Below are positions 1 to 64,000 of a DNA stretch of 64,000 bases, in pieces. Each line of letters starts with the position of its first letter. Position 1 is the stretch's first letter. The notes below the pieces were generated by a model. The model was not told the origin of the DNA, made no database searches, and saw only the letters and a list, made by a program, of their open reading frames with translations. The DNA comes from Rhizobium sp. CB3090 (GTDB taxonomy: Bacteria > Pseudomonadota > Alphaproteobacteria > Rhizobiales > Rhizobiaceae). The translations under genes and the position numbers were made by a program. The stretch is from contig NZ_CP121664.1 of assembly GCF_029714285.1 (NCBI RefSeq), forward strand, positions 124,001 to 188,000, written 5' to 3'.

Positions 1-66
1 AAACAAAAAAATGGTTTTACGGCAAAGCGATCAGACTGATGGTCGCTCTGTCTTTGCGTCCAAAAA

Positions 67-82
67 TGTCTTGAGTCCGACA
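67..82. promoter_or_regulatory. candidate NifA upstream activator site
   Basis: The sequence fits the NifA binding pattern TGT-N10-ACA exactly (TGT at 67-69, ACA at 80-82). Its centre lies about 86 bp upstream of the GG of a sigma-54-type -24/-12 element, which is normal spacing for NifA-activated promoters. The pattern is short and could occur by chance; the paired promoter element is what supports it. Confidence 0.55.
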
Positions 83-157
83 ATGAACGACATAGCAGAC
101 GCGCTGCAGTCTGGAGATATGCGCTTCTGGAAGGACCTTTTGAAAGCGTGTGCATAG

Positions 158-173
158 TTGGCATCGAGTTTGC
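158..173 (+). promoter_or_regulatory. candidate sigma-54 (-24/-12) promoter for the phasin gene
   Basis: TTGGCATCGAGTTTGC has the invariant GG (160-161) and GC (172-173) separated by ten bases and resembles the consensus TGGCAC-N5-TTGC. It lies about 230 bp before the phasin ATG, with no other convincing gene between. Together with the NifA-like site at 67-82 it suggests expression during nitrogen fixation. Confidence 0.55.
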
Positions 174-403
174 ACGTACTCGTCCTTAGGCGGCAAGACG
201 CAGCCAAGGATAGGACCGGTTTCCAAAACCAGGCGGGTACTGGAGCCAATTTCGGACTCTCTCGGATCCGGATTCTGAAAAACGCCGTCAAACCGAGTTC
301 TGCATTCGTGCATGTACAAAGGGCAGGCGATACTCTCAGCGTCAGATTTTTCAAGAATATCGCCGTGCCTAGCAACCCATCAAAACGTGAGAAGGAAAAC
401 GCT

Positions 404-862
404 ATGACCACCAAGGTTTCAGAAAGGTCCTTTGAAACAATCGAAAATTCAGCATCATCGCCCCTCAAGGTGGCCGATCAAATCGGGGCATCCGTCGAAA
501 AGGGGAACAAGCAGTTGACCGAAGCTTTCTTTAAATTCGCCTCGAGCGCTGAAGAGGCACAGAAAGTGCTCACTCCGATCTTCGAAACCGCAACACTAGT
601 CAGTTACGAATTGTCGCTTAAGTCTGTCGCCGCGTTGCAGGCTAATGCGGTGGCCGGTTTCTCGCATTTGCAAGCGTTGCTGGGCGCGAATTCGCCGTCA
701 CAAGTCTTCGAACTGCAATCGGCGTTCCTGCACAAGCGCGTAGACACCAGCATCGAGAACGCCAAGGAATTCCGGGCGCTGGCGAGCAAGGCGGTGGCGG
801 AGATCGCTAAGCCGATCAACAATGCTTTTGACAAATTTTTGGCGGACCTCAGACCGGCATAA
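404..862 (+). CDS. phasin family protein (polyhydroxybutyrate granule-associated)
   Basis: A 152-residue protein, the usual size for rhizobial phasins. It is helical and Ala-rich with no signal peptide. The central part (about residues 60-140) has the amphipathic character of the Phasin_2 family, including stretches such as FSHLQALLGANSPSQVFELQ and the ALASKAVAEIAKPI region near the C terminus. Phasins coat polyhydroxyalkanoate granules in the cytoplasm and control their size. I chose the ATG at 404 because a GAGAAGGA ribosome site precedes it; the reading frame is open further upstream without a better start. Regulation is probably through the sigma-54/NifA-type elements at 67-173, which would tie PHB metabolism to symbiosis. 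Family assignment is confident; the specific role is inferred. Confidence 0.8.
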   Translation: MTTKVSERSFETIENSASSPLKVADQIGASVEKGNKQLTEAFFKFASSAEEAQKVLTPIFETATLVSYELSLKSVAALQANAVAGFSHLQALLGANSPSQVFELQSAFLHKRVDTSIENAKEFRALASKAVAEIAKPINNAFDKFLADLRPA

Positions 863-1342
863 ATTGGCTGGCCACTGCAACAACGCCTATGGGACCTGTT
901 GTACACTCCGCCCTTAATTAGAAGGAAGACGAGCGGTACCCTACGATCCATTTTGTTCGCGATTTCATCAATCGACGGATCATGATCCAAGCTTCGTTTG
1001 GAGGGTCTAAGGAGGCTCAGACTGCGAAGGGGCGGTGGAAGATGGTAGTGGCGACTCTCCTCTGCGATTGTCAGTAGGCGCGATCTTAGCAAACGAGCGG
1101 TTGGTTGGCTGGACCACGCAAATTAGAAAAAGGCTTTGCGATTATTGCCGGCGGCCGCGCCAAGATTTCACGGTATCGCGTCGCATCCTAATAAGCGGCG
1201 TTTGCGACCCGTTTGGCTTGAGAGTTGCCCCTGCTGGCTCGGTCAATGCGGCTTTGCGTCGTCGCGACACTTGAACGCTCGGAAGTTATTCCAATATTTG
1301 TTGATGACCACAGGTGACGTTGGAAAGGAAAGGAGGAATAGG
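863..1342. other. intergenic, no gene recognised
   Basis: About 480 bp between the phasin and DUF982 genes. Short open frames on both strands have no recognisable protein features and arginine-rich, shadow-like composition. I see no clear terminator or promoter. Confidence 0.5.
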
Positions 1343-1648
1343 ATGCCGACAACCGATGTTTCCTGGACTCGTCTGGTCACTATCCGACTGCAGTGCGGTC
1401 TTGAGCGGACGTTTGCGGGCGTTTACGACGCCTTGGATTTTCTCGAAAACGAATGGCCATTGCGTTATGGCGAACGCCATCAGCGTGCCATTAAGACCTG
1501 TCGCGGTGCCCTTAATGGCGCCGTAGCCGCCGTCGTTGCACGAGAGGCATTCATGGCCGCTTGCCTCGAAGCCGGCATGGCGGCCCCTTTGAAAGCCAAG
1601 CCGAACGCCCACGCGGGGCGAACCCCTCGGCGGGCTCTCGTGCAATGA
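1343..1648 (+). CDS. DUF982 domain protein
   Basis: A 101-residue protein matching the small DUF982 family common in rhizobia. Recognisable parts are VTIRLQCGLERTFAGVYDAL, then a Trp-Pro-containing turn (ENEWPLRYGERH) and a C-terminal helix with AVVAREAFMAACLEAGM. A strong ribosome site (AAAGGAGGAA) decides the start at 1343. These proteins are cytoplasmic with no known function; many copies lie on symbiotic plasmids. The tail after residue 85 (KAKPNAHAGRTPRRALVQ) is low-complexity and basic. Confidence 0.7.
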   Translation: MPTTDVSWTRLVTIRLQCGLERTFAGVYDALDFLENEWPLRYGERHQRAIKTCRGALNGAVAAVVAREAFMAACLEAGMAAPLKAKPNAHAGRTPRRALVQ

Positions 1649-1759
1649 TTTGGATGGTCCCGCGTCGCTTAAGGCGGGACTTGCGACGAGGGCCACGAAT
1701 TCGGACTCATTGTCGATCGGCGTTCCACGAGCCGTGCGGCCGTTACGACCGTATCCTGC

Positions 1760-3160
1760 CTAAATGACCAGCTTCAGATGGCTGGACAAGACCAAGCCAG
1801 CAGCCCCTCGCAACGCGGTATGACCTTCTCCGATGCCATTCACCGTGACCGAAATCTCCTGGTTCGGCCGCTTCCTGACCAGTCGTTCGACATGCTGCTT
1901 GACGCGCTCAGCGGCGTCGGCGCCGCCGCTTGCAATGTCCCCATGCAGGACATAGGAGTTGAGCGACAGGGTTTGCTGCAGGTTGAGGATCCCGAACGCG
2001 ACGTTTCGGGTATAGCGGTCCAGCAGACCGTTCGCAGCTTCGGAGCCTTCTGCTGCCTCATTTACGAGGCGAGCGCAGGTGACGCTTTCGGGGTCTGCGA
2101 AGCCAAGTCGAGTCGCTTCACGCCGCAGCCAGGGTAGGGCGGCGACGGTTTCCCAGCATCCGTGCTTGCCGCAATTGCAGAGGTCGCCATCGATCTGCAC
2201 CACGGTATGGCCGAGTTCGCCTCCGGAACCGGCAAGCCCCCGGTAGACCCGTCCGTCGATGTAGAAAGCGCCGCCCAGAACCTCCCCGGTATAGATGGCC
2301 GCGAACGTCTGCTGGCCACGACCCGGCCCGAACCACCGGTCGCCAACGAGAAGCGCGCGCGGATGATGATCGATGACAACAGGCAGTGAGAAATGCGCCT
2401 GCAGGATATCGACCAAGGGGAGGCCCGTCAGAACGGGCGCAAGATTGACGGCGAGGATCACCCCGTTGTCGCTGTCGATCATGCCTCCTGAGGCAATACC
2501 GATCCCGAAGGGCGCCTGGTGCGCTTGGGAAAGCGTCGCGGACAATGTGTCCTTGATGATCGCCAGGAATACATCCCTGTCCCCATGCGGATCGAATTGC
2601 GCCTTGGTGAGCGCTTTGATCTCGCCGCTGAGCGTCACGAGGCATGTCTGGATCCTGCCCGGCAAGAGAAGCACGGCGCCGAGCATTGGGGCTTCAGGAT
2701 TAAAGTAGATCGGACGCGCCGGCTTGCCGCCCTTGAAGTCGGAAGGCACCGCGTCGCCTTCGACGAGCAGGCGCTCCTCGATCATCGGTTGGACGATCCC
2801 CGTGATCGTCGTGCGATTGACGCCTGCGAGACGGGCAAGCTCGGCGCGGCTTTTAGGACCGTTGTCGTACAACGCCTGCAGCACCCGGCCGCGATTGATC
2901 TCGCCGAGGGTCGACTGCGAAACGAGTGTCACATTGCCACCTTCGCCAGCAAGCGCGTCCTTGTTGGAAGGGCCGCGCTGGCCGAGCGAATAGGATGGCT
3001 GATTCTCGAACTTCAACTTGCGTCTCCGATTTGCCAGTCTTGTCTTTCTAGCCTGTGGGCGCTTGCTCGACCAGATGGCGCTTTCCTGCTTACTGCGACC
3101 CGATCCGGATAGCTGCGAGGTCACGCGGAACATCAGATCGAGACTTCTTGACAGTATCAT
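1760..3160 (-). CDS. ROK family transcriptional regulator (winged-helix plus ROK sugar-kinase-like domain)
   Basis: It has a poorly conserved N-terminal tail of about 75 residues, a winged-helix DNA-binding domain (INRGRVLQALYDNGPKSRAE then LAGVNRTTITGIVQP), and a ROK domain with the zinc-type cysteine motif CNCGKHGCWE. The start is uncertain: ATG 3160 gives 466 residues, but an internal GTG near the helix-turn-helix would give a more usual length of about 390. It is divergent from the sugar ABC operon that begins at 3293, so it probably represses that operon and senses a sugar or sugar phosphate. A paralogue at 13403-14707 has the same architecture. The effector is unknown. Confidence 0.85.
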   Translation of the reverse strand: MILSRSLDLMFRVTSQLSGSGRSKQESAIWSSKRPQARKTRLANRRRKLKFENQPSYSLGQRGPSNKDALAGEGGNVTLVSQSTLGEINRGRVLQALYDNGPKSRAELARLAGVNRTTITGIVQPMIEERLLVEGDAVPSDFKGGKPARPIYFNPEAPMLGAVLLLPGRIQTCLVTLSGEIKALTKAQFDPHGDRDVFLAIIKDTLSATLSQAHQAPFGIGIASGGMIDSDNGVILAVNLAPVLTGLPLVDILQAHFSLPVVIDHHPRALLVGDRWFGPGRGQQTFAAIYTGEVLGGAFYIDGRVYRGLAGSGGELGHTVVQIDGDLCNCGKHGCWETVAALPWLRREATRLGFADPESVTCARLVNEAAEGSEAANGLLDRYTRNVAFGILNLQQTLSLNSYVLHGDIASGGADAAERVKQHVERLVRKRPNQEISVTVNGIGEGHTALRGAAGLVLSSHLKLVI

Positions 3161-3162
3161 AA

Positions 3163-3181
3163 GTTTGTGCGAAGTACAAAC
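3163..3181. promoter_or_regulatory. candidate operator between ROK regulator and ABC operon
   Basis: A perfect inverted repeat GTTTGT-N7-ACAAAC in the 130-bp divergent intergenic region, directly beside the furthest upstream ATG of the ROK gene. It is a plausible site for the neighbouring regulator. No binding data are available; this is inference from symmetry and position. Confidence 0.4.
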
Positions 3182-3292
3182 AAACTACTGGAAAGGCAGA
3201 TCGAGGGGTAACTAATCGAAATCGAGTTCGGCGCCGAGAAGGCTTCCGTCATCGAATGCGGTTGGAATTTTAGAACAACTGAGGAGGCACAC

Positions 3293-4759
3293 ATGATATT
3301 CGATATCGGAAATATGTCGCGCAGGAACATGCTGAAGTCGGCGTCTGTCGCGACTCTCTTGGCATCAAGCGCAAGTTCTCTGCTCACCCCAAAACGCGCA
3401 AGCGCACAAGGCGCCACGACCGTCCGCGTTCTGTCGGTCGAAGATCCATTCTTTTTCTCGATGAAGGCCATGATCCCGGAATTCGAGAGGGAAACCGGCA
3501 TCAAGGTAGAGCTGGAGAGCCTATCCTATGACGCGCTGCAGACCCGTCTAGTCTCGGCGTTTGTCGCCAAGACGTCGGATGCGGATGTCATTGCGGTTGA
3601 TCAGATGTGGCTCGGCCAATATCTCGACAACGGCTGGATCATTTCGCTCAACGACTACATTGCCAAGGACAAAGACATCGATCTTGCTGACTTCATTCCC
3701 GAGGTTTTGTATTCGTCGAACATGTGGCGCGGGCAGATCGGCACGCTTCCGGTGGCAGCCTATGCGCAGGGCGTGATGTACCGCAAAGATATCTTCGCCA
3801 GCTTCGGCATCGCCGAGCCGCCGACCAAGGCCTCCGAGGACTGGACTTGGACGAAGTATGTCGAGACGCTAAAGGCGCTCGAAGGCAAGTCGTTCAACGG
3901 CAAGGCGCTGTTCCCGACGGTCGTCTGTGGGTCGCAGCCGTCCCCGATCACGCACATGTTCACACAGCTTTCCGCGAGCCACGGCGCGAGCTGGTTCAAG
4001 TCCTTCCCGGGCGCGCCTTGGGATTTCTCGCCGCAGCTCACCGGTCCCGCCTGGGCAAAGTCGGTCGAGGTCTACCGGCAGCTCTACAAGCTCTCGCCGC
4101 CTGAGGCGATCAACTACGTATGGTTCGATGCCGGCACCCGTTTCGCCAAGGGCGATATCGGCATGTTCTACTGGTGGACGCCGTACTTCTATCTGGTCAA
4201 GAATTTGGGCTACATGACCGGCAAGAAGTCGGACGTCATGGACAAATATGCGACCGCGGCGCTTCCGAAGGCCAAGGGTGTGGCGCAGACGGTCAGCCTC
4301 GGCGGCTGGAGCCTCGGTGTTCCCTCCAGTTCCGACCGGCAGGACAACGGCTACGCCTTCATCAAATGGGCGACCTCGAAGGCGACACAGAAGAAGATGG
4401 CGCAGTGGCCGGACCTTAATTTCCAGTTCTCGGATTTTGCCCGCAAGTCGCTTTATGAGGACGCAGATGTCAAGGCGATCTACCCCTATCTCGATGTCCA
4501 GTACGACATGATGAAACAGGGCAACGGCAAGATCACCCGCCCACCGGTCCCCGGTTACACCGCGGTCGAAAGTGTGCTCGGCCTCACGCTCAACCAGCTT
4601 CTGACGGGCAGTGAAGATCCGAAGACGGCGCTGGTGCGCACGAACAACCTGTTCGAAAGCATCCTCAAGGGCAATTTGATGATCCCTTATCAGAAGGAAA
4701 GCTATACCGACACGCTCGATGGCGCCAAGGACCTGATCGGTAAGCTCGGCAAGGCGTAA
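3293..4759 (+). CDS. ABC transporter extracellular solute-binding protein, family 1 (sugar type), Tat-exported
   Basis: A 488-residue periplasmic binding protein. The N terminus has a twin-arginine signal (SRRNMLKSASVATLLASSAS) ending near an ASAQG cleavage site, so it is probably exported folded by Tat. The mature part has family-1 features (MIPEFERETGIKVELESLSY; later GGWSLGVPSSSDRQDNGYAF). A GAGGAGG ribosome site precedes ATG 3293. It is the first gene of a carbohydrate-uptake operon with two permeases, a dehydrogenase and an ATPase. Its length and Trp/Tyr-rich central region suggest a sugar, oligosaccharide or polyol ligand. The exact substrate cannot be read from sequence. Confidence 0.88.
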   Translation: MIFDIGNMSRRNMLKSASVATLLASSASSLLTPKRASAQGATTVRVLSVEDPFFFSMKAMIPEFERETGIKVELESLSYDALQTRLVSAFVAKTSDADVIAVDQMWLGQYLDNGWIISLNDYIAKDKDIDLADFIPEVLYSSNMWRGQIGTLPVAAYAQGVMYRKDIFASFGIAEPPTKASEDWTWTKYVETLKALEGKSFNGKALFPTVVCGSQPSPITHMFTQLSASHGASWFKSFPGAPWDFSPQLTGPAWAKSVEVYRQLYKLSPPEAINYVWFDAGTRFAKGDIGMFYWWTPYFYLVKNLGYMTGKKSDVMDKYATAALPKAKGVAQTVSLGGWSLGVPSSSDRQDNGYAFIKWATSKATQKKMAQWPDLNFQFSDFARKSLYEDADVKAIYPYLDVQYDMMKQGNGKITRPPVPGYTAVESVLGLTLNQLLTGSEDPKTALVRTNNLFESILKGNLMIPYQKESYTDTLDGAKDLIGKLGKA

Positions 4760-4772
4760 TAAATTCTTCTGT

Positions 4773-4800
4773 TGCCGGCGCGGACAAGATCGCGCCGGCA
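4773..4800 (+). terminator. hairpin between binding-protein and permease genes
   Basis: A perfect 10-bp GC-rich inverted repeat (TGCCGGCGCG / CGCGCCGGCA) with an 8-base loop and no T-run. Such hairpins after a binding-protein gene usually stabilise the upstream mRNA and reduce transcription of the permease genes, so it is more likely an attenuating or RNA-stabilising structure than a full terminator. Confidence 0.6.
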
Positions 4801-4828
4801 GTCACGTGTGAAGAACTGGACTTCTACG

Positions 4829-5758
4829 ATGCACGCTCCAACCATTCGCTCGCCGCAGGCGCTTGCGCCTGTCAGGCGAGGCTTCGTACGGCGAAACCTG
4901 CCCTATTTCCTGATCGCACCTTCAGTGATCATGCTACTGGCGCTGATCGCCTACCCACTGCTCTTTGCGTTGAAATCGAGCTTCTATTTCTGGAACCTGC
5001 AGGTCGGCCCGCAGCCTTTGGCTTTTGTCGGCTTCGACAATTATGTCGAGGCGCTCAATGCCTTCGATTTCCGCGCGGCCCTTACTAACACGCTGATCCT
5101 GTCGATCCTGGGCACAGCGATCGAGTTCTCGCTCGGCTTGGCGATTGCGCTCGTCCTGCTCAAAGCGCTGGCTGGCATGAATGTCGTGCGCGCGCTTCTA
5201 ATACTGCCGACCACCATCGCGCCGATCGTCGTCGGCTTCCTGTTTCGCTACCTCTATGACCCGGGCGGCGGCCTTGTAACTTGGGTTCTGCAGTCGCTCT
5301 TACTGCCGGTGCCGGCGGAGGGCATTCTCGGCTCGCCATCGACGGCGCTTGCCGCCATTCTCTTCGTCGATATCTGGCAGTGGACCCCCTTCTTCGCCAT
5401 CGTCCTCTATGCGAGCCTGCTTGCCGTTCCCGACGAGATCATCGAGGCCGCTAGGCTCGATCGCGCATCGGCCTGGACGATCCTGATGCGCATCAAGCTG
5501 CCGCTCATCCGGCGCACCGCCATCATTATCGTGATGCTGCGTTTCATGCAGATCTTCAACACCTTCGACACCGTGCTGGTGTTGACCCGCGGCGGGCCGG
5601 GGACGTCGACGCGCACGCTTGGCTATTCGCTCTACGAACAAGGCCTCGTCAACTTCAATGTCGGCCTTGTCAGCGCTCAGACGTGGATCGCGGTGCTGAT
5701 CGTCAACATCATCGTCGTCCTCTACGTCTTCTTCGCCTTCCGCAATGAGGAGTGGTGA
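4829..5758 (+). CDS. ABC transporter permease, MalF/UgpA type
   Basis: About 309 residues with six hydrophobic segments, starting with YFLIAPSVIMLLALIAYPLL after a basic cytoplasmic N terminus. The EAA loop that docks the ATPase is clear (PDEIIEAARLDRASAW). I start it at ATG 4829, because the longer frame from 4772 would begin inside the intergenic hairpin. It should form the inner-membrane channel with the next gene. The stop lies one base before the ATG of the second permease, so the two are translationally coupled. Confidence 0.88.
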   Translation: MHAPTIRSPQALAPVRRGFVRRNLPYFLIAPSVIMLLALIAYPLLFALKSSFYFWNLQVGPQPLAFVGFDNYVEALNAFDFRAALTNTLILSILGTAIEFSLGLAIALVLLKALAGMNVVRALLILPTTIAPIVVGFLFRYLYDPGGGLVTWVLQSLLLPVPAEGILGSPSTALAAILFVDIWQWTPFFAIVLYASLLAVPDEIIEAARLDRASAWTILMRIKLPLIRRTAIIIVMLRFMQIFNTFDTVLVLTRGGPGTSTRTLGYSLYEQGLVNFNVGLVSAQTWIAVLIVNIIVVLYVFFAFRNEEW

Positions 5759-5759
5759 C

Positions 5760-6590
5760 ATGAAAAGCCGCACGACCTTCTACACGGCGCTCACCTATGC
5801 CGCCGGCCTATTGTGCCTTGCCGTCTTCATCGGCCCGATCCTGTGGTTTCTGGCGCTCGCGATCCGGCCGGCCGAAACGGCGTTTGCGATGCCGCCGCAA
5901 CTGACCTTCGAGCCGACGCTCGATGCCTTCCGGCATATCCTCGTCGATCCCGGCACCAATGCGCCGCAACTGGTCAACTCTCTCATCGTCGCGATTGGGG
6001 CAGTGCTGCTCAATCTGCCGTTCTCGGTTCCTGCGGCTTACGCGCTCTCGCGATTCAAGATGCGCGGCAAGAAGAACATCATGCTCTGGTATCTCGGGCT
6101 GTTGATGGCGCCGCCGATCGCTTTCCTGATCCCGTATTTCGTGCTGATCACACGCGTTGGACTTCAGGGCTCCTACTTCTCGATGGTACTGGTTCTCCAG
6201 ACGCTGACGATCCCGTTTTCGGTCTGGCTTATGAAGAGCTTCATCGATGAGGTGCCGGCGGAGCTCGAAGAGGCTGCCCGCGTCGACGGCGCCCGCTGGT
6301 ACACGATCATGTGGCGGATCACGCTTCCGATCGTTCGCCCCGGCATCATCGTCACCTCGATGTTCGCCTTCGTCTTTGCATGGAACAACGCGGCCTTCCC
6401 GCTGGTGCTGAGCTCGCGCTCGACCGCCACTCTTCCGATCGGGACCCTCGGATACTTCGCCACCAGCGGCGTCACCTGGAACTACATCGCCGCGGCCGCC
6501 GTGCTCGCGATGATCCCGCCGATGATCATTTTTCTGGTTTTCGACCGCTACGTCGTCCGTGGCCTCACCTTCGGTTCGGTCAAAGGTTGA
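5760..6590 (+). CDS. ABC transporter permease, MalG/UgpE type
   Basis: A 276-residue inner-membrane protein with six predicted transmembrane helices and the conserved EAA motif (VPAELEEAARVDGARWYTIM). The N terminus (TYAAGLLCLAVFIGPILWFL) and the C-terminal VVRGLTFGSVKG are typical of MalG-like subunits. It begins one base after the stop of the first permease and pairs with it as a heterodimer in the sugar importer. Confidence 0.88.
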   Translation: MKSRTTFYTALTYAAGLLCLAVFIGPILWFLALAIRPAETAFAMPPQLTFEPTLDAFRHILVDPGTNAPQLVNSLIVAIGAVLLNLPFSVPAAYALSRFKMRGKKNIMLWYLGLLMAPPIAFLIPYFVLITRVGLQGSYFSMVLVLQTLTIPFSVWLMKSFIDEVPAELEEAARVDGARWYTIMWRITLPIVRPGIIVTSMFAFVFAWNNAAFPLVLSSRSTATLPIGTLGYFATSGVTWNYIAAAAVLAMIPPMIIFLVFDRYVVRGLTFGSVKG

Positions 6591-6623
6591 CCCTTTTCTT
6601 AGTTCTGAATGGAGCAATAACGA

Positions 6624-7649
6624 ATGAGCAAACTTCGCATCGGCGTTATCGGCGCCGGCCTTTGGGGCAACAATCACGCCAACACCTTCAACGTCCTGCC
6701 GGAGACCGAACTTGTCGGCGTATGCGACCTTGACGAGGGCAGGGCGCTTAAGATGAAGGAGAGTTTCGGCGCGGCGGAAGCGTTCACCGAGTATCGTAAG
6801 CTGATCGCCAGCGATCGCATCGATGCCGTGTCGGTGGCAACACCAGACTTCACCCACACGCCGATCATCCTTGCCGCACTCAAGGCCGACAAGCATGTGC
6901 TCAGCGAAAAACCGCTGGCAACGACCGTGGAGGAAGCAGAGGAGATCGCCGAGACCGCCGCAAAGTCGAAGGGCAAGCTGATGATCGACTTCCACAACAG
7001 GGTGAATCCGATCCTGGCGCAGGTCCGCGACATGATCCAGGACGGCCAGATCGGGCTTGCCAAACACGGCACGGCGCGGCTTTCAAACACGACCTTCGTT
7101 CCGTTCGAGATGCTGAGCTGGGCGGCAAAATCCTCGGCACTATGGTTCTTAGGCAGCCATCTCGTCGACGTGCTGCGTTTCATCCTCGAAGACGAAGTTA
7201 GCCGCGTTTACGCGGTGGCCCGTTGCGGGACGCTATCTGCCCGTGGCGTCGACACCAAGGATTTCCATGCATCGATCCTCGAATTTTCCAAGGGCACCGT
7301 CGTGACCATGGAAAACAGCTGGATCCTGTCCCGCGACAACCCTTCCCTCGTCGATTTCAAGGTCGAGTTCGTCGGCGAAAAGGGTCAGATCCAGGCTGAT
7401 CCCACCCATAGTGGCGGTCTTCGCCGCATTGTCGACGGCGGCATGAAATTCCATGATTACATCGGCATGACGCCGACCGGTGCAACGCGCATCGGCGGCT
7501 TTGTGCAGGAGTCCATCGCCCGCTTCGTCGACAGCGTCGTGCAGGGCGCACCCCTGCTTGCCGACGCGAATGATGGCCTCGCCAACACGAAGGTTCTCGC
7601 AGCGATCGAGGAGTCCGTCGCCAGCGGCAAGGCAGTGACCATCGGCTGA
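6624..7649 (+). CDS. Gfo/Idh/MocA family NAD(P)-dependent oxidoreductase
   Basis: A 341-residue protein. The N-terminal Rossmann fold carries IGVIGAGLWGNNHANTF, followed by the family signature EKP (about residue 94, HVLSEKPLATTVEEAEE). A C-terminal alpha/beta substrate domain contains the SHLVD segment. Family members oxidise or reduce hydroxyl or keto groups of sugars, inositols and related polyols. Its place between permease and ATPase genes of an ABC importer implies that it acts on the imported compound. MocA, the founding member, belongs to rhizopine catabolism, but so do many ordinary inositol or sugar dehydrogenases. Confidence 0.85.
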   Translation: MSKLRIGVIGAGLWGNNHANTFNVLPETELVGVCDLDEGRALKMKESFGAAEAFTEYRKLIASDRIDAVSVATPDFTHTPIILAALKADKHVLSEKPLATTVEEAEEIAETAAKSKGKLMIDFHNRVNPILAQVRDMIQDGQIGLAKHGTARLSNTTFVPFEMLSWAAKSSALWFLGSHLVDVLRFILEDEVSRVYAVARCGTLSARGVDTKDFHASILEFSKGTVVTMENSWILSRDNPSLVDFKVEFVGEKGQIQADPTHSGGLRRIVDGGMKFHDYIGMTPTGATRIGGFVQESIARFVDSVVQGAPLLADANDGLANTKVLAAIEESVASGKAVTIG

Positions 7650-7725
7650 TGCGGTGACCAATCCCGTGTGGCGTCCACCCGACCGGATGGACTGCCTCGC
7701 CTGTTGATACTGGGAGTAGAACTAT

Positions 7726-8892
7726 ATGGCGTCCATGACCTTTGAAGGGATTGGGAAAACCTATCCGGACGGTACCGTCGCCGTTGCCGATGTAAGCTTC
7801 ACGGTCGGCGACGGTGAGTTCGTCGTGCTGGTTGGACCGTCAGGCTGCGGCAAATCCACGCTTCTGCGGATGGCGGCCGGGCTCGAATTGCTCAATAGCG
7901 GCCGCCTGCTTATGCACGATCAGGATGTCACCAACACCGAGCCGCAGGACCGCGACATCGCCATGGTGTTTCAGAATTATGCGCTCTATCCGCATATGAC
8001 GGTCTACGAGAACATCGCCTTCGGCCTGCAGCAGCGCAAAATGCCGAAAGACAAGATCGAAAAGCTCGTCCGCGAAGCGGCGGAGATGCTCGATCTGACG
8101 AAGTATCTGCACCGCAAGCCTGGCGCCTTGTCGGGCGGCCAGCGACAGCGCGTCGCTATGGGTCGGGCGATCGTCCGTCATCCGATGGCGTTCCTGATGG
8201 ACGAACCGCTGTCCAATCTCGACGCCAAGTTGCGCGTCCAGATGCGCGCCGAACTCAAGCTGTTGAACCAGCGCCTTGGCGTCACCACGCTCTACGTTAC
8301 CCACGACCAGGTCGAGGCGATGACGATGGGGGATCGGGTTGCTGTGCTGAAGCCTGTCGGCGAGGCAGGGGAAAGCAACCTGCAGCAGATCGACACGCCG
8401 CAGCGGCTCTACGACCGGCCTGCCAATCTGTTCGTTGCCGGTTTTATCGGTTCGCCGTCGATGAATTTCGTCCGGACCGACCTTCGGGAGGAGGGGGGAA
8501 TCTTGCACGGCATCATCTCAGGAACCGATATCACCTTTCCAGTTTCAGCGCGGCCTGCGCTCTCTAACTATGTCGGACGCCAGGTCATTGTCGGAATTCG
8601 GCCCGAGATATTTGAGGTGTGTCCCGACTCCGAGACGCTATTCAATGAGCCAATTGCCGTTGTCGAGGCGCTCGGCGCCGATACCTTTGTCTTCTTCGAT
8701 ATTGCCTCGCCGCCCGTCAAAGTGAGCGAGGCAGCAGATTCGGAAGACTTAAGGCAAGGAGGCAGGAGCCGTCTGGTGGCGCGCATCCCTCCGGCGTCAA
8801 CGCCGTTAATCAGCCAGCGGCTTCCGCTGACAGTCGACCTGAAAAAGCTGCACTGGTTCGATCCGCTGACAGGAGCCGCAATTCGCGACTGA
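7726..8892 (+). CDS. ABC transporter ATP-binding protein, MalK/UgpC type
   Basis: A 388-residue ATPase with Walker A (GPSGCGKST), signature (LSGGQRQRVAMGRA), Walker B with switch region (FLMDEPLSNLD) and H-loop (YVTHDQVEAMTMGDR). A C-terminal TOBE-type domain of about 130 residues is typical of sugar importers. It energises the two permeases. It is the last gene of the operon, followed 40 bp later by a strong terminator. Confidence 0.9.
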   Translation: MASMTFEGIGKTYPDGTVAVADVSFTVGDGEFVVLVGPSGCGKSTLLRMAAGLELLNSGRLLMHDQDVTNTEPQDRDIAMVFQNYALYPHMTVYENIAFGLQQRKMPKDKIEKLVREAAEMLDLTKYLHRKPGALSGGQRQRVAMGRAIVRHPMAFLMDEPLSNLDAKLRVQMRAELKLLNQRLGVTTLYVTHDQVEAMTMGDRVAVLKPVGEAGESNLQQIDTPQRLYDRPANLFVAGFIGSPSMNFVRTDLREEGGILHGIISGTDITFPVSARPALSNYVGRQVIVGIRPEIFEVCPDSETLFNEPIAVVEALGADTFVFFDIASPPVKVSEAADSEDLRQGGRSRLVARIPPASTPLISQRLPLTVDLKKLHWFDPLTGAAIRD

Positions 8893-8934
8893 TGCGTATG
8901 AGAAACAATTGCAATCCTTGCCTCCCAGGGCGTT

Positions 8935-8976
8935 GGGGCTGCCGTGCGGACCTGTCCGACGGCAGCCCCTTTTTTT
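8935..8976 (+). terminator. strong rho-independent terminator of the sugar ABC operon
   Basis: An 11-bp perfect stem (GGGGCTGCCGT / ACGGCAGCCCC) is extended inward, after one bulged base, by five more pairs (CGGAC / GTCCG), and a run of seven T follows at once. It sits just downstream of the ATPase gene. Confidence 0.9.
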
Positions 8977-9062
8977 AGAAAGGAGCGCAGCTTGACATTT
9001 GGTGAGCCGTTCGAGCTGAGACAGGATTCGTTGACGCGGACCAGTCAATCCGCCGAGTGTTC

Positions 9063-9257
9063 ATGACGATCTGGAAGCTTTCGCCCATTGAACGTTCGTG
9101 CCTTCGCTGGATATCGCTCGGTTGGAGCGTGTCCGAGATTGCACTGCTAGAGGGTAAGAGTGAAGCTGAAATACGATCATACATAAATCGGGCGCTCGTC
9201 TCTCTCGGCGCGACTTCATTGCAGGAAGCGCTCACGAAGGTGGATTGTCCCTCCTGA
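9063..9257 (+). CDS. small stand-alone LuxR-type helix-turn-helix protein
   Basis: A 64-residue protein (or 66 from the in-frame GTG at 9057) that consists almost only of a LuxR/GerE-like DNA-binding domain: LSPIERSCLRWISLGWSVSE then a recognition helix near SEAEIRSYINRALVSLGA. There is no sensor or receiver domain. Small HTH-only relatives of this kind occur in rhizobial plasmids and can act as modulators or anti-regulators. No partner is visible. Function is inferred only at domain level. Confidence 0.6.
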   Translation: MTIWKLSPIERSCLRWISLGWSVSEIALLEGKSEAEIRSYINRALVSLGATSLQEALTKVDCPS

Positions 9258-9319
9258 GCGGCTAAGCAATTACGTTTGGTCACAGGCTGAGCCACTCGAC
9301 GATGATCACACTTGCGTAT

Positions 9320-10207
9320 TTACAAACTTCTCACCAGCCGAGGAAAACTTGTCGACCGCTGCCTGTTTAGTTCACGTACGACGCGTGCGAGTGCGTTCTG
9401 TTCGAGATCAAGGTGACTCATCAATGCCGATTCCACCGCGCCCGTTGCCTTGCTCAATAACGGCATCGCGTCGATCAGCCTTGCAAGGCTTTCTTCGTAG
9501 GAAGGGCCAAGCTCCGAGGTAATTATTTCCATCCGGACAGGACGTGAGCAAAAGCAGAATTTGTCGACAATTCTACAAATTTCGCAATTTGCCGACAGCT
9601 GGGCGATTTGGGCAAAGACGGTTTCCGCATGCATCGCGAGGTGGTCGCGGGGCGGCTTGTCACGTTCGCCGTCGGTATCCGGCACATGCGGCCGCATACG
9701 CCAGAGCGCGTAGGTGAGGGTTTGACGTGCGATACCATATAAGTCCAACAGTGCTCCCTCCACGAGCGGCCTGGTGAAATAGCCTTTCTGAGGGATCGAA
9801 AGAATCTTGCCCTCCGCCGCAAGTCGGATGAGTGCTTCGCGTATCGGCGTCCGACCGAGGTCCAGTTCGCAGGCAAGCTCCTGATCACTAAGATGTTGCA
9901 CCGGCACGCGAGCATAGCTGTAAAGCAATTGAAGAACCGCATTGTAGGCAGCGTCAGCCTTTGCGGGGACCTGTTCATCAGCGGAAGTTGGAACGGCTAT
10001 TCCGCGACATTGGAGAGCATTCTCGCAAAGCCACATTTTTGGGTTTCCTCTGTCGATGCAATTTGAAAAACGGATGACGCTTGGCGATTCAATCGCTTTG
10101 GGCTGCTTAAAGGATTCGTGGGAGCGTGATTTTTGAAGGCCACTATAGACGACAGTCTGGCTGAGGTCACGCCTGCCATAATCTGATCCGTCCGAAGCAC
10201 GATTCAT
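9320..10207 (-). CDS. GntR family transcriptional regulator
   Basis: A winged-helix GntR domain starts about 80 residues in (AAYNAVLQLLYSYARVPVQH, then LGRTPIREALIRLAAEGKIL), followed by a helical C-terminal effector domain of FadR/FCD type. I start it at ATG 10207, which has GGAG six bases upstream; the long N-terminal extension is not conserved-looking, so a shorter start (ATG near 10036) is possible. It lies beside the GNAT/HAD/aminotransferase genes on the same strand and opposite the sugar operon, and could regulate either. The effector is unknown. Confidence 0.75.
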   Translation of the reverse strand: MNRASDGSDYGRRDLSQTVVYSGLQKSRSHESFKQPKAIESPSVIRFSNCIDRGNPKMWLCENALQCRGIAVPTSADEQVPAKADAAYNAVLQLLYSYARVPVQHLSDQELACELDLGRTPIREALIRLAAEGKILSIPQKGYFTRPLVEGALLDLYGIARQTLTYALWRMRPHVPDTDGERDKPPRDHLAMHAETVFAQIAQLSANCEICRIVDKFCFCSRPVRMEIITSELGPSYEESLARLIDAMPLLSKATGAVESALMSHLDLEQNALARVVRELNRQRSTSFPRLVRSL

Positions 10208-10305
10208 GGCAGTCTCCGATATGTTCACGCGGACAGGTCAGTTGAGTCCCGGAGGAGATTTGGGCACCCGCGGACCAACACCAGGCACCCCCTGGTTCGT
10301 CAGAC

Positions 10306-10809
10306 CTAGACTGTACGTGCTCCGAGCAACATCTTTGTCATTAAAGTTGCATCGCCATAAGGTGTCTGTACGTGGTCCATTTCCGACCAGCCATTCTTCG
10401 CGTAGAGGAGCTTTGCGCTCTCGGTGGTGAGATAAAGCCTTTCGTAGCCGAGGCGCAAAGCTTCCTGTTCCAGCCTTTTGACCAGCAATGAAGCTGTACC
10501 CTTGTTGCGGTGGAATGGATGGACGTAGAGCGATTTCAGCCACGGCGAAAGATCAGGCCTTCCTTTAAAATCATAATTGGAAAGGCTGATCATCCCTGCG
10601 GGTCTCCTATCTTCGAGAGCAACCAAAGTCAGCGGTAGAGAACTTCTTGAGGACGCTTGGAATTCACGCTGCGTCTCCTCGAATGATCCATTGGCCTGAC
10701 AACCCCATTGCCCAAAGGACCAGCTTGCACAAACCGGGAACAGATCGCGCCAATTCTCCAGATACTCAATCACTATTGGAGCTTGAATGTGTGCTTGCTT
10801 TTCAGCCAT
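10306..10809 (-). CDS. GNAT family N-acetyltransferase
   Basis: A 167-residue acetyltransferase. The GNAT core shows as LKSLYVHPFHRNKGTASLLV (acetyl-CoA-binding R/Q-x-x-G-x-A-type loop, here HRNKGTA), followed by the LGYERLYLTTES strand and a C-terminal FAKNGW-like turn (YAKNGWSEMDHV). It lies 10 bp after a small frame that is coupled to the HAD gene, so it is probably the last gene of an aminotransferase-HAD-GNAT operon. It might acetylate the amine made by the aminotransferase; that is an inference from context. Confidence 0.8.
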   Translation of the reverse strand: MAEKQAHIQAPIVIEYLENWRDLFPVCASWSFGQWGCQANGSFEETQREFQASSRSSLPLTLVALEDRRPAGMISLSNYDFKGRPDLSPWLKSLYVHPFHRNKGTASLLVKRLEQEALRLGYERLYLTTESAKLLYAKNGWSEMDHVQTPYGDATLMTKMLLGARTV

Positions 10810-10818
10810 CGTCTTTTC

Positions 10819-11022
10819 CTATTTGCCAAGTGCCGGGTGCTTTAGATTGAAGCCTTTCCCAAAGAACCTTGCAGCGGGATGACCCTGACGCTGATTGGGA
10901 TCCGCAACACAAAAGGGACATTTGGGGTCCTCACTTGCGAAACTCTCCAATGCAAAAGCATTGTGCGCCTTTGGTTCGCCCGTTGCGGCTTCAGCCTGCG
11001 GGCGGACCATCGCCCAAACCAT
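10819..11022 (-). CDS. possible small protein with a CPFC motif (unrecognised)
   Basis: A 67-residue frame whose ATG overlaps the HAD stop (TGATG), with its own stop 9 bases before the GNAT ATG. The position looks like a translationally coupled gene in the operon. The sequence contains CPFC and little else of note, and I do not recognise it. It could be chance coding in a short intergenic gap. Confidence 0.3.
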   Translation of the reverse strand: MVWAMVRPQAEAATGEPKAHNAFALESFASEDPKCPFCVADPNQRQGHPAARFFGKGFNLKHPALGK

Positions 11023-11690
11023 CAACCTGCAAGAATTTCTGGCAGCGCCGCCATCTGGCTGAATGTTCTCATGGCGCCTGCTTCCAGCAATTTCTCAGCG
11101 TGTCCGACAGGACAATGAGAACCGCCGACGAAACCAACTACCCGCATTTGGGCCGCCACCGCCGCCTGGACCCCGGCAACGCTATCTTCGATGACCAAAC
11201 ACTTGTCCGCCGACGTGTTCATTGTCTCAGACGCAAATAGAAAAAGATCCGGGGCGGGCTTGCCACGTGAGACTTGGGAAGCACTGAATACATTTGGCGA
11301 AAAATAATCATAGAGGTCTGTTAGCTTGAGCGCAAAATGCAGCTCCTTCAGATTGCTGCTCGATGCCACGCATCGCGCCAAATCAATCGCATCCAGAACT
11401 TGATTGACGCCTGAGATGGCTTTGAGATCGCTGGCATACCGTCGGCCAATTTCTGCCATAACATATTCATGATGACCCTCCGGCAAGGACAAGCCAGACT
11501 CAGCTTCGATGATTGAATAGGTTTGCCGATCAGTCATGCCTGTGAAGCGACGGTTGTAAGTCTCGGCCGCTATATTATATCCGTGCTCTGCCAGCACTTC
11601 GACATGCACCGCGGTCGCAATGATTTCGCTGTCGATTAGGACGCCATCACAATCGAAAATCAGAAGTTTTGGCATTTTGGACGAGGTCAT
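11022..11690 (-). CDS. HAD-superfamily hydrolase (phosphoglycolate phosphatase / beta-phosphoglucomutase-like)
   Basis: A 222-residue protein with HAD motif I (LIFDCDGVLIDSE), a helical cap, motif II Ser in VASSSN, motif III Lys in RGKPAPDLFL and motif IV VIEDSVAGVQAA. These residues form the aspartyl-phosphate active site of small-molecule phosphatases or mutases. It follows the aminotransferase gene by about 75 bp on the same strand, consistent with dephosphorylating a sugar or cyclitol phosphate in the same pathway. The substrate is unknown. Confidence 0.85.
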   Translation of the reverse strand: MTSSKMPKLLIFDCDGVLIDSEIIATAVHVEVLAEHGYNIAAETYNRRFTGMTDRQTYSIIEAESGLSLPEGHHEYVMAEIGRRYASDLKAISGVNQVLDAIDLARCVASSSNLKELHFALKLTDLYDYFSPNVFSASQVSRGKPAPDLFLFASETMNTSADKCLVIEDSVAGVQAAVAAQMRVVGFVGGSHCPVGHAEKLLEAGAMRTFSQMAALPEILAG

Positions 11691-11764
11691 GGGATTACTC
11701 CGTTGTCGTTCAAAAACGACATTGCAAGAGAGCCAGCGTGGAGGTGACTTTGCTTTAGGCCTGC

Positions 11765-13051
11765 CTAGATGGTTGTGGTGATACTGGAAATCTTTGGGCC
11801 AATCTTGGAAAGAGCCTTCCAGACCCGATGAAACGCTTCAGCGTAAAGTTCCATCACCCCGGCTTCATTGGGCGGCGCGATCTCCGATACGCAAAACATC
11901 GTATCCAAGAGTTTTACCGTGTTAGGAAAATCGGCGGCTTTCCAATCCTTGGCAATATTCGGCAGATATTCGAACACAGGCTTCCTGAGCCAGACCAAAA
12001 CGGGCACCCCCTCCGCCTGCAGCAGTTTGACGATGGTGTCCCTTGCCGCCGGACCCGAACCAAAACCGAGAGCTTCCGGTTCGATGCGAAGTGGGAAGCT
12101 GAGCATGGACTGACTGCAGTCAGATGGGTCGAAGACGGGAAATATACCGGAGAGATCTTGGATCATCTCCCATAGAATTTTCCCATTATTTCTTCGAATC
12201 TGAAGTTGTGTCTCGAGGTTTCTCAATCGCATTTTTGCGATAGACGAAGAGAAGACGTTCGGACGGTAGTTATAACCTGCTGAAGACGGCGAAAATGCCC
12301 GATCTCCGTTTCGAGATGAACTCGTCAGCGAAACGCAGTCCACGTGTTCAATTAGATCTTTGTCCTCGGTAATCACGAATCCAAGCTCGCCCGCTCCAAG
12401 GTGCTTGGCGCCGTTGCCGGACAAAGCGAGGGCGTCTGTATCGATGTATGCCCCATTTGCGATCGCTTTAATGGCGCCGATCGATTGGCAGACGTCATCA
12501 ATCACGGCAATGCCTTGGGCGCGGGCGGCAGATCTTGCATGAGGAACACGAATGTTATTCCCGAAGAGATGGGTGATGAGAACCGCTCCGACGCCGGGTC
12601 CGTATCGGTCGGCTGCCGCATCTTGATCGATCCCGGCGAGGTTCATGTCGACGTCAACGAAGTCGGGCTGAAGGCCAGTGATCGCAATTGGCCCCACCGC
12701 GCCCGGCCAATTTAGCGCCGCAGTCACCACGTGCTCGCCTCTACCTTTAAAATAATCGAGTTCGATATGGATTGCCGCCGTACCGCTGCCGACGGCGCGC
12801 ACCTTCCACTTCCCCGTCCAAGTCGCGAGATCCTGCTCCAAATCGGCCACGACAGGGTGATTGACCCGATGATACCTTCCACTGTCTACAACTTCGCGCA
12901 GGGCATCCAAATGCTCTGTCTGTGTGGCTGGCCAAGGCGTAATCCGCCCGGAAGGAACGATGGGCTCCCCGCCAAGGAGAGCGAGATCCTTTTCCCGCCA
13001 GTGCCCTCCGGACTCACAGAGGTCCAGATTATTGCTGGCAAATTCGTTCAT
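11765..13051 (-). CDS. DegT/DnrJ/EryC1/StrS-type PLP-dependent aminotransferase
   Basis: A 428-residue fold-type-I aminotransferase. The N terminus (LALLGGEPIVPSGRITPWPA) is typical of StrS/AHBA-synthase-like enzymes. The cofactor-binding Asp is in GIAVIDDVCQSIGA and the Schiff-base Lys is in GNGAKHLGAGELGF. Relatives transfer an amino group to keto-sugars or keto-cyclitols such as scyllo-inosose. It is the first gene of a minus-strand operon with HAD and GNAT genes and is divergent from a ROK regulator. An amino-sugar or aminocyclitol product is likely; the MosB-type rhizopine enzyme belongs to the same superfamily, but identity with it is not shown. Confidence 0.85.
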   Translation of the reverse strand: MNEFASNNLDLCESGGHWREKDLALLGGEPIVPSGRITPWPATQTEHLDALREVVDSGRYHRVNHPVVADLEQDLATWTGKWKVRAVGSGTAAIHIELDYFKGRGEHVVTAALNWPGAVGPIAITGLQPDFVDVDMNLAGIDQDAAADRYGPGVGAVLITHLFGNNIRVPHARSAARAQGIAVIDDVCQSIGAIKAIANGAYIDTDALALSGNGAKHLGAGELGFVITEDKDLIEHVDCVSLTSSSRNGDRAFSPSSAGYNYRPNVFSSSIAKMRLRNLETQLQIRRNNGKILWEMIQDLSGIFPVFDPSDCSQSMLSFPLRIEPEALGFGSGPAARDTIVKLLQAEGVPVLVWLRKPVFEYLPNIAKDWKAADFPNTVKLLDTMFCVSEIAPPNEAGVMELYAEAFHRVWKALSKIGPKISSITTTI

Positions 13052-13402
13052 TTATTCCTCCGGCGATTGGATTACGTCGATGTCTGTCGATTTGCCGAAG
13101 AGTTCTAGTGTTTTAGCAGGCCAAATCAACAGTATTTCTAAAATATATTTAAAAGTATATTTTGCATTGGCGAATATTTCTGTTGTTGTGTTGGTGTTTC
13201 TAAAAACATTTATCCGAAGAATGCACATATACTCGAAAATGCTTCTTCGTTGCCGACATGAACATTCGGATGGCGGTGGAGAAACTCAGCCTGTGTGACG
13301 ATTGCTATACCGGCTCCCGGAAGCGTTCGGCAACGACGGCAGGGCTCACGCGGGAGTGGCGTGAAGACAATCGAATTTCGATAAAAGAGAAAGTCGGATC
13401 AA
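13052..13402. promoter_or_regulatory. AT-rich divergent promoter region with two palindromes
   Basis: This is the shared control region of the aminotransferase operon and the second ROK gene. It is markedly AT-rich around 13110-13240. It holds an interrupted palindrome AAAATATA-N8-TATATTTT at 13140-13163 and TGTTT-CTAA-AAACA at 13195-13208. Either could be the operator of the ROK regulator. I found no convincing NifA site or sigma-54 element. Confidence 0.45.
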
Positions 13403-14707
13403 ATGGAGTCCATGATAAGAAAAACGGAAAAACCATCAATTGCGCGAAATGCGAACACTCGAGATGGATCTGGCAATCGCCTCATCGGGCCAGTCGAGGG
13501 GGACCAGAGCGACAGTAAAGGATTGAGGCCAGCTCATCCTCTAATCGCCGCGCGGACGCTAGGGATTGCAAATCGAGGGCGCTTGCTACAGGCCCTATAC
13601 GATATGGGCCCTTCCAGCCGGGTCGAGCTTGCGCGCGTCACCGGTGCCAACCGAGCAACCATCGGCGGCATCGTCCAACCATTGATCAATCAGGGTATTC
13701 TTGCCGAAGGCGACGTAGTTCCCGCCAATCGGACCGGCGGAAAACCCGCTACCAAGCTCTGGTTCTCCAAGGAGGCCAAGCCGATCTGCGCAGTTCGGCT
13801 GATGCACGACGGTGTCCACGCATGCTTGGTTACTCTGGAGGGTGAGACCTATGCTCAACACGACGCGAATTTGGCGAAAGATCTGACAGATGTTGTCGAT
13901 GCTTTTCAGATCGTCAGTGCTTGCATTGAAAAGTCAATCGCCTCTGCCCACCAACCGGTCCTAGGCATCGGTGTGGCGGTTGCCAACGAGCTCAACCCGC
14001 AAACGGGCTCGATCGCGGCCATGGATCTTGCGCCGCACCTTCATGGATTTCCGATAAAAGCGCAGTTAGAAAAGCGTTTCGGAGTTCCGGCTTGCGTCGA
14101 CCAAGACGCCAGAGCCTTGCTTGTTGGCGATCGTTGGTTCGGGCAAGGACGTGGGCGGAGAAATTTCGCGGTCGTCTACATCGGTCAGTCGTTGGGCGCG
14201 GCGCTCTATGTCGATGGATATCCTTACAGGGCCGCAGGAGGTAAGCACTGCCAAATCGGCCATACTATCGTGCAACTCAATGGCCAAATGTGCAGATGCG
14301 GACGACGCGGATGTTGGGAAACGATCGCCACACTGCGATGGCTAAGAGGCGAAGCAAAGGCCAGGAGCCTGCCGCAGGCTGGCTCGTTGGATGCGAGCCG
14401 TTTGGTGTGGCTCGCTGAAACTGGCGTTAAAGGGGCAAAAGAACTGCTTGAAGAGTACGCGTCCAATATTTCTGTCGGGCTGGCGAACCTTCAACAGCTG
14501 ATGGCACCCAACTGCATCACTTTGCATGGTGACATCGTGCGCGGCGGAAAAATGATGTTAGATCTTATTGGAGAGAGCTTCAGGCAATTGATGGTCAATC
14601 CTGCGGATAACGAGATCGTCCTTGCCCTCGGCGATCGGGAGGATGTCGCCGGCCTGCGCGGCGCGGCGGGTCTCGTTATCTGCGAATTGCTGAATTTTAT
14701 GATCTAA
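13403..14707 (+). CDS. ROK family transcriptional regulator (second copy)
   Basis: A 434-residue paralogue of the ROK regulator at 1760-3160, with the same winged helix (IANRGRLLQALYDMGPSSRV, then GANRATIGGIVQP) and the same ROK cysteine motif (CRCGRRGCWE). The first 45 residues are polar and unconserved. The kinase-type active-site region is degenerate (VDQDARALLVGDRWFG), as in the non-catalytic regulators. Divergent from the aminotransferase operon, it probably controls that operon. The start may be 13403 or the ATG at 13412. Confidence 0.85.
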   Translation: MESMIRKTEKPSIARNANTRDGSGNRLIGPVEGDQSDSKGLRPAHPLIAARTLGIANRGRLLQALYDMGPSSRVELARVTGANRATIGGIVQPLINQGILAEGDVVPANRTGGKPATKLWFSKEAKPICAVRLMHDGVHACLVTLEGETYAQHDANLAKDLTDVVDAFQIVSACIEKSIASAHQPVLGIGVAVANELNPQTGSIAAMDLAPHLHGFPIKAQLEKRFGVPACVDQDARALLVGDRWFGQGRGRRNFAVVYIGQSLGAALYVDGYPYRAAGGKHCQIGHTIVQLNGQMCRCGRRGCWETIATLRWLRGEAKARSLPQAGSLDASRLVWLAETGVKGAKELLEEYASNISVGLANLQQLMAPNCITLHGDIVRGGKMMLDLIGESFRQLMVNPADNEIVLALGDREDVAGLRGAAGLVICELLNFMI

Positions 14708-14729
14708 GCAGAGAACTCGGGGGGCAAGG

Positions 14730-15026
14730 CTAAGAAAAAAACGAGACGAGAACGGACAACCAGATCAAGACGACTCCCAGCAACAGCGCTCGCCTGGCGG
14801 CTACGATTTTTTCCTGGCTTTCCTCTACGACGGGGGTCGTTACAATCCAGGGAACCGAGCCAAGCGCTGCAAAACCGACGAGCGCCAAGATCACGACGAT
14901 CAAATCGGACCTGTGCCAGCCTCCTGGCTCATACACTCCCCAATAGCCAAGGAACGCCATTCCCACAGCGAACATGGTGGCGGAAGCAGAGCAAAGTCCC
15001 GGAACAGAACCTGATGGCGCACGCAT
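14730..15026 (-). CDS. small hypothetical membrane protein
   Basis: A 98-residue protein with three hydrophobic segments (around residues 12-30, 40-58 and 78-97) ending at FFS. AGAGGAT upstream supports ATG 15026 over the longer frame. It sits tail to tail with the ROK gene, with no obvious functional partner. I do not recognise the family. Confidence 0.5.
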   Translation of the reverse strand: MRAPSGSVPGLCSASATMFAVGMAFLGYWGVYEPGGWHRSDLIVVILALVGFAALGSVPWIVTTPVVEESQEKIVAARRALLLGVVLIWLSVLVSFFS

Positions 15027-15416
15027 CTCGTATCCTCTTTGTCGGTCGAACCAAGGGCGATTTTTATGACGGTGCAAACCGGCTTTGCACAATCTGTCAG
15101 GAATCGGGGTGCCAAGTGAAGCATCGATCTATTGCAAATGATTTAGGAAAATCCGAACATTAAATGAAGTGACCGATCGCAGAAACTGGCAGGAGAGCTC
15201 CCTTTTTTGGCAGCGTGCGAACGCGGACTAGTCGTGAAACAGACGGTTCGACCTCGCAAGCTCGGCATTTTTTTATTCGATTGTCCGCAGGCTGCCGCTC
15301 GCCTTCAGGCACGCTTTTTGACAGGTGCTCTCCAAAAGGCGGGCCACCAACGCAGCAATGTTGACTCTGTCTTTCACTCGGTCGAAAAGAACTCCTGCCG
15401 ACAGAGGGAGATACTC
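15027..15416. other. intergenic region upstream of the SyrB-like genes
   Basis: About 390 bp between divergent genes. It presumably holds the promoter for the SyrB-like cluster. An open frame continues upstream of 15417 but has no start with a ribosome site. I see no nod box, NifA site or sigma-54 element. Confidence 0.45.
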
Positions 15417-15857
15417 ATGGCTGACGAGAATAATACTGGCGCAATGACCGATATGGCAGGCACGAATATACCGGCAAAAACGCCGGCGCCTAAAAAACAG
15501 CGCGCTCCGCGACGCCCGAAAGTAGCTGCTGAGGCAGCGGGTACTACGCAAGTTGCCAAACCCGCGAAGGCGCCGCGAGGTCGCAGAAAGCGTAGCGAAC
15601 AACCCGCGGACACAAAGTCCGAGCCTGTCGAAATGCAGGTCGCCGACATCTCCGTCAAGGAGAGCACAATGGATACTGCAGCCAAGAGCACGGCACAGCA
15701 GTCCGAGCAAAAAGTTACGACGCCTGTTGTTTCAGCAAGGGACGAGATGGCGGATCTTATTCAGCTGGAAGAAGAGAATAAGCGGCTGCGCAAACTCTTG
15801 GCAGAGAAATTGCGTGCGGAAAATGCCGATCTGCGCAAGCGGCTCGGGTTAGATTGA
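15417..15857 (+). CDS. SyrB-like regulator
   Basis: A 146-residue protein like Sinorhizobium SyrB. The N-terminal two thirds is a basic, Ala/Lys/Pro-rich, probably disordered region (AKTPAPKKQRAPRRPKVAAE). The C terminus is a short leucine/glutamate coiled coil (LIQLEEENKRLRKLLAEKLR, then ENADLRKRLGLD). ATG 15417 follows AGAGGGAG. SyrB is described as a repressor of syrM, which controls nod and exopolysaccharide genes. Two more proteins with the same C-terminal motif follow. Family call is good; the target here is unknown. Confidence 0.7.
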   Translation: MADENNTGAMTDMAGTNIPAKTPAPKKQRAPRRPKVAAEAAGTTQVAKPAKAPRGRRKRSEQPADTKSEPVEMQVADISVKESTMDTAAKSTAQQSEQKVTTPVVSARDEMADLIQLEEENKRLRKLLAEKLRAENADLRKRLGLD

Positions 15858-15925
15858 TCGCCGATCAACAGCGGGATGGTGGCGAAATCGACCTGAGCTA
15901 TCCTTCTCGGCAGAAGATGCGTTCG

Positions 15926-15951
15926 CCGGGCTCGCCTTCCGAGCCCGGTTT
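15926..15951 (+). terminator. hairpin after the first SyrB-like gene
   Basis: A 9-bp perfect stem (CCGGGCTCG / CGAGCCCGG) with a five-base loop, followed by only three T. It is probably a weak terminator or an RNA-stabilising element between the first and second SyrB-like genes. Confidence 0.6.
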
Positions 15952-15999
15952 CACGCTGCGGCGCTATTTTGGATACGGACTGGTCGAGGTTGAAGCACT

Positions 16000-16593
16000 A
16001 TGAAATTACCGTGGAAATTCCTTACTCGATTAACTTCGCGGCGACAGTCCGCCCCCAAAAGCCCGATTGAGCATGGTGTCGACACCGACGCAAGCCAAAG
16101 CGAAACACAAGACGTCCCGGAGCTTGCGCTAAACCCACCAGAGCCATCCAGCGGCTCCGAGCCCGATGAAAGCCGATCTATTGAGCTCATAGCGACCGAT
16201 CCAAAAGAATTCGAAGGTGAGGTCGAAACTGAGGGTGCGGCACCGGTTGAAGGTGACAAGGTTCAAGAACTGTCGCCTTCTGAGGTCGGGCGGCCGGGCG
16301 CTGAAGCCTCTGCGGTGCCGCTTGAAAGCGATACGCGCAATGAGGCTCCAGGCACCCGGCGGACGAAAAAGCCGGCACATGCGAAAAGCGTTCACATTGA
16401 CGTGACCGCGCAGAACACAGCTGTCGCAATCAATGCTCAAAATGCAAAATCCCCATCGCCTGAGGACGGCCTTTTCGAAGAGGTGGCAGGCCTGGACGAG
16501 GAGATCACGCAACTGAGGATTCAACTGGCTCAAAAGCTGCTTTTGCAGAATGATCAGCTTAGAAAAATGCTTGAGCGATTCGACCGATCGTAA
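16000..16593 (+). CDS. SyrB-like protein with acidic, divergent N-terminal region
   Basis: A 197-residue protein. Residues 1-150 are low-complexity, rich in Pro, Glu and Ser. The last 35 residues repeat the SyrB-type coiled coil (LDEEITQLRIQLAQKLLLQN, then DQLRKMLERFD). The N-terminal part is acidic where SyrB is basic, so the shared element is only the C-terminal helix. It is the second of a tandem triplet and lies 32 bp before the third gene. Function is unknown; dimer or hetero-oligomer formation through the coiled coil is inferred. Confidence 0.6.
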   Translation: MKLPWKFLTRLTSRRQSAPKSPIEHGVDTDASQSETQDVPELALNPPEPSSGSEPDESRSIELIATDPKEFEGEVETEGAAPVEGDKVQELSPSEVGRPGAEASAVPLESDTRNEAPGTRRTKKPAHAKSVHIDVTAQNTAVAINAQNAKSPSPEDGLFEEVAGLDEEITQLRIQLAQKLLLQNDQLRKMLERFDRS

Positions 16594-16625
16594 ATCCTCC
16601 TTACGATCTCAAAGATGGGACATAT

Positions 16626-17219
16626 ATGAAAACACAGCAGCGAAAATTCGTTGTCGAGCTCAAATCGGCGCGCCGCAGGACAACGATCCAGCCAACTTCC
16701 ATCTGGGGTGATACCGACCTCAAGGCGCTGGCACGCGAGGCGGAAGCTGACGCACCGCATCTTTTCGAGCCCAACATCGTCTCAGATGTTCCGAAGCATG
16801 AAAGCGAGCCGTGGGCGGATCCAAAACCAGAAACTCACCTCAACGACTACGTTGAAACCGGCGACGATCAACGGATTTCGGCGTCCTCTTTCGAAACGGA
16901 ACAAACCTGCGCGTCTCAGCAGGACAATGGTCCGATCTTCACTTCTGTTTCACCGTTGAAAGACGGCTCTTCCAGGCGGTCTCGAAAGAACACAAAGCGT
17001 CGACGTGAAGCAAATATCGATCATAATGCCGACGAAACGACAAGCACGGTCAGCGCCCAATCAAACGCCGGCCACATCGATATCTCAGGCGACGAGCTAA
17101 TTGCGCTCGAAGAAGAGAATCGACGGCTTAAGGCTTTGCTGATGGAACATCTTCTTCAAGAAAATATGCAGATTCGACAGATGCTCGCGCGATTTAGCGA
17201 TAACCGCGAGATCTTGTGA
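16626..17219 (+). CDS. SyrB-like protein, third tandem copy
   Basis: A 197-residue protein. A polar, variable N-terminal region includes a basic patch (SSRRSRKNTKRRRE) near residue 120. The C terminus is a clear SyrB-type motif (DELIALEEENRRLKALLMEH, then LLQENMQIRQMLARF). It converges on hypE, whose stop is about 150 bp away. Possibly co-transcribed with the preceding gene. Like its neighbours, it may be a nucleic-acid-associated regulator; no function can be assigned from sequence. Confidence 0.6.
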   Translation: MKTQQRKFVVELKSARRRTTIQPTSIWGDTDLKALAREAEADAPHLFEPNIVSDVPKHESEPWADPKPETHLNDYVETGDDQRISASSFETEQTCASQQDNGPIFTSVSPLKDGSSRRSRKNTKRRREANIDHNADETTSTVSAQSNAGHIDISGDELIALEEENRRLKALLMEHLLQENMQIRQMLARFSDNREIL

Positions 17220-17372
17220 ACCGATCCAGTTTGCGTGGCAGCGCTTAGATCCCTTCATGACCATCAGGAGGGAGTGCATGCGATTTACCGCAAAGTACGC
17301 ATGATAGCTGCACATCAAGCTCGTTGCTGGCTCCGGGCATGCATTCTTGCGCGAAGCGATGCACAGCCGTGC

Positions 17373-18419
17373 TCAGCAGATTCGCGGCAACTGTTCGCCC
17401 CATAGCCAATCGACAATGCGACTGCCGCCCAACGACGTCGCCATCTGGACGAAGCAACGGTCGTCAGCCTCGGCATGGCCGATCAATGCGGCCTCAGCAC
17501 CCAACGGATGCGCGCGCATGACGGCGAGCAGCGCATCCGCAAACTCTGGCGCCACCACGACGACGAGCTTGCCCTCATTGGCGACGTTGAGCGGGTCGAG
17601 GCCGAGCAATTCGCAGGCCGCGACTACTTCCGGCTTGATCGGAATGGCCTCCTCTTCGATGCGGAAGCCGACATTTGAGGCATTGGCGATTTCGTTGAGT
17701 ATCGCCGCAAGTCCACCGCGTGTTGGATCTCGCATAAGCCTAATTGACGATCCGGCGACCTCGACCATTGCCGCTACCAACCCGTGTAGCGCCGCGCAAT
17801 CCGATATGATGTCCGTATCGAAATCCAGGCTCTCGCGCTTCGACATCACAGCGACGCCGTGATCGCCTATCGAACCCGAGATGATCACCGCATCGCCTGG
17901 CCGCGCGGCATCGGAGCGCAGGTCGAGACCGGCTCGAATTATGCCGATGCCGGAGGTGGATATGAACACGCCGTCGGCCTTGCCGCGCTCAACCACTTTC
18001 GTATCACCAGTGATGATCGGCACACCCGCCTCGCGGGAGGCTGATCCCATGGCTTCTGCAATTCGATTAAGGTCTGCGAGCGGAAATCCCTCTTCAATGA
18101 TGAAACCTGCCGAAAGATAGAGCGGGCGCGCGCCGGCCATGGCAATGTCGTTAATCGTCCCATACACCGCAAGCGAGCCAATATTGCCGCCGGGAAAGAA
18201 CAGCGGCGAGACAACATAGCTGTCGGTGGTCATCACCATGCGCGCTGCCGGAACGGCAAATGCCGACTGATCGTTGCCAGCTCTGAGCCAGTCATTGTCG
18301 AAGGCCTTGTGGAAAATGTCCTCGACCAACTGGCCCGTGGCGCAGCCGCCCGCCCCATGCGAGAGATCGATGCGTCCGTTCCGGAGGTCGAGCCTGGACC
18401 TTTTGGCTTTCACGGTCAT
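17373..18419 (-). CDS. hypE: hydrogenase maturation protein HypE (carbamoyl dehydratase)
   Basis: A 348-residue protein of the PurM/ThiL-like fold. It has the ATP-binding region with TGDTKVVERG, the segment RDPTRGGLAAILNEIANAS, and the required C terminus PRIC, whose final Cys accepts the carbamoyl group from HypF and is dehydrated to a thiocyanate that supplies the cyanide ligands of the NiFe centre. ATG 18419 overlaps the hypD stop (ATGA), which decides the start. It is the last gene of the hup/hyp unit; a hypX gene does not follow. Confidence 0.95.
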   Translation of the reverse strand: MTVKAKRSRLDLRNGRIDLSHGAGGCATGQLVEDIFHKAFDNDWLRAGNDQSAFAVPAARMVMTTDSYVVSPLFFPGGNIGSLAVYGTINDIAMAGARPLYLSAGFIIEEGFPLADLNRIAEAMGSASREAGVPIITGDTKVVERGKADGVFISTSGIGIIRAGLDLRSDAARPGDAVIISGSIGDHGVAVMSKRESLDFDTDIISDCAALHGLVAAMVEVAGSSIRLMRDPTRGGLAAILNEIANASNVGFRIEEEAIPIKPEVVAACELLGLDPLNVANEGKLVVVVAPEFADALLAVMRAHPLGAEAALIGHAEADDRCFVQMATSLGGSRIVDWLWGEQLPRIC

Positions 18420-19573
18420 GCGACCGTCCTCCAGCTTTCGTCCGCCTTTCCCTGTCTGCGGAAACGGCCGTAGATCCAATGCGCGGCGCAGGCGCCTTCC
18501 GACGACACCATGCAGGAACCCATCGGCGAATCGGGCGTGCAGACCTTACCAAACAGCTTGCAGTCGGAGGGCTTCTTTATACCGCGCAGGATGGCTCCGC
18601 ATTCGCAGGCCGGATTGTCTTGCGCTGCCGGCGTCACCATCTCGAAACGTTTCTCGGCATCGTATTTGGCATATTTGGACCTGAGGCCAAGCGCACTATG
18701 GGGTATCGCGCCCAGACCGCGCCATTCGAAACTTTCCCGCAATTCGAAGACGTTTGCGATCTCGCACTTCGCCTTTTCGTTGCCAAGGGTAGTCACGGCG
18801 CGGATATACTGGTTCTCGACCTTATGGACGCCGTCATTGACCTGGCGGACCAGCATCAGGATTGAATAGATGACGTCAAGCGGCTCGAAGCCTGCCACCA
18901 CGATCGGCTTGTTAAATTCTTCGGCAAGGACTTCAAATGGCTGCGTACCAATTACCGTGCTCACATGTGCAGGGCCAAGCAATCCGTCGATCTTGATAGG
19001 GCCGAGCGGGTGAACGTCGGAGTTTTCGAGAATAGTCTTGATCGCAGCCGGTGTTAGCACGTGGTTTGAGAAGATCGAAAAGTTTGCGAGGTCCTTCGCG
19101 ATCGCGAACCGCAGCGCCAGCGCCGTCGGCGGCGTCGTGGTCTCGAAACCGATGGCGAAGAAGACGACTTGCCTGTTCGGTTCGGCTTCGGCGATGCTTA
19201 GCGAATCGAGTGTCGAATAGACCATTCGAATATCGGCGCCGGCCGACCTCGCCTTGAGCAGACTTAAGCCGTTTGAGCATGGCACACGCATCAAGTCGCC
19301 ATAGGTGCAAAGCGTGATTTCTGGGCGTATGGCAAGCTCGATCGCTGCGTCGATGCGGCCGATCGGGAGCACACAGATTGGACAGCCCGGTCCGTGAATC
19401 ATCTGCACATTGGATGGCAGCAGGTCTTCAAGGCCATAGCGCGAAATTGCATAGGTGTGGCCGCCGCAGAATTCCATGAAATGATAGCTGCGTGCCGGAT
19501 CTACCGCCGCTTCGATCTGGCGAGCAATATCCTTGACGAGCTTGGCATCGCGGTATTCGTCGATATATTTCAC
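18416..19573 (-). CDS. hypD: hydrogenase maturation protein HypD
   Basis: A 385-residue iron-sulfur scaffold protein on which the Fe(CN)2CO group is assembled together with HypC. Conserved motifs are EFCGGHTYAISRYG, HGPGCPICVLP, and a C-terminal cluster-binding region with the cysteines of ACECGAILRG, CKLFGKVC and GSCMVSSEGACAAHW. It overlaps hypC by 4 bp upstream and hypE by 4 bp downstream, so translation is coupled. Confidence 0.95.
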   Translation of the reverse strand: MKYIDEYRDAKLVKDIARQIEAAVDPARSYHFMEFCGGHTYAISRYGLEDLLPSNVQMIHGPGCPICVLPIGRIDAAIELAIRPEITLCTYGDLMRVPCSNGLSLLKARSAGADIRMVYSTLDSLSIAEAEPNRQVVFFAIGFETTTPPTALALRFAIAKDLANFSIFSNHVLTPAAIKTILENSDVHPLGPIKIDGLLGPAHVSTVIGTQPFEVLAEEFNKPIVVAGFEPLDVIYSILMLVRQVNDGVHKVENQYIRAVTTLGNEKAKCEIANVFELRESFEWRGLGAIPHSALGLRSKYAKYDAEKRFEMVTPAAQDNPACECGAILRGIKKPSDCKLFGKVCTPDSPMGSCMVSSEGACAAHWIYGRFRRQGKADESWRTVA

Positions 19574-19797
19574 GCCGCACCTCCGAGAGTAGCTTCGCGG
19601 ATCAAGGCAAGGGTCCTCTGCGCTTCTTCCGTGTCGATCTTCGCAAGCGCGTAGCCGACGTGGAGGACGAGATAGTCACCGGGCGTGACATCCTCGACGA
19701 GCGCAATCGATATGACCTTAAAGATGCCGTCGAGCCCTACTTTGGCCATGTTGTCTGGCAGCAGTTCCATCACCTGGACCGGTAGGGCTAGGCACAT
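19570..19797 (-). CDS. hypC: hydrogenase maturation chaperone HypC
   Basis: A 75-residue protein beginning with the invariant MCLALP; the N-terminal Cys (after Met removal) binds the iron group carried by HypD and delivers it to the large-subunit precursor. The rest forms the small OB-like fold (VGLDGIFKVISIALVEDVTP then GDYLVLHVGYALAKID). It overlaps hypF at its start and hypD at its end. HupF, encoded in the same cluster, is a paralogue. Confidence 0.95.
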   Translation of the reverse strand: MCLALPVQVMELLPDNMAKVGLDGIFKVISIALVEDVTPGDYLVLHVGYALAKIDTEEAQRTLALIREATLGGAA

Positions 19798-22061
19798 GTC
19801 CGGTGCTCCGAGATCCGCGCGCAGTCGTGTTTGATCACGTGCCGCGCATGGGCGGCCTGACCGAGCGCTATGCCCCCGTCATTGGGCGGAACCCGGCGCG
19901 GCAGATAGGGCTCAAGGCCGTGGTCGCGCAGGGCGCGGGAAAGACCCTCGGCCAGAACGCGGTTCGTGATGCAGCCGCCGCCGAGCATGATCGTTCGCGT
20001 GCCAGCCTTTGATGCACCAAGGGCGGCCCAGTCGGCGAGGCCGCTGATCAGCGTGCCGTGGAATAGGTCTGCGGCCTGGCGGCGGTCAAGCCGCCGCTCG
20101 GCCAGATGGACGATGAGGGGTCGGAAATCGAGCATGCCATCGGCAAGCCTGTAGCCTCCTGCAAGACATTGCGGATCATCGGCAAGTGCTTCGAGCTCCA
20201 TTGCTGCCTGCCCCTCGTAGCTCTGGACGAGGCGGACGCCCGCGATCGCGGCCACCGCATCGAAAAGCCGCCCCAAGCTGGACGTCTCGGTTGGTTGCAA
20301 GCCGCGGGCAAACATCGTGTCAAGGTGCGCGACGCCGGGATGCCCAGGCCAAAGCGTGGCCGCAAGGTCGCGGCGGCCGGCGGCCTGGAGCGCGGCAATT
20401 CCCATGCGCCAGGGCTCCCGCGCAACCTGGTCGGCGCCTGGCGCCGGCAAAGGAAGAAGCGAAGAGAGCCGCTGCCAGCGAGGGCCGTCGACGACAAGCA
20501 TTTCGCCTCCCCAACTGCTGCCATCAACGCCATAGCCATGGCCGTCGAGTGCAAGCCCGAGGACCGGCCCGCCGGCATGATGTTCCGCCTCAACGGCCGC
20601 GATGTGAGCGAGGTGATGTTGCACAGGCAGAACCGGCAGATCCAAATTTTCCGCTATACGCGCTGAACGGAAATCCGGATGCAGATCGCAGGCGGCAAAT
20701 TCCGGCCTGACATCAAGGATAGAGCAGAGATGCTCGAGGGCTTCGCGCTGGAAGCGGATCGCTTTGACACTGTCGAGACCGCCGATGTGCTGCGACAGGA
20801 ATGCCTCCCGACCCCTTGTTACGCAGATCGTGTTTTTGAGGTCCGCGCCGGTGGCAATCACGCATGGGCCGTCCTCACCGAGATCGACTGGCTCGGGCAC
20901 AAAACCCCGGGCGCGCCTCAGAAAGCTCGGCGCGCCGTCAATTACCTGCATGACGGAATCGTCAGCACGAATGGCGATGTCGCGGTCATGTGTGACGATC
21001 AGGTCGGCAATCCCGGCAAGCCGATGCATGGCATCGTCGTTGTCTGATAGGAGCGGTTCGCCCCCCGGGTTGGCGCTGGTCGCGATCAAAGCGGCGGGAG
21101 CACCTGCCGCCTCTGCGGCAAACGCAGCAAACAACAGGTGGTGCACCGGCGCATAGGCGAGCAGCAGACCGACCCGACTAAGGCCCGGAGCAATGAGCTT
21201 GGAAAGGTGATCACGCGCCTCGATTAGGACGATCGGGGCGGCGGTCGAGGCGAGCAAATCCTCCTGTGCCCGCGATGGCCTGGCGAGTAGCCGGGCTGTC
21301 TCAATGTCCGGAACCATGATCGCGAACGGCTTCTCGTCGCGCATCTTACCTCGTCTAAGACGATCAATCGCCGCATCATTGCGTGCGTCGCAGAAGAGCT
21401 GGAAGCCGCCGATGCCCTTGATCGCAATGATCTGGCCATTCATGAGCCGCGCGGATATCTCAGCGATCGGATGGCTAAGTTGTGGCCCGCAAACCGGGCA
21501 GGCGAGGGGCTCGGTATGGAAGCGCCGGCTCTCCGGGTTGCCATAATCTGCGCCGCAGGCGCTGCAGATCGGGAACGCAGCCATCGATGTTTGGGCGCGA
21601 TCATAGGGGAGGGCACGGGTGATGGTGAAGCGCGGGCCACAATGAGTGCAGTTGACGAAAGGATAACCGAAAAAGCGGTTGTCCGGATCATTCAGTTCGT
21701 GCTGGCATTCGACGCAGGTCGCGGCGTCGGCGCCAATGCGCGTGGCGCCACGGCCGCCGACGCTTTGGAAGATTTCGAACACTTCGTCGCCCGCCGTCTC
21801 CAGTTCCAGCTTGTCGACGCAATCGACACGGGCAAGCGGCGGCGCCTCTTTCCAGACGCGTTCCGCGAAGCAGTCGACAGCGGCGCCCTCGACCTCGATC
21901 AGCACGCCGGCACTGTCGTTGAGCACGAAGCCGGTAAGCTGCATTGTCCTCGCAAGCCTATAGACGAACGGCCGGAAACCCACCCCTTGCACGGCACCGC
22001 GCACACGCACTCGCAGCCGCCGGACACGATCTTCCGCCATGGATGCCAAGGCGCGCACCAT
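19788..22061 (-). CDS. hypF: carbamoyltransferase HypF
   Basis: About 757 residues with the full domain set: acylphosphatase-like domain (RGAVQGVGFRPFVYRLA), two zinc fingers (CVECQHEL with CTHCG; CSACG with CPVCG), a YrdC-like nucleotide-binding domain (near IIAIKGIGGFQLFCDARN), and a C-terminal Kae1-like domain (HHLAHIAAVEAEH, GLALDGHGYGVDGSSWGG, CITNRVLAEGL). It converts carbamoyl phosphate and ATP to a carbamoyl adenylate and loads it onto HypE. Start at 22061 or the ATG seven codons later. It follows hypB by 2 bp. Confidence 0.95.
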   Translation of the reverse strand: MVRALASMAEDRVRRLRVRVRGAVQGVGFRPFVYRLARTMQLTGFVLNDSAGVLIEVEGAAVDCFAERVWKEAPPLARVDCVDKLELETAGDEVFEIFQSVGGRGATRIGADAATCVECQHELNDPDNRFFGYPFVNCTHCGPRFTITRALPYDRAQTSMAAFPICSACGADYGNPESRRFHTEPLACPVCGPQLSHPIAEISARLMNGQIIAIKGIGGFQLFCDARNDAAIDRLRRGKMRDEKPFAIMVPDIETARLLARPSRAQEDLLASTAAPIVLIEARDHLSKLIAPGLSRVGLLLAYAPVHHLLFAAFAAEAAGAPAALIATSANPGGEPLLSDNDDAMHRLAGIADLIVTHDRDIAIRADDSVMQVIDGAPSFLRRARGFVPEPVDLGEDGPCVIATGADLKNTICVTRGREAFLSQHIGGLDSVKAIRFQREALEHLCSILDVRPEFAACDLHPDFRSARIAENLDLPVLPVQHHLAHIAAVEAEHHAGGPVLGLALDGHGYGVDGSSWGGEMLVVDGPRWQRLSSLLPLPAPGADQVAREPWRMGIAALQAAGRRDLAATLWPGHPGVAHLDTMFARGLQPTETSSLGRLFDAVAAIAGVRLVQSYEGQAAMELEALADDPQCLAGGYRLADGMLDFRPLIVHLAERRLDRRQAADLFHGTLISGLADWAALGASKAGTRTIMLGGGCITNRVLAEGLSRALRDHGLEPYLPRRVPPNDGGIALGQAAHARHVIKHDCARISEHRTCA

Positions 22062-22063
22062 CG

Positions 22064-22936
22064 TCAGACTTCCTGCGAAGCTTTTGCGACCCGGGCCACC
22101 GCACCCTCCAGCCAGAAATAGAACGCTTCCATGCCTTCGCCGCTGCGCGCAGAAACCGTGAGAGTGCGAAGGCGCGGATTGACGCGGAGCGCATTAGCGA
22201 TGCAGAGCCCGACATCGAAGTCGAGATGCGGCAGCAGGTCGGACTTGTTGAGAATCATCAGATCGGCGGCCGCGAACATGTCGGGATATTTGAGCGGCTT
22301 GTCCTCGCCTTCAGTAACCGAAAGCACCACGACCTTATGAGCCTCGCCAAGATCGAAAGCGGAGGGACAGACAAGATTGCCGACATTTTCGATGAACAAG
22401 ACCGAACCGGGCTCGGGCGCCAGGTCCTCCACCGCGTGGCCGACCATGTGGGCGTTAAGGTGACAGCCCTTGCCGGTGTTGATCTGGATTGCAGGAACGC
22501 CGGTCTTGCGGATACGTGCGGCATCGTTGGAGGTCTGCTGGTCGCCTTCAATCACGCTGATCGACATCCGGTCCTTGAGGTCGGAAATGGCGCGCACCAG
22601 AAAGCTGGTCTTTCCCGATCCGGGGCTCGAAACGAAATTCAGTACAAAGATGCTGTTGCGGCCGAACCGAGCCCGGTTTTCGACAGCATAGGCATTGTTT
22701 TTTGAGAGGATGTCCTTTTCGATCTGGACGATGCGCTCGGGGTTCACGCCCGGGACATGCACGCCGGCAATGCGCTGACCGTGTTGGAGCCCACCGTCTT
22801 GCGCGTAGTGACGATCATGATGATGTCCATGATCGTGAGGGTGGCCACGATGATGATCATGGCGCTCGCCCTGCGCGCGGGGCTTGCGCTTGCCATCTTC
22901 CAACGTTGCCATTTCGCAGCCGCATACCGTGCACAT
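22064..22936 (-). CDS. hypB: hydrogenase nickel incorporation GTPase HypB
   Basis: A 290-residue SIMIBI GTPase. The N terminus has the CTVCGC high-affinity metal site, followed by a His-rich stretch ([18 protein letters not shown]) typical of rhizobial HypB, which stores nickel. The G domain shows the P-loop [10 protein letters not shown], the metal-site region [11 protein letters not shown] and NKSD. It hands nickel, with HypA, to the HupL precursor. The last base of hypA is the first base of hypB. With hupE absent from the cluster, the His-rich store may matter more here. Confidence 0.95.
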
Positions 22937-23277
22937 CAGATCACCTCCATGTCCTTGATCCTCAATTCATCGCCCGCCGTCGTCTGCACCCTATACCGTC
23001 CGCAGTCCGGGCAGGCGCCGAACCGCTTATCGAGGGGCACCGTCTTCCCGCAATCGAGGCACCAGCCCTTGCCGGCGATGCGGTTGATTTCGAGTGCGGC
23101 ATGTTCGGCAATCGTGCCACGCCGCACAGCTTCGTAGCAGAACAGGAGTGAATCCGGATTGATGTCGCTCAAAACACCGATATCGAGGCGGATCGATTTG
23201 ACTGCGCTTGCGCCATTCAGCTGCGCCATCTCGCAGACGATGGTGATCACGCTCTCCATCAATGACATTTCATGCAT
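22936..23277 (-). CDS. hypA: hydrogenase nickel metallochaperone HypA
   Basis: A 113-residue protein. [10 protein letters not shown] contains the N-terminal His2 nickel site, and the zinc site has CLDCG and CPDCG. The start at 23277 is set by the family's fixed MHE N terminus; the frame is open further upstream inside hupK. The start overlaps the hupK stop. Confidence 0.93.
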
Positions 23278-24379
23278 GGGCGACGTCGCGAATGTTAAGC
23301 TTGAACTCGACACAGGGATCGAACAGCGCCACGAGGCGAGAAACCGACCGGGCCGCCGATTCATGCGCACAGATCCGTGATGACAGAAGGGTTTCGACAA
23401 ATGGACCGGCCGGATGAAAATTCCACTCGGTCGGGGCAAGTATGCGGTAGGCGCAAAGTTTCCCGTTCGCGTCGATCTCGGCCTGATGATAAAGTCTGCC
23501 ACGCCCACATTCCACCACGCCAAAGCCGCCGGCGCCGGGCACCGGACCACCGGCCATCAGTTCGGAAGGATCATTCTGGCCCTTGGCAAGATGCGCGAGT
23601 TGCTTCAAGCAAAGGCCAACGTCGCGTATGCGCGCCATGAAGCGTTGGGAAAGATGCGGATCGTCTGACCTGCTGGTGCCGCAAAGCCGGGCATAAGCAC
23701 CGGTTTCGACGACCCGACCGGCAAGATGCGGCAAGGCGCAATAGTGCGCATCGTTGCAAAGATGGGTAATAACTTCTGCATCATCGGCGGCGGTCAGCGG
23801 ATCAGGACGCCGGCCTGGAAAAGTTCGGTCATCCTTGATATCTCGAAAAATCGCCGCGCAAGCCGTGTCATCCGGCGGAAGGCCGTCGTCTTTGGCGATG
23901 CCGAGCCCGTCTGCTGCATCGGCAAGCCGCCGCGCGTTGGCAGCCAGGGCGCTACGGTTTGCTTTTTTCTGTCTCGATTCGCGGATGATTGCCTGCGACG
24001 CGGTCAGGGCGCCGCGCAGATATTGGCCCGCCTGAGCCACCAGACCTGCCGACATTGATGACGGCCAGTGCAAAATCAGTGCCCTCAATGTTTCGAATAT
24101 CCGTTCGGCCAGCAATCCGGCCATCGCCGCGAACTGCTCCTCGATGGGCATCGGCAGGCCGGCCGCATTCAGTATGGCAAGGCGCGCGGCCACCGATTGC
24201 GAACAGCCACAGAGTGAAAAAACCCGTCCTGCAAGTACGGGCGCCTCTTCGGGTCGGCGGCCGATGAACATGCGTGCCAATTCTTGCGGGCGGTTGACCC
24301 TCACTTCCACGAAACGGGCAAGCGCTTGCGACACTGTGACGTCGATCCGGATCGAGCCGGGGCCAAGGAGATAGGTCAT
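23270..24379 (-). CDS. hupK: hydrogenase accessory protein HupK
   Basis: A 369-residue protein that resembles a degenerate hydrogenase large subunit. The region MFIGRRPEEAPVLAGRVFSL followed by CGCSQSVAARLAILNAAG recalls the first CxxC block of HupL, but the C-terminal metal-ligand motif is replaced (LFDPCVEFKLN). HupK is thought to act as a scaffold in cofactor delivery to HupL. I start it at ATG 24379, which overlaps the hupJ stop (ATGA); the supplied longer frame would extend into hupJ. Confidence 0.88.
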   Translation of the reverse strand: MTYLLGPGSIRIDVTVSQALARFVEVRVNRPQELARMFIGRRPEEAPVLAGRVFSLCGCSQSVAARLAILNAAGLPMPIEEQFAAMAGLLAERIFETLRALILHWPSSMSAGLVAQAGQYLRGALTASQAIIRESRQKKANRSALAANARRLADAADGLGIAKDDGLPPDDTACAAIFRDIKDDRTFPGRRPDPLTAADDAEVITHLCNDAHYCALPHLAGRVVETGAYARLCGTSRSDDPHLSQRFMARIRDVGLCLKQLAHLAKGQNDPSELMAGGPVPGAGGFGVVECGRGRLYHQAEIDANGKLCAYRILAPTEWNFHPAGPFVETLLSSRICAHESAARSVSRLVALFDPCVEFKLNIRDVAHA

Positions 24380-24774
24380 GCAGCAAGCTCCCGCGGCGCT
24401 CGGATATTCCTCCAAAGCAGATCACGGCGCATGGGGCTGGCGGTTGGAGTGGGCGGCGGCGCGAGCGCAACAATGTTGGAAAATGCGCGCTTAGCCTTCA
24501 AAGCCGTCCTCATCGTTCCGAACTCAAAGACCATGGAAAACAGCAAGCAGCCATCAACACCGCCAGTCGTCTCGGGTTTGCCGGCGATGAATTCGATCAT
24601 GCCTGCCTGCTGATTGCGAGCCGTGCCTGCAGCAGGCAAGATCATGAACCATGGCGTCGCGACGATGCCGGTCGTTCGCCCGACGAACGCCAGCAAGCTC
24701 GTCTCCGCAGCGCCGAGCGCGGGAACGACTGTCGCCCTTTCCTGAAGGCCGGCGTTCATCGCCAAGCTTGTCAT
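24376..24774 (-). CDS. hupJ: hydrogenase assembly chaperone HupJ (HybE family)
   Basis: A 132-residue protein. The family core is visible as GIVATPWFMILPAAG and, later, LLFSMVFEFGTMRTALKAKR. The N-terminal part looks short against a usual HupJ of about 160 residues. HybE-type chaperones bind the Tat signal of the hydrogenase small subunit during assembly. Its ATG overlaps the hupH stop and its stop overlaps the hupK start. hupI (rubredoxin), normally between hupH and hupJ, is missing. Confidence 0.8.
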   Translation of the reverse strand: MTSLAMNAGLQERATVVPALGAAETSLLAFVGRTTGIVATPWFMILPAAGTARNQQAGMIEFIAGKPETTGGVDGCLLFSMVFEFGTMRTALKAKRAFSNIVALAPPPTPTASPMRRDLLWRNIRAPRELAA

Positions 24775-25517
24775 TTGAAATAGGCCTCCTCGACATCACG
24801 CAGGTGTGCCGCGGAGTCGCGGAAATCCTCTTCGGTGGCGATGGCGACGGCGGGGATGTCGACGATTTGCAGCATGTCGACAACGATCTTACCCATGTTG
24901 TCGTAAAACTGTACGGACCAGACGTTTCGGGCGCCTGCTGCCGCCACGCGACAGGGGCGGTAGCCGCGCGATGTCAATTGTACGGGACCTGCTCCGAGCG
25001 TGACCTGCAGGAAATTCACATCCTCGATGCTCATCGGAAACAACGACAAAATGATAACATGCGCCGGATCGCCATCCCGATACTGGACCATGCGATCACC
25101 GATCTCCGTCATGAGGGGCATAACGTTCATAGCGCCGGGCGGCGCAGATCCATGTGAGATCAAAGCCGGTAGCGCCGTGCAGGCCCGCCGCACCGCCATG
25201 GGAATGGGGGCGACCTCGATATATTCGGCAATGAGGTCGCCGGCGGGGTCGGTAAAGCGGATATGCCAGACGCCGGCCATAATCGCTTCCTGGAACTGCG
25301 CCAGGACTCCGGAGGGCAGCGCCGCCACCCCGCACACCTCGCCGTTGCCGAGCGTCTGCGTGATCAATTTCTTATCATCGTCATCGAATTCGAAAATGTC
25401 GAATAGCCGCCCCGGCTGGCCGCCCTTTTGCACCGCAAGCGTTGCAACAATGTCGGATATGAGCATTGCGGTTTGCCGGCTTCTGCCGTCTACGGAGCCA
25501 ACTCGGTAGGATGGCAT
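24771..25517 (-). CDS. hupH: hydrogenase expression/formation protein HupH
   Basis: A 248-residue cytoplasmic protein of the HupH/HyaF family, built of two similar halves: WHIRFTDPAGDLIAEYIEVA in the first and WSVQFYDNMGKIVVDMLQIV in the second. It assists small-subunit maturation under oxygen. I prefer ATG 25517, which has GGAG upstream, over the TTG at 25529. About 300 bp without a recognisable gene separate it from hupF, where hupG normally lies. Confidence 0.85.
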   Translation of the reverse strand: MPSYRVGSVDGRSRQTAMLISDIVATLAVQKGGQPGRLFDIFEFDDDDKKLITQTLGNGEVCGVAALPSGVLAQFQEAIMAGVWHIRFTDPAGDLIAEYIEVAPIPMAVRRACTALPALISHGSAPPGAMNVMPLMTEIGDRMVQYRDGDPAHVIILSLFPMSIEDVNFLQVTLGAGPVQLTSRGYRPCRVAAAGARNVWSVQFYDNMGKIVVDMLQIVDIPAVAIATEEDFRDSAAHLRDVEEAYFK

Positions 25518-25821
25518 TATCTGCTCCAAATCAGCTTGTCATTCATTCCCGCACTTGGGGTTTGCAAGCGCCGTACCACTTGCGGAGAAGGTTGGATCGC
25601 ATTGATCTGAAGGAAAATTCCGGCCGCGGCCTCATGGGGTGCGCACTCGAGCGCCGATACCGAGGCAACCCATTTTGCCTCGCAATATTCAGCACGGAGG
25701 CAGTCCGCCCGCAGGAGGCACGATCGATCCCGTGCATCTCCGGCTGCCGTTGACGACAGTTCACATGAACATGTGGGCGAAAAGAATGAGGAGATTGTAT
25801 TCGGTAGCGAAATGCGAACTG
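25518..25821. other. gap between hupF and hupH, hupG position
   Basis: About 300 bp with open frames in more than one minus-strand frame, none recognisable as HupG (a thioredoxin-fold chaperone of HyaE type). One frame runs open to a stop just inside hupH (ends with PSAGMNDKLIWSR). It could be decayed remnant sequence. Confidence 0.4.
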
Positions 25822-26115
25822 TCAGTTTTCGCGCAAATGAGACGGTAATTCCAGCTCGCGGGAGATAAGATCGGCAAACAGCGTTTCGAATGACCGTCCT
25901 TCGACGGCTTCAGCAAGACCGGCCAACGCATCGTCTATCTTGTGTGCTTCGTCGGCATCGAGCACCCGGATCGCAGATCCTAGATGGGTAAGAACGTAGG
26001 TCCCAACCGGTTGCGGGCCGACCAGCACCATCGAAATCGCAAAAACGGATCCGTTGCGCTGGCACTGCGCTGTAAATTCGCCGCCCGTCACCTGCATCGG
26101 AATTCCTATGCACAC
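25822..26115 (-). CDS. hupF: hydrogenase chaperone HupF (HypC-like)
   Basis: A 97-residue HypC paralogue starting MCIGIPMQV, with the characteristic GPQPVGTYVLTHLGSAIRVL segment and a C-terminal extension absent from HypC. HupF protects HupL under oxygen and helps its maturation. It lies 145 bp after hupD, with a hairpin between them and no hupE. Confidence 0.92.
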   Translation of the reverse strand: MCIGIPMQVTGGEFTAQCQRNGSVFAISMVLVGPQPVGTYVLTHLGSAIRVLDADEAHKIDDALAGLAEAVEGRSFETLFADLISRELELPSHLREN

Positions 26116-26151
26116 AAATCAGCTCCTTGATCCGCCTGGGTTCATTGGTAT

Positions 26152-26172
26152 CGGGAACCTGAAGGGTTCCCG
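26152..26172. repeat. intergenic inverted repeat between hupD and hupF
   Basis: A perfect 8-bp inverted repeat (CGGGAACC / GGTTCCCG) with a five-base loop. It sits in the 145-bp gap where hupE normally lies. There is no T-run, so it may be an mRNA processing or stability element, or a scar of gene loss. Confidence 0.5.
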
Positions 26173-26260
26173 TGCGGGTCCTTAGGTTTTGGAAAGATTT
26201 GGGCAGCCAGCGAACAGCAACGCAACTGACGACTGCCTCGGTCGCATCGGAAACTCCTCC

Positions 26261-26851
26261 TCAACCGGTCAATTCGCCCGGATTGGCGCGCCGCTCATAA
26301 TGTGCAAAATCGATGTCGTTGGCGAGAAGAGCGGGCGCGGCGGCGCGGCGCGAACTAATGGCGACGCCCCATCGCTCCAGGATGCCGGCGGCTACCATTA
26401 CGGCCGCCGGTATTACCGCTTTGACTGGCTCAGTCACCGGTCCGCCCCAGTTCTCGAGGTCCACCGGTTGGCAGCCGATCAACGCGAGTCTTGTGGGATA
26501 GCGATCGAGAAGGTCGGCAGCGCTTAGAACTTCCTGGAAGCTTGTCTGGTGCAGGCTCATCTTTTTGGCGCCGGTAAATTTCGGCACTTCGTCATTGTCG
26601 ACGATCTTCAGCGTGCCCGGCGCGAGCCCGTAGTCGACAGCGTCGAAGACAATCAGATGATCGGCTTCGGTCACATATTGCACGAGATAGAGGCCCTGGG
26701 TGCCGCCGTCGAGCACGGTGACATTGGTCGGCACCGCATAGGCCTGGTGGAAGGCTTCGACAGCGCGGACGCCAAAACCCTCGTCCGCCCAGAGGATATT
26801 GCCAATACCGAGCACCAGGACGTTCGGTTTGCGAGAGTTCGTTTCGTCCAT
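26261..26851 (-). CDS. hupD: hydrogenase maturation endopeptidase HupD
   Basis: A 196-residue peptidase of the HybD/HyaD family. The metal-binding residues known from HybD are present: Glu in ILWADEGFG, Asp in VFDAVDYG and His in MSLHQTSF. It senses nickel in the HupL precursor and cleaves its C-terminal tail after the His of the last metal motif. The gene starts 1 bp after the hupC stop. Confidence 0.93.
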   Translation of the reverse strand: MDETNSRKPNVLVLGIGNILWADEGFGVRAVEAFHQAYAVPTNVTVLDGGTQGLYLVQYVTEADHLIVFDAVDYGLAPGTLKIVDNDEVPKFTGAKKMSLHQTSFQEVLSAADLLDRYPTRLALIGCQPVDLENWGGPVTEPVKAVIPAAVMVAAGILERWGVAISSRRAAAPALLANDIDFAHYERRANPGELTG

Positions 26852-26852
26852 G

Positions 26853-27554
26853 CTAGTCCTCGTTGTGCCTGGACAGCCGCTCGCCCGAAATCATCGACGA
26901 AACGATGCTGTCGCGGCTGACGATGTCCTCGCGCACCGCGACATAGATATGGATCATCACGAAGATCAGGATCACCCACATTCCCAGATGATGAAAGCTA
27001 TGGACTGACTGGCTGTTCGGCGAGAGCCAGAATACCCAACCGAACAGCCTATATTCCCAACTGTCGCCGCCGACGCCTTCGCCATAGAGCGCAAATCCGC
27101 TGATCACCATGAATGTCAGCGGCAGCGTGAACATCGCGAACATGACCAACTGCGACAGCGGATTGTGGCCGGCATATTTCAGCGGGTTTTGAGGGAGGAA
27201 TATGTAAAAGCGCACCTCGTGCAGCCATTCCCTCCAGAACCGTGCGCTCCAAAAGGGAACGTAGAAGATTTCGCGTGCATGCACATTGCCCACGAAGACC
27301 CAGTAGATTCTGAGGATCAGGGCCACGGCCAGGATCTGTCCGGCGGCGAAATGGGCAAAACGGATATAGCCCATCAGGAAATTGGCGCTCGCCTCGCCGG
27401 GTACCGTCGGCAATGGGCTACCGATAAAATAGCCTGTCAGTGCCAGCGCCAGGATGCAGAGAGCGTTTATCCAGTGCCAGAGGCGAACGGGCGCCTCGTA
27501 GGCATACACGTTTTCGTGCTCGCAATCGGCCTTTGAGGTGGCAGAGATGCTCAT
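26853..27554 (-). CDS. hupC: hydrogenase b-type cytochrome subunit HupC
   Basis: A 233-residue membrane protein with four main transmembrane segments. Haem-ligand histidines lie in RLWHWINALCILALALTGYF, the RFAHFAAGQILAV helix, and SFHHLGMWVILIFVMIHIYV. It anchors HupSL to the periplasmic face and passes electrons to quinone. ATG 27554 lies 11 bp after the hupL stop and starts MSISATSK; the longer frame would begin inside hupL. Confidence 0.93.
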   Translation of the reverse strand: MSISATSKADCEHENVYAYEAPVRLWHWINALCILALALTGYFIGSPLPTVPGEASANFLMGYIRFAHFAAGQILAVALILRIYWVFVGNVHAREIFYVPFWSARFWREWLHEVRFYIFLPQNPLKYAGHNPLSQLVMFAMFTLPLTFMVISGFALYGEGVGGDSWEYRLFGWVFWLSPNSQSVHSFHHLGMWVILIFVMIHIYVAVREDIVSRDSIVSSMISGERLSRHNED

Positions 27555-27565
27555 GATCGTCCTTC

Positions 27566-29356
27566 TCATCTGACCTGGACCTTGGCCATTTCCTGACCGT
27601 CCGGGCTCATGATATGCGTCGAGCATGCAAGGCACGGATCGAAGGAATGGAGAGTTCGGAGTATTTCGAGCGGCTGCGACGGATCCGACATCGGCGTGTC
27701 AATCAGTGAGGCCTCGAACGCGCCGATATTGCCGTTGGGATCGCGCGGACTTCCGTTCCAGGTGGTCGGCACCACGCATTGATAATTGTCGATCTTGCCG
27801 TCCTTGATCTTGATCCAATGGGCGAGCGCGCCGCGCGGGGCCTCAGTGAAGCCGACGCCCTTGACCTCGCAAGGCCAGGTCTGCGGTTTCCATTTGTCGA
27901 TGAAGGCGGTGACGCTGTCGCCGGCCTTGATGTTGGCGACCAGCTTGTCGTGGAAATGCCGCATCTGCCGGCCCGCCCAAACGGATTCGAGCGCGCGAGC
28001 GGCGGTGCGCCCCAGTGTCGAAAATAGCGCCTCAGTCGGCAGGCCGAGGTCCTTCAGGATCTTGTCGATCGGATCCTTGAATTCTGCCTTTCCCTGGGCG
28101 TAGCCTAAGACCCAACGGGCAAGCGGGCCGACCTCCATGGCGTGGCCGCGCCAGCGCGGTGCCTTGATCCAAGAATATTTTCCGCCTTCGTCCAGCTCTT
28201 GAATGTTGGTCTTGGTGCCCTTGGCATTCGGCCCAAGCTCGTAATGCGGCACGGTGACACCGTCCCAGGGATGCAGGCCCTTGGCCTCGTCCGGATATTC
28301 GTACCAGGAGTGACTGACGAATTCCTGGATCTGCTCTGGATCGCAATGGTCGACCGGCAGGACTTCATTGAAATTGCCGTTAATGATCGCACCGCGCGGG
28401 AGCTTCAGGCTCGCCTCTGTGTAGTCATTTGGGTGTTCCGGCACGTCGCCATAGGCAAGCACGTTCTTGCCCGACAACCCGCCGCCGAAGAGCCAACCCT
28501 TGTAGAAGGAACCGATCGCCATGATATCGGGCAGGTATACCTTCTCGTTGAACTCGATCAGCTGGTCAATCACCGACGAAATTAGATTCAACCGTTCCAT
28601 GGTGATCGCGCCGACGGCTCCCGTGCCGTCGAGGTTGATCGGACAGGGCACGCCGCCGACCAGCCAGTTCGGATGCGGGTTTTTGCCGCCGAAGATCGTG
28701 TGGATCTTGACAATCTCCCTCTGGAAATCGAGGGCTTCGAGATAGTGCGCTAGGGCCATCAGGTTCGCTTCCGGCGGCAGCTTATAAGATGCATTGCCCC
28801 AGTAGCCGTTCTTGAACGGACCAAGCTGGCCGGATTCGATGAACTTTCTGAGCCGTGTCTGGATGTCTTTGAAGTAACCAGGCGAAGACAATGGCCAACC
28901 GGACACCGATTGCGCAAGCGCCGAGGTGGCCTTCGCATCGGCCGTGAGGGCAGACATGACATCCACCCAGTCGAGCGCATGCAGGTGATAGAAATGCACG
29001 ACGTGGTCATGAACCTGCAATGCCAGCTGCATCAGATTGCGGATCGAATTGGCGTTTTCCGGAATGGTTATGCCAAGCGCATTTTCAACCGCCCGCACCG
29101 ATGTCAGCGCATGGGTTCCGGTGCAGACGCCGCAGATCCGTTCGGTGAACGCCCATGCATCGCGTGGATCACGATTTTTGAGGATGACTTCAATGCCGCG
29201 CCACATTGTGCCGGTGGAAACGGCATTGCGGATGATGTTGTCTCCATCGACATTGACCTCGACGCGCATGTGGCCTTCAATGCGGGTTACCGGATCGACC
29301 ACAAGACGCTTGCCGGAGTTGTCGAGCGCGAAGCCATCTGGCGTTTGGATAGTCAT
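27566..29356 (-). CDS. hupL: uptake [NiFe] hydrogenase large subunit HupL
   Basis: A 596-residue catalytic subunit. Both nickel-iron ligand motifs are present: [14 protein letters not shown] near residue 75 and DPCLACSTH near the C terminus. The 15-residue tail after that His ([15 protein letters not shown]) is what HupD removes after nickel insertion. The enzyme oxidises H2 released by nitrogenase and returns electrons to respiration. The ATG overlaps the hupS stop. Confidence 0.97.
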
Positions 29357-30465
29357 CGTGATCTTTCCTGTCCCTGGCCGTCTTTAGGATCGGTTTTCCC
29401 GCGCTTGGCGGTGACCTGCTTGACGGCAGTGATTGCAGCGTGGGCAGCAATCGCCCCACCGACAATGCCAGCTGCGGCCATGCCCACCTGATCTGCAGTA
29501 GCTTCCACGCCGAATTGGTTGACCTCGGACAGTCGGGAGTAGAAGCTCCCTGCGTCCCAGAAATTTTGTTCCGAGCAGCCAATGCAGCCATGACCCGACT
29601 GGATCGGGAAGGAGACGCCCCCATTCCAGCGAACGGTCGAACAGGCATTGTAGGTGGTCGGGCCTTTGCAGCCCATCTTGTAAAGGCAGTAGCCCTTGCG
29701 CGCACCTTCGTCGTCCCACTCCTCGACGAACTGGCCGGCGTCGAAATGAGAGCGCCGATAGCACTTGTCGTGGATGCGCTGCGAATAAAACATCTTCGGC
29801 CGGCCCTGATGGTCGAGTTCGGGCAGCTTGCCGAACGTGGTGATGAAGGTGACGACGCCGGTCATCACCTCTGCGATCGGCGGACAGCCAGGCACTTTGA
29901 TGATCGGCTTGTCGCGGATCACTTTATCGATCGGCGTTGCCTCGGTGGGGTTGGGTTTGGCGGCCTGAACGCAGCCCGAAGCGGCACAGGTTCCCCAGGC
30001 GATGACAGCCAGAGCGCCTTCGGCCATCCATTTGAGCTTCTCGACGAAGGGTCGCCCGCCATCGATGCAGAACATCCCGCCTTCGCTAAGCGGCGGATTA
30101 CCTTCGACGGCGAGAACGTACCTGCCCTTGTACTTTTCCCTGGTCTCTTCGAGGATCGCCTCGGCCTGGTGGCCGGTCGCCGCCATGATTGTATCGTCGT
30201 AATCGAGTGAAATCATCGACAGGATCACATCCTTGACCAGCGGATGGGCCGAGCGGATGAAGCTTTCCGAGCAGCAGGTGCATTCGAGCCCATGCATCCA
30301 GATCACTGGCACACGCTCTTTGGATTCGAGCGCCTCTGCCATTGCTGCCGCCGTATCGGAGCCAAGGCCGAGGCAGGCAGCCGTCAGGCTGCAGAATTTC
30401 AGGAAACTGCGCCGGGTTATGCCCTGGCGACGGATAACATCGTAAAACGTTTCGGTCGCGGCCAT
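29353..30465 (-). CDS. hupS: uptake [NiFe] hydrogenase small subunit HupS
   Basis: A 370-residue iron-sulfur subunit with a twin-arginine signal ([20 protein letters not shown]) cleaved after the AAAMAEA region. Cluster ligands are seen in [37 protein letters not shown] and GCIGCSE. A C-terminal hydrophobic helix ([20 protein letters not shown]) anchors it in the membrane. ATG 30465 follows AAAGGAGC. It exports the large subunit with it through Tat. The 95 bp upstream show no clear sigma-54 element. Confidence 0.97.
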
Positions 30466-30560
30466 CTTGCTCCTTTCAGCCTTCCACCCGTGAGGCCGTC
30501 TTCCCCAGTCAGAGATTTTAATCCTCGATCTCAACCGGACCTGTGAGTGGTGGCTGCTTT

Positions 30561-32618
30561 TCAAACCGCTTCAGCCGACGCCTTTGACTGGGCACCGACG
30601 TTTCCGATCGTGTGGTAGTCACCGAGATCTGCCTCCTTCGTCTGCTTCCAATAGTCGATAAGACGCCAAGGGCTGTTCGTTACGATCCGCCCCCGGTCGT
30701 TGCGGAAATAGGTGGACATGCCCGGATGGCTCCAGATCATCTTCTGGTGCATTTCTTGGATCGTCCGATTGTAGCGTTGATAAACGTCTTGCCTGCATTC
30801 CACCTCGGCGAGCTTCTTTTCACCCATCTGGCGCAAAACGCTCAGCACGTAATCCAGCTGGCTTTCGATGGTGAAGATGAAGTTCCCGCGATGACCGAGG
30901 GCTGTATTTGGGCCGTAGAGCATGAAGAAGTTCGGGAAGCCCGGCACGACGGTACCAAGATATGCCTGACAGTCGTCATCGTTCCAGGCCTCACGTACTG
31001 TCACGCCATTGCGTCCGAATACCTGAACTGGAAGCAGGAAGCGTGTGATATCGTAGCCAGAGGCGACGATGAGAACATCTGCTTCATGACTGTCGCCATT
31101 TTTCGCTTGGATCGACTTGCCTTCAATCTGCGCAGCAGCGCTGTCCACCAGATTGACTTGCGGCTTAAGAAGGGTTCTGTACCAGCCATTGTCCAGGAGC
31201 ATTCGCTTGCCGAACGGCGGGTAGTCGGGAATGACCTTGGCCAGTAGCTCCGGTCGCCCTGCCAGCTGTTCTTCGATATATCGAGTACACGTCTCGCGGT
31301 GGCCGTCGTTCAGCGCATTCACAGAGCGATCGGGATGCGGCCACGCCGGGTCCTTCTGCAGGGACTCGTGCACTTGACTGTCAAAAATCCAACTGAGCCG
31401 CAGCCTGTAGAGCCATTCGTAGTGTGGTACCGCGCGGAGCAAGAACTGCATCGGCTCGGGAACCGGCATAAGAAATTTGGGAAAGGGTGCCGCCCATTGG
31501 CGCGATCGCTGGAAGATTGTCAGGGCACTCACCCGATCGGCGATGGCCGGGACAATCTGCATTGCGGAGGCTCCATTTCCGATCACAGCCACGCGTTTGC
31601 CGTCGAGGCTAGCCCCGGGATCCCAATTGGAGGTGTGCACCACTAGTCCGTCGAAGTCACGCAGGCCGGGAATGTTTGGCCATTTCGGCGTGGTAAATCC
31701 GCCCACGGCTGAAATGACCACATCGGTTACAAGGGTTTCTTCCCGCCCGTCTGGCAAGCGCAATCGAGAATGCCAAGTGCGGCTTTCCTCGTCATAACGA
31801 GTGGACAGGCATTCCGTATCGTAGCGGATTGAGCTTTCAATCCCGAACTCGCGGGCGACCCGGCTGAGGTATTCATCGATTTCCTGCTGCAACGGGAAGA
31901 ATTTCCTCCAGTCGCCACTGGCAAACGTGAAGGAGTATAGATGCCCGGGTGTGTCGACCCCGCAGCCAGGGTAGCGATGTGAATGCCAGACCCCGCCGGT
32001 GCGGGCTTGCTTTTCGATCTGGATGTAGGAAACGCCCAGTTGTCGCAGCCGAACTGCGGCTGCGATACCGGACATGCCGGCTCCGATGACAAGTATGCGG
32101 AAATTGTCCGGCAAACACACCGGATCAGGAACCGCGCCTGAATACCTGCGCAGCTTGTGGATCATCATGTCAGCAAATTCCGGCGGAATAGGCTCGGCCT
32201 CTGACATGGATAGCATGCGGATCAACTCTTCCGCCGATAAGTCTGCCCTGGCGATGGGAACACCTTGGCGCCAAGCCGTGATGGCGCTCAGCGCTGCATC
32301 GCGAATCTCCGCCTGCAAGTCGCTTGGCAGGCCACCGGAGTCATTGTCGTCCCAGCCGCTTTTGGCGGGAATAAACCGCGGGCTTAGCCAATATTCTCGT
32401 CCTGTGAACTGATAAAGCAGGAGCAACAGGGTCGGGATATTGGCCGAAGGGAGTGCTTCGGCGATTCGCTGGCAAAACTGGTCGACGTCTTCTAAGTGAG
32501 CCATTGCTTGGGTTCCTGCGGTTGAAAGGATCTGGACCAATCGGCCAAGGCGTCGCGCCTGGGTGCGATTGCTGTCCAACTTCGCGGGTTCCACGACGGG
32601 CGTGAGATTCTGCAGCAA
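30561..32618 (-). CDS. flavin-containing (Baeyer-Villiger-type) monooxygenase
   Basis: A 685-residue protein. About 170 N-terminal residues precede the FAD-binding motif [15 protein letters not shown]. The Baeyer-Villiger fingerprint follows ([13 protein letters not shown]), and then the NADPH-binding motif [11 protein letters not shown]. Such enzymes insert oxygen into ketones or hydroxylate small molecules using NADPH. The N-terminal extension resembles that of 4-hydroxyacetophenone-type monooxygenases. It lies 95 bp upstream of hupS on the same strand and might share its transcript, although no functional link is known. Substrate unknown. Confidence 0.88.
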
Positions 32619-33290
32619 TTTGGCAAGTATCTAATTCAAAACGCGCAGGATCGGTCGGCATTGATCGCTGCGAGCGAAAAGCCGCTTATGAGGCGCCGTC
32701 AGATTAGAGGTTATGACGGTGATGAGGGTTTGCTCGTGCTTCGTCGCGCCTACCCACGCACCACCTGATGCGTCTGCGTGGCCACGGCTCGATATTCCTC
32801 GGCGAACATGGCCTGCTTCTTCCGGGTCTGGAGCGTTCTGCTCCTGGCTGACCGGGCATGGGTCCCGGTAGATAGTTTGGTGCTAACATTTCGACATCTC
32901 CATGCGGTACCGTCGGACCGCGACGCGTCTGCAAATGCTTCGCAGCAATACGCATGCCAAAGGAAAAATGTTTTTCTAGATCAACATAGTCGATCAAACC
33001 GCCCGGCGTGCATAACCAGCGTTTGTCGCACATCGGACAAGACCCAAGCGACCTTGACCTGTTAGCCGCCTGGCGAACACGAGAGCCTGCTGTCGATCTC
33101 CTCGCCGCGACATTGAGTTCGCGGCCGAGCGTCTCGGCCGTGAAAGTTGCCCAGTTCTAAACGCCCGACACTCCATCCCGCTATGAATGACAGGGACCAT
33201 ACTTGCTGCCAGACATGGGCGGAATGGCCGGTTATTGCCAATTGCGTGCAAGGCTTGGCTCTTCGCCGACAGCGGCGAAAAGACTTGTTC
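32619..33290. other. intergenic, no gene recognised
   Basis: About 670 bp between two minus-strand genes. Several short frames exist, none convincing; composition looks like decayed coding sequence. I see no clear promoter, although it must hold the one for the monooxygenase. Confidence 0.4.
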
Positions 33291-34313
33291 TCAGGTCGCC
33301 TTTTCCAGCACGTGAATGTCTGAGCCGGCGTCATCTGAAAGCACATCAACCGACATAAGCCCTGCGAGGTTCGCGCATTCCCTGAAGAAATCTTCGGAAA
33401 AAGAAAACGAGTTCTTTAGATGTAACCGATCACCATCTTTCAATTCGATGCTTTTTCCGTTGAGCCGAAACGACAAACTTCTATTCACGATCGCGGTGTG
33501 GATCACCTGCATGAAGTTGTCGTCGCCTCTTATATCCGCCTCATACTCAAACACTTCTGGATCAAAGTTATCGTCGATGGGTAATTCTGCCTTCATTCGA
33601 TAGAACACGTTCAGCTGAAATTCTGGATGCGCTTCGTAGTAAGCTTTTGCGACATGCCACCTGAGATCCGAGCCAATTGAGATCGCAAGCCAGCACCTCT
33701 CAGCGCTGTTCGATATCCTTCTCAACGCCTGGACGACCGCCTCAACCGGAGGGGCCTCACTTATGGCGGCTGCGAGGTTCCCAAATGTGCGTCCAAACAT
33801 GACGACCAATGCCGTTTCCTCATCGGAAAAAAAGCGTCGCCCAGAAAATATGTCATCTCGTATGAATTCGATCTTCAGGTCGAACGGTGGCGGCGATCGC
33901 TCTATGTCCCCGAGGAACTCGTTCGAGCGATCAACCAGTACGCAACGTGAGGTCTTTCCGCGCAACTCCGTTGCAAGGGGAAGGGTCTTCTGCTGAAATG
34001 CCCGCACTGTTCCGGGGCCGAAGTCGAGAATTGACACCCCTTTTTGAGATCGCTCGCCCCGAGGCCATCGGACATACTCTTTTACTCTCTGCTGAAGTTC
34101 TTGCGCCAACTTGATCTCGGCGTCCACCATATTGGTTGTCCCGGTATCGCGCGCATTGTTCATCCTTTCGGTTTCAGCCCTTGCCCACAACAGTGCGCCG
34201 CTCATCGAATTGCCGTCCCGGTCACGTCCAGTGTGGTGAGCGTATTGTTCGGGACCCAAGTCTGCCGCATATTTTTGCTGAAAAAGCTTTGAACTTGTTT
34301 CAAGAAAGCTCAC
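33291..34313 (-). CDS. histidine-specific methyltransferase-like protein (EgtD family)
   Basis: A 340-residue SAM-dependent methyltransferase. The SAM loop is SILDFGPGTVRAFQQKTLP, with acidic residues at VLVDRSNEFL. Later segments (FGRTFGNLAAA; LAISIGSDLR) match the EgtD/DUF2260-type fold, where FGNL and the D-ligand recur. EgtD trimethylates histidine in ergothioneine synthesis, but no EgtB partner is seen, so the substrate may differ. I choose GTG 34313, which has AGAGGAGA upstream; the frame open to 34436 adds an implausible basic tail. Confidence 0.7.
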   Translation of the reverse strand: MSFLETSSKLFQQKYAADLGPEQYAHHTGRDRDGNSMSGALLWARAETERMNNARDTGTTNMVDAEIKLAQELQQRVKEYVRWPRGERSQKGVSILDFGPGTVRAFQQKTLPLATELRGKTSRCVLVDRSNEFLGDIERSPPPFDLKIEFIRDDIFSGRRFFSDEETALVVMFGRTFGNLAAAISEAPPVEAVVQALRRISNSAERCWLAISIGSDLRWHVAKAYYEAHPEFQLNVFYRMKAELPIDDNFDPEVFEYEADIRGDDNFMQVIHTAIVNRSLSFRLNGKSIELKDGDRLHLKNSFSFSEDFFRECANLAGLMSVDVLSDDAGSDIHVLEKAT

Positions 34314-34683
34314 AACTGCTCTCCTCTGTGAGTGGCGATGGATAGGGCGACAGGCGAAACTTCGCACAGGAAATTCATTCCCCTTGCAAGCATTGAGGGC
34401 CTGGTTCGTGGCGACGGTCTTCTGCGCCATGCGCATGGCGATGTATTTGCGGCTACCCGCCTCCTTGTGGGGCCGATTGTCGGATTTTCCTCAACCAGTA
34501 GGTTGGCGGCGGTTTAGGCATTATTCAGGCCAAGCCAGAACATCGTTTTAAAACAATGAAATGATACTCGCGCATCTTTGACGGTGCCGGCGCTGTCGGA
34601 AGTGCGACACCGCTACGGCGGGCGTTTGCTCGTCGACCGCTATGCCAGTTTCTTCCGCGAGCGCGATCGCACTACGTCGATTT

Positions 34684-34699
34684 TGTTAGCTCCCCGACA
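34684..34699. promoter_or_regulatory. candidate NifA upstream activator site before the P450 gene
   Basis: An exact TGT-N10-ACA match (TGT 34684-34686, ACA 34697-34699). It lies 85 bp upstream of a TGGCA-containing element, almost the same spacing as at the phasin promoter. Weak on its own. Confidence 0.35.
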
Positions 34700-34774
34700 C
34701 AAGCTTTTTCAGCTTGCTCGGATCAAACAGCCGAAGAGCGCCGGGAAGATTGCTTTTCGGCCGACCAACGGACC

Positions 34775-34790
34775 TGGCATGAATTTTGAA
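34775..34790 (+). promoter_or_regulatory. imperfect sigma-54-like element before the P450 gene
   Basis: TGGCATGAATTTTGAA has the -24 GG, but the -12 dinucleotide is GA instead of GC, so it would be a poor sigma-54 promoter. The spacing from the NifA-like site and the downstream position of a symbiotic P450 are the only support. Confidence 0.25.
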
Positions 34791-35030
34791 GTCTCTATAC
34801 GAGGCGATCGGCGCGTCCGGCACGTTTGGGTGGCCTCCTCATTGGGGGAGTGTCGGGTCGCAATCGACCGGACGACCAGATTGCGACTGTCACGAGCCGG
34901 AGTTGCCGAATATCGGCAATCTCGCCCTCTTGGCTTTTTGATGGGCAGGTGAACCGCGACAGTGAGACTTCAGCTGCCAAAGAACAACACGGCGCAACGC
35001 AGCCGGCCGCCGTAAAGGAGAAATCAACTC

Positions 35031-36245
35031 GTGAGTGACCCGATTCCAGATCATGTTCCGCGCGAAATGGTGAGCGACTTCAGCTTGTTCACGTCACCCG
35101 GCATGCAACGCATCCCCAATGGCGATCCCCATGGAGCCGCCGCTCGTGTTCACGCCGGACCTCCAATCTTTTATTCACTCCACAATACGCGTGATGGTCG
35201 TGGCACTTGGCTCATCACCCGGGCCAAAGACCAACGCAAAGTGCTGCAGGACCTCGATACTTTTTCCAGCCACCGCAGCCTTTTCGCCTCTGCGCTCGGT
35301 GACGACTGGCCGTTGATCCCACTTGAGCTCGATCCACCGGCCCACGGCATCTTTCGCTCCCTGCTTAACCCCCTGTTTTCGCCAAAACGAGTGATGGCGC
35401 TGGAACCCTCTATCCGTGCGCGAGCAATCACCATTGTCGAAAAGATCTCCGAGTCGGGCAAGAGCTGCGAGGTGATGAAAGACTTTGCCATTCCGTTCAC
35501 AGTTGGCGTCATTCTTCAGTTTTTGGGACTATCGGCTGAACGGCCCGACATATTTGTCGGCTGGGCGAAAGGCCTTCTTCAGGGAGACAAGGTCCAGCGA
35601 TCGGCAGCGGCTCGAGCTATTCTGGAGTTTATCGATGAGCTTGCGGCCTTGCGCCGCAAAGAACCGGCCGACGATTTCATGACCTTCGTCGTGCAGGCAC
35701 AGATTGATAACCGTCCGCTGACCGACAAAGAAGTCCGCGGCATCGGCGTATTATTGTTCGTAGCGGGGCTCCATACGGTCGCAGCCGCGATAGGCTTTGA
35801 CTTAGCCCATCTGGCGCGCAACCCAAAGGACCAGAGTTTATTGCGCAGTGAACCGGAACGGATTGTGCTGGCAACCGAAGAATTGTTGCGGGCCTATTCG
35901 ACCGTACAGATGATCCGGGTGGCAACAAAAGATATCGACTTCGAAGGCGCGCCGATTCGCAAAGGGGATTATGTTTGCTGCGCCGCGATGATTGCCAATC
36001 GTGATCCGGCGGAGTTCGAGGATCCCAACGTGATCGACCTTGCACGCGAGGACAACCGCCACACCGCGTTCGCCTCTGGTCCCCATCGTTGTCTTGGTTC
36101 GCACCTTGCCCGGCGGGAAATCATCATCGGCTTGGAGGAATGGCTGTCTCACATCCCTCATTTCCGTATCAAGGAAGGTACGGCCCCCATAACCCATGGC
36201 GGCCATGTGTTCGGGATCGAGAATCTCGTCCTGGACTGGTCATAA
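35031..36245 (+). CDS. cytochrome P450
   Basis: A 404-residue soluble bacterial P450. It has the haem-ligand loop FASGPHRCLGSHLARRE, the K-helix ExxR in TEELLRAYS, and an I-helix segment VAGLHTVAAAIG. In the I-helix the usual acid before Thr (AG-x-D/E-T) is His, which is unusual and may alter proton delivery. GTG 35031 has AAAGGAGA upstream. A ferredoxin gene follows 34 bp later and is the likely electron donor. It resembles P450s on rhizobial symbiotic plasmids. The substrate is unknown. Confidence 0.92.
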   Translation: MSDPIPDHVPREMVSDFSLFTSPGMQRIPNGDPHGAAARVHAGPPIFYSLHNTRDGRGTWLITRAKDQRKVLQDLDTFSSHRSLFASALGDDWPLIPLELDPPAHGIFRSLLNPLFSPKRVMALEPSIRARAITIVEKISESGKSCEVMKDFAIPFTVGVILQFLGLSAERPDIFVGWAKGLLQGDKVQRSAAARAILEFIDELAALRRKEPADDFMTFVVQAQIDNRPLTDKEVRGIGVLLFVAGLHTVAAAIGFDLAHLARNPKDQSLLRSEPERIVLATEELLRAYSTVQMIRVATKDIDFEGAPIRKGDYVCCAAMIANRDPAEFEDPNVIDLAREDNRHTAFASGPHRCLGSHLARREIIIGLEEWLSHIPHFRIKEGTAPITHGGHVFGIENLVLDWS

Positions 36246-36279
36246 CTCGAGCGCCGCTGTGCAGAATCGGAGGTTAGGC

Positions 36280-36498
36280 ATGCACATCATCGTCCACAAT
36301 GCCAAATGCCATGGGCACGCGCGATGCTGGTCCCAAGCGCCGGAGATCTTCAAGCTGGATGAGGACGGTTATATCCTGCCCGGCAATATCGACGTTGCTG
36401 CAGGGAACGAATTTTGCGCATCACGGGGTGCCCGATCATGCCCCGAACGTGCGCTGGAAATCAACCGCTCATCCGATACAGCGCCAGTCATGGCGTGA
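36280..36498 (+). CDS. small ferredoxin, P450 redox partner ([3Fe-4S]-type)
   Basis: A 72-residue ferredoxin. It shows the atypical CxxHxxC pattern (CHGHARC) and a later Cys-Pro (SCPERALEI), typical of single-cluster ferredoxins that serve P450s. In addition, a Cys is present in NEFCASRG. ATG 36280 is preceded by GGAGG. The gene directly follows the P450 on the same strand. A ferredoxin reductase is not seen nearby. Confidence 0.9.
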   Translation: MHIIVHNAKCHGHARCWSQAPEIFKLDEDGYILPGNIDVAAGNEFCASRGARSCPERALEINRSSDTAPVMA

Positions 36499-37012
36499 AC
36501 TGATGCTTTGGACTTGCAAGGGATGAGCAGACGTTTCGATCGATGATCCACAATGTTTTCAAATGCCGCTAGCTGCAAACACGGGTCGATGTCGCTGCGC
36601 TCTGTCGGCTATGCGACAATGGCGAACTTGCAAGCGAGCTGTTTCAAAAAAGTTACATTGCAAACAAAGGATTTTTACTGCGGCATGCATATTGCTGCGA
36701 GCCATTTGCGAACGCTTCCCGATCAAAGTTAACAGAGCGGAAATGTCGAAAATGTCAGAAAAATGCTCTCTGCCGCGGCCTAGCTCCTGTCGTCAGATTT
36801 CCAGACGCAATGGAGGGATCTGGCCCTGTTTCCAAGGAATAGCCAGGCCGAATTGTTCCTTTTGAAAGCGTAGCCAGGCCAGGCCTGCTCAAGGGCGTGA
36901 GTGAATCCCTGATCCCGATTCAGAAGCATAGGAATTCGCTTTCAACGACGATTGCTGAGCAGGCGTTCAGCGCGCGTGATGAATTCTCGTTGACCTAAAC
37001 ATTGGAGCTTCA
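36499..37012. other. intergenic region before the porin gene
   Basis: About 510 bp. A short imperfect direct repeat around TAGCCAGGCC occurs at about 36840-36885. No nod box, NifA site or clear terminator was seen. Open frames are short and unconvincing. Confidence 0.4.
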
Positions 37013-38047
37013 GTGAATATCAGACCCATTCTTCTCGGCGCGATTGCAACACTTTCAGTCGCGCCTTCCGTACGCGCTGCCGATCAAGTCGTCGCCATAG
37101 AGCCGGAACCGGCTGAACTTGTCCGTATCTGCGATGCCTACGGCAAGGGCTATTTTTATATCCCCGGATCTGAAACCTGCATGCAACTCGGCGGCATGGT
37201 CCGCACGCAAGCTTCGTCATACAATCTTTATGCCCCAGTAGAGCCCAGCGGTACCACCTGGCTGACGCGAAGCGAGATCTATGTCAATACGGTGACGGAG
37301 ACTGAATATGGCCCCCTTAAGACGACGACGACTCTACGGTTCGATTATACGGACGATAGTAACACGCTCGGCGCCGATCTGCCTTTGGCGAATATCTCGC
37401 TTGGCGGTTTCCTTGTCGGGCGCGCCGGCTCTCAATACAATGATTGGATCGGCTATGCCGGCAATGTCGTCAATCCGGATGTGATCGGCAATGGCCCTAT
37501 CAAGTTGAACCAACTTTCGTATTTTTATGACTGCGAAAACGGCATGTTCGGTGTGGTCTCGATCGAAGACAGTTTTTCGACGAGTGTGAATCCTAGCAGC
37601 GCAGATCATTATGCGCCGGACGCAGTAGCTGGTCTTGGCTACAAGACTGGTCCTTGGTCGGTAAGAGTTGTCGCTGGTTATGATTCCATTGTCGAGGAGG
37701 GCGCAGTCAAGGCTCGTATCGATGCCGATTTTGGCCTCATCAGTGCATTCCTCATGGGAGCTTGGAATACAGATGGCAGCAAGATCAACAAATATGCGAA
37801 CGGTGACGTTACTGGAAGCAGCGGCGATTGGGCGCTCTGGGGCGGCAGCACGGTCAAGATCAATGATAGGTTAAACTGGAATACGCAGTTCGCATATGCC
37901 GACAACAAGACGTTCCAGGCGGCGACAACGGTCGAATGGTTCGCAACCAGAGACCTGAAAATCGAGCCGGAAATATCGTACGTGAACTACGACAGGATTA
38001 AGAATGACACTTGGGCCGGCGCGCTTCGGATTCAGCGGTCGTTTTAA
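37013..38047 (+). CDS. outer-membrane porin (alphaproteobacterial Porin_2 family)
   Basis: A 344-residue beta-barrel protein. The signal peptide ends near SVRAADQ. The N-terminal mature region has the family pattern VRICDAYGKGYFYIPGSETC then MQLGGMVR, and the protein ends in Phe (ALRIQRSF), the outer-membrane assembly signal. It is closely related to RopA-type porins but shorter in its loops. GTG 37013 follows GGAG. It forms a diffusion channel in the outer membrane. Confidence 0.88.
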   Translation: MNIRPILLGAIATLSVAPSVRAADQVVAIEPEPAELVRICDAYGKGYFYIPGSETCMQLGGMVRTQASSYNLYAPVEPSGTTWLTRSEIYVNTVTETEYGPLKTTTTLRFDYTDDSNTLGADLPLANISLGGFLVGRAGSQYNDWIGYAGNVVNPDVIGNGPIKLNQLSYFYDCENGMFGVVSIEDSFSTSVNPSSADHYAPDAVAGLGYKTGPWSVRVVAGYDSIVEEGAVKARIDADFGLISAFLMGAWNTDGSKINKYANGDVTGSSGDWALWGGSTVKINDRLNWNTQFAYADNKTFQAATTVEWFATRDLKIEPEISYVNYDRIKNDTWAGALRIQRSF

Positions 38048-38165
38048 AATTTACCCGACGGGGAGGGAGGACGGATGGTCTCCTGCCAAACATCTCGGGA
38101 AGCTCGCGCTCGACAAAGTCCCATGATTGCTTATTAAGCTTGTTTGCACTTGCTTTTTTGACGGG

Positions 38166-39554
38166 CTAGAGGGGTGGGCGGCCAAGATAAGCATCGAATG
38201 CGGAGGCGACAGCGCGAAGCGCAAAGCGACACTCCTGTCGGACACGGACCAAACCGTTGTCTATGTCCACTATCCCGTCCTCAGCGAGGTTGTGCAACTG
38301 CTTAGCGGAACTCAGTAAATGGATCGGATCAAATCCGTGAGCCGTACAGATTGCTGGTACGTCTGCTTCCAAGTAGCACATGAGTTGCTCGATGATCGCC
38401 GCCCGTACGCGATCTTCTACGGTGAGACGATAGCCTTTTGATGTCGCCAAGTGGCCGGACGCAATGGATCGGTTATAAGAGTCTTGTGGGAGTTCGTTTT
38501 GAACGTAACCTTCGCCGCAACGACCGATCGCCGACGCGCCGAAGCCGATCACAGTTTGGCGTGTTTCGGCCGAGTAACCAAGGGAATTGCGCCGAAGACG
38601 ACGAGTCCTCTGCGCCAGCGCAAGCTCATCATCCGGCAAAGCGAAATGGTCGAGCCCGATTTGCAGATAGCCGGCGGCAACTAATGTGTCGGCCGTGACT
38701 GAGGCCTGCTCGGCGCGCGCGGCTATATCGGGCAATGCTGCCCGGTCAATCAAGCGCTGATTTTTTCTATAGGAGGGAACGTGCGCATACCCGAAAACCG
38801 CGAGACGGTCGGGACGCATCTCAATAGCTAACATCGCGCTCTGGCGACAGGACTGGACTGTTTGATACGGTAAACCAAACATCAGGTCGAAATTGATGCG
38901 CCCTATTCCGTGCAGGCGCAGGTTCTGGACGGCAGTCATCACCTGCGCCTCGCTCTGAACCCGGTTGATCGCTTTTTGTACGATGGGATCGAAGCTCTGC
39001 ACACCGACGCTTGCGCGGTTCACACCGGCTTTTTGCAAGGCTTCGGCCATATCGGTGGTGAACGTGCGCGGGTCGACCTCGATAGCGATGTTAGCCGCTT
39101 TCTCGAACGCGAAGCGGCCGCGCAGGAGTTCCATAAGCGACAGGAAGTCTGCTGGCGGCATGATGGTCGGGGATCCGCCTCCGAAGTGCACGTCGCTCGC
39201 CGGGAGTGCCTGCGGCGCTAGCTCGGCGACCAAGCGGATCTCCTCGCGCAGCACTGCGAGATAATTGATGATCAAATTATCCAGACGAGTGATGCTCGTC
39301 GGAAAACCACAATACCAGCACATCGAGCGGCAAAATGGAATGTGAAGATAGAGCGAAACAGCGTTATCGGTTGGCAGGCTCCTCAGCCATTCCTCATAGG
39401 TCTCGGCGCCGATTGCTGAGGAAAACTCCTGTATCGTCGGATAGATGGTATACCAAGGTAAATGCGACCCGCTATGTTTTTTCGAGATGAAAGTTGATGA
39501 CGATGCGCGCAATGACTTTCGTCTCCAGTCCGGCTTGTCATGTCCAGATTTCAC
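38166..39554 (-). CDS. hemN: oxygen-independent coproporphyrinogen III dehydrogenase
   Basis: A 462-residue radical-SAM enzyme. The N-terminal HemN signature WYTIYPT is followed by the cluster motif HIPFCRSMCWYC (CxxxCxxC) and GGGSPT for SAM. It converts coproporphyrinogen III to protoporphyrinogen IX without oxygen, needed for haem in micro-oxic bacteroids. Second copies of hemN are common on symbiotic replicons. The start is uncertain: 39554 is a GTG with no strong ribosome site, and no other Met precedes the cluster motif. I found no FNR/FixK box in the first 150 bp upstream. Confidence 0.9.
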   Translation of the reverse strand: MKSGHDKPDWRRKSLRASSSTFISKKHSGSHLPWYTIYPTIQEFSSAIGAETYEEWLRSLPTDNAVSLYLHIPFCRSMCWYCGFPTSITRLDNLIINYLAVLREEIRLVAELAPQALPASDVHFGGGSPTIMPPADFLSLMELLRGRFAFEKAANIAIEVDPRTFTTDMAEALQKAGVNRASVGVQSFDPIVQKAINRVQSEAQVMTAVQNLRLHGIGRINFDLMFGLPYQTVQSCRQSAMLAIEMRPDRLAVFGYAHVPSYRKNQRLIDRAALPDIAARAEQASVTADTLVAAGYLQIGLDHFALPDDELALAQRTRRLRRNSLGYSAETRQTVIGFGASAIGRCGEGYVQNELPQDSYNRSIASGHLATSKGYRLTVEDRVRAAIIEQLMCYLEADVPAICTAHGFDPIHLLSSAKQLHNLAEDGIVDIDNGLVRVRQECRFALRAVASAFDAYLGRPPL

Positions 39555-40283
39555 GCGCCGTCTTCCTTTCGATCATGGGGTTCTGTGCTTGAGGGGGCGC
39601 TTTCGCGGCCAGGCATCATGGCTTCCCGCGGTCTTTCACCGAGCAAAAGGCATGCCATTCGAGTTGAAGATCGAGAACTTGGATCGCGTATGGCGGAATG
39701 TTTATTGACAGCACGGAGGGATTTCGCAGCAAGCGCTTCAACTTTGAGGACGGCGAGCGGGTCATCACTTGCGAACAACGCCCGGCGTTTTCCGTGGCGC
39801 CGAAGCGACCACGAAATGCGGAGATTGCACCCTTTCGGCTCTATTGCGTTGCGGCGCCAATGTCGATGCCAACGACGTCCGCAATCATTGGATTTCGCAA
39901 TGTGGATTTCGAGGAAAAGTTCGGTGCGCATCCTTTCGTTTCGATCTGCGGCAAGGCCGTCTATCAGGTGGACGGGCTGCGTCAGCCTCTTCTTTGCCGG
40001 CAATTTCGATCAGTACTTTTGCAGGAAAGGCGGATACGACGGAATACGACATGTCGACCAGGCCCCCGAGGTCGGATCTTACAAAGATGGCGCCGGCATG
40101 GACCTTTATGCCCTCACCCTGGCAGCCGGTTTCAAGCTCACGTTCTAGCCCGTTGTGACAATGGCAATTCGCTTCCGAAGAAATGCAAGTGATGCTCGAT
40201 AAGAGTTCTGGCTTGGAATGATGAGCTGGAGTTCATCCCAAGCGGGGTGCTGGCATTCGCCAGTACGCGTAGCTGTCGCACCC
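39555..40283. other. region with possible remnant of an outer-membrane protein gene
   Basis: About 730 bp. The plus-strand frame ending at 40148 closes with GAGMDLYALTLAAGFKLTF, which looks like the last beta strand of an outer-membrane barrel (terminal Phe). Upstream parts fall in other frames with no domain. I read it as possible decayed gene sequence. Confidence 0.3.
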
Positions 40284-40736
40284 CTAGGTCTCAGGCATCG
40301 CTGAGGAGTGATGGGCTGTAATCATCCATTTTCCGTCCATGAACTCATAGGTGTAGGTGTAACGCGCGGGAATTTTTGTGCCGTCGGCGAATGAAAAGGT
40401 ATAAATGCCGCTGTCCGTTGCCATGTTGCATCCGATCCTAATTACGCGCAGATCGATCGATCCTTTCGGCCGTTTTTTGAGAAAGTGGTCGAAATAAGCG
40501 GCTCGCTGCTCGTGCGTCAGACGCGGTGTGTTCGACAGCGTCGGCAGCAGGATCGCATTTTCTGCATAGTTCGCGGCAACTTTTTCGGAATCGAGCGTTC
40601 TGAGCGACGCATTCCAGCGATCGAACAATTCAGCAACCTGTTGCTCGGTGATCGGTGCGCAGTTTACAGTCCCAGCGACGGCTTGCTGCAAAGATAAAGT
40701 GGAAAGTACCGCCGCGGCGGCAAGTGTAAGACGCAT
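40284..40736 (-). CDS. secreted SnoaL/SgcJ-like (NTF2-fold) protein
   Basis: A 150-residue protein with a signal peptide (LTLAAAAVLSTLSLQQAVAG) and an NTF2-like domain of the SgcJ/EcaC or CaMKII-association type: QQVAELFDRWNASLRTLDSE, then VAANYAENAILLPTLS, and YTYEFMDGKWMITAHHSS at the end. It is probably periplasmic. These domains bind small ligands or form oligomers; enzymatic roles are mostly unproven. No operon partner. Confidence 0.75.
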   Translation of the reverse strand: MRLTLAAAAVLSTLSLQQAVAGTVNCAPITEQQVAELFDRWNASLRTLDSEKVAANYAENAILLPTLSNTPRLTHEQRAAYFDHFLKKRPKGSIDLRVIRIGCNMATDSGIYTFSFADGTKIPARYTYTYEFMDGKWMITAHHSSAMPET

Positions 40737-41087
40737 GCTTCATCTCCGGTTTTTAATTGCACGGGTAGGTTCTCGGCAGGGGCTTCTCTTGATTGCTTTC
40801 AGCATCACCCGTGTGCCGTCGACGCCCCTGATTTTCGTCACTCAATAGGCCGTCTGATGCAGCACGGCCGTCAATTCGTAAAATCGATTGTTTGGATAAC
40901 ACGCATCCACGTCATCAATTTACATTTTAAACACCCCGGCCCTCGTCAGAATTGCCGAGCAAGCAAAGACCGTGCCGCGGCGGATATCAGCAAGCTGACT
41001 TCAGGGCTGCTTTTGAGCAATGAGCTCTTTCAACACAAAGCGCGGCAAATGCGGAATTAACGTTCGAGAACGAAGTGCACAGCAATC
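40737..41087. other. intergenic region upstream of the nodO nod box
   Basis: About 350 bp between divergent genes, AT-richer than neighbours. It should contain the promoter of the SnoaL-like gene. A 67-residue plus-strand frame (40857-41060) has no recognisable feature. Confidence 0.4.
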
Positions 41088-41137
41088 CATCGGTGACATG
41101 GATGCAACCCATCGAAACAATCAATTATGCCCAATGT
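41088..41137 (+). promoter_or_regulatory. nod box upstream of nodO
   Basis: The sequence follows the nod-box consensus: GATG, six bases, ATCGAAACAATCAATT, then a CCAAT-like end. The left part (ATC-x-x-T then CATG before GATG) matches less well. It ends 65 bp before the nodO ATG. NodD bound to plant flavonoids would activate it. Confidence 0.8.
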
Positions 41138-41201
41138 CCGAATAGAAATAGGTAGGCGCCACCTGGCGTTTTATTGCGCCGCATCACAAGGAGTATTTGC
41201 G

Positions 41202-42029
41202 ATGGAAAAATTTTTCCGAGGTAGCGAGAACGCCGATAGCCTCTTTGGCAGCAATGGAGACGATGTGATCATTGATCACGGGGGCAACGACTGGATCGAC
41301 TCTCGATCAGGCAATGACCGAGCCTTCGGCGGCGAGGGTAACGACCGGATCTTAGGGGGCGCGGGCAATGATCAGGTCCACGGCGAAGACGGCAACGACT
41401 ATCTCTCCGGCGACAACGGCCGTGATAAACCCCCGATTTTCGGTGAGGACAACGACTATCTCTCCGGCGGAAAAGGCGATGATGTTCTCTTCGTCGGTGA
41501 CGGCAGGGATTGGCTGAAAGGGGGCGAGGGGCGCGACACGTTCGTCTTCCAGTTCCACAATCCTCAGCCCGGGGACCACAATCCGATGCCAGGGGTGTTC
41601 CCGAAACAGGGACTAGACCCGGACATCTCCACCATCCTCGATTTCGATCCGGCGCAGGATACTTTCGCGTTCGACGCGATGGACCTTTACAACGACGGCT
41701 TCGGCGCGAATTTCGTCAATCACGCGAGCGTTCAGTCGGGCTTTCCGGTGGACACCTTCTATAGCGGCAAGGCCTCGGGTGCGAACGGCGAGCACGTCGT
41801 GGTGATCACTGACCGGAGTTTCGCCGATGGCACTGCCGCCGCACGCGCGATTTCAGGCGAGGCTGCCGGCGACATCCTTGTCTACCACGACAATAAGATG
41901 CACACTGCAAATCTCGCCTATGTCACCTCGGAAAATAGCGTGGATCCATTGGTTCATTTGCCTGGTGTGCAGACTGTGGCTGATCTTGCCAATATGCATC
42001 TGACAGGGTGGGATTTCACATTCGTCTGA
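41202..42029 (+). CDS. nodO: nodulation protein NodO, secreted RTX-type calcium-binding protein
   Basis: A 275-residue protein. Residues 5-115 hold tandem RTX nonapeptides (GGNDWIDSRSGNDRAFGG, GGEGNDRILGGAGND and others) that bind calcium. The C-terminal part, ending GWDFTFV, is a type I secretion signal; there is no N-terminal signal peptide. NodO forms cation pores in plant membranes and can partly replace host-specific Nod-factor features. I use ATG 41202, which has AAGGAG upstream; the longer frame begins inside the nod box. The type I exporter (prsDE) is not in this window. An IS66 element begins about 210 bp downstream. Confidence 0.93.
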   Translation: MEKFFRGSENADSLFGSNGDDVIIDHGGNDWIDSRSGNDRAFGGEGNDRILGGAGNDQVHGEDGNDYLSGDNGRDKPPIFGEDNDYLSGGKGDDVLFVGDGRDWLKGGEGRDTFVFQFHNPQPGDHNPMPGVFPKQGLDPDISTILDFDPAQDTFAFDAMDLYNDGFGANFVNHASVQSGFPVDTFYSGKASGANGEHVVVITDRSFADGTAAARAISGEAAGDILVYHDNKMHTANLAYVTSENSVDPLVHLPGVQTVADLANMHLTGWDFTFV

Positions 42030-42257
42030 TTGCATGATTTGCCACGAATCCTTGCCCCTTTCAGGTGCACCGTTTTGGCTTGTCCGGGAGTTCGCCCCTC
42101 GCAGCCCCTCAATTGGGTTTTTGCGGCAGGCATTGCGATATGTCGAATTCCTGAAAGCGAGTTCTGAAGGCCGCGGGTTCTTACCACATGGTCGCGGAGT
42201 GCAAATGAACTTTGCAAAATCGCCACGGCCCAAAGGGAGGAGGTAACGGCCCGATTG

Positions 42258-42554
42258 CTACCGCGGGGAATATGGCTTGACGCGTGCGGCGATCTCTTCG
42301 TCGAGGACAAAGCAATCGAGGAACTCCTGCCATTTTTCGGCTGACCGACGCGCCTCAGTCAGCATCTGCCTAAGTTCGTCGATGCCATCGTCTGTCAGAG
42401 CGGGTGTGCTCTCGTCATCTCCGGTCACGACGCTGATGATATTCCCATAGGTCAGGTTGTCATCATTGCTGATGATCTCCCTGAGGAGGTCGACGTCCTC
42501 ATCGAGGATTTCGGCGACATAGTCGATGGTGAAGACGAAGCTGACCGTTGCCAT
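42258..42554 (-). CDS. IS66 accessory (passenger) protein, acidic
   Basis: A 98-residue acidic protein (VAEILDEDVDLLREIISNDD) whose ATG overlaps the tnpC stop (ATGA) and whose stop lies just inside the left inverted repeat. It is therefore part of the element. Function unknown; several IS66 relatives carry a similar last gene. Confidence 0.7.
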   Translation of the reverse strand: MATVSFVFTIDYVAEILDEDVDLLREIISNDDNLTYGNIISVVTGDDESTPALTDDGIDELRQMLTEARRSAEKWQEFLDCFVLDEEIAARVKPYSPR

Positions 42555-44179
42555 CAAGCGGCCTCGGCGCAGATGATTGCCGCTGTCGGCTTCCAGTTCC
42601 ATGGAAGCAGCTCCGCGAGGCGATTGATCTTGTGATCCTGAATGCGGTCGAGCACATCAGCCAGATAGGCCTGCGGATCAAGGCCATTCATCTTGGCGGT
42701 TTCGATAATCGTCATGGCCCGCGCCAGGGTTTCTGCTCCAGTGTCGGCACCCGCGAAGAGCCAGTTTCGTCTTCCAACGCCGATAGGACGCAACGCCCGC
42801 TCGGCGGCGTTGTTATCGATTGCGACACGGCCATCTTCCAGGAACAGGCAGAATGAAGACCACCTGCTCAAGCCGTACCGGAAAGCGCCCGCCAGATCGC
42901 TCTTGCCGGGGATACGGGTCAGTTGCGCTTCGGCCCAGACGCGGAATGCTTCGACCTTTGCCTTGCTGTGCTTCTGGCGCGCGGCAAGACGGATATCGGC
43001 AGACTTGCCTGCAATGCCGCGCTCGATGTCGTAAAGCGCGCCGATACGGTCGAGAGCCTCGCGGGCAATCTCGGATTTGTTCGAGGTCCAGATATCGTGG
43101 AAGTCGCGCCGCCAATGCGCCCAACATGAAGCCTCCCGGAAGCGGCGTTTCCCGTCCGTTCCGGCCTCATATAACTTCGCATAGCCTTTGTAGCCATCGG
43201 CCTGAAGGATGCCGCTCGCCTCCTTGAGGTGACGGTGAACGTGCTCTTCCTTCCAGTCGGGAGCAAAATAATAGACCGCACCGGGCGGAGCTATGCCCGC
43301 CCATGGGCGCTGGTCCCGGACATAGGTCCAGAGCCTGCCCTTCTTCACCCCTTTCCCCAGCCCCTTGTCGCGTAGAGAACGATCCAGAACCCGGATCGGC
43401 GTGTCGTCGGCGTGGAGAAGGTCGCTGCTCATGATCGCGGCTTCGATCAACTCGATCAGCGGCAGGAGCACCTGCATGGCGCGGCCACACCAATCGACCA
43501 ACGTGCTGTCGGGGATATCAACGCCCATGCGGGCGAAGATTTCGTTCAGGCGATAGAGCGGCAAGTGGTCGTCGAACTTCGAGACCAGGATATAGGCCAG
43601 AAGACCAGCGCCCGCCATGCTGCCCGATATCGGACGGCTGGGCGCGGGCAACTGCACCATCTTCTCGCAGCAGCGGCAGGACTTCTTCAGCCGGGCGATC
43701 TCGATGACCTTCATCTGTGCGGCGATCATGTCGAGGATTTTGCTGACGTCTTCGCCGACAAGCCGCAGTTCGCCACCACAAGCGGGGCAGCACGTTCCGG
43801 GATCAAGTTCCCTGCGCTCGCGAGCGGCCTTGTCCGACACGCGCGGACGGCGGCGCATGGTCTTTTCAGGCATGCTTTCCTCAGGCGCGGCAGGCTCCGT
43901 TTCTTCGTCCTCGGCGAGTGGCTCGCTGCTGCCTTCCGAAGCGGCAATCATCAGGTCCTCGAGCGCCAGTTCCAACTGCTGGATTTCCCGCTCGATCTTT
44001 TCCGACGACTTGCCGAAGCCATGTTTCTTCAGCCTGGCGATGCGCAGCCGCAGGGACTGGATCAACTGATCATGCGCCTGCAAGGTCGCAGACATCTTCG
44101 CGTTCTTCGCCTCAAGCGAGGCGATCATCGCCTTCAGGAAGGCCGGATCATCGGGAAGATTTTGGCTCGCGTTTGACAT
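42554..44179 (-). CDS. tnpC: IS66 family transposase TnpC
   Basis: A 541-residue transposase. It has an N-terminal coiled coil (LEAKNAKMSATLQAHDQLIQ), a zinc finger (CCPACGGELR with CRCCEKMV), a DDE catalytic core (LHADDTPIRVLD; DGYKGYAKLYE; the late IDNNAAERALRPIGVGRRNW with the catalytic Glu), and a conserved C-terminal WNW-type ending (LLPWNWKPT). Full length and apparently intact. ATG 44179 is taken as start. Confidence 0.93.
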   Translation of the reverse strand: MSNASQNLPDDPAFLKAMIASLEAKNAKMSATLQAHDQLIQSLRLRIARLKKHGFGKSSEKIEREIQQLELALEDLMIAASEGSSEPLAEDEETEPAAPEESMPEKTMRRRPRVSDKAARERRELDPGTCCPACGGELRLVGEDVSKILDMIAAQMKVIEIARLKKSCRCCEKMVQLPAPSRPISGSMAGAGLLAYILVSKFDDHLPLYRLNEIFARMGVDIPDSTLVDWCGRAMQVLLPLIELIEAAIMSSDLLHADDTPIRVLDRSLRDKGLGKGVKKGRLWTYVRDQRPWAGIAPPGAVYYFAPDWKEEHVHRHLKEASGILQADGYKGYAKLYEAGTDGKRRFREASCWAHWRRDFHDIWTSNKSEIAREALDRIGALYDIERGIAGKSADIRLAARQKHSKAKVEAFRVWAEAQLTRIPGKSDLAGAFRYGLSRWSSFCLFLEDGRVAIDNNAAERALRPIGVGRRNWLFAGADTGAETLARAMTIIETAKMNGLDPQAYLADVLDRIQDHKINRLAELLPWNWKPTAAIICAEAA

Positions 44180-44242
44180 GAACCTGACTACCACAGGTCA
44201 GGGTCAATATCCATAAAAACACGCAAATTCAGTGAGATAAAG

Positions 44243-44590
44243 TCAACCGACACGGGCCGGAGGAACGCCCCAGTCGGGCCGTCGCCAATCAATCCCTTCC
44301 CACAGCATTGCCAGTTGAGCAGACGTCAACCGGGCTGCTCCATCTGCTGCCAAGGGCCATGGAAACCGCCCTTTCTGCAAGATTTTGTAATAAAGGCAGA
44401 ACCCCTGGCCGTCAAAATACAATAGCTTCAAACGGTCGCCCCGCTTGCCCCGAAACGCGAAGACCGCACCTCCCGTCGGCTTCTGGCGCAGCACATCCTG
44501 GGCAAGAGCAGCCAGCCCCTCTATCCCCTTGCGCATGTCCGTGACACCGCAGGCGATATAAACCCGAACACCTGTCCCAGGCCCGATCAT
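44243..44590 (-). CDS. tnpB: IS66 family accessory protein TnpB
   Basis: A 115-residue IS66 Orf2 protein with the family motifs GVRVYIACGVTDMRKGIEGL, GAVFAFRGKRGDRLKLLYFD and LWEGIDWRRPDW. Its start overlaps the tnpA stop. Required for transposition of IS66-type elements; biochemical role not settled. Confidence 0.93.
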   Translation of the reverse strand: MIGPGTGVRVYIACGVTDMRKGIEGLAALAQDVLRQKPTGGAVFAFRGKRGDRLKLLYFDGQGFCLYYKILQKGRFPWPLAADGAARLTSAQLAMLWEGIDWRRPDWGVPPARVG

Positions 44591-44967
44591 GCCGCCTCGA
44601 TTGCCCGGATCAGGCGCTTCAGTGCAACCACATCAACATCGCCACTGAAGCGAAGGCTTCGTCCGCAGCGCAGTTGCAATTCCATCATTGCAGGCAAAAC
44701 CTGCATGCCATCAAAAGCCCGAGCCTCTTTGCTGTCCCCTGCCGGCGGCATGTCCAGCGGCAGAAACACCGTCGTCGACGGCGGCGACAGCAGGCCCTTC
44801 TTCCGCAATTCACGCCGCCAGGTGTAAACCTGCTGCCGCGTGACCGAATACCGGCGCGCCACCTCTGTCACCGACGCGCCGTCGACGCCTACCGACAGCA
44901 CGACCTCCAGCTTGCTCTCATCACTCCAACGTCGGCGACGTTCATCGCCGAGAATTTCCACGCGCAT
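44587..44967 (-). CDS. tnpA: IS66 family protein TnpA (helix-turn-helix)
   Basis: A 126-residue Orf1 protein with a helix-turn-helix (GASVTEVARRYSVTRQQVYT then WRRELRKKGLL). It is the first gene of the element, just inside the right inverted repeat. Confidence 0.9.
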   Translation of the reverse strand: MRVEILGDERRRRWSDESKLEVVLSVGVDGASVTEVARRYSVTRQQVYTWRRELRKKGLLSPPSTTVFLPLDMPPAGDSKEARAFDGMQVLPAMMELQLRCGRSLRFSGDVDVVALKRLIRAIEAA

Positions 44968-45066
44968 CGCAGGTCTCGCCTAAAGCACGTCGCTAACGAC
45001 GTCGTTATAGACGGGTCATAAACAAGTAAGCCGATCTCCGACAGGCGGCCACAATCGGGCGGTTAC

Positions 45067-45657
45067 GGGAGGAGCAAGCCAATTCATTTTTTTAATGAAC
45101 TGACAATTTAGCGACCGGCCGCCCGAGCGCGTCCTGTTGCTGCGCGATTTTGCCGGTACGAACGCTGAAGCTGACCGGGCAAGACGTCGCATGTTATGAG
45201 GCACGGCGCGCCTGTATACCTTTTGAAGCACGGTGTCGACATACCTTTCCACTAGCTCGTTCAAAGCCGCGTTCTAGGCAAGTTCGCCTTTCGGGATTAA
45301 CGATGTGTGAGTTCGGTACCGTCACTGTCGAGCATCTGACACGCGTCCAGTTGGATGTTGAAACCATTTGCGACATCATCAATGTGCCTAAGGGCAACGG
45401 CCGGATGGAACCAAAATCAACGCCTGAAGACTGTGAAGCGCGCAACGGCAGGCGGCAGGTCATAATGTCCAAAATGTCAGGTTGCCTACAATCAAAACTA
45501 GTCGATTCAATCCCAAGATATCCGGATTACGCATCCAATGGTCTTTGCGATGCTGGTTGATCTTGCTTTGCAACTTCACGACGTCAGATCTGCCCCGCAA
45601 ACATCGGAACACCACTGTTCTTTTCAACCCTCACGATAATTCTGAGGCTAAATCGGT
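45067..45657. other. intergenic region upstream of nodD
   Basis: It begins with the IS target duplication GGGAGGAG (45067-45074). A 136-residue frame at 45150-45560 (+) has no recognisable domain. I see no nod box here, so nodD is not arranged divergently with a nod operon as in many rhizobia. Confidence 0.45.
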
Positions 45658-46596
45658 ATGCGTTTCAAGGGTCTTGACCTTAATCTTCTCGTCGCATTGG
45701 ACGCTTTGACGACTGAGCGTAACGTTTCAGCAGCGGCGTGCAGCATCAATCTCAGTCAGCCTGCGATGAGTGCCGCCGTCCGCCGGCTGCGCGACTATTT
45801 CGGCGATGACCTGTTTACGATGCAGAACCGAAAACTTATTCTGACGCCACGTGCGGAAAGCCTCGCCTCCGCGGTTCGAGAGATACTCCAGCACATTCAA
45901 CTCAACGTTATTTCTGCCGGCAGCTTCGCACTGGACGAACCGGAGCGACACTTCACGATTGCGCTTTGTGATTTCATGACGACCGTGTTCTTCCGGAAAA
46001 TCATAAAGCGGCTGGCACGGGAAGCTCCCGCAGTCAGTTTCGAGTTGATTCCGCTCCCAGATAACCCGGACCAGCTTCTGCGGCGGGGCAAAGCAGATTT
46101 TCTGATTCTTCCGGAATTGTTCATGTCAAGCGCACATCCGAGAGCGAAGCTGTTCGACGAAAAGTTCGTGTCTGTTGGCTGTACGACGAATACGAAGCTA
46201 TCTCGGCATCTTACAGTCAGAGACTATATGTCGATGGGCCACGTCACGGCTAAGTCTGGGGTTGGCCAACAGCAATCGCTTGAGGATTTTTATCTATCGG
46301 AACGAGGTGTCAAAAGGCGTATCGAAGTCGCCGTTCAGAGCTTTGGGATGGTGCCGGCAGCGCTGTTGGGCACCGACAGACTCGCGATTATGCCTCTGCG
46401 ACTGGTGAAGCATCTCGCACCATCTATGCCCTTGCGGATTGTGGAAAGTCCAATACCTCTTCCAGCGTTCACCGAGGGCATCCAGTGGCCAGCCTCCCAT
46501 GAAAACGATCCGGCGAGCACCTGGATGCGTGAGATAATTCTGCAGGAGGCGTACCGCATAGCAAGCCCTTCCATGTGTCGCGAAGGTGACACTTAG
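45658..46596 (+). CDS. nodD: LysR-type nodulation regulator NodD
   Basis: A 312-residue regulator. The N terminus is diagnostic: MRFKGLDLNLLVALDALTTE, then the helix-turn-helix AACSINLSQPAMSAAVRRLR. The effector domain has the family's FTIALCDFMT stretch. NodD binds nod boxes and activates transcription when plant flavonoids are present. Two nod boxes in this window (41088, 48827) are its likely targets. Which NodD paralogue it is cannot be decided from sequence alone. Confidence 0.95.
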   Translation: MRFKGLDLNLLVALDALTTERNVSAAACSINLSQPAMSAAVRRLRDYFGDDLFTMQNRKLILTPRAESLASAVREILQHIQLNVISAGSFALDEPERHFTIALCDFMTTVFFRKIIKRLAREAPAVSFELIPLPDNPDQLLRRGKADFLILPELFMSSAHPRAKLFDEKFVSVGCTTNTKLSRHLTVRDYMSMGHVTAKSGVGQQQSLEDFYLSERGVKRRIEVAVQSFGMVPAALLGTDRLAIMPLRLVKHLAPSMPLRIVESPIPLPAFTEGIQWPASHENDPASTWMREIILQEAYRIASPSMCREGDT

Positions 46597-46746
46597 GAGA
46601 CGGAAATGAACTTGAGCCTCCACAAGATTGCCGAGCGGATCGGTCTTTTATGACGACGAACCGCGGACGGACTTCCCTAAGGCCTCACGGGCGTATGAGC
46701 CGGGGTTCATTTCCGCGGTGACTAACCGGAAATTAGCGCTCGAAGA

Positions 46747-47835
46747 ATGCAGTATCCAAATTGTAATCACGAACAGGCGTATCGGATGTCGCAAAGCAGT
46801 AACCCACATTTGACATTTAGGCGTGATGGATCGTCATTTGATGGCATGATCGAAACACTCGGTACCGCCTTTGGCGAGTATAAAGCCGAGCTTGTCAGCC
46901 CCGTCGATGACTTCCAATGGAGTCTTGATTTTTCCACCTGCGACTGTGCCACCGTGATCAAGGGTTTTCATCAACACGAGTTCGAGTTTCAGATTGAGCC
47001 TACCATCAACGCAGTGGAGCATTTGTCGATTGTGCTACCGCGTAGCGGCGGCATGGGAGTGACCTACGGCCCGCGCGAAGCCACCGCTCGACATGGTAAG
47101 TTGCTCTTATACAACAATCTTGAGCCAGAGAGCGTCACGATGTTCGGCCGATCGAACATCATTGACGAACTTTTGCTCGACTGGAATGTTATTCTGCAGA
47201 CGCTCGATCAAACCTTCGAGACGCCATTCAGTGGATCATTAGGCCTTCTTCCGGAATTGGAAATGTCGACGTCGACGGGTCAGATGATCGGCTCTCTCGC
47301 TGAGACCGTCATTCGTGGGTTGCGCGATCCCTCGGTTCGATCCCCAATTGCAATGGCGCATATCACGCAAGCTTTGGCCGACCTGATAATACGCTTTGTC
47401 CCTCACAAGCTTTCGCACCTGCTCGACAGGAAGCCCTACATGATTGCCCCGAGGCATGTCCGGCGCGCGATTGAATATATGGAATCCAATATCGGCCAGC
47501 CGATCAGAATTCCGATGGTCGCCAAAGCCGCTGGCGTCTCGACACGCGCATTGCAACTCGGGTTCCGTGCCTTCCGGGAGACCACGCCGGCCGCTTATTT
47601 GGCGATGCTTCGCCTGCGGGCGGCGCGGGTGGATTTACTTGATCCTGAGAATGGGCACACAACGAGAGAAATTTGCGTGAAATGGGGATTTCTTCACTTC
47701 GGGCGGTTCTCGGCGATGTACAAGGCAAATTACGGTGAAAGCCCTTCTCATACGAGAAAGCGCATCAGGGGTATGCAGCCGCGCTCGCGCCGGCAACAAA
47801 AAACTTTAGTGGGCAACTCAATCTCACAGAGATGA
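46747..47835 (+). CDS. AraC family transcriptional regulator
   Basis: A 362-residue protein. An N-terminal AraC-binding-like domain (with FHQHEFEFQIEP and MGVTYGPREATARHGKL) precedes the C-terminal double helix-turn-helix (VRRAIEYMESNIGQPIRIPM, AAGVSTRALQLGFRAFRETT, then WGFLHFGRFSAMYKANYGES). The start may be 46747 or the ATG at 46786. It lies 150 bp after nodD on the same strand, and upstream of the nodA nod box. Its target is unknown. Confidence 0.85.
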   Translation: MQYPNCNHEQAYRMSQSSNPHLTFRRDGSSFDGMIETLGTAFGEYKAELVSPVDDFQWSLDFSTCDCATVIKGFHQHEFEFQIEPTINAVEHLSIVLPRSGGMGVTYGPREATARHGKLLLYNNLEPESVTMFGRSNIIDELLLDWNVILQTLDQTFETPFSGSLGLLPELEMSTSTGQMIGSLAETVIRGLRDPSVRSPIAMAHITQALADLIIRFVPHKLSHLLDRKPYMIAPRHVRRAIEYMESNIGQPIRIPMVAKAAGVSTRALQLGFRAFRETTPAAYLAMLRLRAARVDLLDPENGHTTREICVKWGFLHFGRFSAMYKANYGESPSHTRKRIRGMQPRSRRQQKTLVGNSISQR

Positions 47836-48405
47836 TCTCTCGCGCGATAAATGATTAGATGCGCGTGGGCGGCTGGTCGGGCTGCGTCCGTCAGTTTCCC
47901 CACCTGCCTCGCTCTCCCGTGTCATTCGGACCATTGCAAGGTTCCGCTATGACCATCTTCATTTTTTGCCAATGGGATTCCTCCCGCGCCGATTGTCTGA
48001 TATAGACCGGGCGCCCTGTCGCTGGCGCATCAATGCCATCCGCGTCAGCGCACCCGCCCTGTCATTGCTTGCCACGTGGTAATGACAGGGCAACCTGGTC
48101 GATCGAGCGTAATGATGAACAGGGATCCCGGGGACGATTCCCCTGGCCGACCCATCGATGTCGATGGTAATCAATCACGCCGCAGCCGGCGAACACCGGA
48201 GTGGATCCATAGCGTGCGCCGCTAGCCTTCCGCTTTCGATTTGCGATCGCATTGCCAGGCCGTCTTGCACTGCCGAGTGAAGCTCGTCCGGGGACAAGAA
48301 AACCAAGCCGACGACGTTCTCAATCAGCGTTGCTGAAGATGACTCGTAACGGCAGGCTGTGCCCGCGCGAGGCATTCCGGAGCGAATTGCTGATGTTGCG
48401 AGGGC
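47836..48405. other. intergenic, possible gene remnants
   Basis: About 570 bp with no convincing gene. A minus-strand frame (48175-48375) has coding-like composition but no recognisable domain. Confidence 0.35.
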
Positions 48406-48624
48406 CTAGTCTGGCGCGCCTTCAAGGAGGCCGTCATAGACTTGCATGAGCGCGTTGGTGATAGCCTGTCCAAGAGCATTACCTGTTTCGCGGACTGCAT
48501 CTTCGGTTCCATCACGCGCGGCCTTGGCCAGATCAAAACCCTGTTCACCGACAATCTGCTTGGCAACCTCAATAGCCCAGATGCCAAAGTCACCCCGGTT
48601 GTCGATCCTGATGCTTTCTTCCAT
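48406..48624 (-). CDS. small hypothetical protein
   Basis: A 72-residue acidic, helical protein (GDFGIWAIEVAKQIVGEQGF then ALGQAITNALMQVYDGLLEG). ATG 48624 has GACGAAG upstream. It is the only reading frame with natural composition in this gap. I do not recognise a family. It lies about 200 bp from the nodA nod box, facing away. Confidence 0.4.
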   Translation of the reverse strand: MEESIRIDNRGDFGIWAIEVAKQIVGEQGFDLAKAARDGTEDAVRETGNALGQAITNALMQVYDGLLEGAPD

Positions 48625-48826
48625 TCTTCGTCCCGTCCATTTATGCAAGAGCGCTTTACGCGTCCATTCCCGAAATGGCCAGCACTGCTGACCAATCGCC
48701 ATCCAGCACTATGATGATTCGAATTAAGTGCGAGCGATTTTTCTCATGTTCACAATGCAAGCGACTTCCAGTCCTGGCGCATTGAGTTCAACAAGAGTTT
48801 AAGAGTCGCGCTTATGGGATGCAACC

Positions 48827-48875
48827 CATTCATCGCTTGGATGCACCGCATCCAAATAATCGATTTTACGAATTG
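48827..48875 (+). promoter_or_regulatory. nod box upstream of nodA
   Basis: A near-consensus nod box: ATTCAT, six bases, GATG, six bases, ATCCAAATAATC, GATTTTACGAAT. Compared with ATCCAY-N6-GATG-N6-ATCNAAACAATCRATTTTACCAAT it differs at only a few positions. It lies about 250 bp upstream of nodA and probably drives nodA, the acyltransferase, nodF and nodE together, because no other nod box lies before nodF. Confidence 0.9.
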
Positions 48876-49123
48876 TGCGCTATGATCCATTAAAGGAACA
48901 TCGCTTGATCGCTATCAAATACATTGATGGCTGTCGCAAGCGGTTCGCGAATGGACAGGTATTTGGTTGCAAAGCCCCACAGTCAGGAACCCAGCGCCAC
49001 GAGCGATCCTATAGGCATGAGGGCTACAGTCGGCGGCAGACGAATGCCTTTTAGGCGTCCTCAACCCGGTGACTTTCATCGCATAGCTGCTTTTAAAAAA
49101 CACTCGGAAGAGGAGATTTTTGC

Positions 49124-49714
49124 ATGTGCTCTCAAATGCGGTGGAGACTATGCTGGGAAAGCGAGCTGGAACTCGCCGATCATGTGGAACTCGCCAACTT
49201 CTTTCGAACGACCTACGGGCCAACCGGGGCCTTTAATGCAAAACCATTCGAGGGCAGTCAAAGCTGGGCCGGAGCAAGACCCGAGCTTCGCCTCATCGGT
49301 TATGACGCTCACGGGATCGCCGCTCATCTGGGACTGCTACGTCGCTTCATTAAAGTTGATGGAATTGACCTGCCGGTAGCTGAGTTGGGATTGTACGGGA
49401 TACGCACCGATCGCGAAAGACTCGGAATGAGCCATTCAATCCGAGCCATGCTTCCAACCCTTCAGGATCTCGCCGTTCCGTTTGCTTTCGGCACGGTTCG
49501 GCCAGAGTTGCAAAGGCATATCGAGAGGTTCGGCCGTTACGGTCCTGTGACGGTTTTTTCGGACGTTCGCGTGCGGTCCACCTTACAAGAGCCGCGTCTC
49601 GATAAGCCGCCCACACGCATCGATGACGCACTTGTCGTCGTTCTGCCGATTGGACGATCAATGTCCGATTGGCCTGCTGGCTCGATGATCGATCGCAATG
49701 GACCGGAGCTATGA
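49124..49714 (+). CDS. nodA: Nod factor N-acyltransferase NodA
   Basis: A 196-residue enzyme of the usual length. Family blocks are [53 protein letters not shown] and the C-terminal [14 protein letters not shown]. It transfers a fatty acyl chain to the free amine of the chitooligosaccharide made by NodC and NodB. ATG 49124 follows GAGGAGA. nodB and nodC do not follow; the next gene is an acyltransferase. The separation of nodA from nodBC is known in R. etli-type strains. Confidence 0.97.
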
Positions 49715-49886
49715 CGCACCTGGCCTGCCAATGCGCCGTATATGTCGAGTGCACCTAGGGCCGCAGCGCGCTCATGAAGTCAGAACCGATCCAGCGCTGG
49801 CTTGCTTGGGCAGCCTACTAAACAGTCACCTTTCGGCCAAGTCATCGGTCAATCCCATCAATTGAGAATTACATCAGGTCCTACCG

Positions 49887-51812
49887 ATGCCGCGAGAATT
49901 TCGAGCCGATATCCAAGCCCTACGAGGGCTCGCTGTTTTGCTGGTTGTTCTCTATCATGCCCATATTGGGCCGTTCGCAGCTGGTTATCTTGGCGTTGAT
50001 GTTTTTTTCGTAATTTCGGGCTTTCTGATCACCGATCTGATCAGTAGGCAACTGGAGCAGTCGCGGTTCAGCTTCTTGGAATTCTACTATAGACGTGCGA
50101 AGCGTCTGTTGCCGGCCGCCTACGTCGTTATTGCGCTTACGACGATCGCTGCGCCTCTTTTTCTGTCGGACGTGGGGCTGCGGGAGTTCCGCAATCAGGT
50201 GATAGGGGCCCTCACATTTTCCGCCAACATCGTTCTTTGGTTGCAGGCGGACTATTTCGGCCCTGTCGCCGAACGGATGCCCCTCCTGCATTTTTGGTCG
50301 CTCTCGATCGAAGAACAATATTACCTGCTGCTGCCTCTCTTCTTGGTTTCGGTTCCTAGGAGATGGTGGCTCGTTGGAATTGCCATGCTCCTTGTCGCCA
50401 GCCTGACCCTGTGTGTTTGTCTGGTCACCTGGAACCCCTCGGCTGTCTTTTATCTTCTGCCGACCCGATCTTGGGAAATGGCCATGGGTTCACTCGGGGC
50501 TTTGCTTCCCATCAGGCCCTTGGTGTCTGCCGCGCTTGCGAAGTTACGTTTCCCAGCACTCGCGCTTCTCCTCCTTGCCCCAATGGGTTTTGCTCATCCT
50601 GTCGTCAATGCCGCTTTGGTTTGCTTGGCCACTCTCGCTCTCCTACGCGCGCCTAACTGGGACAACGCGGTCGTGCGTGGCATGAGGAGGATCGGTGACC
50701 TCTCTTACTCGCTTTATCTCATCCATTGGCCCGTGCTCGTCTATGTGAGAGCTGTGTGGTTGGCGGAACCTCCAGCGCTTGCGATCTATGCGGCCGTTGC
50801 TTTTTCAATGGTTGGGAGCTGGGCGCTTTCCAGGTTCGTGGAGGAGCCATTCCGACGCGGATACGCCATGTCGCGCGTCCGGCTGGTCTCGGGATTGGCT
50901 GCAACGTCGGTTCTACTCGCCTCCTCGCCCTCCCTTGCCATTGCCGCGACCGAGAGCAAGTCTGATTTCGCCACCATCCGGCGGATCAACTACGGCCTGG
51001 GAAGAGCATGTGATTTCAGCCTGGGATCGCCTCCCCAGGAAATCCCCAAGAGCTGCCAGACGGCAAGCAGGCCCGAGCTATTGGTCTGGGGCGATTCTTT
51101 TGCAATGGCACTTGTTCCGGGCCTGGCCAAAACAGTTGGCGAAGGCGGCCTTGCCCAGCTCACGATGAGCGGGTGTCTCCCCGCCATTGGCGTTGCTGCT
51201 GTCTCGAGGGAATTAGCGTCACCCTTTTCCCTTGCCTTTGCCCAGGATTGCATTGCCTTCAACGACCGCGTTTTGGCCATTTTGAAAAACCGACCGGAGA
51301 TAAGCACAGTTGTTATTTCAAGCCCTTTCGACACGCCTGTATCGGGTGAATTTATCCTGCTCAAGAGAAATGGTGAGACTTTCACTGAGGGCGAGCTCTC
51401 GCTCTATGCAGCCGTTGAAGGGATCAAGGCTCTCGTCGAAGCCGTTCGGGCAACGGGCAAGCGCGTCGTTGTGGTTGCTCCTCCGCCAGTCGGAAACTTC
51501 GACATCGGCGATTGCCTGGAGCGGAAGGCGAGGGGGAGCATTATGCTTGGGCGCTACAGCGACTGCAAAATAGATGTGAGTGAATATCGCCGCAGACGCG
51601 CCCGCACCCTGGAGCTGTTAAACGAAGCAGCGCTAAAGGCCGACGTAGAAGTCGTTTCCTACCACGACTTTCTCTGCGACGGCACAAAATGCAAAACCGA
51701 GATCGACGGCAAATTCCTTTACCGAGATAGTGGTCACCTTTCCTATGAAGGATCTGAGATCATTGCTCGCCAGACAAATCTTGCTGAGAGGCTGATCAGG
51801 GCCGCTCGCTAG
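49887..51812 (+). CDS. membrane O-acyltransferase (AT3) with C-terminal SGNH domain
   Basis: A 641-residue OafA-like protein. The N-terminal 340 residues are an acyltransferase-3 membrane domain with about ten helices (REFRADIQALRGLAVLLVVL; catalytic-type His in LYHAHIG; FVISGFLITDLI). Then follows a periplasmic SGNH-hydrolase-like domain with block I GDSFAMALVP (Ser present) and the late DSGHLSYEGSE with the Asp-x-x-His pair. Such enzymes add acetyl groups to polysaccharides. Here it lies between nodA and nodF, so it may O-acylate the Nod factor or its precursor. It is longer than NodX and unlike NodL. Function is inferred. Confidence 0.88.
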   Translation: MPREFRADIQALRGLAVLLVVLYHAHIGPFAAGYLGVDVFFVISGFLITDLISRQLEQSRFSFLEFYYRRAKRLLPAAYVVIALTTIAAPLFLSDVGLREFRNQVIGALTFSANIVLWLQADYFGPVAERMPLLHFWSLSIEEQYYLLLPLFLVSVPRRWWLVGIAMLLVASLTLCVCLVTWNPSAVFYLLPTRSWEMAMGSLGALLPIRPLVSAALAKLRFPALALLLLAPMGFAHPVVNAALVCLATLALLRAPNWDNAVVRGMRRIGDLSYSLYLIHWPVLVYVRAVWLAEPPALAIYAAVAFSMVGSWALSRFVEEPFRRGYAMSRVRLVSGLAATSVLLASSPSLAIAATESKSDFATIRRINYGLGRACDFSLGSPPQEIPKSCQTASRPELLVWGDSFAMALVPGLAKTVGEGGLAQLTMSGCLPAIGVAAVSRELASPFSLAFAQDCIAFNDRVLAILKNRPEISTVVISSPFDTPVSGEFILLKRNGETFTEGELSLYAAVEGIKALVEAVRATGKRVVVVAPPPVGNFDIGDCLERKARGSIMLGRYSDCKIDVSEYRRRRARTLELLNEAALKADVEVVSYHDFLCDGTKCKTEIDGKFLYRDSGHLSYEGSEIIARQTNLAERLIRAAR

Positions 51813-51906
51813 AGCATTTTTGGCCAATGAAATCCTTCCATTTCGAGGGAGGGGACACGTTCCTGGTGCCACCTGTGCGTCGTAGGAAAAATCGAGAGGA
51901 GACAAT

Positions 51907-52188
51907 ATGGCAGATCAAATCGCAGATAACGTCATCGCCATGATCAAGAAAAACGCTGCTGCGTATGGCACCGACAGAGATCCCTCCTTGAGCGACGCCG
52001 AAATAACGACTGAGACCGAGCTGACCTCGCTCGGTATCGATTCGATAGGACTGGCGGATATCCTCTGGGATCTGGAGCAAGCCTATGACATCGGCATCGA
52101 GTTTAACACCGCAGACGCCTGGGCAAATCTTAAAACTGTCGGTGATCTCATTGAAGCCGTCCGCGCTTTGAGAGTAAGGGAGGCTTGA
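51907..52188 (+). CDS. nodF: specialised acyl carrier protein NodF
   Basis: A 93-residue acyl carrier protein. The phosphopantetheine Ser is in LTSLGIDSIGLADILW. With NodE it makes the special, often polyunsaturated, fatty acid that NodA places on the Nod factor. AGAGGAGA precedes the ATG. The stop is immediately followed by the nodE ATG. It lies 94 bp after the acyltransferase, with no nod box between. Confidence 0.94.
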   Translation: MADQIADNVIAMIKKNAAAYGTDRDPSLSDAEITTETELTSLGIDSIGLADILWDLEQAYDIGIEFNTADAWANLKTVGDLIEAVRALRVREA

Positions 52189-53397
52189 ATGGACAGGCGC
52201 GTCGTTATCACTGGAATGGGCGGCCTATGCGGACTGGGAACCAACCACACCTCCATCTGGGAAGCAATGCGCGAAGGACGTTCCGCTATCGGCCCAATCG
52301 CCAATTCAGACCTTCACGAGTTGAAGGGCATGATCGGCGCCGAGATCAAGGCGCTACCGGAGCATGGCCTAAATTCCAAGCAAACCAATTCAATGGACCG
52401 CTTCAGCTTGCTTGCCGTGATTGCCGCACGCGAAGCTGCAAGACATGCCGAACTCTCCATTGACGAAGGAAACACCTATCGCATCGGTGCGATGGTGGGT
52501 GTTGGCGTGTGCGGCTGGGAAGCGATCGAAGGAAACTATCGCGCTCTTCTTTTAGATGGCGCTCGGCGGGCTGCCATCCTTACTGCACCCAAGGTTATGC
52601 CGAGTGCTGCCGCCGCTCAGGTCAGCATGAGCCTTGGCTTGCGCGGTCCGGTTTTCGGCGTCACATCCGCCTGTGCCTCGGCCAACCATGCCATCGCCTC
52701 GGCAGTGGATCAGATCAGGCTCGGCCGCGCCGACGTGATGCTGGCCGGCGGCAGCGAAGCCCCGCTTGTGTGGGGCGTGCTGAAGTCTTGGGAAGCGCTG
52801 CGCATACTCGCGCCCGATACCTGCCGACCCTTCTCCGCCGACAGAAAAGGCGTGGTATTAGGCGAGGGCGCGGCAATGGCGGTATTGGAAAGCTATCAGC
52901 ATGCGGCACGGCGGGGTGCGACGATACTTGCCGAAATCGCCGGCGCTGGTCTTTCCGCCGACGCATTCGACATCGTTGCACCTGCCGTCGAAGGGCCGGT
53001 GGCCGCGATGCGCGCCTGCCTTTCTGATGCTGAGCTGAATGCTGAGGACGTGGATTATCTAAATGCGCATGGCACTGGTACCAGAGCCAACGATCAGATC
53101 GAAACAGCAGCGATCAAACGTGTCTTCCGACATCATGCCAACTCGATGTCCGTCTCCTCAACCAAATCCGTGCACGCGCATTGCCTCGGTGCGTCGAGCG
53201 CGCTCGAGATGATCGCCTGTGTGATGGCTCTGCGCGAAGGCGTCGTGCCGCCGACCGCCAACTACCGCGAGCCGGATCCTGCTTGCGATCTCGATTTTAC
53301 TCCCAATGTGCCGCGCGAGCGGAAATTGCACGTAGCACTGAGCAACGCCTTCGCCATGGGCGGCACGAATGCCGTTGTGGCATTCAAGCGGGTATAG
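52189..53397 (+). CDS. nodE: beta-ketoacyl synthase NodE
   Basis: A 402-residue condensing enzyme, exactly the usual NodE length. The catalytic Cys is in [15 protein letters not shown], and the two His are in [13 protein letters not shown] and [16 protein letters not shown]. It elongates acyl chains on NodF and determines host range through acyl structure. It begins directly at the nodF stop. Confidence 0.95.
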
Positions 53398-53569
53398 ACC
53401 AGGCGTTTTCCTCGCCTTGCCTGTCAATGATGCCGTGCTGAATGTCGGATTTTAGTCGTCTGGCGCGAGCTGTGCCAGTGGCTATCTGACTTGGATGATG
53501 TTGTCTGCTGGCGCCCGTGAGCTTTGGCCGATCATCAGCCCGTCGATCATAAACGACGAGAGGTACTCA

Positions 53570-55009
53570 ATGAATATAGCACCACGGAACTCCGTAGATT
53601 CGCATCGAAAAGAGGATGATCATCTTGCACGTCACCTTTCCAACCGGCATCTCCAGCTTATAGCCATCGGAGGCGCAATTGGCACCGGTCTTTTCATGGG
53701 ATCCGGAAAGACCATTTCGCTCGCCGGGCCTTCGATCTTGCTCGTCTACGCGATCATTGGCTTCATGCTTTTCTTTGTCATGCGTGCGCTCGGAGAAATC
53801 CTGCTATCCAGTTTGGAATATCGTTCGTTTGCGGATTTCGCCGGGGACTATCTCGGGCCCTGGGCGCAGTTTTTCAGCGGCTGGACCTACTGGCTTTCCT
53901 GGATTGTGACCGGGGTGGCCGACGTTGTCGCCGTTTCCAGCTACGTGTCATTTTGGCTCCCAGACATTGCGCTCTGGGTCCCAGCGCTTGGTCTGATATT
54001 CACGCTTCTCGCCCTCAACCTGCCGACGGTGCGCAATTTCGGTGAAATCGAATTCTGGTTTGCGCTCATCAAGATTGTCACTATCGTGTCACTCATCCTT
54101 GCCGGTGTTTACATGCTTTCCAAAGGCTTCACACTGCCCAATGGAAGCACGGCATCGGTCTCGCATCTGTGGCTGCATGGCGGCTTCTTTCCGAATGGTT
54201 TCCACGGTTTCGTTGCCGGTTTCCAAATTGCTGTGTTTGCCTTTGCAGGTGTCGAACTCGTTGGAATGACCGCCGCAGAGACCAAAGACTCGGCCCGCAA
54301 CCTGCCAAAGGCAATCAACTCGATTCCGGTGCGCGTGGCACTCTTCTATCTCGGTGCCCTGTTCGTCATCCTTACGGTCATCCCATGGAATGAAGTCGAT
54401 CCGAATTCGAGCCCGTTTGTCGCTATGTTTTCGCTTGCTGGACTTGGTATTGCCGCCCATGTGGTGAATTTCGTCGTATTGACCTCGGCGACATCAAGTG
54501 CCAACTCAGGCATATATTCAACATCGCGCATGGTCTACGGACTTGCGACCCTCCGGCTGGCCCCGAGCCTGTTCGGCAAGTTGAACCGAAGGAAAGTGCC
54601 GGTAAATGCACTGTTCTTCTCGTGCGTCTTTCTGCTGGCGGGCATCGGACTGCTTTACTCCGGTGATAATATTATCGAGGCTTTCACGATCGTCACGGCG
54701 GTTTCTGCGGTGCTTATCATCTTTATTTGGTCGATCATCCTTGCATCTTACCTGCAATATCGCCGCAAGCGGCCGGACTTGCACGAAAAATCCAGCTTCA
54801 AACTGCCCGGCGGACGTGCGGCTGTCGCAATGGTCTTCGGTTTCTTCATCTTCATCCTGTGGGCCTTGGCGCAGAAGCCGGACACGGCTATCGCCTTGAA
54901 GGTTACGCCGCTGTGGTTCGTATTGCTCGCAATCGCCTATGTGGTAGTCAAAAAGGCACGACGCTCACGATTATCCGTCGAGGGTGGAAATGGTCTCGAT
55001 CGAATATGA
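53570..55009 (+). CDS. amino acid permease, APC superfamily (GabP/ProY/CycA-like)
   Basis: A 479-residue inner-membrane transporter with about twelve helices. It begins with the family block HLQLIAIGGAIGTGLFMGSG and includes FAFAGVELVGMTAAETKD and the SANSGIYSTSRMVYGLA stretch. ATG 53570 follows GAGAGGT; the frame open to 53495 is not needed. Close relatives carry D-serine/D-alanine/glycine, proline or GABA; the substrate is not clear. It is not part of the nod operon by spacing (170 bp). Confidence 0.9.
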   Translation: MNIAPRNSVDSHRKEDDHLARHLSNRHLQLIAIGGAIGTGLFMGSGKTISLAGPSILLVYAIIGFMLFFVMRALGEILLSSLEYRSFADFAGDYLGPWAQFFSGWTYWLSWIVTGVADVVAVSSYVSFWLPDIALWVPALGLIFTLLALNLPTVRNFGEIEFWFALIKIVTIVSLILAGVYMLSKGFTLPNGSTASVSHLWLHGGFFPNGFHGFVAGFQIAVFAFAGVELVGMTAAETKDSARNLPKAINSIPVRVALFYLGALFVILTVIPWNEVDPNSSPFVAMFSLAGLGIAAHVVNFVVLTSATSSANSGIYSTSRMVYGLATLRLAPSLFGKLNRRKVPVNALFFSCVFLLAGIGLLYSGDNIIEAFTIVTAVSAVLIIFIWSIILASYLQYRRKRPDLHEKSSFKLPGGRAAVAMVFGFFIFILWALAQKPDTAIALKVTPLWFVLLAIAYVVVKKARRSRLSVEGGNGLDRI

Positions 55010-55505
55010 CGAAGATTTTCCGTCGGATAAGATGCAGCAAGGCGTCGGTGCGCCCCGCTGGCGCTCAGTTTCTCTGCCTGGTCGCCTTTTCCGAAGACCT
55101 GCTTGATCCCTGTAACTCAAGAAAGTGGCAGATGGATCCGACATAGCGTTTCCGGTTCGAATGGCGAGTTTGTAGGAAGAACCACGGATTGTCAGAAACC
55201 CGACACGGCCGGCCGCCAATCAAGCAGCGAAGCTCTTCCTTCGCTATCGCGCCCAGAAACGCAGGAAGCGTCGCTCTGCAAACGGACGACAAGCCGGCCT
55301 AAGCAATGCGAAGTGCAGCGCGCGTTTTCAAATCCAGATGCGACGGTCGCTCCTTTTAAGCCGGGCAGCGCGGACGCACCAAAAATCTCAGGAGAAACAG
55401 GCAAGCTTCTTTAAATCATAATTTGCGTGGCGGTTGATTAAAGGCATAAAGTCCGGATGGCCGAGAATGTCTTCGCCCATCCGCTGCTCGGCAGTCCCCT
55501 GCGAC
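55010..55505. other. intergenic between converging genes
   Basis: About 495 bp between the amino-acid permease and the SulP gene, which converge. No recognisable gene, and no clear T-tailed terminator was seen. Confidence 0.4.
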
Positions 55506-57047
55506 TTATCCTGTCGGTTCCGCGGTCTCGGCGGTCAATCGCTTGAAGATCGGCACCAACCGCGGATGACGGCCTGCGGGTGGATGCTGAATATCAACCG
55601 TGCGCCCCACTTTCTTCTGCCGCTTAAGCCAATCGCGTAAGGTCTCTGCGCAGGTATGGTCGACATAGTGCAAATCGCTGCTGGCGATCCGGACCGTGCA
55701 ACCAGCTGGAAGCGATTCCAAAGTATTAAGGAGCGCGGGAACATCCCTGCAAGTCGCAACGCCTCCAAGCGTCAGATGAACCGTCTCAGCATCTTCCATT
55801 CGATCGATAGCAAGCTTGCGCCGTAGATAAGGAAGGACCTCGAAAATCGAGAGCGTCAAACCTAGAGCCACGCCCACGAGCAAGTCCTGCAAGACGACCA
55901 TGGCAACGGTCGCAACCCAGATGCCCACGGGCACCCAACCATGATGATCGAAGAGATCGCGCACGTGATGAAGGCTGATCAGCCGCCAACCCGTCACGAG
56001 CAGTATTGCGGCGAGCGCCGTCAGCGGCACCGTGGAAAGCAATTGCGGCAGCAATACCGTAAGCCCAAGAATCCAGACGCCATGCAGGACGGCCGATGCC
56101 CGTGTCTGCGCCCCGGCTTGGATATTTGCCGAGGAGCGTACGATAACACCAGTGATCGGTAGACCACCGAGCAGTCCGCAGAACCCATTGCCAATACCTT
56201 GTGCGAAAAGCTCCTTGTTGAAGCGTGTGCTGGCGCCGTCATGCATCCGGTCGACAGCCGCAGACGACAGCAATGATTCCGCACTGGCGATGACCGCAAT
56301 TACGAGCGTTGTGATGACGATTCCAGGCTGAGCCATATTCGCGAAACTTTCCACTGTCGGCAATGAAATGCTGTTTGCTAGAGATGCAGGAACCTCGACC
56401 CTGGCAATCGGTAGCCGCATTGCAGCCGTTAATGTGGTTCCGGTGGCAACGCCTACCAGCGCACCCGGGACCAGCCTCAGCCGGTTCGGCCTGAATTTTT
56501 CCCAGCCGATCATCGCGAGCAAGGAAATCAGCCCTACAAGCAGGTCGACGGATTCGCTCGTCAAACCGGCCCCCCAAAGATGTCCGAATGTTCGCTCCAT
56601 CGCCACGACGTTTTCAATGCCACCCGCAGCCGGTTTAGCCCCCATCAGAACGTGTATTTGTCCGAGGATGATCAGAATGCCGATACCGGCCAGCATACCG
56701 TGAACGACAGCGGGCGAGATTGCCCGAAACCATGAACCGATCTTCAGGAACGCGGCAAGGATCTGCAAAAGCCCGGCAACGATCAGGACCGGCCCGAGCA
56801 TGGCCACTCCATATTGTTCGACAAAGCCGAAGACAACGACCGCCAGACCAGCGGCAGGGCCTGACACTTGCAGGGGCGAACCCGCCAGCAAGCCCACCAC
56901 AATCCCGCCGACGATGCCTGATATAAGGCCCATGGCAACAGGCACGCCCGAGGCAACTGCAATTCCAAGGCAAAGCGGGATAGCAACGAAAAAGACGACA
57001 AGCGACGAGGAGAAATCGCGCGAAAAAGCGAAGTTGTTATTGGTCAT
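55506..57047 (-). CDS. SulP family anion transporter with STAS domain (possible bicarbonate transporter)
   Basis: A 513-residue membrane protein. It begins FSRDFSSSLVVFFVAIPLCL; the SulP signature region lies around ISGIVGGIVVGLLAGSPLQV. A C-terminal STAS domain (about residues 420-513) includes VRIASSDLHYVDHTCAETLR. It follows a beta-carbonic anhydrase gene by 4 bp, an association seen in BicA-like bicarbonate uptake. Sulfate transport is the alternative. I use ATG 57047, because the supplied longer frame lies inside the upstream gene. Confidence 0.88.
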   Translation of the reverse strand: MTNNNFAFSRDFSSSLVVFFVAIPLCLGIAVASGVPVAMGLISGIVGGIVVGLLAGSPLQVSGPAAGLAVVVFGFVEQYGVAMLGPVLIVAGLLQILAAFLKIGSWFRAISPAVVHGMLAGIGILIILGQIHVLMGAKPAAGGIENVVAMERTFGHLWGAGLTSESVDLLVGLISLLAMIGWEKFRPNRLRLVPGALVGVATGTTLTAAMRLPIARVEVPASLANSISLPTVESFANMAQPGIVITTLVIAVIASAESLLSSAAVDRMHDGASTRFNKELFAQGIGNGFCGLLGGLPITGVIVRSSANIQAGAQTRASAVLHGVWILGLTVLLPQLLSTVPLTALAAILLVTGWRLISLHHVRDLFDHHGWVPVGIWVATVAMVVLQDLLVGVALGLTLSIFEVLPYLRRKLAIDRMEDAETVHLTLGGVATCRDVPALLNTLESLPAGCTVRIASSDLHYVDHTCAETLRDWLKRQKKVGRTVDIQHPPAGRHPRLVPIFKRLTAETAEPTG

Positions 57048-57051
57048 GGCC

Positions 57052-57744
57052 CTACTCCGCTGCAACTGCGGCTGCGACTTGCGGCCGATCACGACCGGTA
57101 ACGGCAACCGGTAACGGCCCGTCCTCGCGTATCTTTGTGAAGCGAGCGGCCGACCCGTCGTAAACCTCCACCTCGCCGGTTTCGATATCGAAAAACCACC
57201 CGTGCAGCGTTATGTCATTGGTCGCAAGTTTGGCTGCGACGGACGGATGTGTGCGCAGGTGGTCAAGCTGAACAATGACGTTCTCCATGGCGATAGCGCG
57301 GACCTTCTGACGTTCGGAAAGGTCGGCCGGATAGGCTTGGCAAACGATCGAATGCGCAGCGCAACCATGCTTCAGCCAAGCGGCGACGTTCGGCATGGAT
57401 TTTAGCAATTCGGGACGGCAGAGGCCTTTCATCGCGCCACAATCGGAATGGCCACAAACGATGATGTCTCGAACCGCGAGAGCTACGACGGCATATTCTA
57501 TTGCGGACGAAACGCCACCGTTTGCGGTGGAAAATGGTGGAACGATATTTCCGGCATTGCGGCATACGAACAGCTCGCCTGGTCCTGATTGCGTGATGGT
57601 TTCTGGCAGGACTCGACTGTCGGCGCACGAAATCATCAAGGCGTGCGGCTGCTGTCCCTCTTGCGCAAGCTTGCGGTAAAGTGCCTGGTAGTTCGGGAAC
57701 ACGGCACCGCGGAAATTCGAGATTCCTTTTAGTAGATCACCCAT
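57052..57744 (-). CDS. beta-class carbonic anhydrase
   Basis: A 230-residue enzyme. Zinc ligands are in ISCADSRV and CGHSDCGAMKGL (Cys-x-Asp-x-Arg plus His-x-x-Cys). It interconverts CO2 and bicarbonate in the cytoplasm. With the SulP transporter it forms a two-gene operon for inorganic carbon handling. Confidence 0.93.
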   Translation of the reverse strand: MGDLLKGISNFRGAVFPNYQALYRKLAQEGQQPHALMISCADSRVLPETITQSGPGELFVCRNAGNIVPPFSTANGGVSSAIEYAVVALAVRDIIVCGHSDCGAMKGLCRPELLKSMPNVAAWLKHGCAAHSIVCQAYPADLSERQKVRAIAMENVIVQLDHLRTHPSVAAKLATNDITLHGWFFDIETGEVEVYDGSAARFTKIREDGPLPVAVTGRDRPQVAAAVAAE

Positions 57745-58157
57745 AGCAAGTCCTCATTGTGGGGGTGGATGGAAGCAGGGCGCGCGCCTGCCTCGGCGGA
57801 AATCATTTCGCAACTGCGAGATGGAAGTGTGATAAGCAAAGAGGATGCCAAGGCGTCGATCGCGTTATTCTATATTGTAATAATATGGGTGTGCTCAGTC
57901 CTTGATCACGGCTTGTCGCCATATCTGCCCGGAAAAGCCCGGTGGACGTCCGCGAGACCGCAATTGCCGGAGCAGGCATCGATTAAAGTTGGTAGTAGGT
58001 CCTCAACGGGATGCTGCGATGCGGAATTTTAAGCAACTACGAAGTTTTCCGTCCTGCTCGATGGAGGCGCAGTGCTGAGATTCGGCGCAATGGCTCCACG
58101 AACGCTCGTAAGAACCACATCGAGCAGGTGGACGCGATCACCTGCCGCAGCGCACCA
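57745..58157. other. intergenic, no gene recognised
   Basis: About 410 bp between the carbonic anhydrase and the 3' end of the disrupted MFS gene. It should hold the promoter of the carbonic anhydrase. One frame of 91 codons (57757-58032, +) lacks any recognisable feature. Confidence 0.4.
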
Positions 58158-58736
58158 TCAATGCGAGCTTCTGACCGATAAGATGGCCGTGGCCAAAGCT
58201 ATCGCAGCCAGGCCGGCTGCCCCGATCGGCAGCACCGACACGTCATAATTTGCAATAAGCTTGCCGCCGACTACGGCGCCGCCGGCAACGCCTATGTGCA
58301 TTGCGGTGACATTCGCACCGATGATAATGTCGCTCGGGCTTCGGCCGAGATCCGCAATATAGCTTTGGACGATCGGCGAGATCGACCAGCTCGCGCATCC
58401 CCACATTGACAGGCTCGCGAAAAAAAAGATGCTGCTTTCTGACATGCATAACAGCAACGTTGTGACGAGATAGATTGCAGGGCTGGCGACCAGCGCGAGC
58501 CGACGACCTGCGACGTCAGAGAGAATACCGGCAAGCATGCCGCCCGCCATGCCCGACGACCCGAAAACCGCGTAAAGAAAGGCCTCCCAATGTGGCCCGA
58601 AGAACCCCTTGCTTGCGGCGTAAGAGGTCAAATAACTGAAGAGGGTGAAATGACCTGCAATGAACAAAATGGAAACACACTGCGCCATCATCTGATTGCG
58701 ATCTCGGAAATGAGCTAGGCTGTGGTGACGATTTAA

Positions 58737-59231
58737 CTATTTGATCCATAGCATGATGCTTGCAAGCTTGATGAAGCCGAGGAAGTGGGCGGCGAGCTTG
58801 TCGTAGCGTGTTGCGATGCGCCGCCATTGTTTGAGCTTGGAAAAGAAGCTCTCGATACCCCATCGTTGCTTGTAGGCGAGGCGATCGTAAGCATGCTGAT
58901 GCTTGCGGTGACGGCGAGGTGGAATGACCGGTTCGCCGCCATGGTCGAGGATGATGTCATGCAGGCTGTCGGCGTCGTAGGCACGATCCGCAAGCACCTG
59001 CTTGGCTGGCAGCCCTCGAATGAGGTCGCAGGCGGGTGCCATGTCGTTTTGTTGTCCGGGACCGAGTCGGAAGCGAACCGGCAATCCCAGCGCATCGACT
59101 ACAGCATGGATTTTGCTCCCAAATCCGCCTCGGGAACGGCCGAGAGCCTGGGTTTGCGCTCCCCCCTTTTTCGACGTCCACCAGCGGCCTGTGCCTGCGC
59201 CCGGATGACTGTGGCGTCGATGGACAGCCAT
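58737..59231 (-). CDS. IS5-type transposase, C-terminal frame (orfB)
   Basis: A 164-residue frame holding the second and third catalytic parts: ADRAYDADSLHDIILDHGG and YKQRWGIESFFSKLKQWRRI. It overlaps the first frame by about 130 bp. In this group both frames are usually joined by programmed frameshifting. There is no strong independent start. Confidence 0.85.
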   Translation of the reverse strand: MAVHRRHSHPGAGTGRWWTSKKGGAQTQALGRSRGGFGSKIHAVVDALGLPVRFRLGPGQQNDMAPACDLIRGLPAKQVLADRAYDADSLHDIILDHGGEPVIPPRRHRKHQHAYDRLAYKQRWGIESFFSKLKQWRRIATRYDKLAAHFLGFIKLASIMLWIK

Positions 59232-59500
59232 TCCATGTCCGGATCGGCAGCCACAGTATCAAAGATCTGGTCGAATACGCCCTGTTCGATCCAGCGATAG
59301 TAGCGCCGCTTGACAGTCTGATAAGGACCGAAACGATCTTCGGGTAGATCGCGCCAGCGTGCACCAGAGCGGGCAAGCCACAACACCGCATCGAAGAATC
59401 GGCGACCGTCGCTACGAGGACCACGCCGGCCCTTACGGCCACCCGGTACAAACGGTTTCAGCCGCTCCCACTGATCGTCTCGAAGTGTCTCGCCATCCAT
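59099..59500 (-). CDS. IS5-type transposase, N-terminal frame (orfA)
   Basis: A 133-residue frame starting MDGETLRDDQWERLKPFVPG, with the DUF4096-type N-terminal domain and the first catalytic Asp in LSIDATVIRAQ. The supplied longer frame fuses it to the interrupted MFS gene because the two happen to be in the same phase; the natural start is the ATG at 59500. Confidence 0.85.
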   Translation of the reverse strand: MDGETLRDDQWERLKPFVPGGRKGRRGPRSDGRRFFDAVLWLARSGARWRDLPEDRFGPYQTVKRRYYRWIEQGVFDQIFDTVAADPDMEWLSIDATVIRAQAQAAGGRRKRGERKPRLSAVPEADLGAKSML

Positions 59501-60256
59501 CGCTAACCTCCAAAAGCTAGCGTTGAATCTGATTTGAGCCTCAGATGGAATCCAAAACGTTAATTTGTCACCACACCCTAGATACAATTTGCCAAAAAGC
59601 GAGCGCTTGCTCCTCGACCGGACATTCGGTAGTCGGACGATTACAAGCCATATAGTGACGACAGATAGCCCGATCATCGCAAGGCCTACGGCGCGCCAAC
59701 CACCCAGATGTGTAATCCAAATGCCCAGAGGCACCCCCAAAAAAAGTGAGCCGCCTATTCCAAGGTACACGGCGGCTATGGCACGAGCTCGGTCTCTTTC
59801 CGAGACGATCTGAACTGCAGAACCGACGGCGCACACCGATATCTGCGCGCAAGCCATTGCCGTGATGATCCTTGGGCGCTTATCACGAGCAGCCCCGATC
59901 CACCGATCACGACCGCCACATTGCTTCCTGCAAAGATCGATATCGCTGCGACGAGCGTCGGTTGGATCGAAACGATAGGAAATCAGTGCAGCGATCGGCG
60001 CGAAGAAGGCATAGGTGATCGAGAAAACTGAAATGACGCTACTTGCTTCGGACTCGCTTACTCCAAGGCTGCCGGCCATATCCGGCAGCACCCCGATGAA
60101 AACGTTCTCGGCCAGTCCTGTGATAAACACAGCAATAGTGAGTACGAGAATTCGACTATCCATGCCGCCAACCGTGCTGGATTGGCGGCTTCTTGCGCGG
60201 TCTCTTTTCCACCAGCTCTGCCCCCATGCTCTCAGCAGTCCTCATATGCCCTGGTT

Positions 60257-61225
60257 TCATTTTGTGTTTTGCGAGCCGAGATGGGCTCCTGCCTCAAACC
60301 CGTTTGACGTCCCCGGGACCGTTTGCAACGAGATCGGCTGCGTAAAGTACTCGTACTTGGCCGTCAGCACGCCTTGCGTGAACTGAAGCGCATGCTTGCC
60401 AAAGAACCACTCTTCAACAGCATAGCCGCGTGTCAGTTCCGTCGGCGAGGTAAGGTTCACTCCGGGCATTTCGATCCGATTGACCGTCGTCGGTCGGACG
60501 CATAACAGGCTGACGTCCGCAACATGCATCCCGAGCGGGATCTTTTCGAACAAGTCGCAAGACAGCTCGTCGCTGTTCGACAGGTCGACTTTGGTGAATG
60601 GCAAAGGGCCGTCGGGCACTGCCTTTCTGGACACAAATTTTTCTACTGCGTGGACATGCGTCGCAATCCCGGGATGGGAATCCCATTTTGCATAGAAATC
60701 AGAGCGTAGTACCTGCCAATCTGCATATAATGATTCAAGATCGCCCCGATCGAATGAATTGGAGTGCCGGCACTCGTACGGAACGGGATACCGGGAAGTC
60801 CCGATGATTGTTGTAAAATTGTGAAATCCGCCCTCGTTGGTCCGTTGTCTCAACTCATTGACCAACGGAACCCACACATCCTTGCTCACAAAATGCAACG
60901 AAGAGTGCGCGAGAGCCAGGTCGTACCTCTGATCAGGCACGAAATCCTCAATTCTCCCTTCGATCACATTGATATTCAACGAATGCTTGGCGGTAACCGA
61001 TCTCAGCTTTCTGACCGCGCTCGATGACGATTCCAATGCGGTCACCGTGTGCCCCCTGAACGCAAGGAAGAGAGCGTTCCTGCCTTCGCCGCACCCTAGG
61101 TCGACGACCGTTGCGTTTCTTGGCAGTTGCTGTTCTACCTCATAGACTTCGATGCTTGGCCCGCCCATTGTCCAGACGTTGGGATCCGAATAACCTCGTT
61201 CCCAAAACCGCTCACTGTCATTCAT
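60257..61225 (-). CDS. SAM-dependent methyltransferase, TehB-like, with C-terminal extension
   Basis: A 322-residue protein. The N-terminal class-I methyltransferase domain (TVVDLGCGEGRNALFLAFRG; LALAHSSLHFVSKDVW) is like TehB. The C-terminal 120 residues form an extra domain (IPLGMHVADVSLLCVRPTTV, then a DUF1971-like segment) that I do not recognise well. Its ATG overlaps the stop of the radical-SAM gene, so the two are coupled. Substrate unknown; a radical-SAM plus methyltransferase pair suggests a small-molecule modification pathway. Confidence 0.8.
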   Translation of the reverse strand: MNDSERFWERGYSDPNVWTMGGPSIEVYEVEQQLPRNATVVDLGCGEGRNALFLAFRGHTVTALESSSSAVRKLRSVTAKHSLNINVIEGRIEDFVPDQRYDLALAHSSLHFVSKDVWVPLVNELRQRTNEGGFHNFTTIIGTSRYPVPYECRHSNSFDRGDLESLYADWQVLRSDFYAKWDSHPGIATHVHAVEKFVSRKAVPDGPLPFTKVDLSNSDELSCDLFEKIPLGMHVADVSLLCVRPTTVNRIEMPGVNLTSPTELTRGYAVEEWFFGKHALQFTQGVLTAKYEYFTQPISLQTVPGTSNGFEAGAHLGSQNTK

Positions 61226-62475
61226 TTCGGGACGTACCTTTCTTCACGGATCTTCACATGGTCCGAGAAGAGGTGATGGGCTATCAGTTTGCTGTATTTG
61301 TAACCTTTCCGGGTCAGGCGGATGGCCCCATCGGACCGCAAATCGATGCAGCCTTCGACTTCCAGAGCATCTATCACTTCCAAAAAATCGGCTCGGAGAT
61401 GCCGTTTGAAGCGCCGTGAATAATCCGATTCTGAAAGCTGGTTGAGGGTAAGATTGAGTAGAAAATATCTCAAACGTTCTTCGGATTCGTCTAGTATCAC
61501 TCCATATTTCAGCAAATTCCGGCCAGTGAGTTCGAGGTTTACGTGATCGTCTATGACTTTGCCGACGTTCTTCAGCGCGACAGCATAGTCGAGGCTGTAG
61601 TGGTATTTCCCGTTATAACTTCGCGCGCCTGCTCCTATGCCTATCGTCGGAATGCCGAGAAAGTCAGACGTTTCCTGGCTGTAGGCGCTGGTGCCTTCGG
61701 GAAGACAGGTAAAACGGGTGAAGGATTCCTGCCGATACGCATTATCCTGCATAAAATCGACATTGCTGTCGTAGATCGCATATTTGACATGGTCTTCCAC
61801 ATATTCCCCAGGTTGCGATCGCTGCTGCTTTTGCACAGCAGTGAGTGGCCGGGTGACCGCCGGGTAGAGCGAAACGGTTGTTGGCCGAAAGGACAAAACC
61901 CGCTCCAGCGAGCGTTTCCAACTTTCCTGTGTTTGACGGAAGAGACCGTAGATCAAGTCGAGGTTGAAATTATCAAAACGCGTCCGAATGGCTTCGATGG
62001 CGGAAATTGACACAGAAACCGGATATGGGCGTCCGGACGCTCTCAGTTCGACGGAATCCATCGTTTGGATTCCCATGCTGATCCGGTTCACGCCCTGGTT
62101 CTTCAAAAAATCTAGCAGTTCCCCGGACAGAGTGTCGGGAGAGCCTTCCACGCACAGCTCGGTTGAACGGTCGATATTTGGGAAGCCATTTCGAATGGAG
62201 GAGAAAATTTGGGCAAGCTGATCCATGGGCAGGAGAGTCGGGGTTCCGCCGCCGATATAGAGCGATGCCACAGGTCTGTGCCCCGCAAATGTTGCATAAA
62301 GGCGTATCTGCCAGCAGATCTTTTGGACATAACGTCGAATAAGACCCTCCGTGTGCCGCGTGGTCAAAAAGAGCGTACAATAGGTGCACCTATATCGGCA
62401 AAATGGCACATGTATATATAACGATACCGGCGCCTGGTCGTTTGAATCGTATGCGTACGAGCTGAGCCGCCTGCC
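61222..62475 (-). pseudogene. HemW/HemN-like radical SAM protein, 5' end cut by an IS66 element
   Basis: The remaining 417 codons encode a HemW-type radical-SAM protein: SLYIHVPFCRYRCTYC (CxxxCxxC cluster), SLYIGGGTPTLLP, and a HemN-like C-terminal domain (IGIGAGARSYNG). About 25 further codons of coding-like sequence before the cluster motif run into the IS66 end at 62476 without a start codon, so the gene has lost its 5' end. An internal GTG at 62409 would give a protein lacking the strand before the cluster. The absence of the HemN substrate-specific N-terminal motif points to HemW or a class-C radical-SAM methylase, not haem synthesis. Confidence 0.7.
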
Positions 62476-62534
62476 GTAAGGCTGTCCGATATGGCAGGCA
62501 CTGTCTTTATTGACGTCAATAAGGACAGAGCGGA

Positions 62535-62906
62535 ATGGAACGACTTGAGATCGTCGATATTGGGCGGCGACGGCGCTTCAGCAGAGAGATGAAGCTGCAG
62601 ATTGTCGCGGAAAGCTACTCTGAGCCCGGTCAGTGTGCGACAACAGCGCGACGTCATGGAATATCGCGATCGCAGTTATATGAGTGGCGTCGCCTGGCGC
62701 GGGCGTGGCAACTCGATATTGCTGCTCCTTTCAGCGGCTTCGTCCCGGCCGTTGTAGCTCCTGAGCCAGGTGCGGCGGCAAGCTCAACACCAGGAGCTGG
62801 CCGGATCGAAGTTGTCGCGGCGAACGGCCGTCGTTTGATCGTGGACGGCAGCGTCGATGTTGAGGTCCTGGTTCAGATCGTGCGAGGCCTGGAGACGCTG
62901 CGATGA
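62535..62906 (+). CDS. tnpA: IS66 family protein TnpA
   Basis: A 123-residue Orf1 protein with helix-turn-helix region FSREMKLQIVAESYSEPGQC then ARRHGISRSQLYEWRRLAR. Its stop overlaps the tnpB start. Confidence 0.9.
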   Translation: MERLEIVDIGRRRRFSREMKLQIVAESYSEPGQCATTARRHGISRSQLYEWRRLARAWQLDIAAPFSGFVPAVVAPEPGAAASSTPGAGRIEVVAANGRRLIVDGSVDVEVLVQIVRGLETLR

Positions 62907-63256
62907 TCACGTTGCCCTCCGGTCAGAATGTGCGGGTCTGGATAGCGACGGGCCATACGGATATGCGGTGCGGGTTCGCCGCTTTGGCGTTGCGGGTGCA
63001 GGAAGTGTTGAAGCTGAGGCCGCTGGACGGCAATCTTTTTGTGTTTCGCGGTCGCAGCGGATCACTGATAAAGGTAATCTGGAGTGACGGCCAGGGAAGC
63101 TGCCTTTTTACAAAAAGGCTCGACCGTGGGAGGTTCATCTGGCCGACTACGGAAGGCGGCGCGGTTGCGATCTCACCTGCGCAGCTCAGTTATCTTCTGT
63201 CTGGAATTGACTGGCGCAACCCGCAGGAAACCTTTCGTCCGACGCGGGTCGGATAG
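62903..63256 (+). CDS. tnpB: IS66 family accessory protein TnpB
   Basis: A 117-residue Orf2 protein with VRVWIATGHTDMRCGFAALA, LFVFRGRSGSLIKVIWSDGQ and LLSGIDWRNPQ, the usual family motifs. Full length. Confidence 0.92.
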   Translation: MITLPSGQNVRVWIATGHTDMRCGFAALALRVQEVLKLRPLDGNLFVFRGRSGSLIKVIWSDGQGSCLFTKRLDRGRFIWPTTEGGAVAISPAQLSYLLSGIDWRNPQETFRPTRVG

Positions 63257-63305
63257 CATTAATTCATTGAATAAATTGAATGAATCTGATTGAATAGCTT
63301 CATGA

Positions 63306-64000
63306 TGTCGAAGCCATCATGATCTTCCTGCGGACCTTGCGAGCGCCTATCTGGCGCTGCTTTCGCAGCACGATACGGTCGTCGCCGAACGGGACATCGC
63401 GGTGGCGCACGCTGCCAATGCGCAGGCCATGCTGTCAGATAGCGAGGCGCTGATCGCCAGACTGGAACTGGCGATCGAAAAGCTGAAGCGCGAACTCAAG
63501 GGCCAGAGATCGGAGCGCACGGCGCGTCTGATCGACCAGATGGAGTTGCAGCTCGAGGAAGTCGTGATGGCAGCGACGGAGGACGAGGTGGCGGCCCAGG
63601 CGGCTGCCGCCAGAACGTCGAGCGTGCGGTCGTTCACCCGCAAGCGACGGTCAAGCAAACCCTGGCCGGAGGATGTCGTGCGTGAGCGCGTGGTCATCGA
63701 CCCTCCGACCGTCTGTGCATTCTGCGGCGGGCCGCGTCTGTCGAAGCTGGGCGAGGATGTTAACGAGACGCTCGAGGAGATACCGCGCCGCTTCAAGGTG
63801 ATCGAGACGGTTCGCGAGAAATTTACCTGCCGCGATTGCGAGGCGATCAGCCAGGCTCCGGCACCATTCCATGCCACGCCGCGCGGCTTCATTGGCCCGC
63901 ATCTGCTGGCGACGATCGTCTTCGACAAGTTCGGGATGCACAGCCCGCTGAACGGCAGAGCACACGATTCAAATGCGAAGGGATAGACCTGTCGACCTCG
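63306..64000 (+). pseudogene. tnpC: IS66 transposase TnpC, frameshifted and truncated by the window end
   Basis: The frame is open from about 63306 (no clear ATG; first plausible start GTG 63402) and shows the N-terminal coiled coil (SDSEALIARLELAIEKLKRE), the zinc-binding CAFCGG and CRDCEA motifs, and DKFGMHSPLN. At about 63952 one base appears to be missing: the expected NRQSxRFKCEGIDLS continues in another frame, while the original frame stops at 63986. The element may therefore be inactive unless this is a sequence error. Confidence 0.75.

Follow-up and report, generated by a model that had tools for sequence, protein, structure and literature searches.

An hsnT/noeT gene, very probably for a Nod-factor O-acetyltransferase of the AT3-SGNH type, between nodA2 and nodFE in Rhizobium sp. 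CB3090

Introduction

What is the role of a gene that encodes a membrane acyltransferase fused to an SGNH domain and that lies between nodA and nodF? This question is raised by a stretch of 64,000 nucleotides from Rhizobium sp. CB3090 (contig NZ_CP121664.1, positions 124,001 to 188,000, forward strand), hereafter called the window. An earlier note, made from the sequence of the window alone, described the gene as an uncharacterised candidate for a Nod-factor modifying enzyme, and gave NodL, NodX and NolL as the known Nod-factor O-acetyltransferases. Neither NodX nor NolL is known to carry an SGNH domain. These two proteins resemble the window protein in being described as AT3-type Nod-factor O-acetyltransferases (PMC9558356), but differ in their reported acceptor positions, which are the reducing-end C6 and fucose.

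Our analysis indicates that the gene is hsnT, also called noeT, and that it very probably encodes a NodD-controlled O-acetyltransferase of the AT3-SGNH type, acting on Nod factors (lipochitooligosaccharides, LCOs), the signals that rhizobia direct at legume roots. The evidence computed here comprises domains, catalytic residues, a nod box, conservation of the operon, membership of a clade, co-occurrence with nodA and similarity of the predicted fold. Both the gene and its class of function are already known, and the finding is thus largely a known one. A new detail is that the interior of hsnT is recombinant when set against the rest of its operon.

Results

Domains and predicted structure

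The gene is a single unbroken reading frame with an ATG start (Table 1), and its length, Pfam matches and neighbours bear out the description of an intact AT3-SGNH protein between nodA and nodF. The AT3 and SGNH domains are the sole Pfam matches of the protein at E 0.001 and follow each other in one chain, which makes it a fused AT3-SGNH acyltransferase; the title of PF19040 is itself 'SGNH domain (fused to AT3 domains)'. Arg-X10-His is the AT3 motif, and both of its residues (R13 and H24) are found in the window protein together with the triad S404, D614 and H617. The GDSF and DSGH motifs lie at residues 402-405 and 614-617, as the earlier note had placed them. In OafA, the SGNH Ser-Asp-His triad is reported to be important (PMC7448272).

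These residues were followed through an alignment of 39 members of the rhizobial clade described below and 40 homologues outside it, which are mostly non-rhizobial and include a paralogue from the same genome and one Rhizobium deserti protein. Gly402-Asp403-Ser404 is unchanged in all 39 and all 40 sequences. Of the 39 clade rows, 37 have His617 and 37 have Asp614, with two rows gapped at each position; outside the clade, every homologue has His617, and all but two of the 40 have Asp614. The GDS motif is also carried by the two rows cited with the NoeT alignment (L074 and L088). At position 408, four residues past the catalytic serine, no fewer than 38 of the 39 clade members have Ala, and 37 of the 40 others have His; this change is one of 37 clade-specific residues on the long stem of the clade.

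The predicted structure has an SGNH fold like that of OafB, as in fused AT3-SGNH enzymes. Foldseek matched two structures below 0.001 (PatB and an esterase), and on a second look with VIA-align the model matched the SGNH domain of OafB and the acetyl-CoA membrane acetyltransferase HGSNAT. When solved structures were searched by sequence, two weak matches came up, both to an unrelated enzyme, and we took them as chance.

Table 1. Features of the hsnT operon and its surroundings, in window coordinates
Feature	Position	Strand	Evidence
nodD2-type LysR regulator	45658..46596	+	LysR domains; 95% to CIAT 899 LysR gene 188658-189596 beside nodA2
onfD, AraC-type regulator	46747..47835	+	HTH_18; 91% to CIAT 899 AraC-type gene
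nod box, counterpart of CIAT 899 NB2	48828..48873	+	31/34 informative positions
nodA2, NodA family N-acyltransferase, 196 aa	49124..49714	+	PF02474 E 6.4e-91; 94% to CIAT 899 nodA2
hsnT (= noeT), AT3-SGNH O-acetyltransferase (very probable), 641 aa	49887..51812	+	ORF, Pfam, identity, tree
AT3 (Acyl_transf_3) membrane domain, residues 7-316, with Arg13-X10-His24	49905..50834	+	PF01757 E 1.1e-28
Interior of hsnT that is recombinant with respect to the operon	50162..51706 (about)	+	chi-square 120.6; dS; sliding identities
SGNH domain, residues 388-629; Ser404, Asp614, His617	51048..51773	+	PF19040 E 1.1e-45
nodF, acyl carrier protein	51907..52188	+	PF00550 E 1.2e-8; 88% to CIAT 899
nodE, beta-ketoacyl-ACP synthase	52189..53397	+	PF00109/PF02801; 94% to CIAT 899

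Identity as hsnT/noeT

Compared over its full length, the window protein shares 99.4% identity with a protein from Rhizobium sp. CB3060 (Leucaena), 85.0% with HsnT of Rhizobium tropici CIAT 899 (RTCIAT899_PB01100) and 71% with NoeT of Neorhizobium galegae. Judged by sequence, the window gene is the orthologue of CIAT 899 hsnT. The CIAT 899 match (NC_020061, 192929-194851) coincides with the coordinates printed for hsnT, less the stop codon (PMC4782375), and 'hsnT (=noeT)' is an equation made in print (PMC4624370). For CIAT 899, the nodA2-hsnT-nodFE operon has been described in print together with its nod box and induction (PMC3557214, PMC7499043, PMC4782375): nod box NB2 precedes the operon, apigenin and salt induce it (PMC7499043, PMC4782375), and the salt induction is reported to need NodD2 and OnfD. 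In N. galegae, a noeT replacement mutant lost the acetyl group from the GlcNAc next to the non-reducing end, as seen by mass spectrometry (PMC4085339), and the position has been given as C-3 (PMC5080398).

The gene can therefore not be called uncharacterised, being published in CIAT 899 and having a mutant-tested relative. Likewise, NoeT is missing from the list of known Nod-factor O-acetyltransferases given in the earlier note, and the modification is not one undescribed for this domain type: NoeT, which has the same architecture from end to end, is needed for Nod-factor O-acetylation. The central proposal of that note, an AT3-SGNH enzyme that modifies Nod factors, is very probably right, but the enzyme is not the first of its domain type and the idea was already in print.

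Operon and symbiotic replicon

The gene order around CIAT 899 hsnT is identical: LysR, AraC, NodA, AT3-SGNH, acyl carrier protein, ketoacyl synthase, amino acid permease, SulP and carbonic anhydrase. A search for the same gene in other nodA-nodFE neighbourhoods, which the earlier note had proposed, found the arrangement again in other strains, so that it is not due to chance. The genome has three nodA genes; the one before hsnT is nodA2, which is distinct from the nodA of nodABC. All three are on C3, the replicon of the window, a stretch of which also carries nodB, nodC, nodS, nodU, nodI and nodJ; C3 is the symbiotic replicon. Sulfate-activation genes of C3 occupy the place of nodP and nodQ, and a 267-aa C3 reading frame in the usual place of nodH gave no NCBIfam match at 1e-30. 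In CB3060, the annotated start of onfD is about 39 bp further in than that of the window reading frame.

Several rearrangements distinguish the window from CB3060. An IS66-type insertion at 42243-45066 (transposase reading frames 42554-44967, with an 8-base overlap at its ends) lies between nodD2-onfD on one side and, on the other, the upstream nod-box region with a calcium-binding, nodO-like gene; the two regulators may thereby be disconnected from the nod box that is reported upstream in CIAT 899. At 58719-59577, an insertion with a small transposase-like reading frame splits an MFS transporter gene that is whole in CB3060, and near 39680 the window lacks about 1.1 kb of the CB3060 sequence, to which the 5' part of an omptin-family gene belongs.

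Nod boxes

As is found for HsnT/NoeT enzymes, the window gene follows a nod box, here that of its operon, whose first base lies 296 bp 5' of nodA2 and 1059 bp 5' of hsnT. Three mononucleotide shuffles of the window scored 20, 19 and 20, against 31 of 34 for this site, all scores being relative to a working consensus of 34 informative positions. With up to two mismatches allowed, the 20-base nod-box core is found four times in the 6.49-Mb genome, each time on C3, and the reversed-pattern control is not found. Two further nod-box-like sites were seen in the window: one at 40874-40919 on the minus strand (30/34), pointing to a small SgcJ-like gene at 40284-40736, and one at 41089-41134 on the plus strand (26/34), overlapping the start of the calcium-binding protein reading frame at 41127.

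Of 46 rhizobial rows, which count the window gene twice, include several near-identical strains and so are not independent, 43 have a nod box (at least 26/34) in the 1.5 kb upstream of the gene, as against 2 of 44 other relatives. The two exceptions are genes of the p0345 type discussed below, and the best score among the other 42 is 20. As for the three rhizobial rows that missed, one (L006) has too little upstream contig, and L017 and the first copy of Sinorhizobium fredii GR64 have a box about 2.7 kb upstream. NodA is encoded directly upstream in 16 of the 46 rows, and most of the others follow their own nod box, 160-361 bp ahead.

Family tree and distribution

The family was sampled as 67 loci from a homologue search and further records from a plasmid collection. 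From these, 92 proteins were extracted, three of the p0345 type were added and 11 were removed (six duplicates, one truncated, one with a stop and three distant), leaving a tree of 84. A second tree had 37 rows, 32 drawn from the 39 clade members and 5 from the 40 outsiders; both trees used LG+G4 without a mixture model. In the larger tree, 39 rhizobial sequences, including the window protein, CIAT 899 HsnT and NoeT, form one clade (SH-aLRT 100, stem 0.52), apart from homologues of at most 47% identity in Zoogloea, Lysobacter, Thauera and others. Also outside the clade is a second full-length homologue in the CB3090 genome itself (C2:1023059-1024984), 34% identical to the window protein. This tree warns of long branches meeting, mostly among the outsiders, and relations among outsiders were therefore not used.

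The 37-row tree retained the clade at 100/100 and divided most of it into two subclades. One, of 12 rows (97/95), includes the window protein and CIAT 899 HsnT; the other, of 16 rows (98/97), holds NoeT, most Sinorhizobium copies, two Mesorhizobium rows and one R. leguminosarum row. The window gene therefore belongs to the sister subclade of NoeT, not within the NoeT subclade. Among 148 genomes of the genus, the HsnT/NoeT clade was found at E 1e-100 in 15, all of which are among the 65 that encode NodA (Fisher's p 1.6e-6, with counts uncorrected for relatedness). In two carriers (G005 and G048), the match spans residues 170-641 only. A sixteenth genome with a match (G045, 39% identity, NodA-negative) was not counted as having HsnT.

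Several Sinorhizobium strains have two HsnT paralogues close together (L011:6001-10585, L082:3684-7935, L086:3734-7941, L083, L085 and L013), and the two copies of one strain lie on different branches of the tree. GR64 has a third, divergent gene besides its pair, and one S. terangae copy (L083:1103) comes after a nodA fragment. Apparently broken copies also exist. In R. altiplani and R. mesoamericanum STM3625 (L024 and L025, 6001-7919) hsnT lies in two frames, although STM3625 is said in print to lack nodEF-hsnT, and in S. numidicum (L090:6001-7627) it is annotated as two overlapping coding sequences, apparently broken or shortened.

A second, divergent AT3-SGNH-like family, probably of the p0345 type, is present on symbiotic plasmids (L082:9574-11574, L057:2388-4298, L091, L092 and L093). 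In S. fredii GR64 and S. meliloti 4H41, a nod box precedes its gene by about 0.55 kb. In IRBG74 and S. alkalisoli the nod box is instead 3' of the gene, ahead of a UbiA-family gene, and around the L093 gene no nod box was seen. Judged by its plasmid and LysR neighbour, the L091 gene is probably p0345 of IRBG74, and its clade is separate from that of HsnT and NoeT.

A recombinant interior

The interior of hsnT was compared with the rest of the operon using CB3171, the nearest operon relative after CB3060 among the strains compared. The two-breakpoint chi-square for the segment in Table 1 was reached by none of 500 permutations, and dS against CB3171 is 0.398 for hsnT, compared with 0.055-0.100 for nodD2, onfD, nodA2, nodF and nodE. 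Against CIAT 899, where the interior of the window allele is likewise the more divergent part, dS is 0.447 for hsnT and 0.121-0.270 for the same five genes. The relation is reversed with R. jaguaris, for which dS of hsnT (0.586) is lower than that of the other five (0.704-0.811). Moreover, CB3171 and R. jaguaris are more alike within hsnT than outside it (chi-square 204.8, 0/500 permutations), as are CIAT 899 and R. jaguaris (212.5, 0/500), and CB3171 against CIAT 899 gives no clear signal (14.8, reached by 27 of 500). These patterns indicate that hsnT alleles have been exchanged inside an otherwise stable operon, by the sequence comparisons at least once and probably twice. The dN/dS of hsnT is 0.11-0.19 in four comparisons, and the protein has therefore been kept under purifying selection. 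In the plasmid collection, nothing beyond CB3060 (99.2%) is closer to the interior than 84.1%, so its donor is unsampled there.

Discussion

We propose that flavonoid- or stress-activated NodD/OnfD would switch on nodA2-hsnT-nodFE from a single nod box. The AT3 membrane domain would then pass an acetyl group from cytosolic acetyl-CoA across the inner membrane, and the periplasmic SGNH domain (Ser404-Asp614-His617) would transfer it to a GlcNAc hydroxyl of the LCO during export. Judged by its predicted fold, the protein would transfer the acyl group in the periplasm, in keeping with the earlier note. We infer the acetyl group, its acetyl-CoA donor, the periplasmic location and the order relative to NodIJ export. 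As to the hydroxyl acetylated in this strain, the N. galegae site would be the default guess by analogy.

Known systems agree with this scheme to different degrees. CIAT 899 HsnT shares with the window gene the operon, a matching nod box and the LysR and AraC neighbours. N. galegae NoeT (strains HAMBI 540/1141), which is 639 aa long (PMC4085339), aligns with the 641 residues of the window protein from end to end, SGNH part included, and also has a nod box upstream; unlike the window gene, it stands behind a nod box of its own rather than in a nodA-nodFE cluster, and its role in Nod-factor O-acetylation is mutant-tested, whereas the window gene is known by sequence. A point against the scheme comes from IRBG74 p0345, an acyltransferase gene beside nodD1 on the symbiotic plasmid: it is only 28.5% identical to NoeT, and its mutant is described as having lost no decoration outright (PMC5080398). 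The genes hsnT, nodF and nodE are reported to be important for making and decorating Nod factors and, with some hosts, for symbiotic performance (PMC9048898).

The location of hsnT between nodA2 and nodFE could instead mean that the enzyme transfers a fatty acyl chain from NodF/NodE rather than acetyl, and the cluster has been suggested in print to direct the incorporation of unsaturated chains, with hsnT perhaps an acyltransferase (PMC3557214, PMC5080398). However, nodF and nodE are not annotated within 6 kb of hsnT in HAMBI 1141, NXC14, GR64 and S. terangae, whose gene tables are incomplete, and a tblastn search near hsnT of HAMBI 1141 likewise gave no match to either. The noeT mutant is listed with no acetyl-bearing LCO and still with chains of two and three double bonds (PMC4085339), and the nearest match to the modelled membrane domain, HGSNAT, uses acetyl-CoA. 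We therefore set this reading aside as extremely unlikely. In CIAT 899, hsnT, nodF and nodE mutants reportedly make fewer Nod-factor forms, a result ascribed to Gomes et al. 2019 (Microbiology 165:990). It is also conceivable that the gene sits among nod genes by chance and acetylates a surface polysaccharide, either LPS O-antigen or exopolysaccharide. OafA and OafB share the AT3-SGNH architecture and act on LPS O-antigen, not on LCOs; OafB is the nearest solved SGNH domain, acetylated 6-deoxytalose is reported in the CIAT 899 O-antigen (PMC3557214), and relatives outside the clade are largely non-rhizobial and, the p0345 type excepted, have no upstream nod box. Yet it is the rhizobial copies that follow nod boxes, all 15 HsnT carriers encode NodA, the operon is conserved, the noeT mutant is altered in its Nod factor, and the separate homologue on C2 could do the polysaccharide job. 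On these grounds, such a role is very unlikely. Two further enzyme types were ruled out by the Pfam results: an AT3-only enzyme like NodX or NolL by the fused SGNH domain, and a cytosolic NodL-type hexapeptide-repeat acetyltransferase by the absence of Pfam matches other than AT3 and SGNH at E 0.001.

A different kind of alternative, which is a variant of Nod-factor O-acetylation and compatible with it, is that tropici-type HsnT acetylates another position than NoeT does, for example on the non-reducing terminal residue in place of NodL. Nod factors of CIAT 899 have not been reported with an acetyl at the NoeT position (PMC4085339), and in that strain a nodL-like gene is placed only on the chromosome, with none found on the symbiotic plasmid (PMC3557214). 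Furthermore, HsnT and NoeT fall in separate supported subclades, and the interior of hsnT recombines. Nevertheless, CIAT 899 acetylation could be explained by the chromosomal nodL-like gene or by either of two acetyltransferase genes on a plasmid, which are not similar to nodL and which may or may not include hsnT (PMC3557214), and 71% identity with identical catalytic residues would predict the same reaction as that of NoeT. We consider the different position possible, though unlikely. Extending this idea, the long stem with its 37 clade residues, the two subclades, the split Sinorhizobium pairs and the interior recombination suggest a scenario in which HsnT/NoeT joined the Nod regulon once and then diversified its acceptor site as genes were duplicated and alleles exchanged. 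NoeT and tropici-type HsnT (with the recombinant allele described here) would then acetylate different hydroxyls, and within each Sinorhizobium pair the two copies would differ in the position that they modify. This is speculative, and we regard it as rather unlikely.

The assignment to HsnT/NoeT turns a gene described as uncharacterised into one with a tested relative. It also joins two literatures: the NoeT paper never mentions SGNH (PMC4085339), the AT3 review treats NodX and NolL and names neither NoeT nor HsnT (PMC9558356), and a check of both for these terms found no link of HsnT/NoeT with the SGNH domain type. A two-domain model such as OafB could thus guide the design of mutants of a Nod-factor enzyme. 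The interest that remains, modest in both cases, lies in the acetyl position of the tropici-type enzyme and in the exchange of hsnT alleles. Nod-factor O-acetylation itself may tune the stability of these signals and their recognition by the host.
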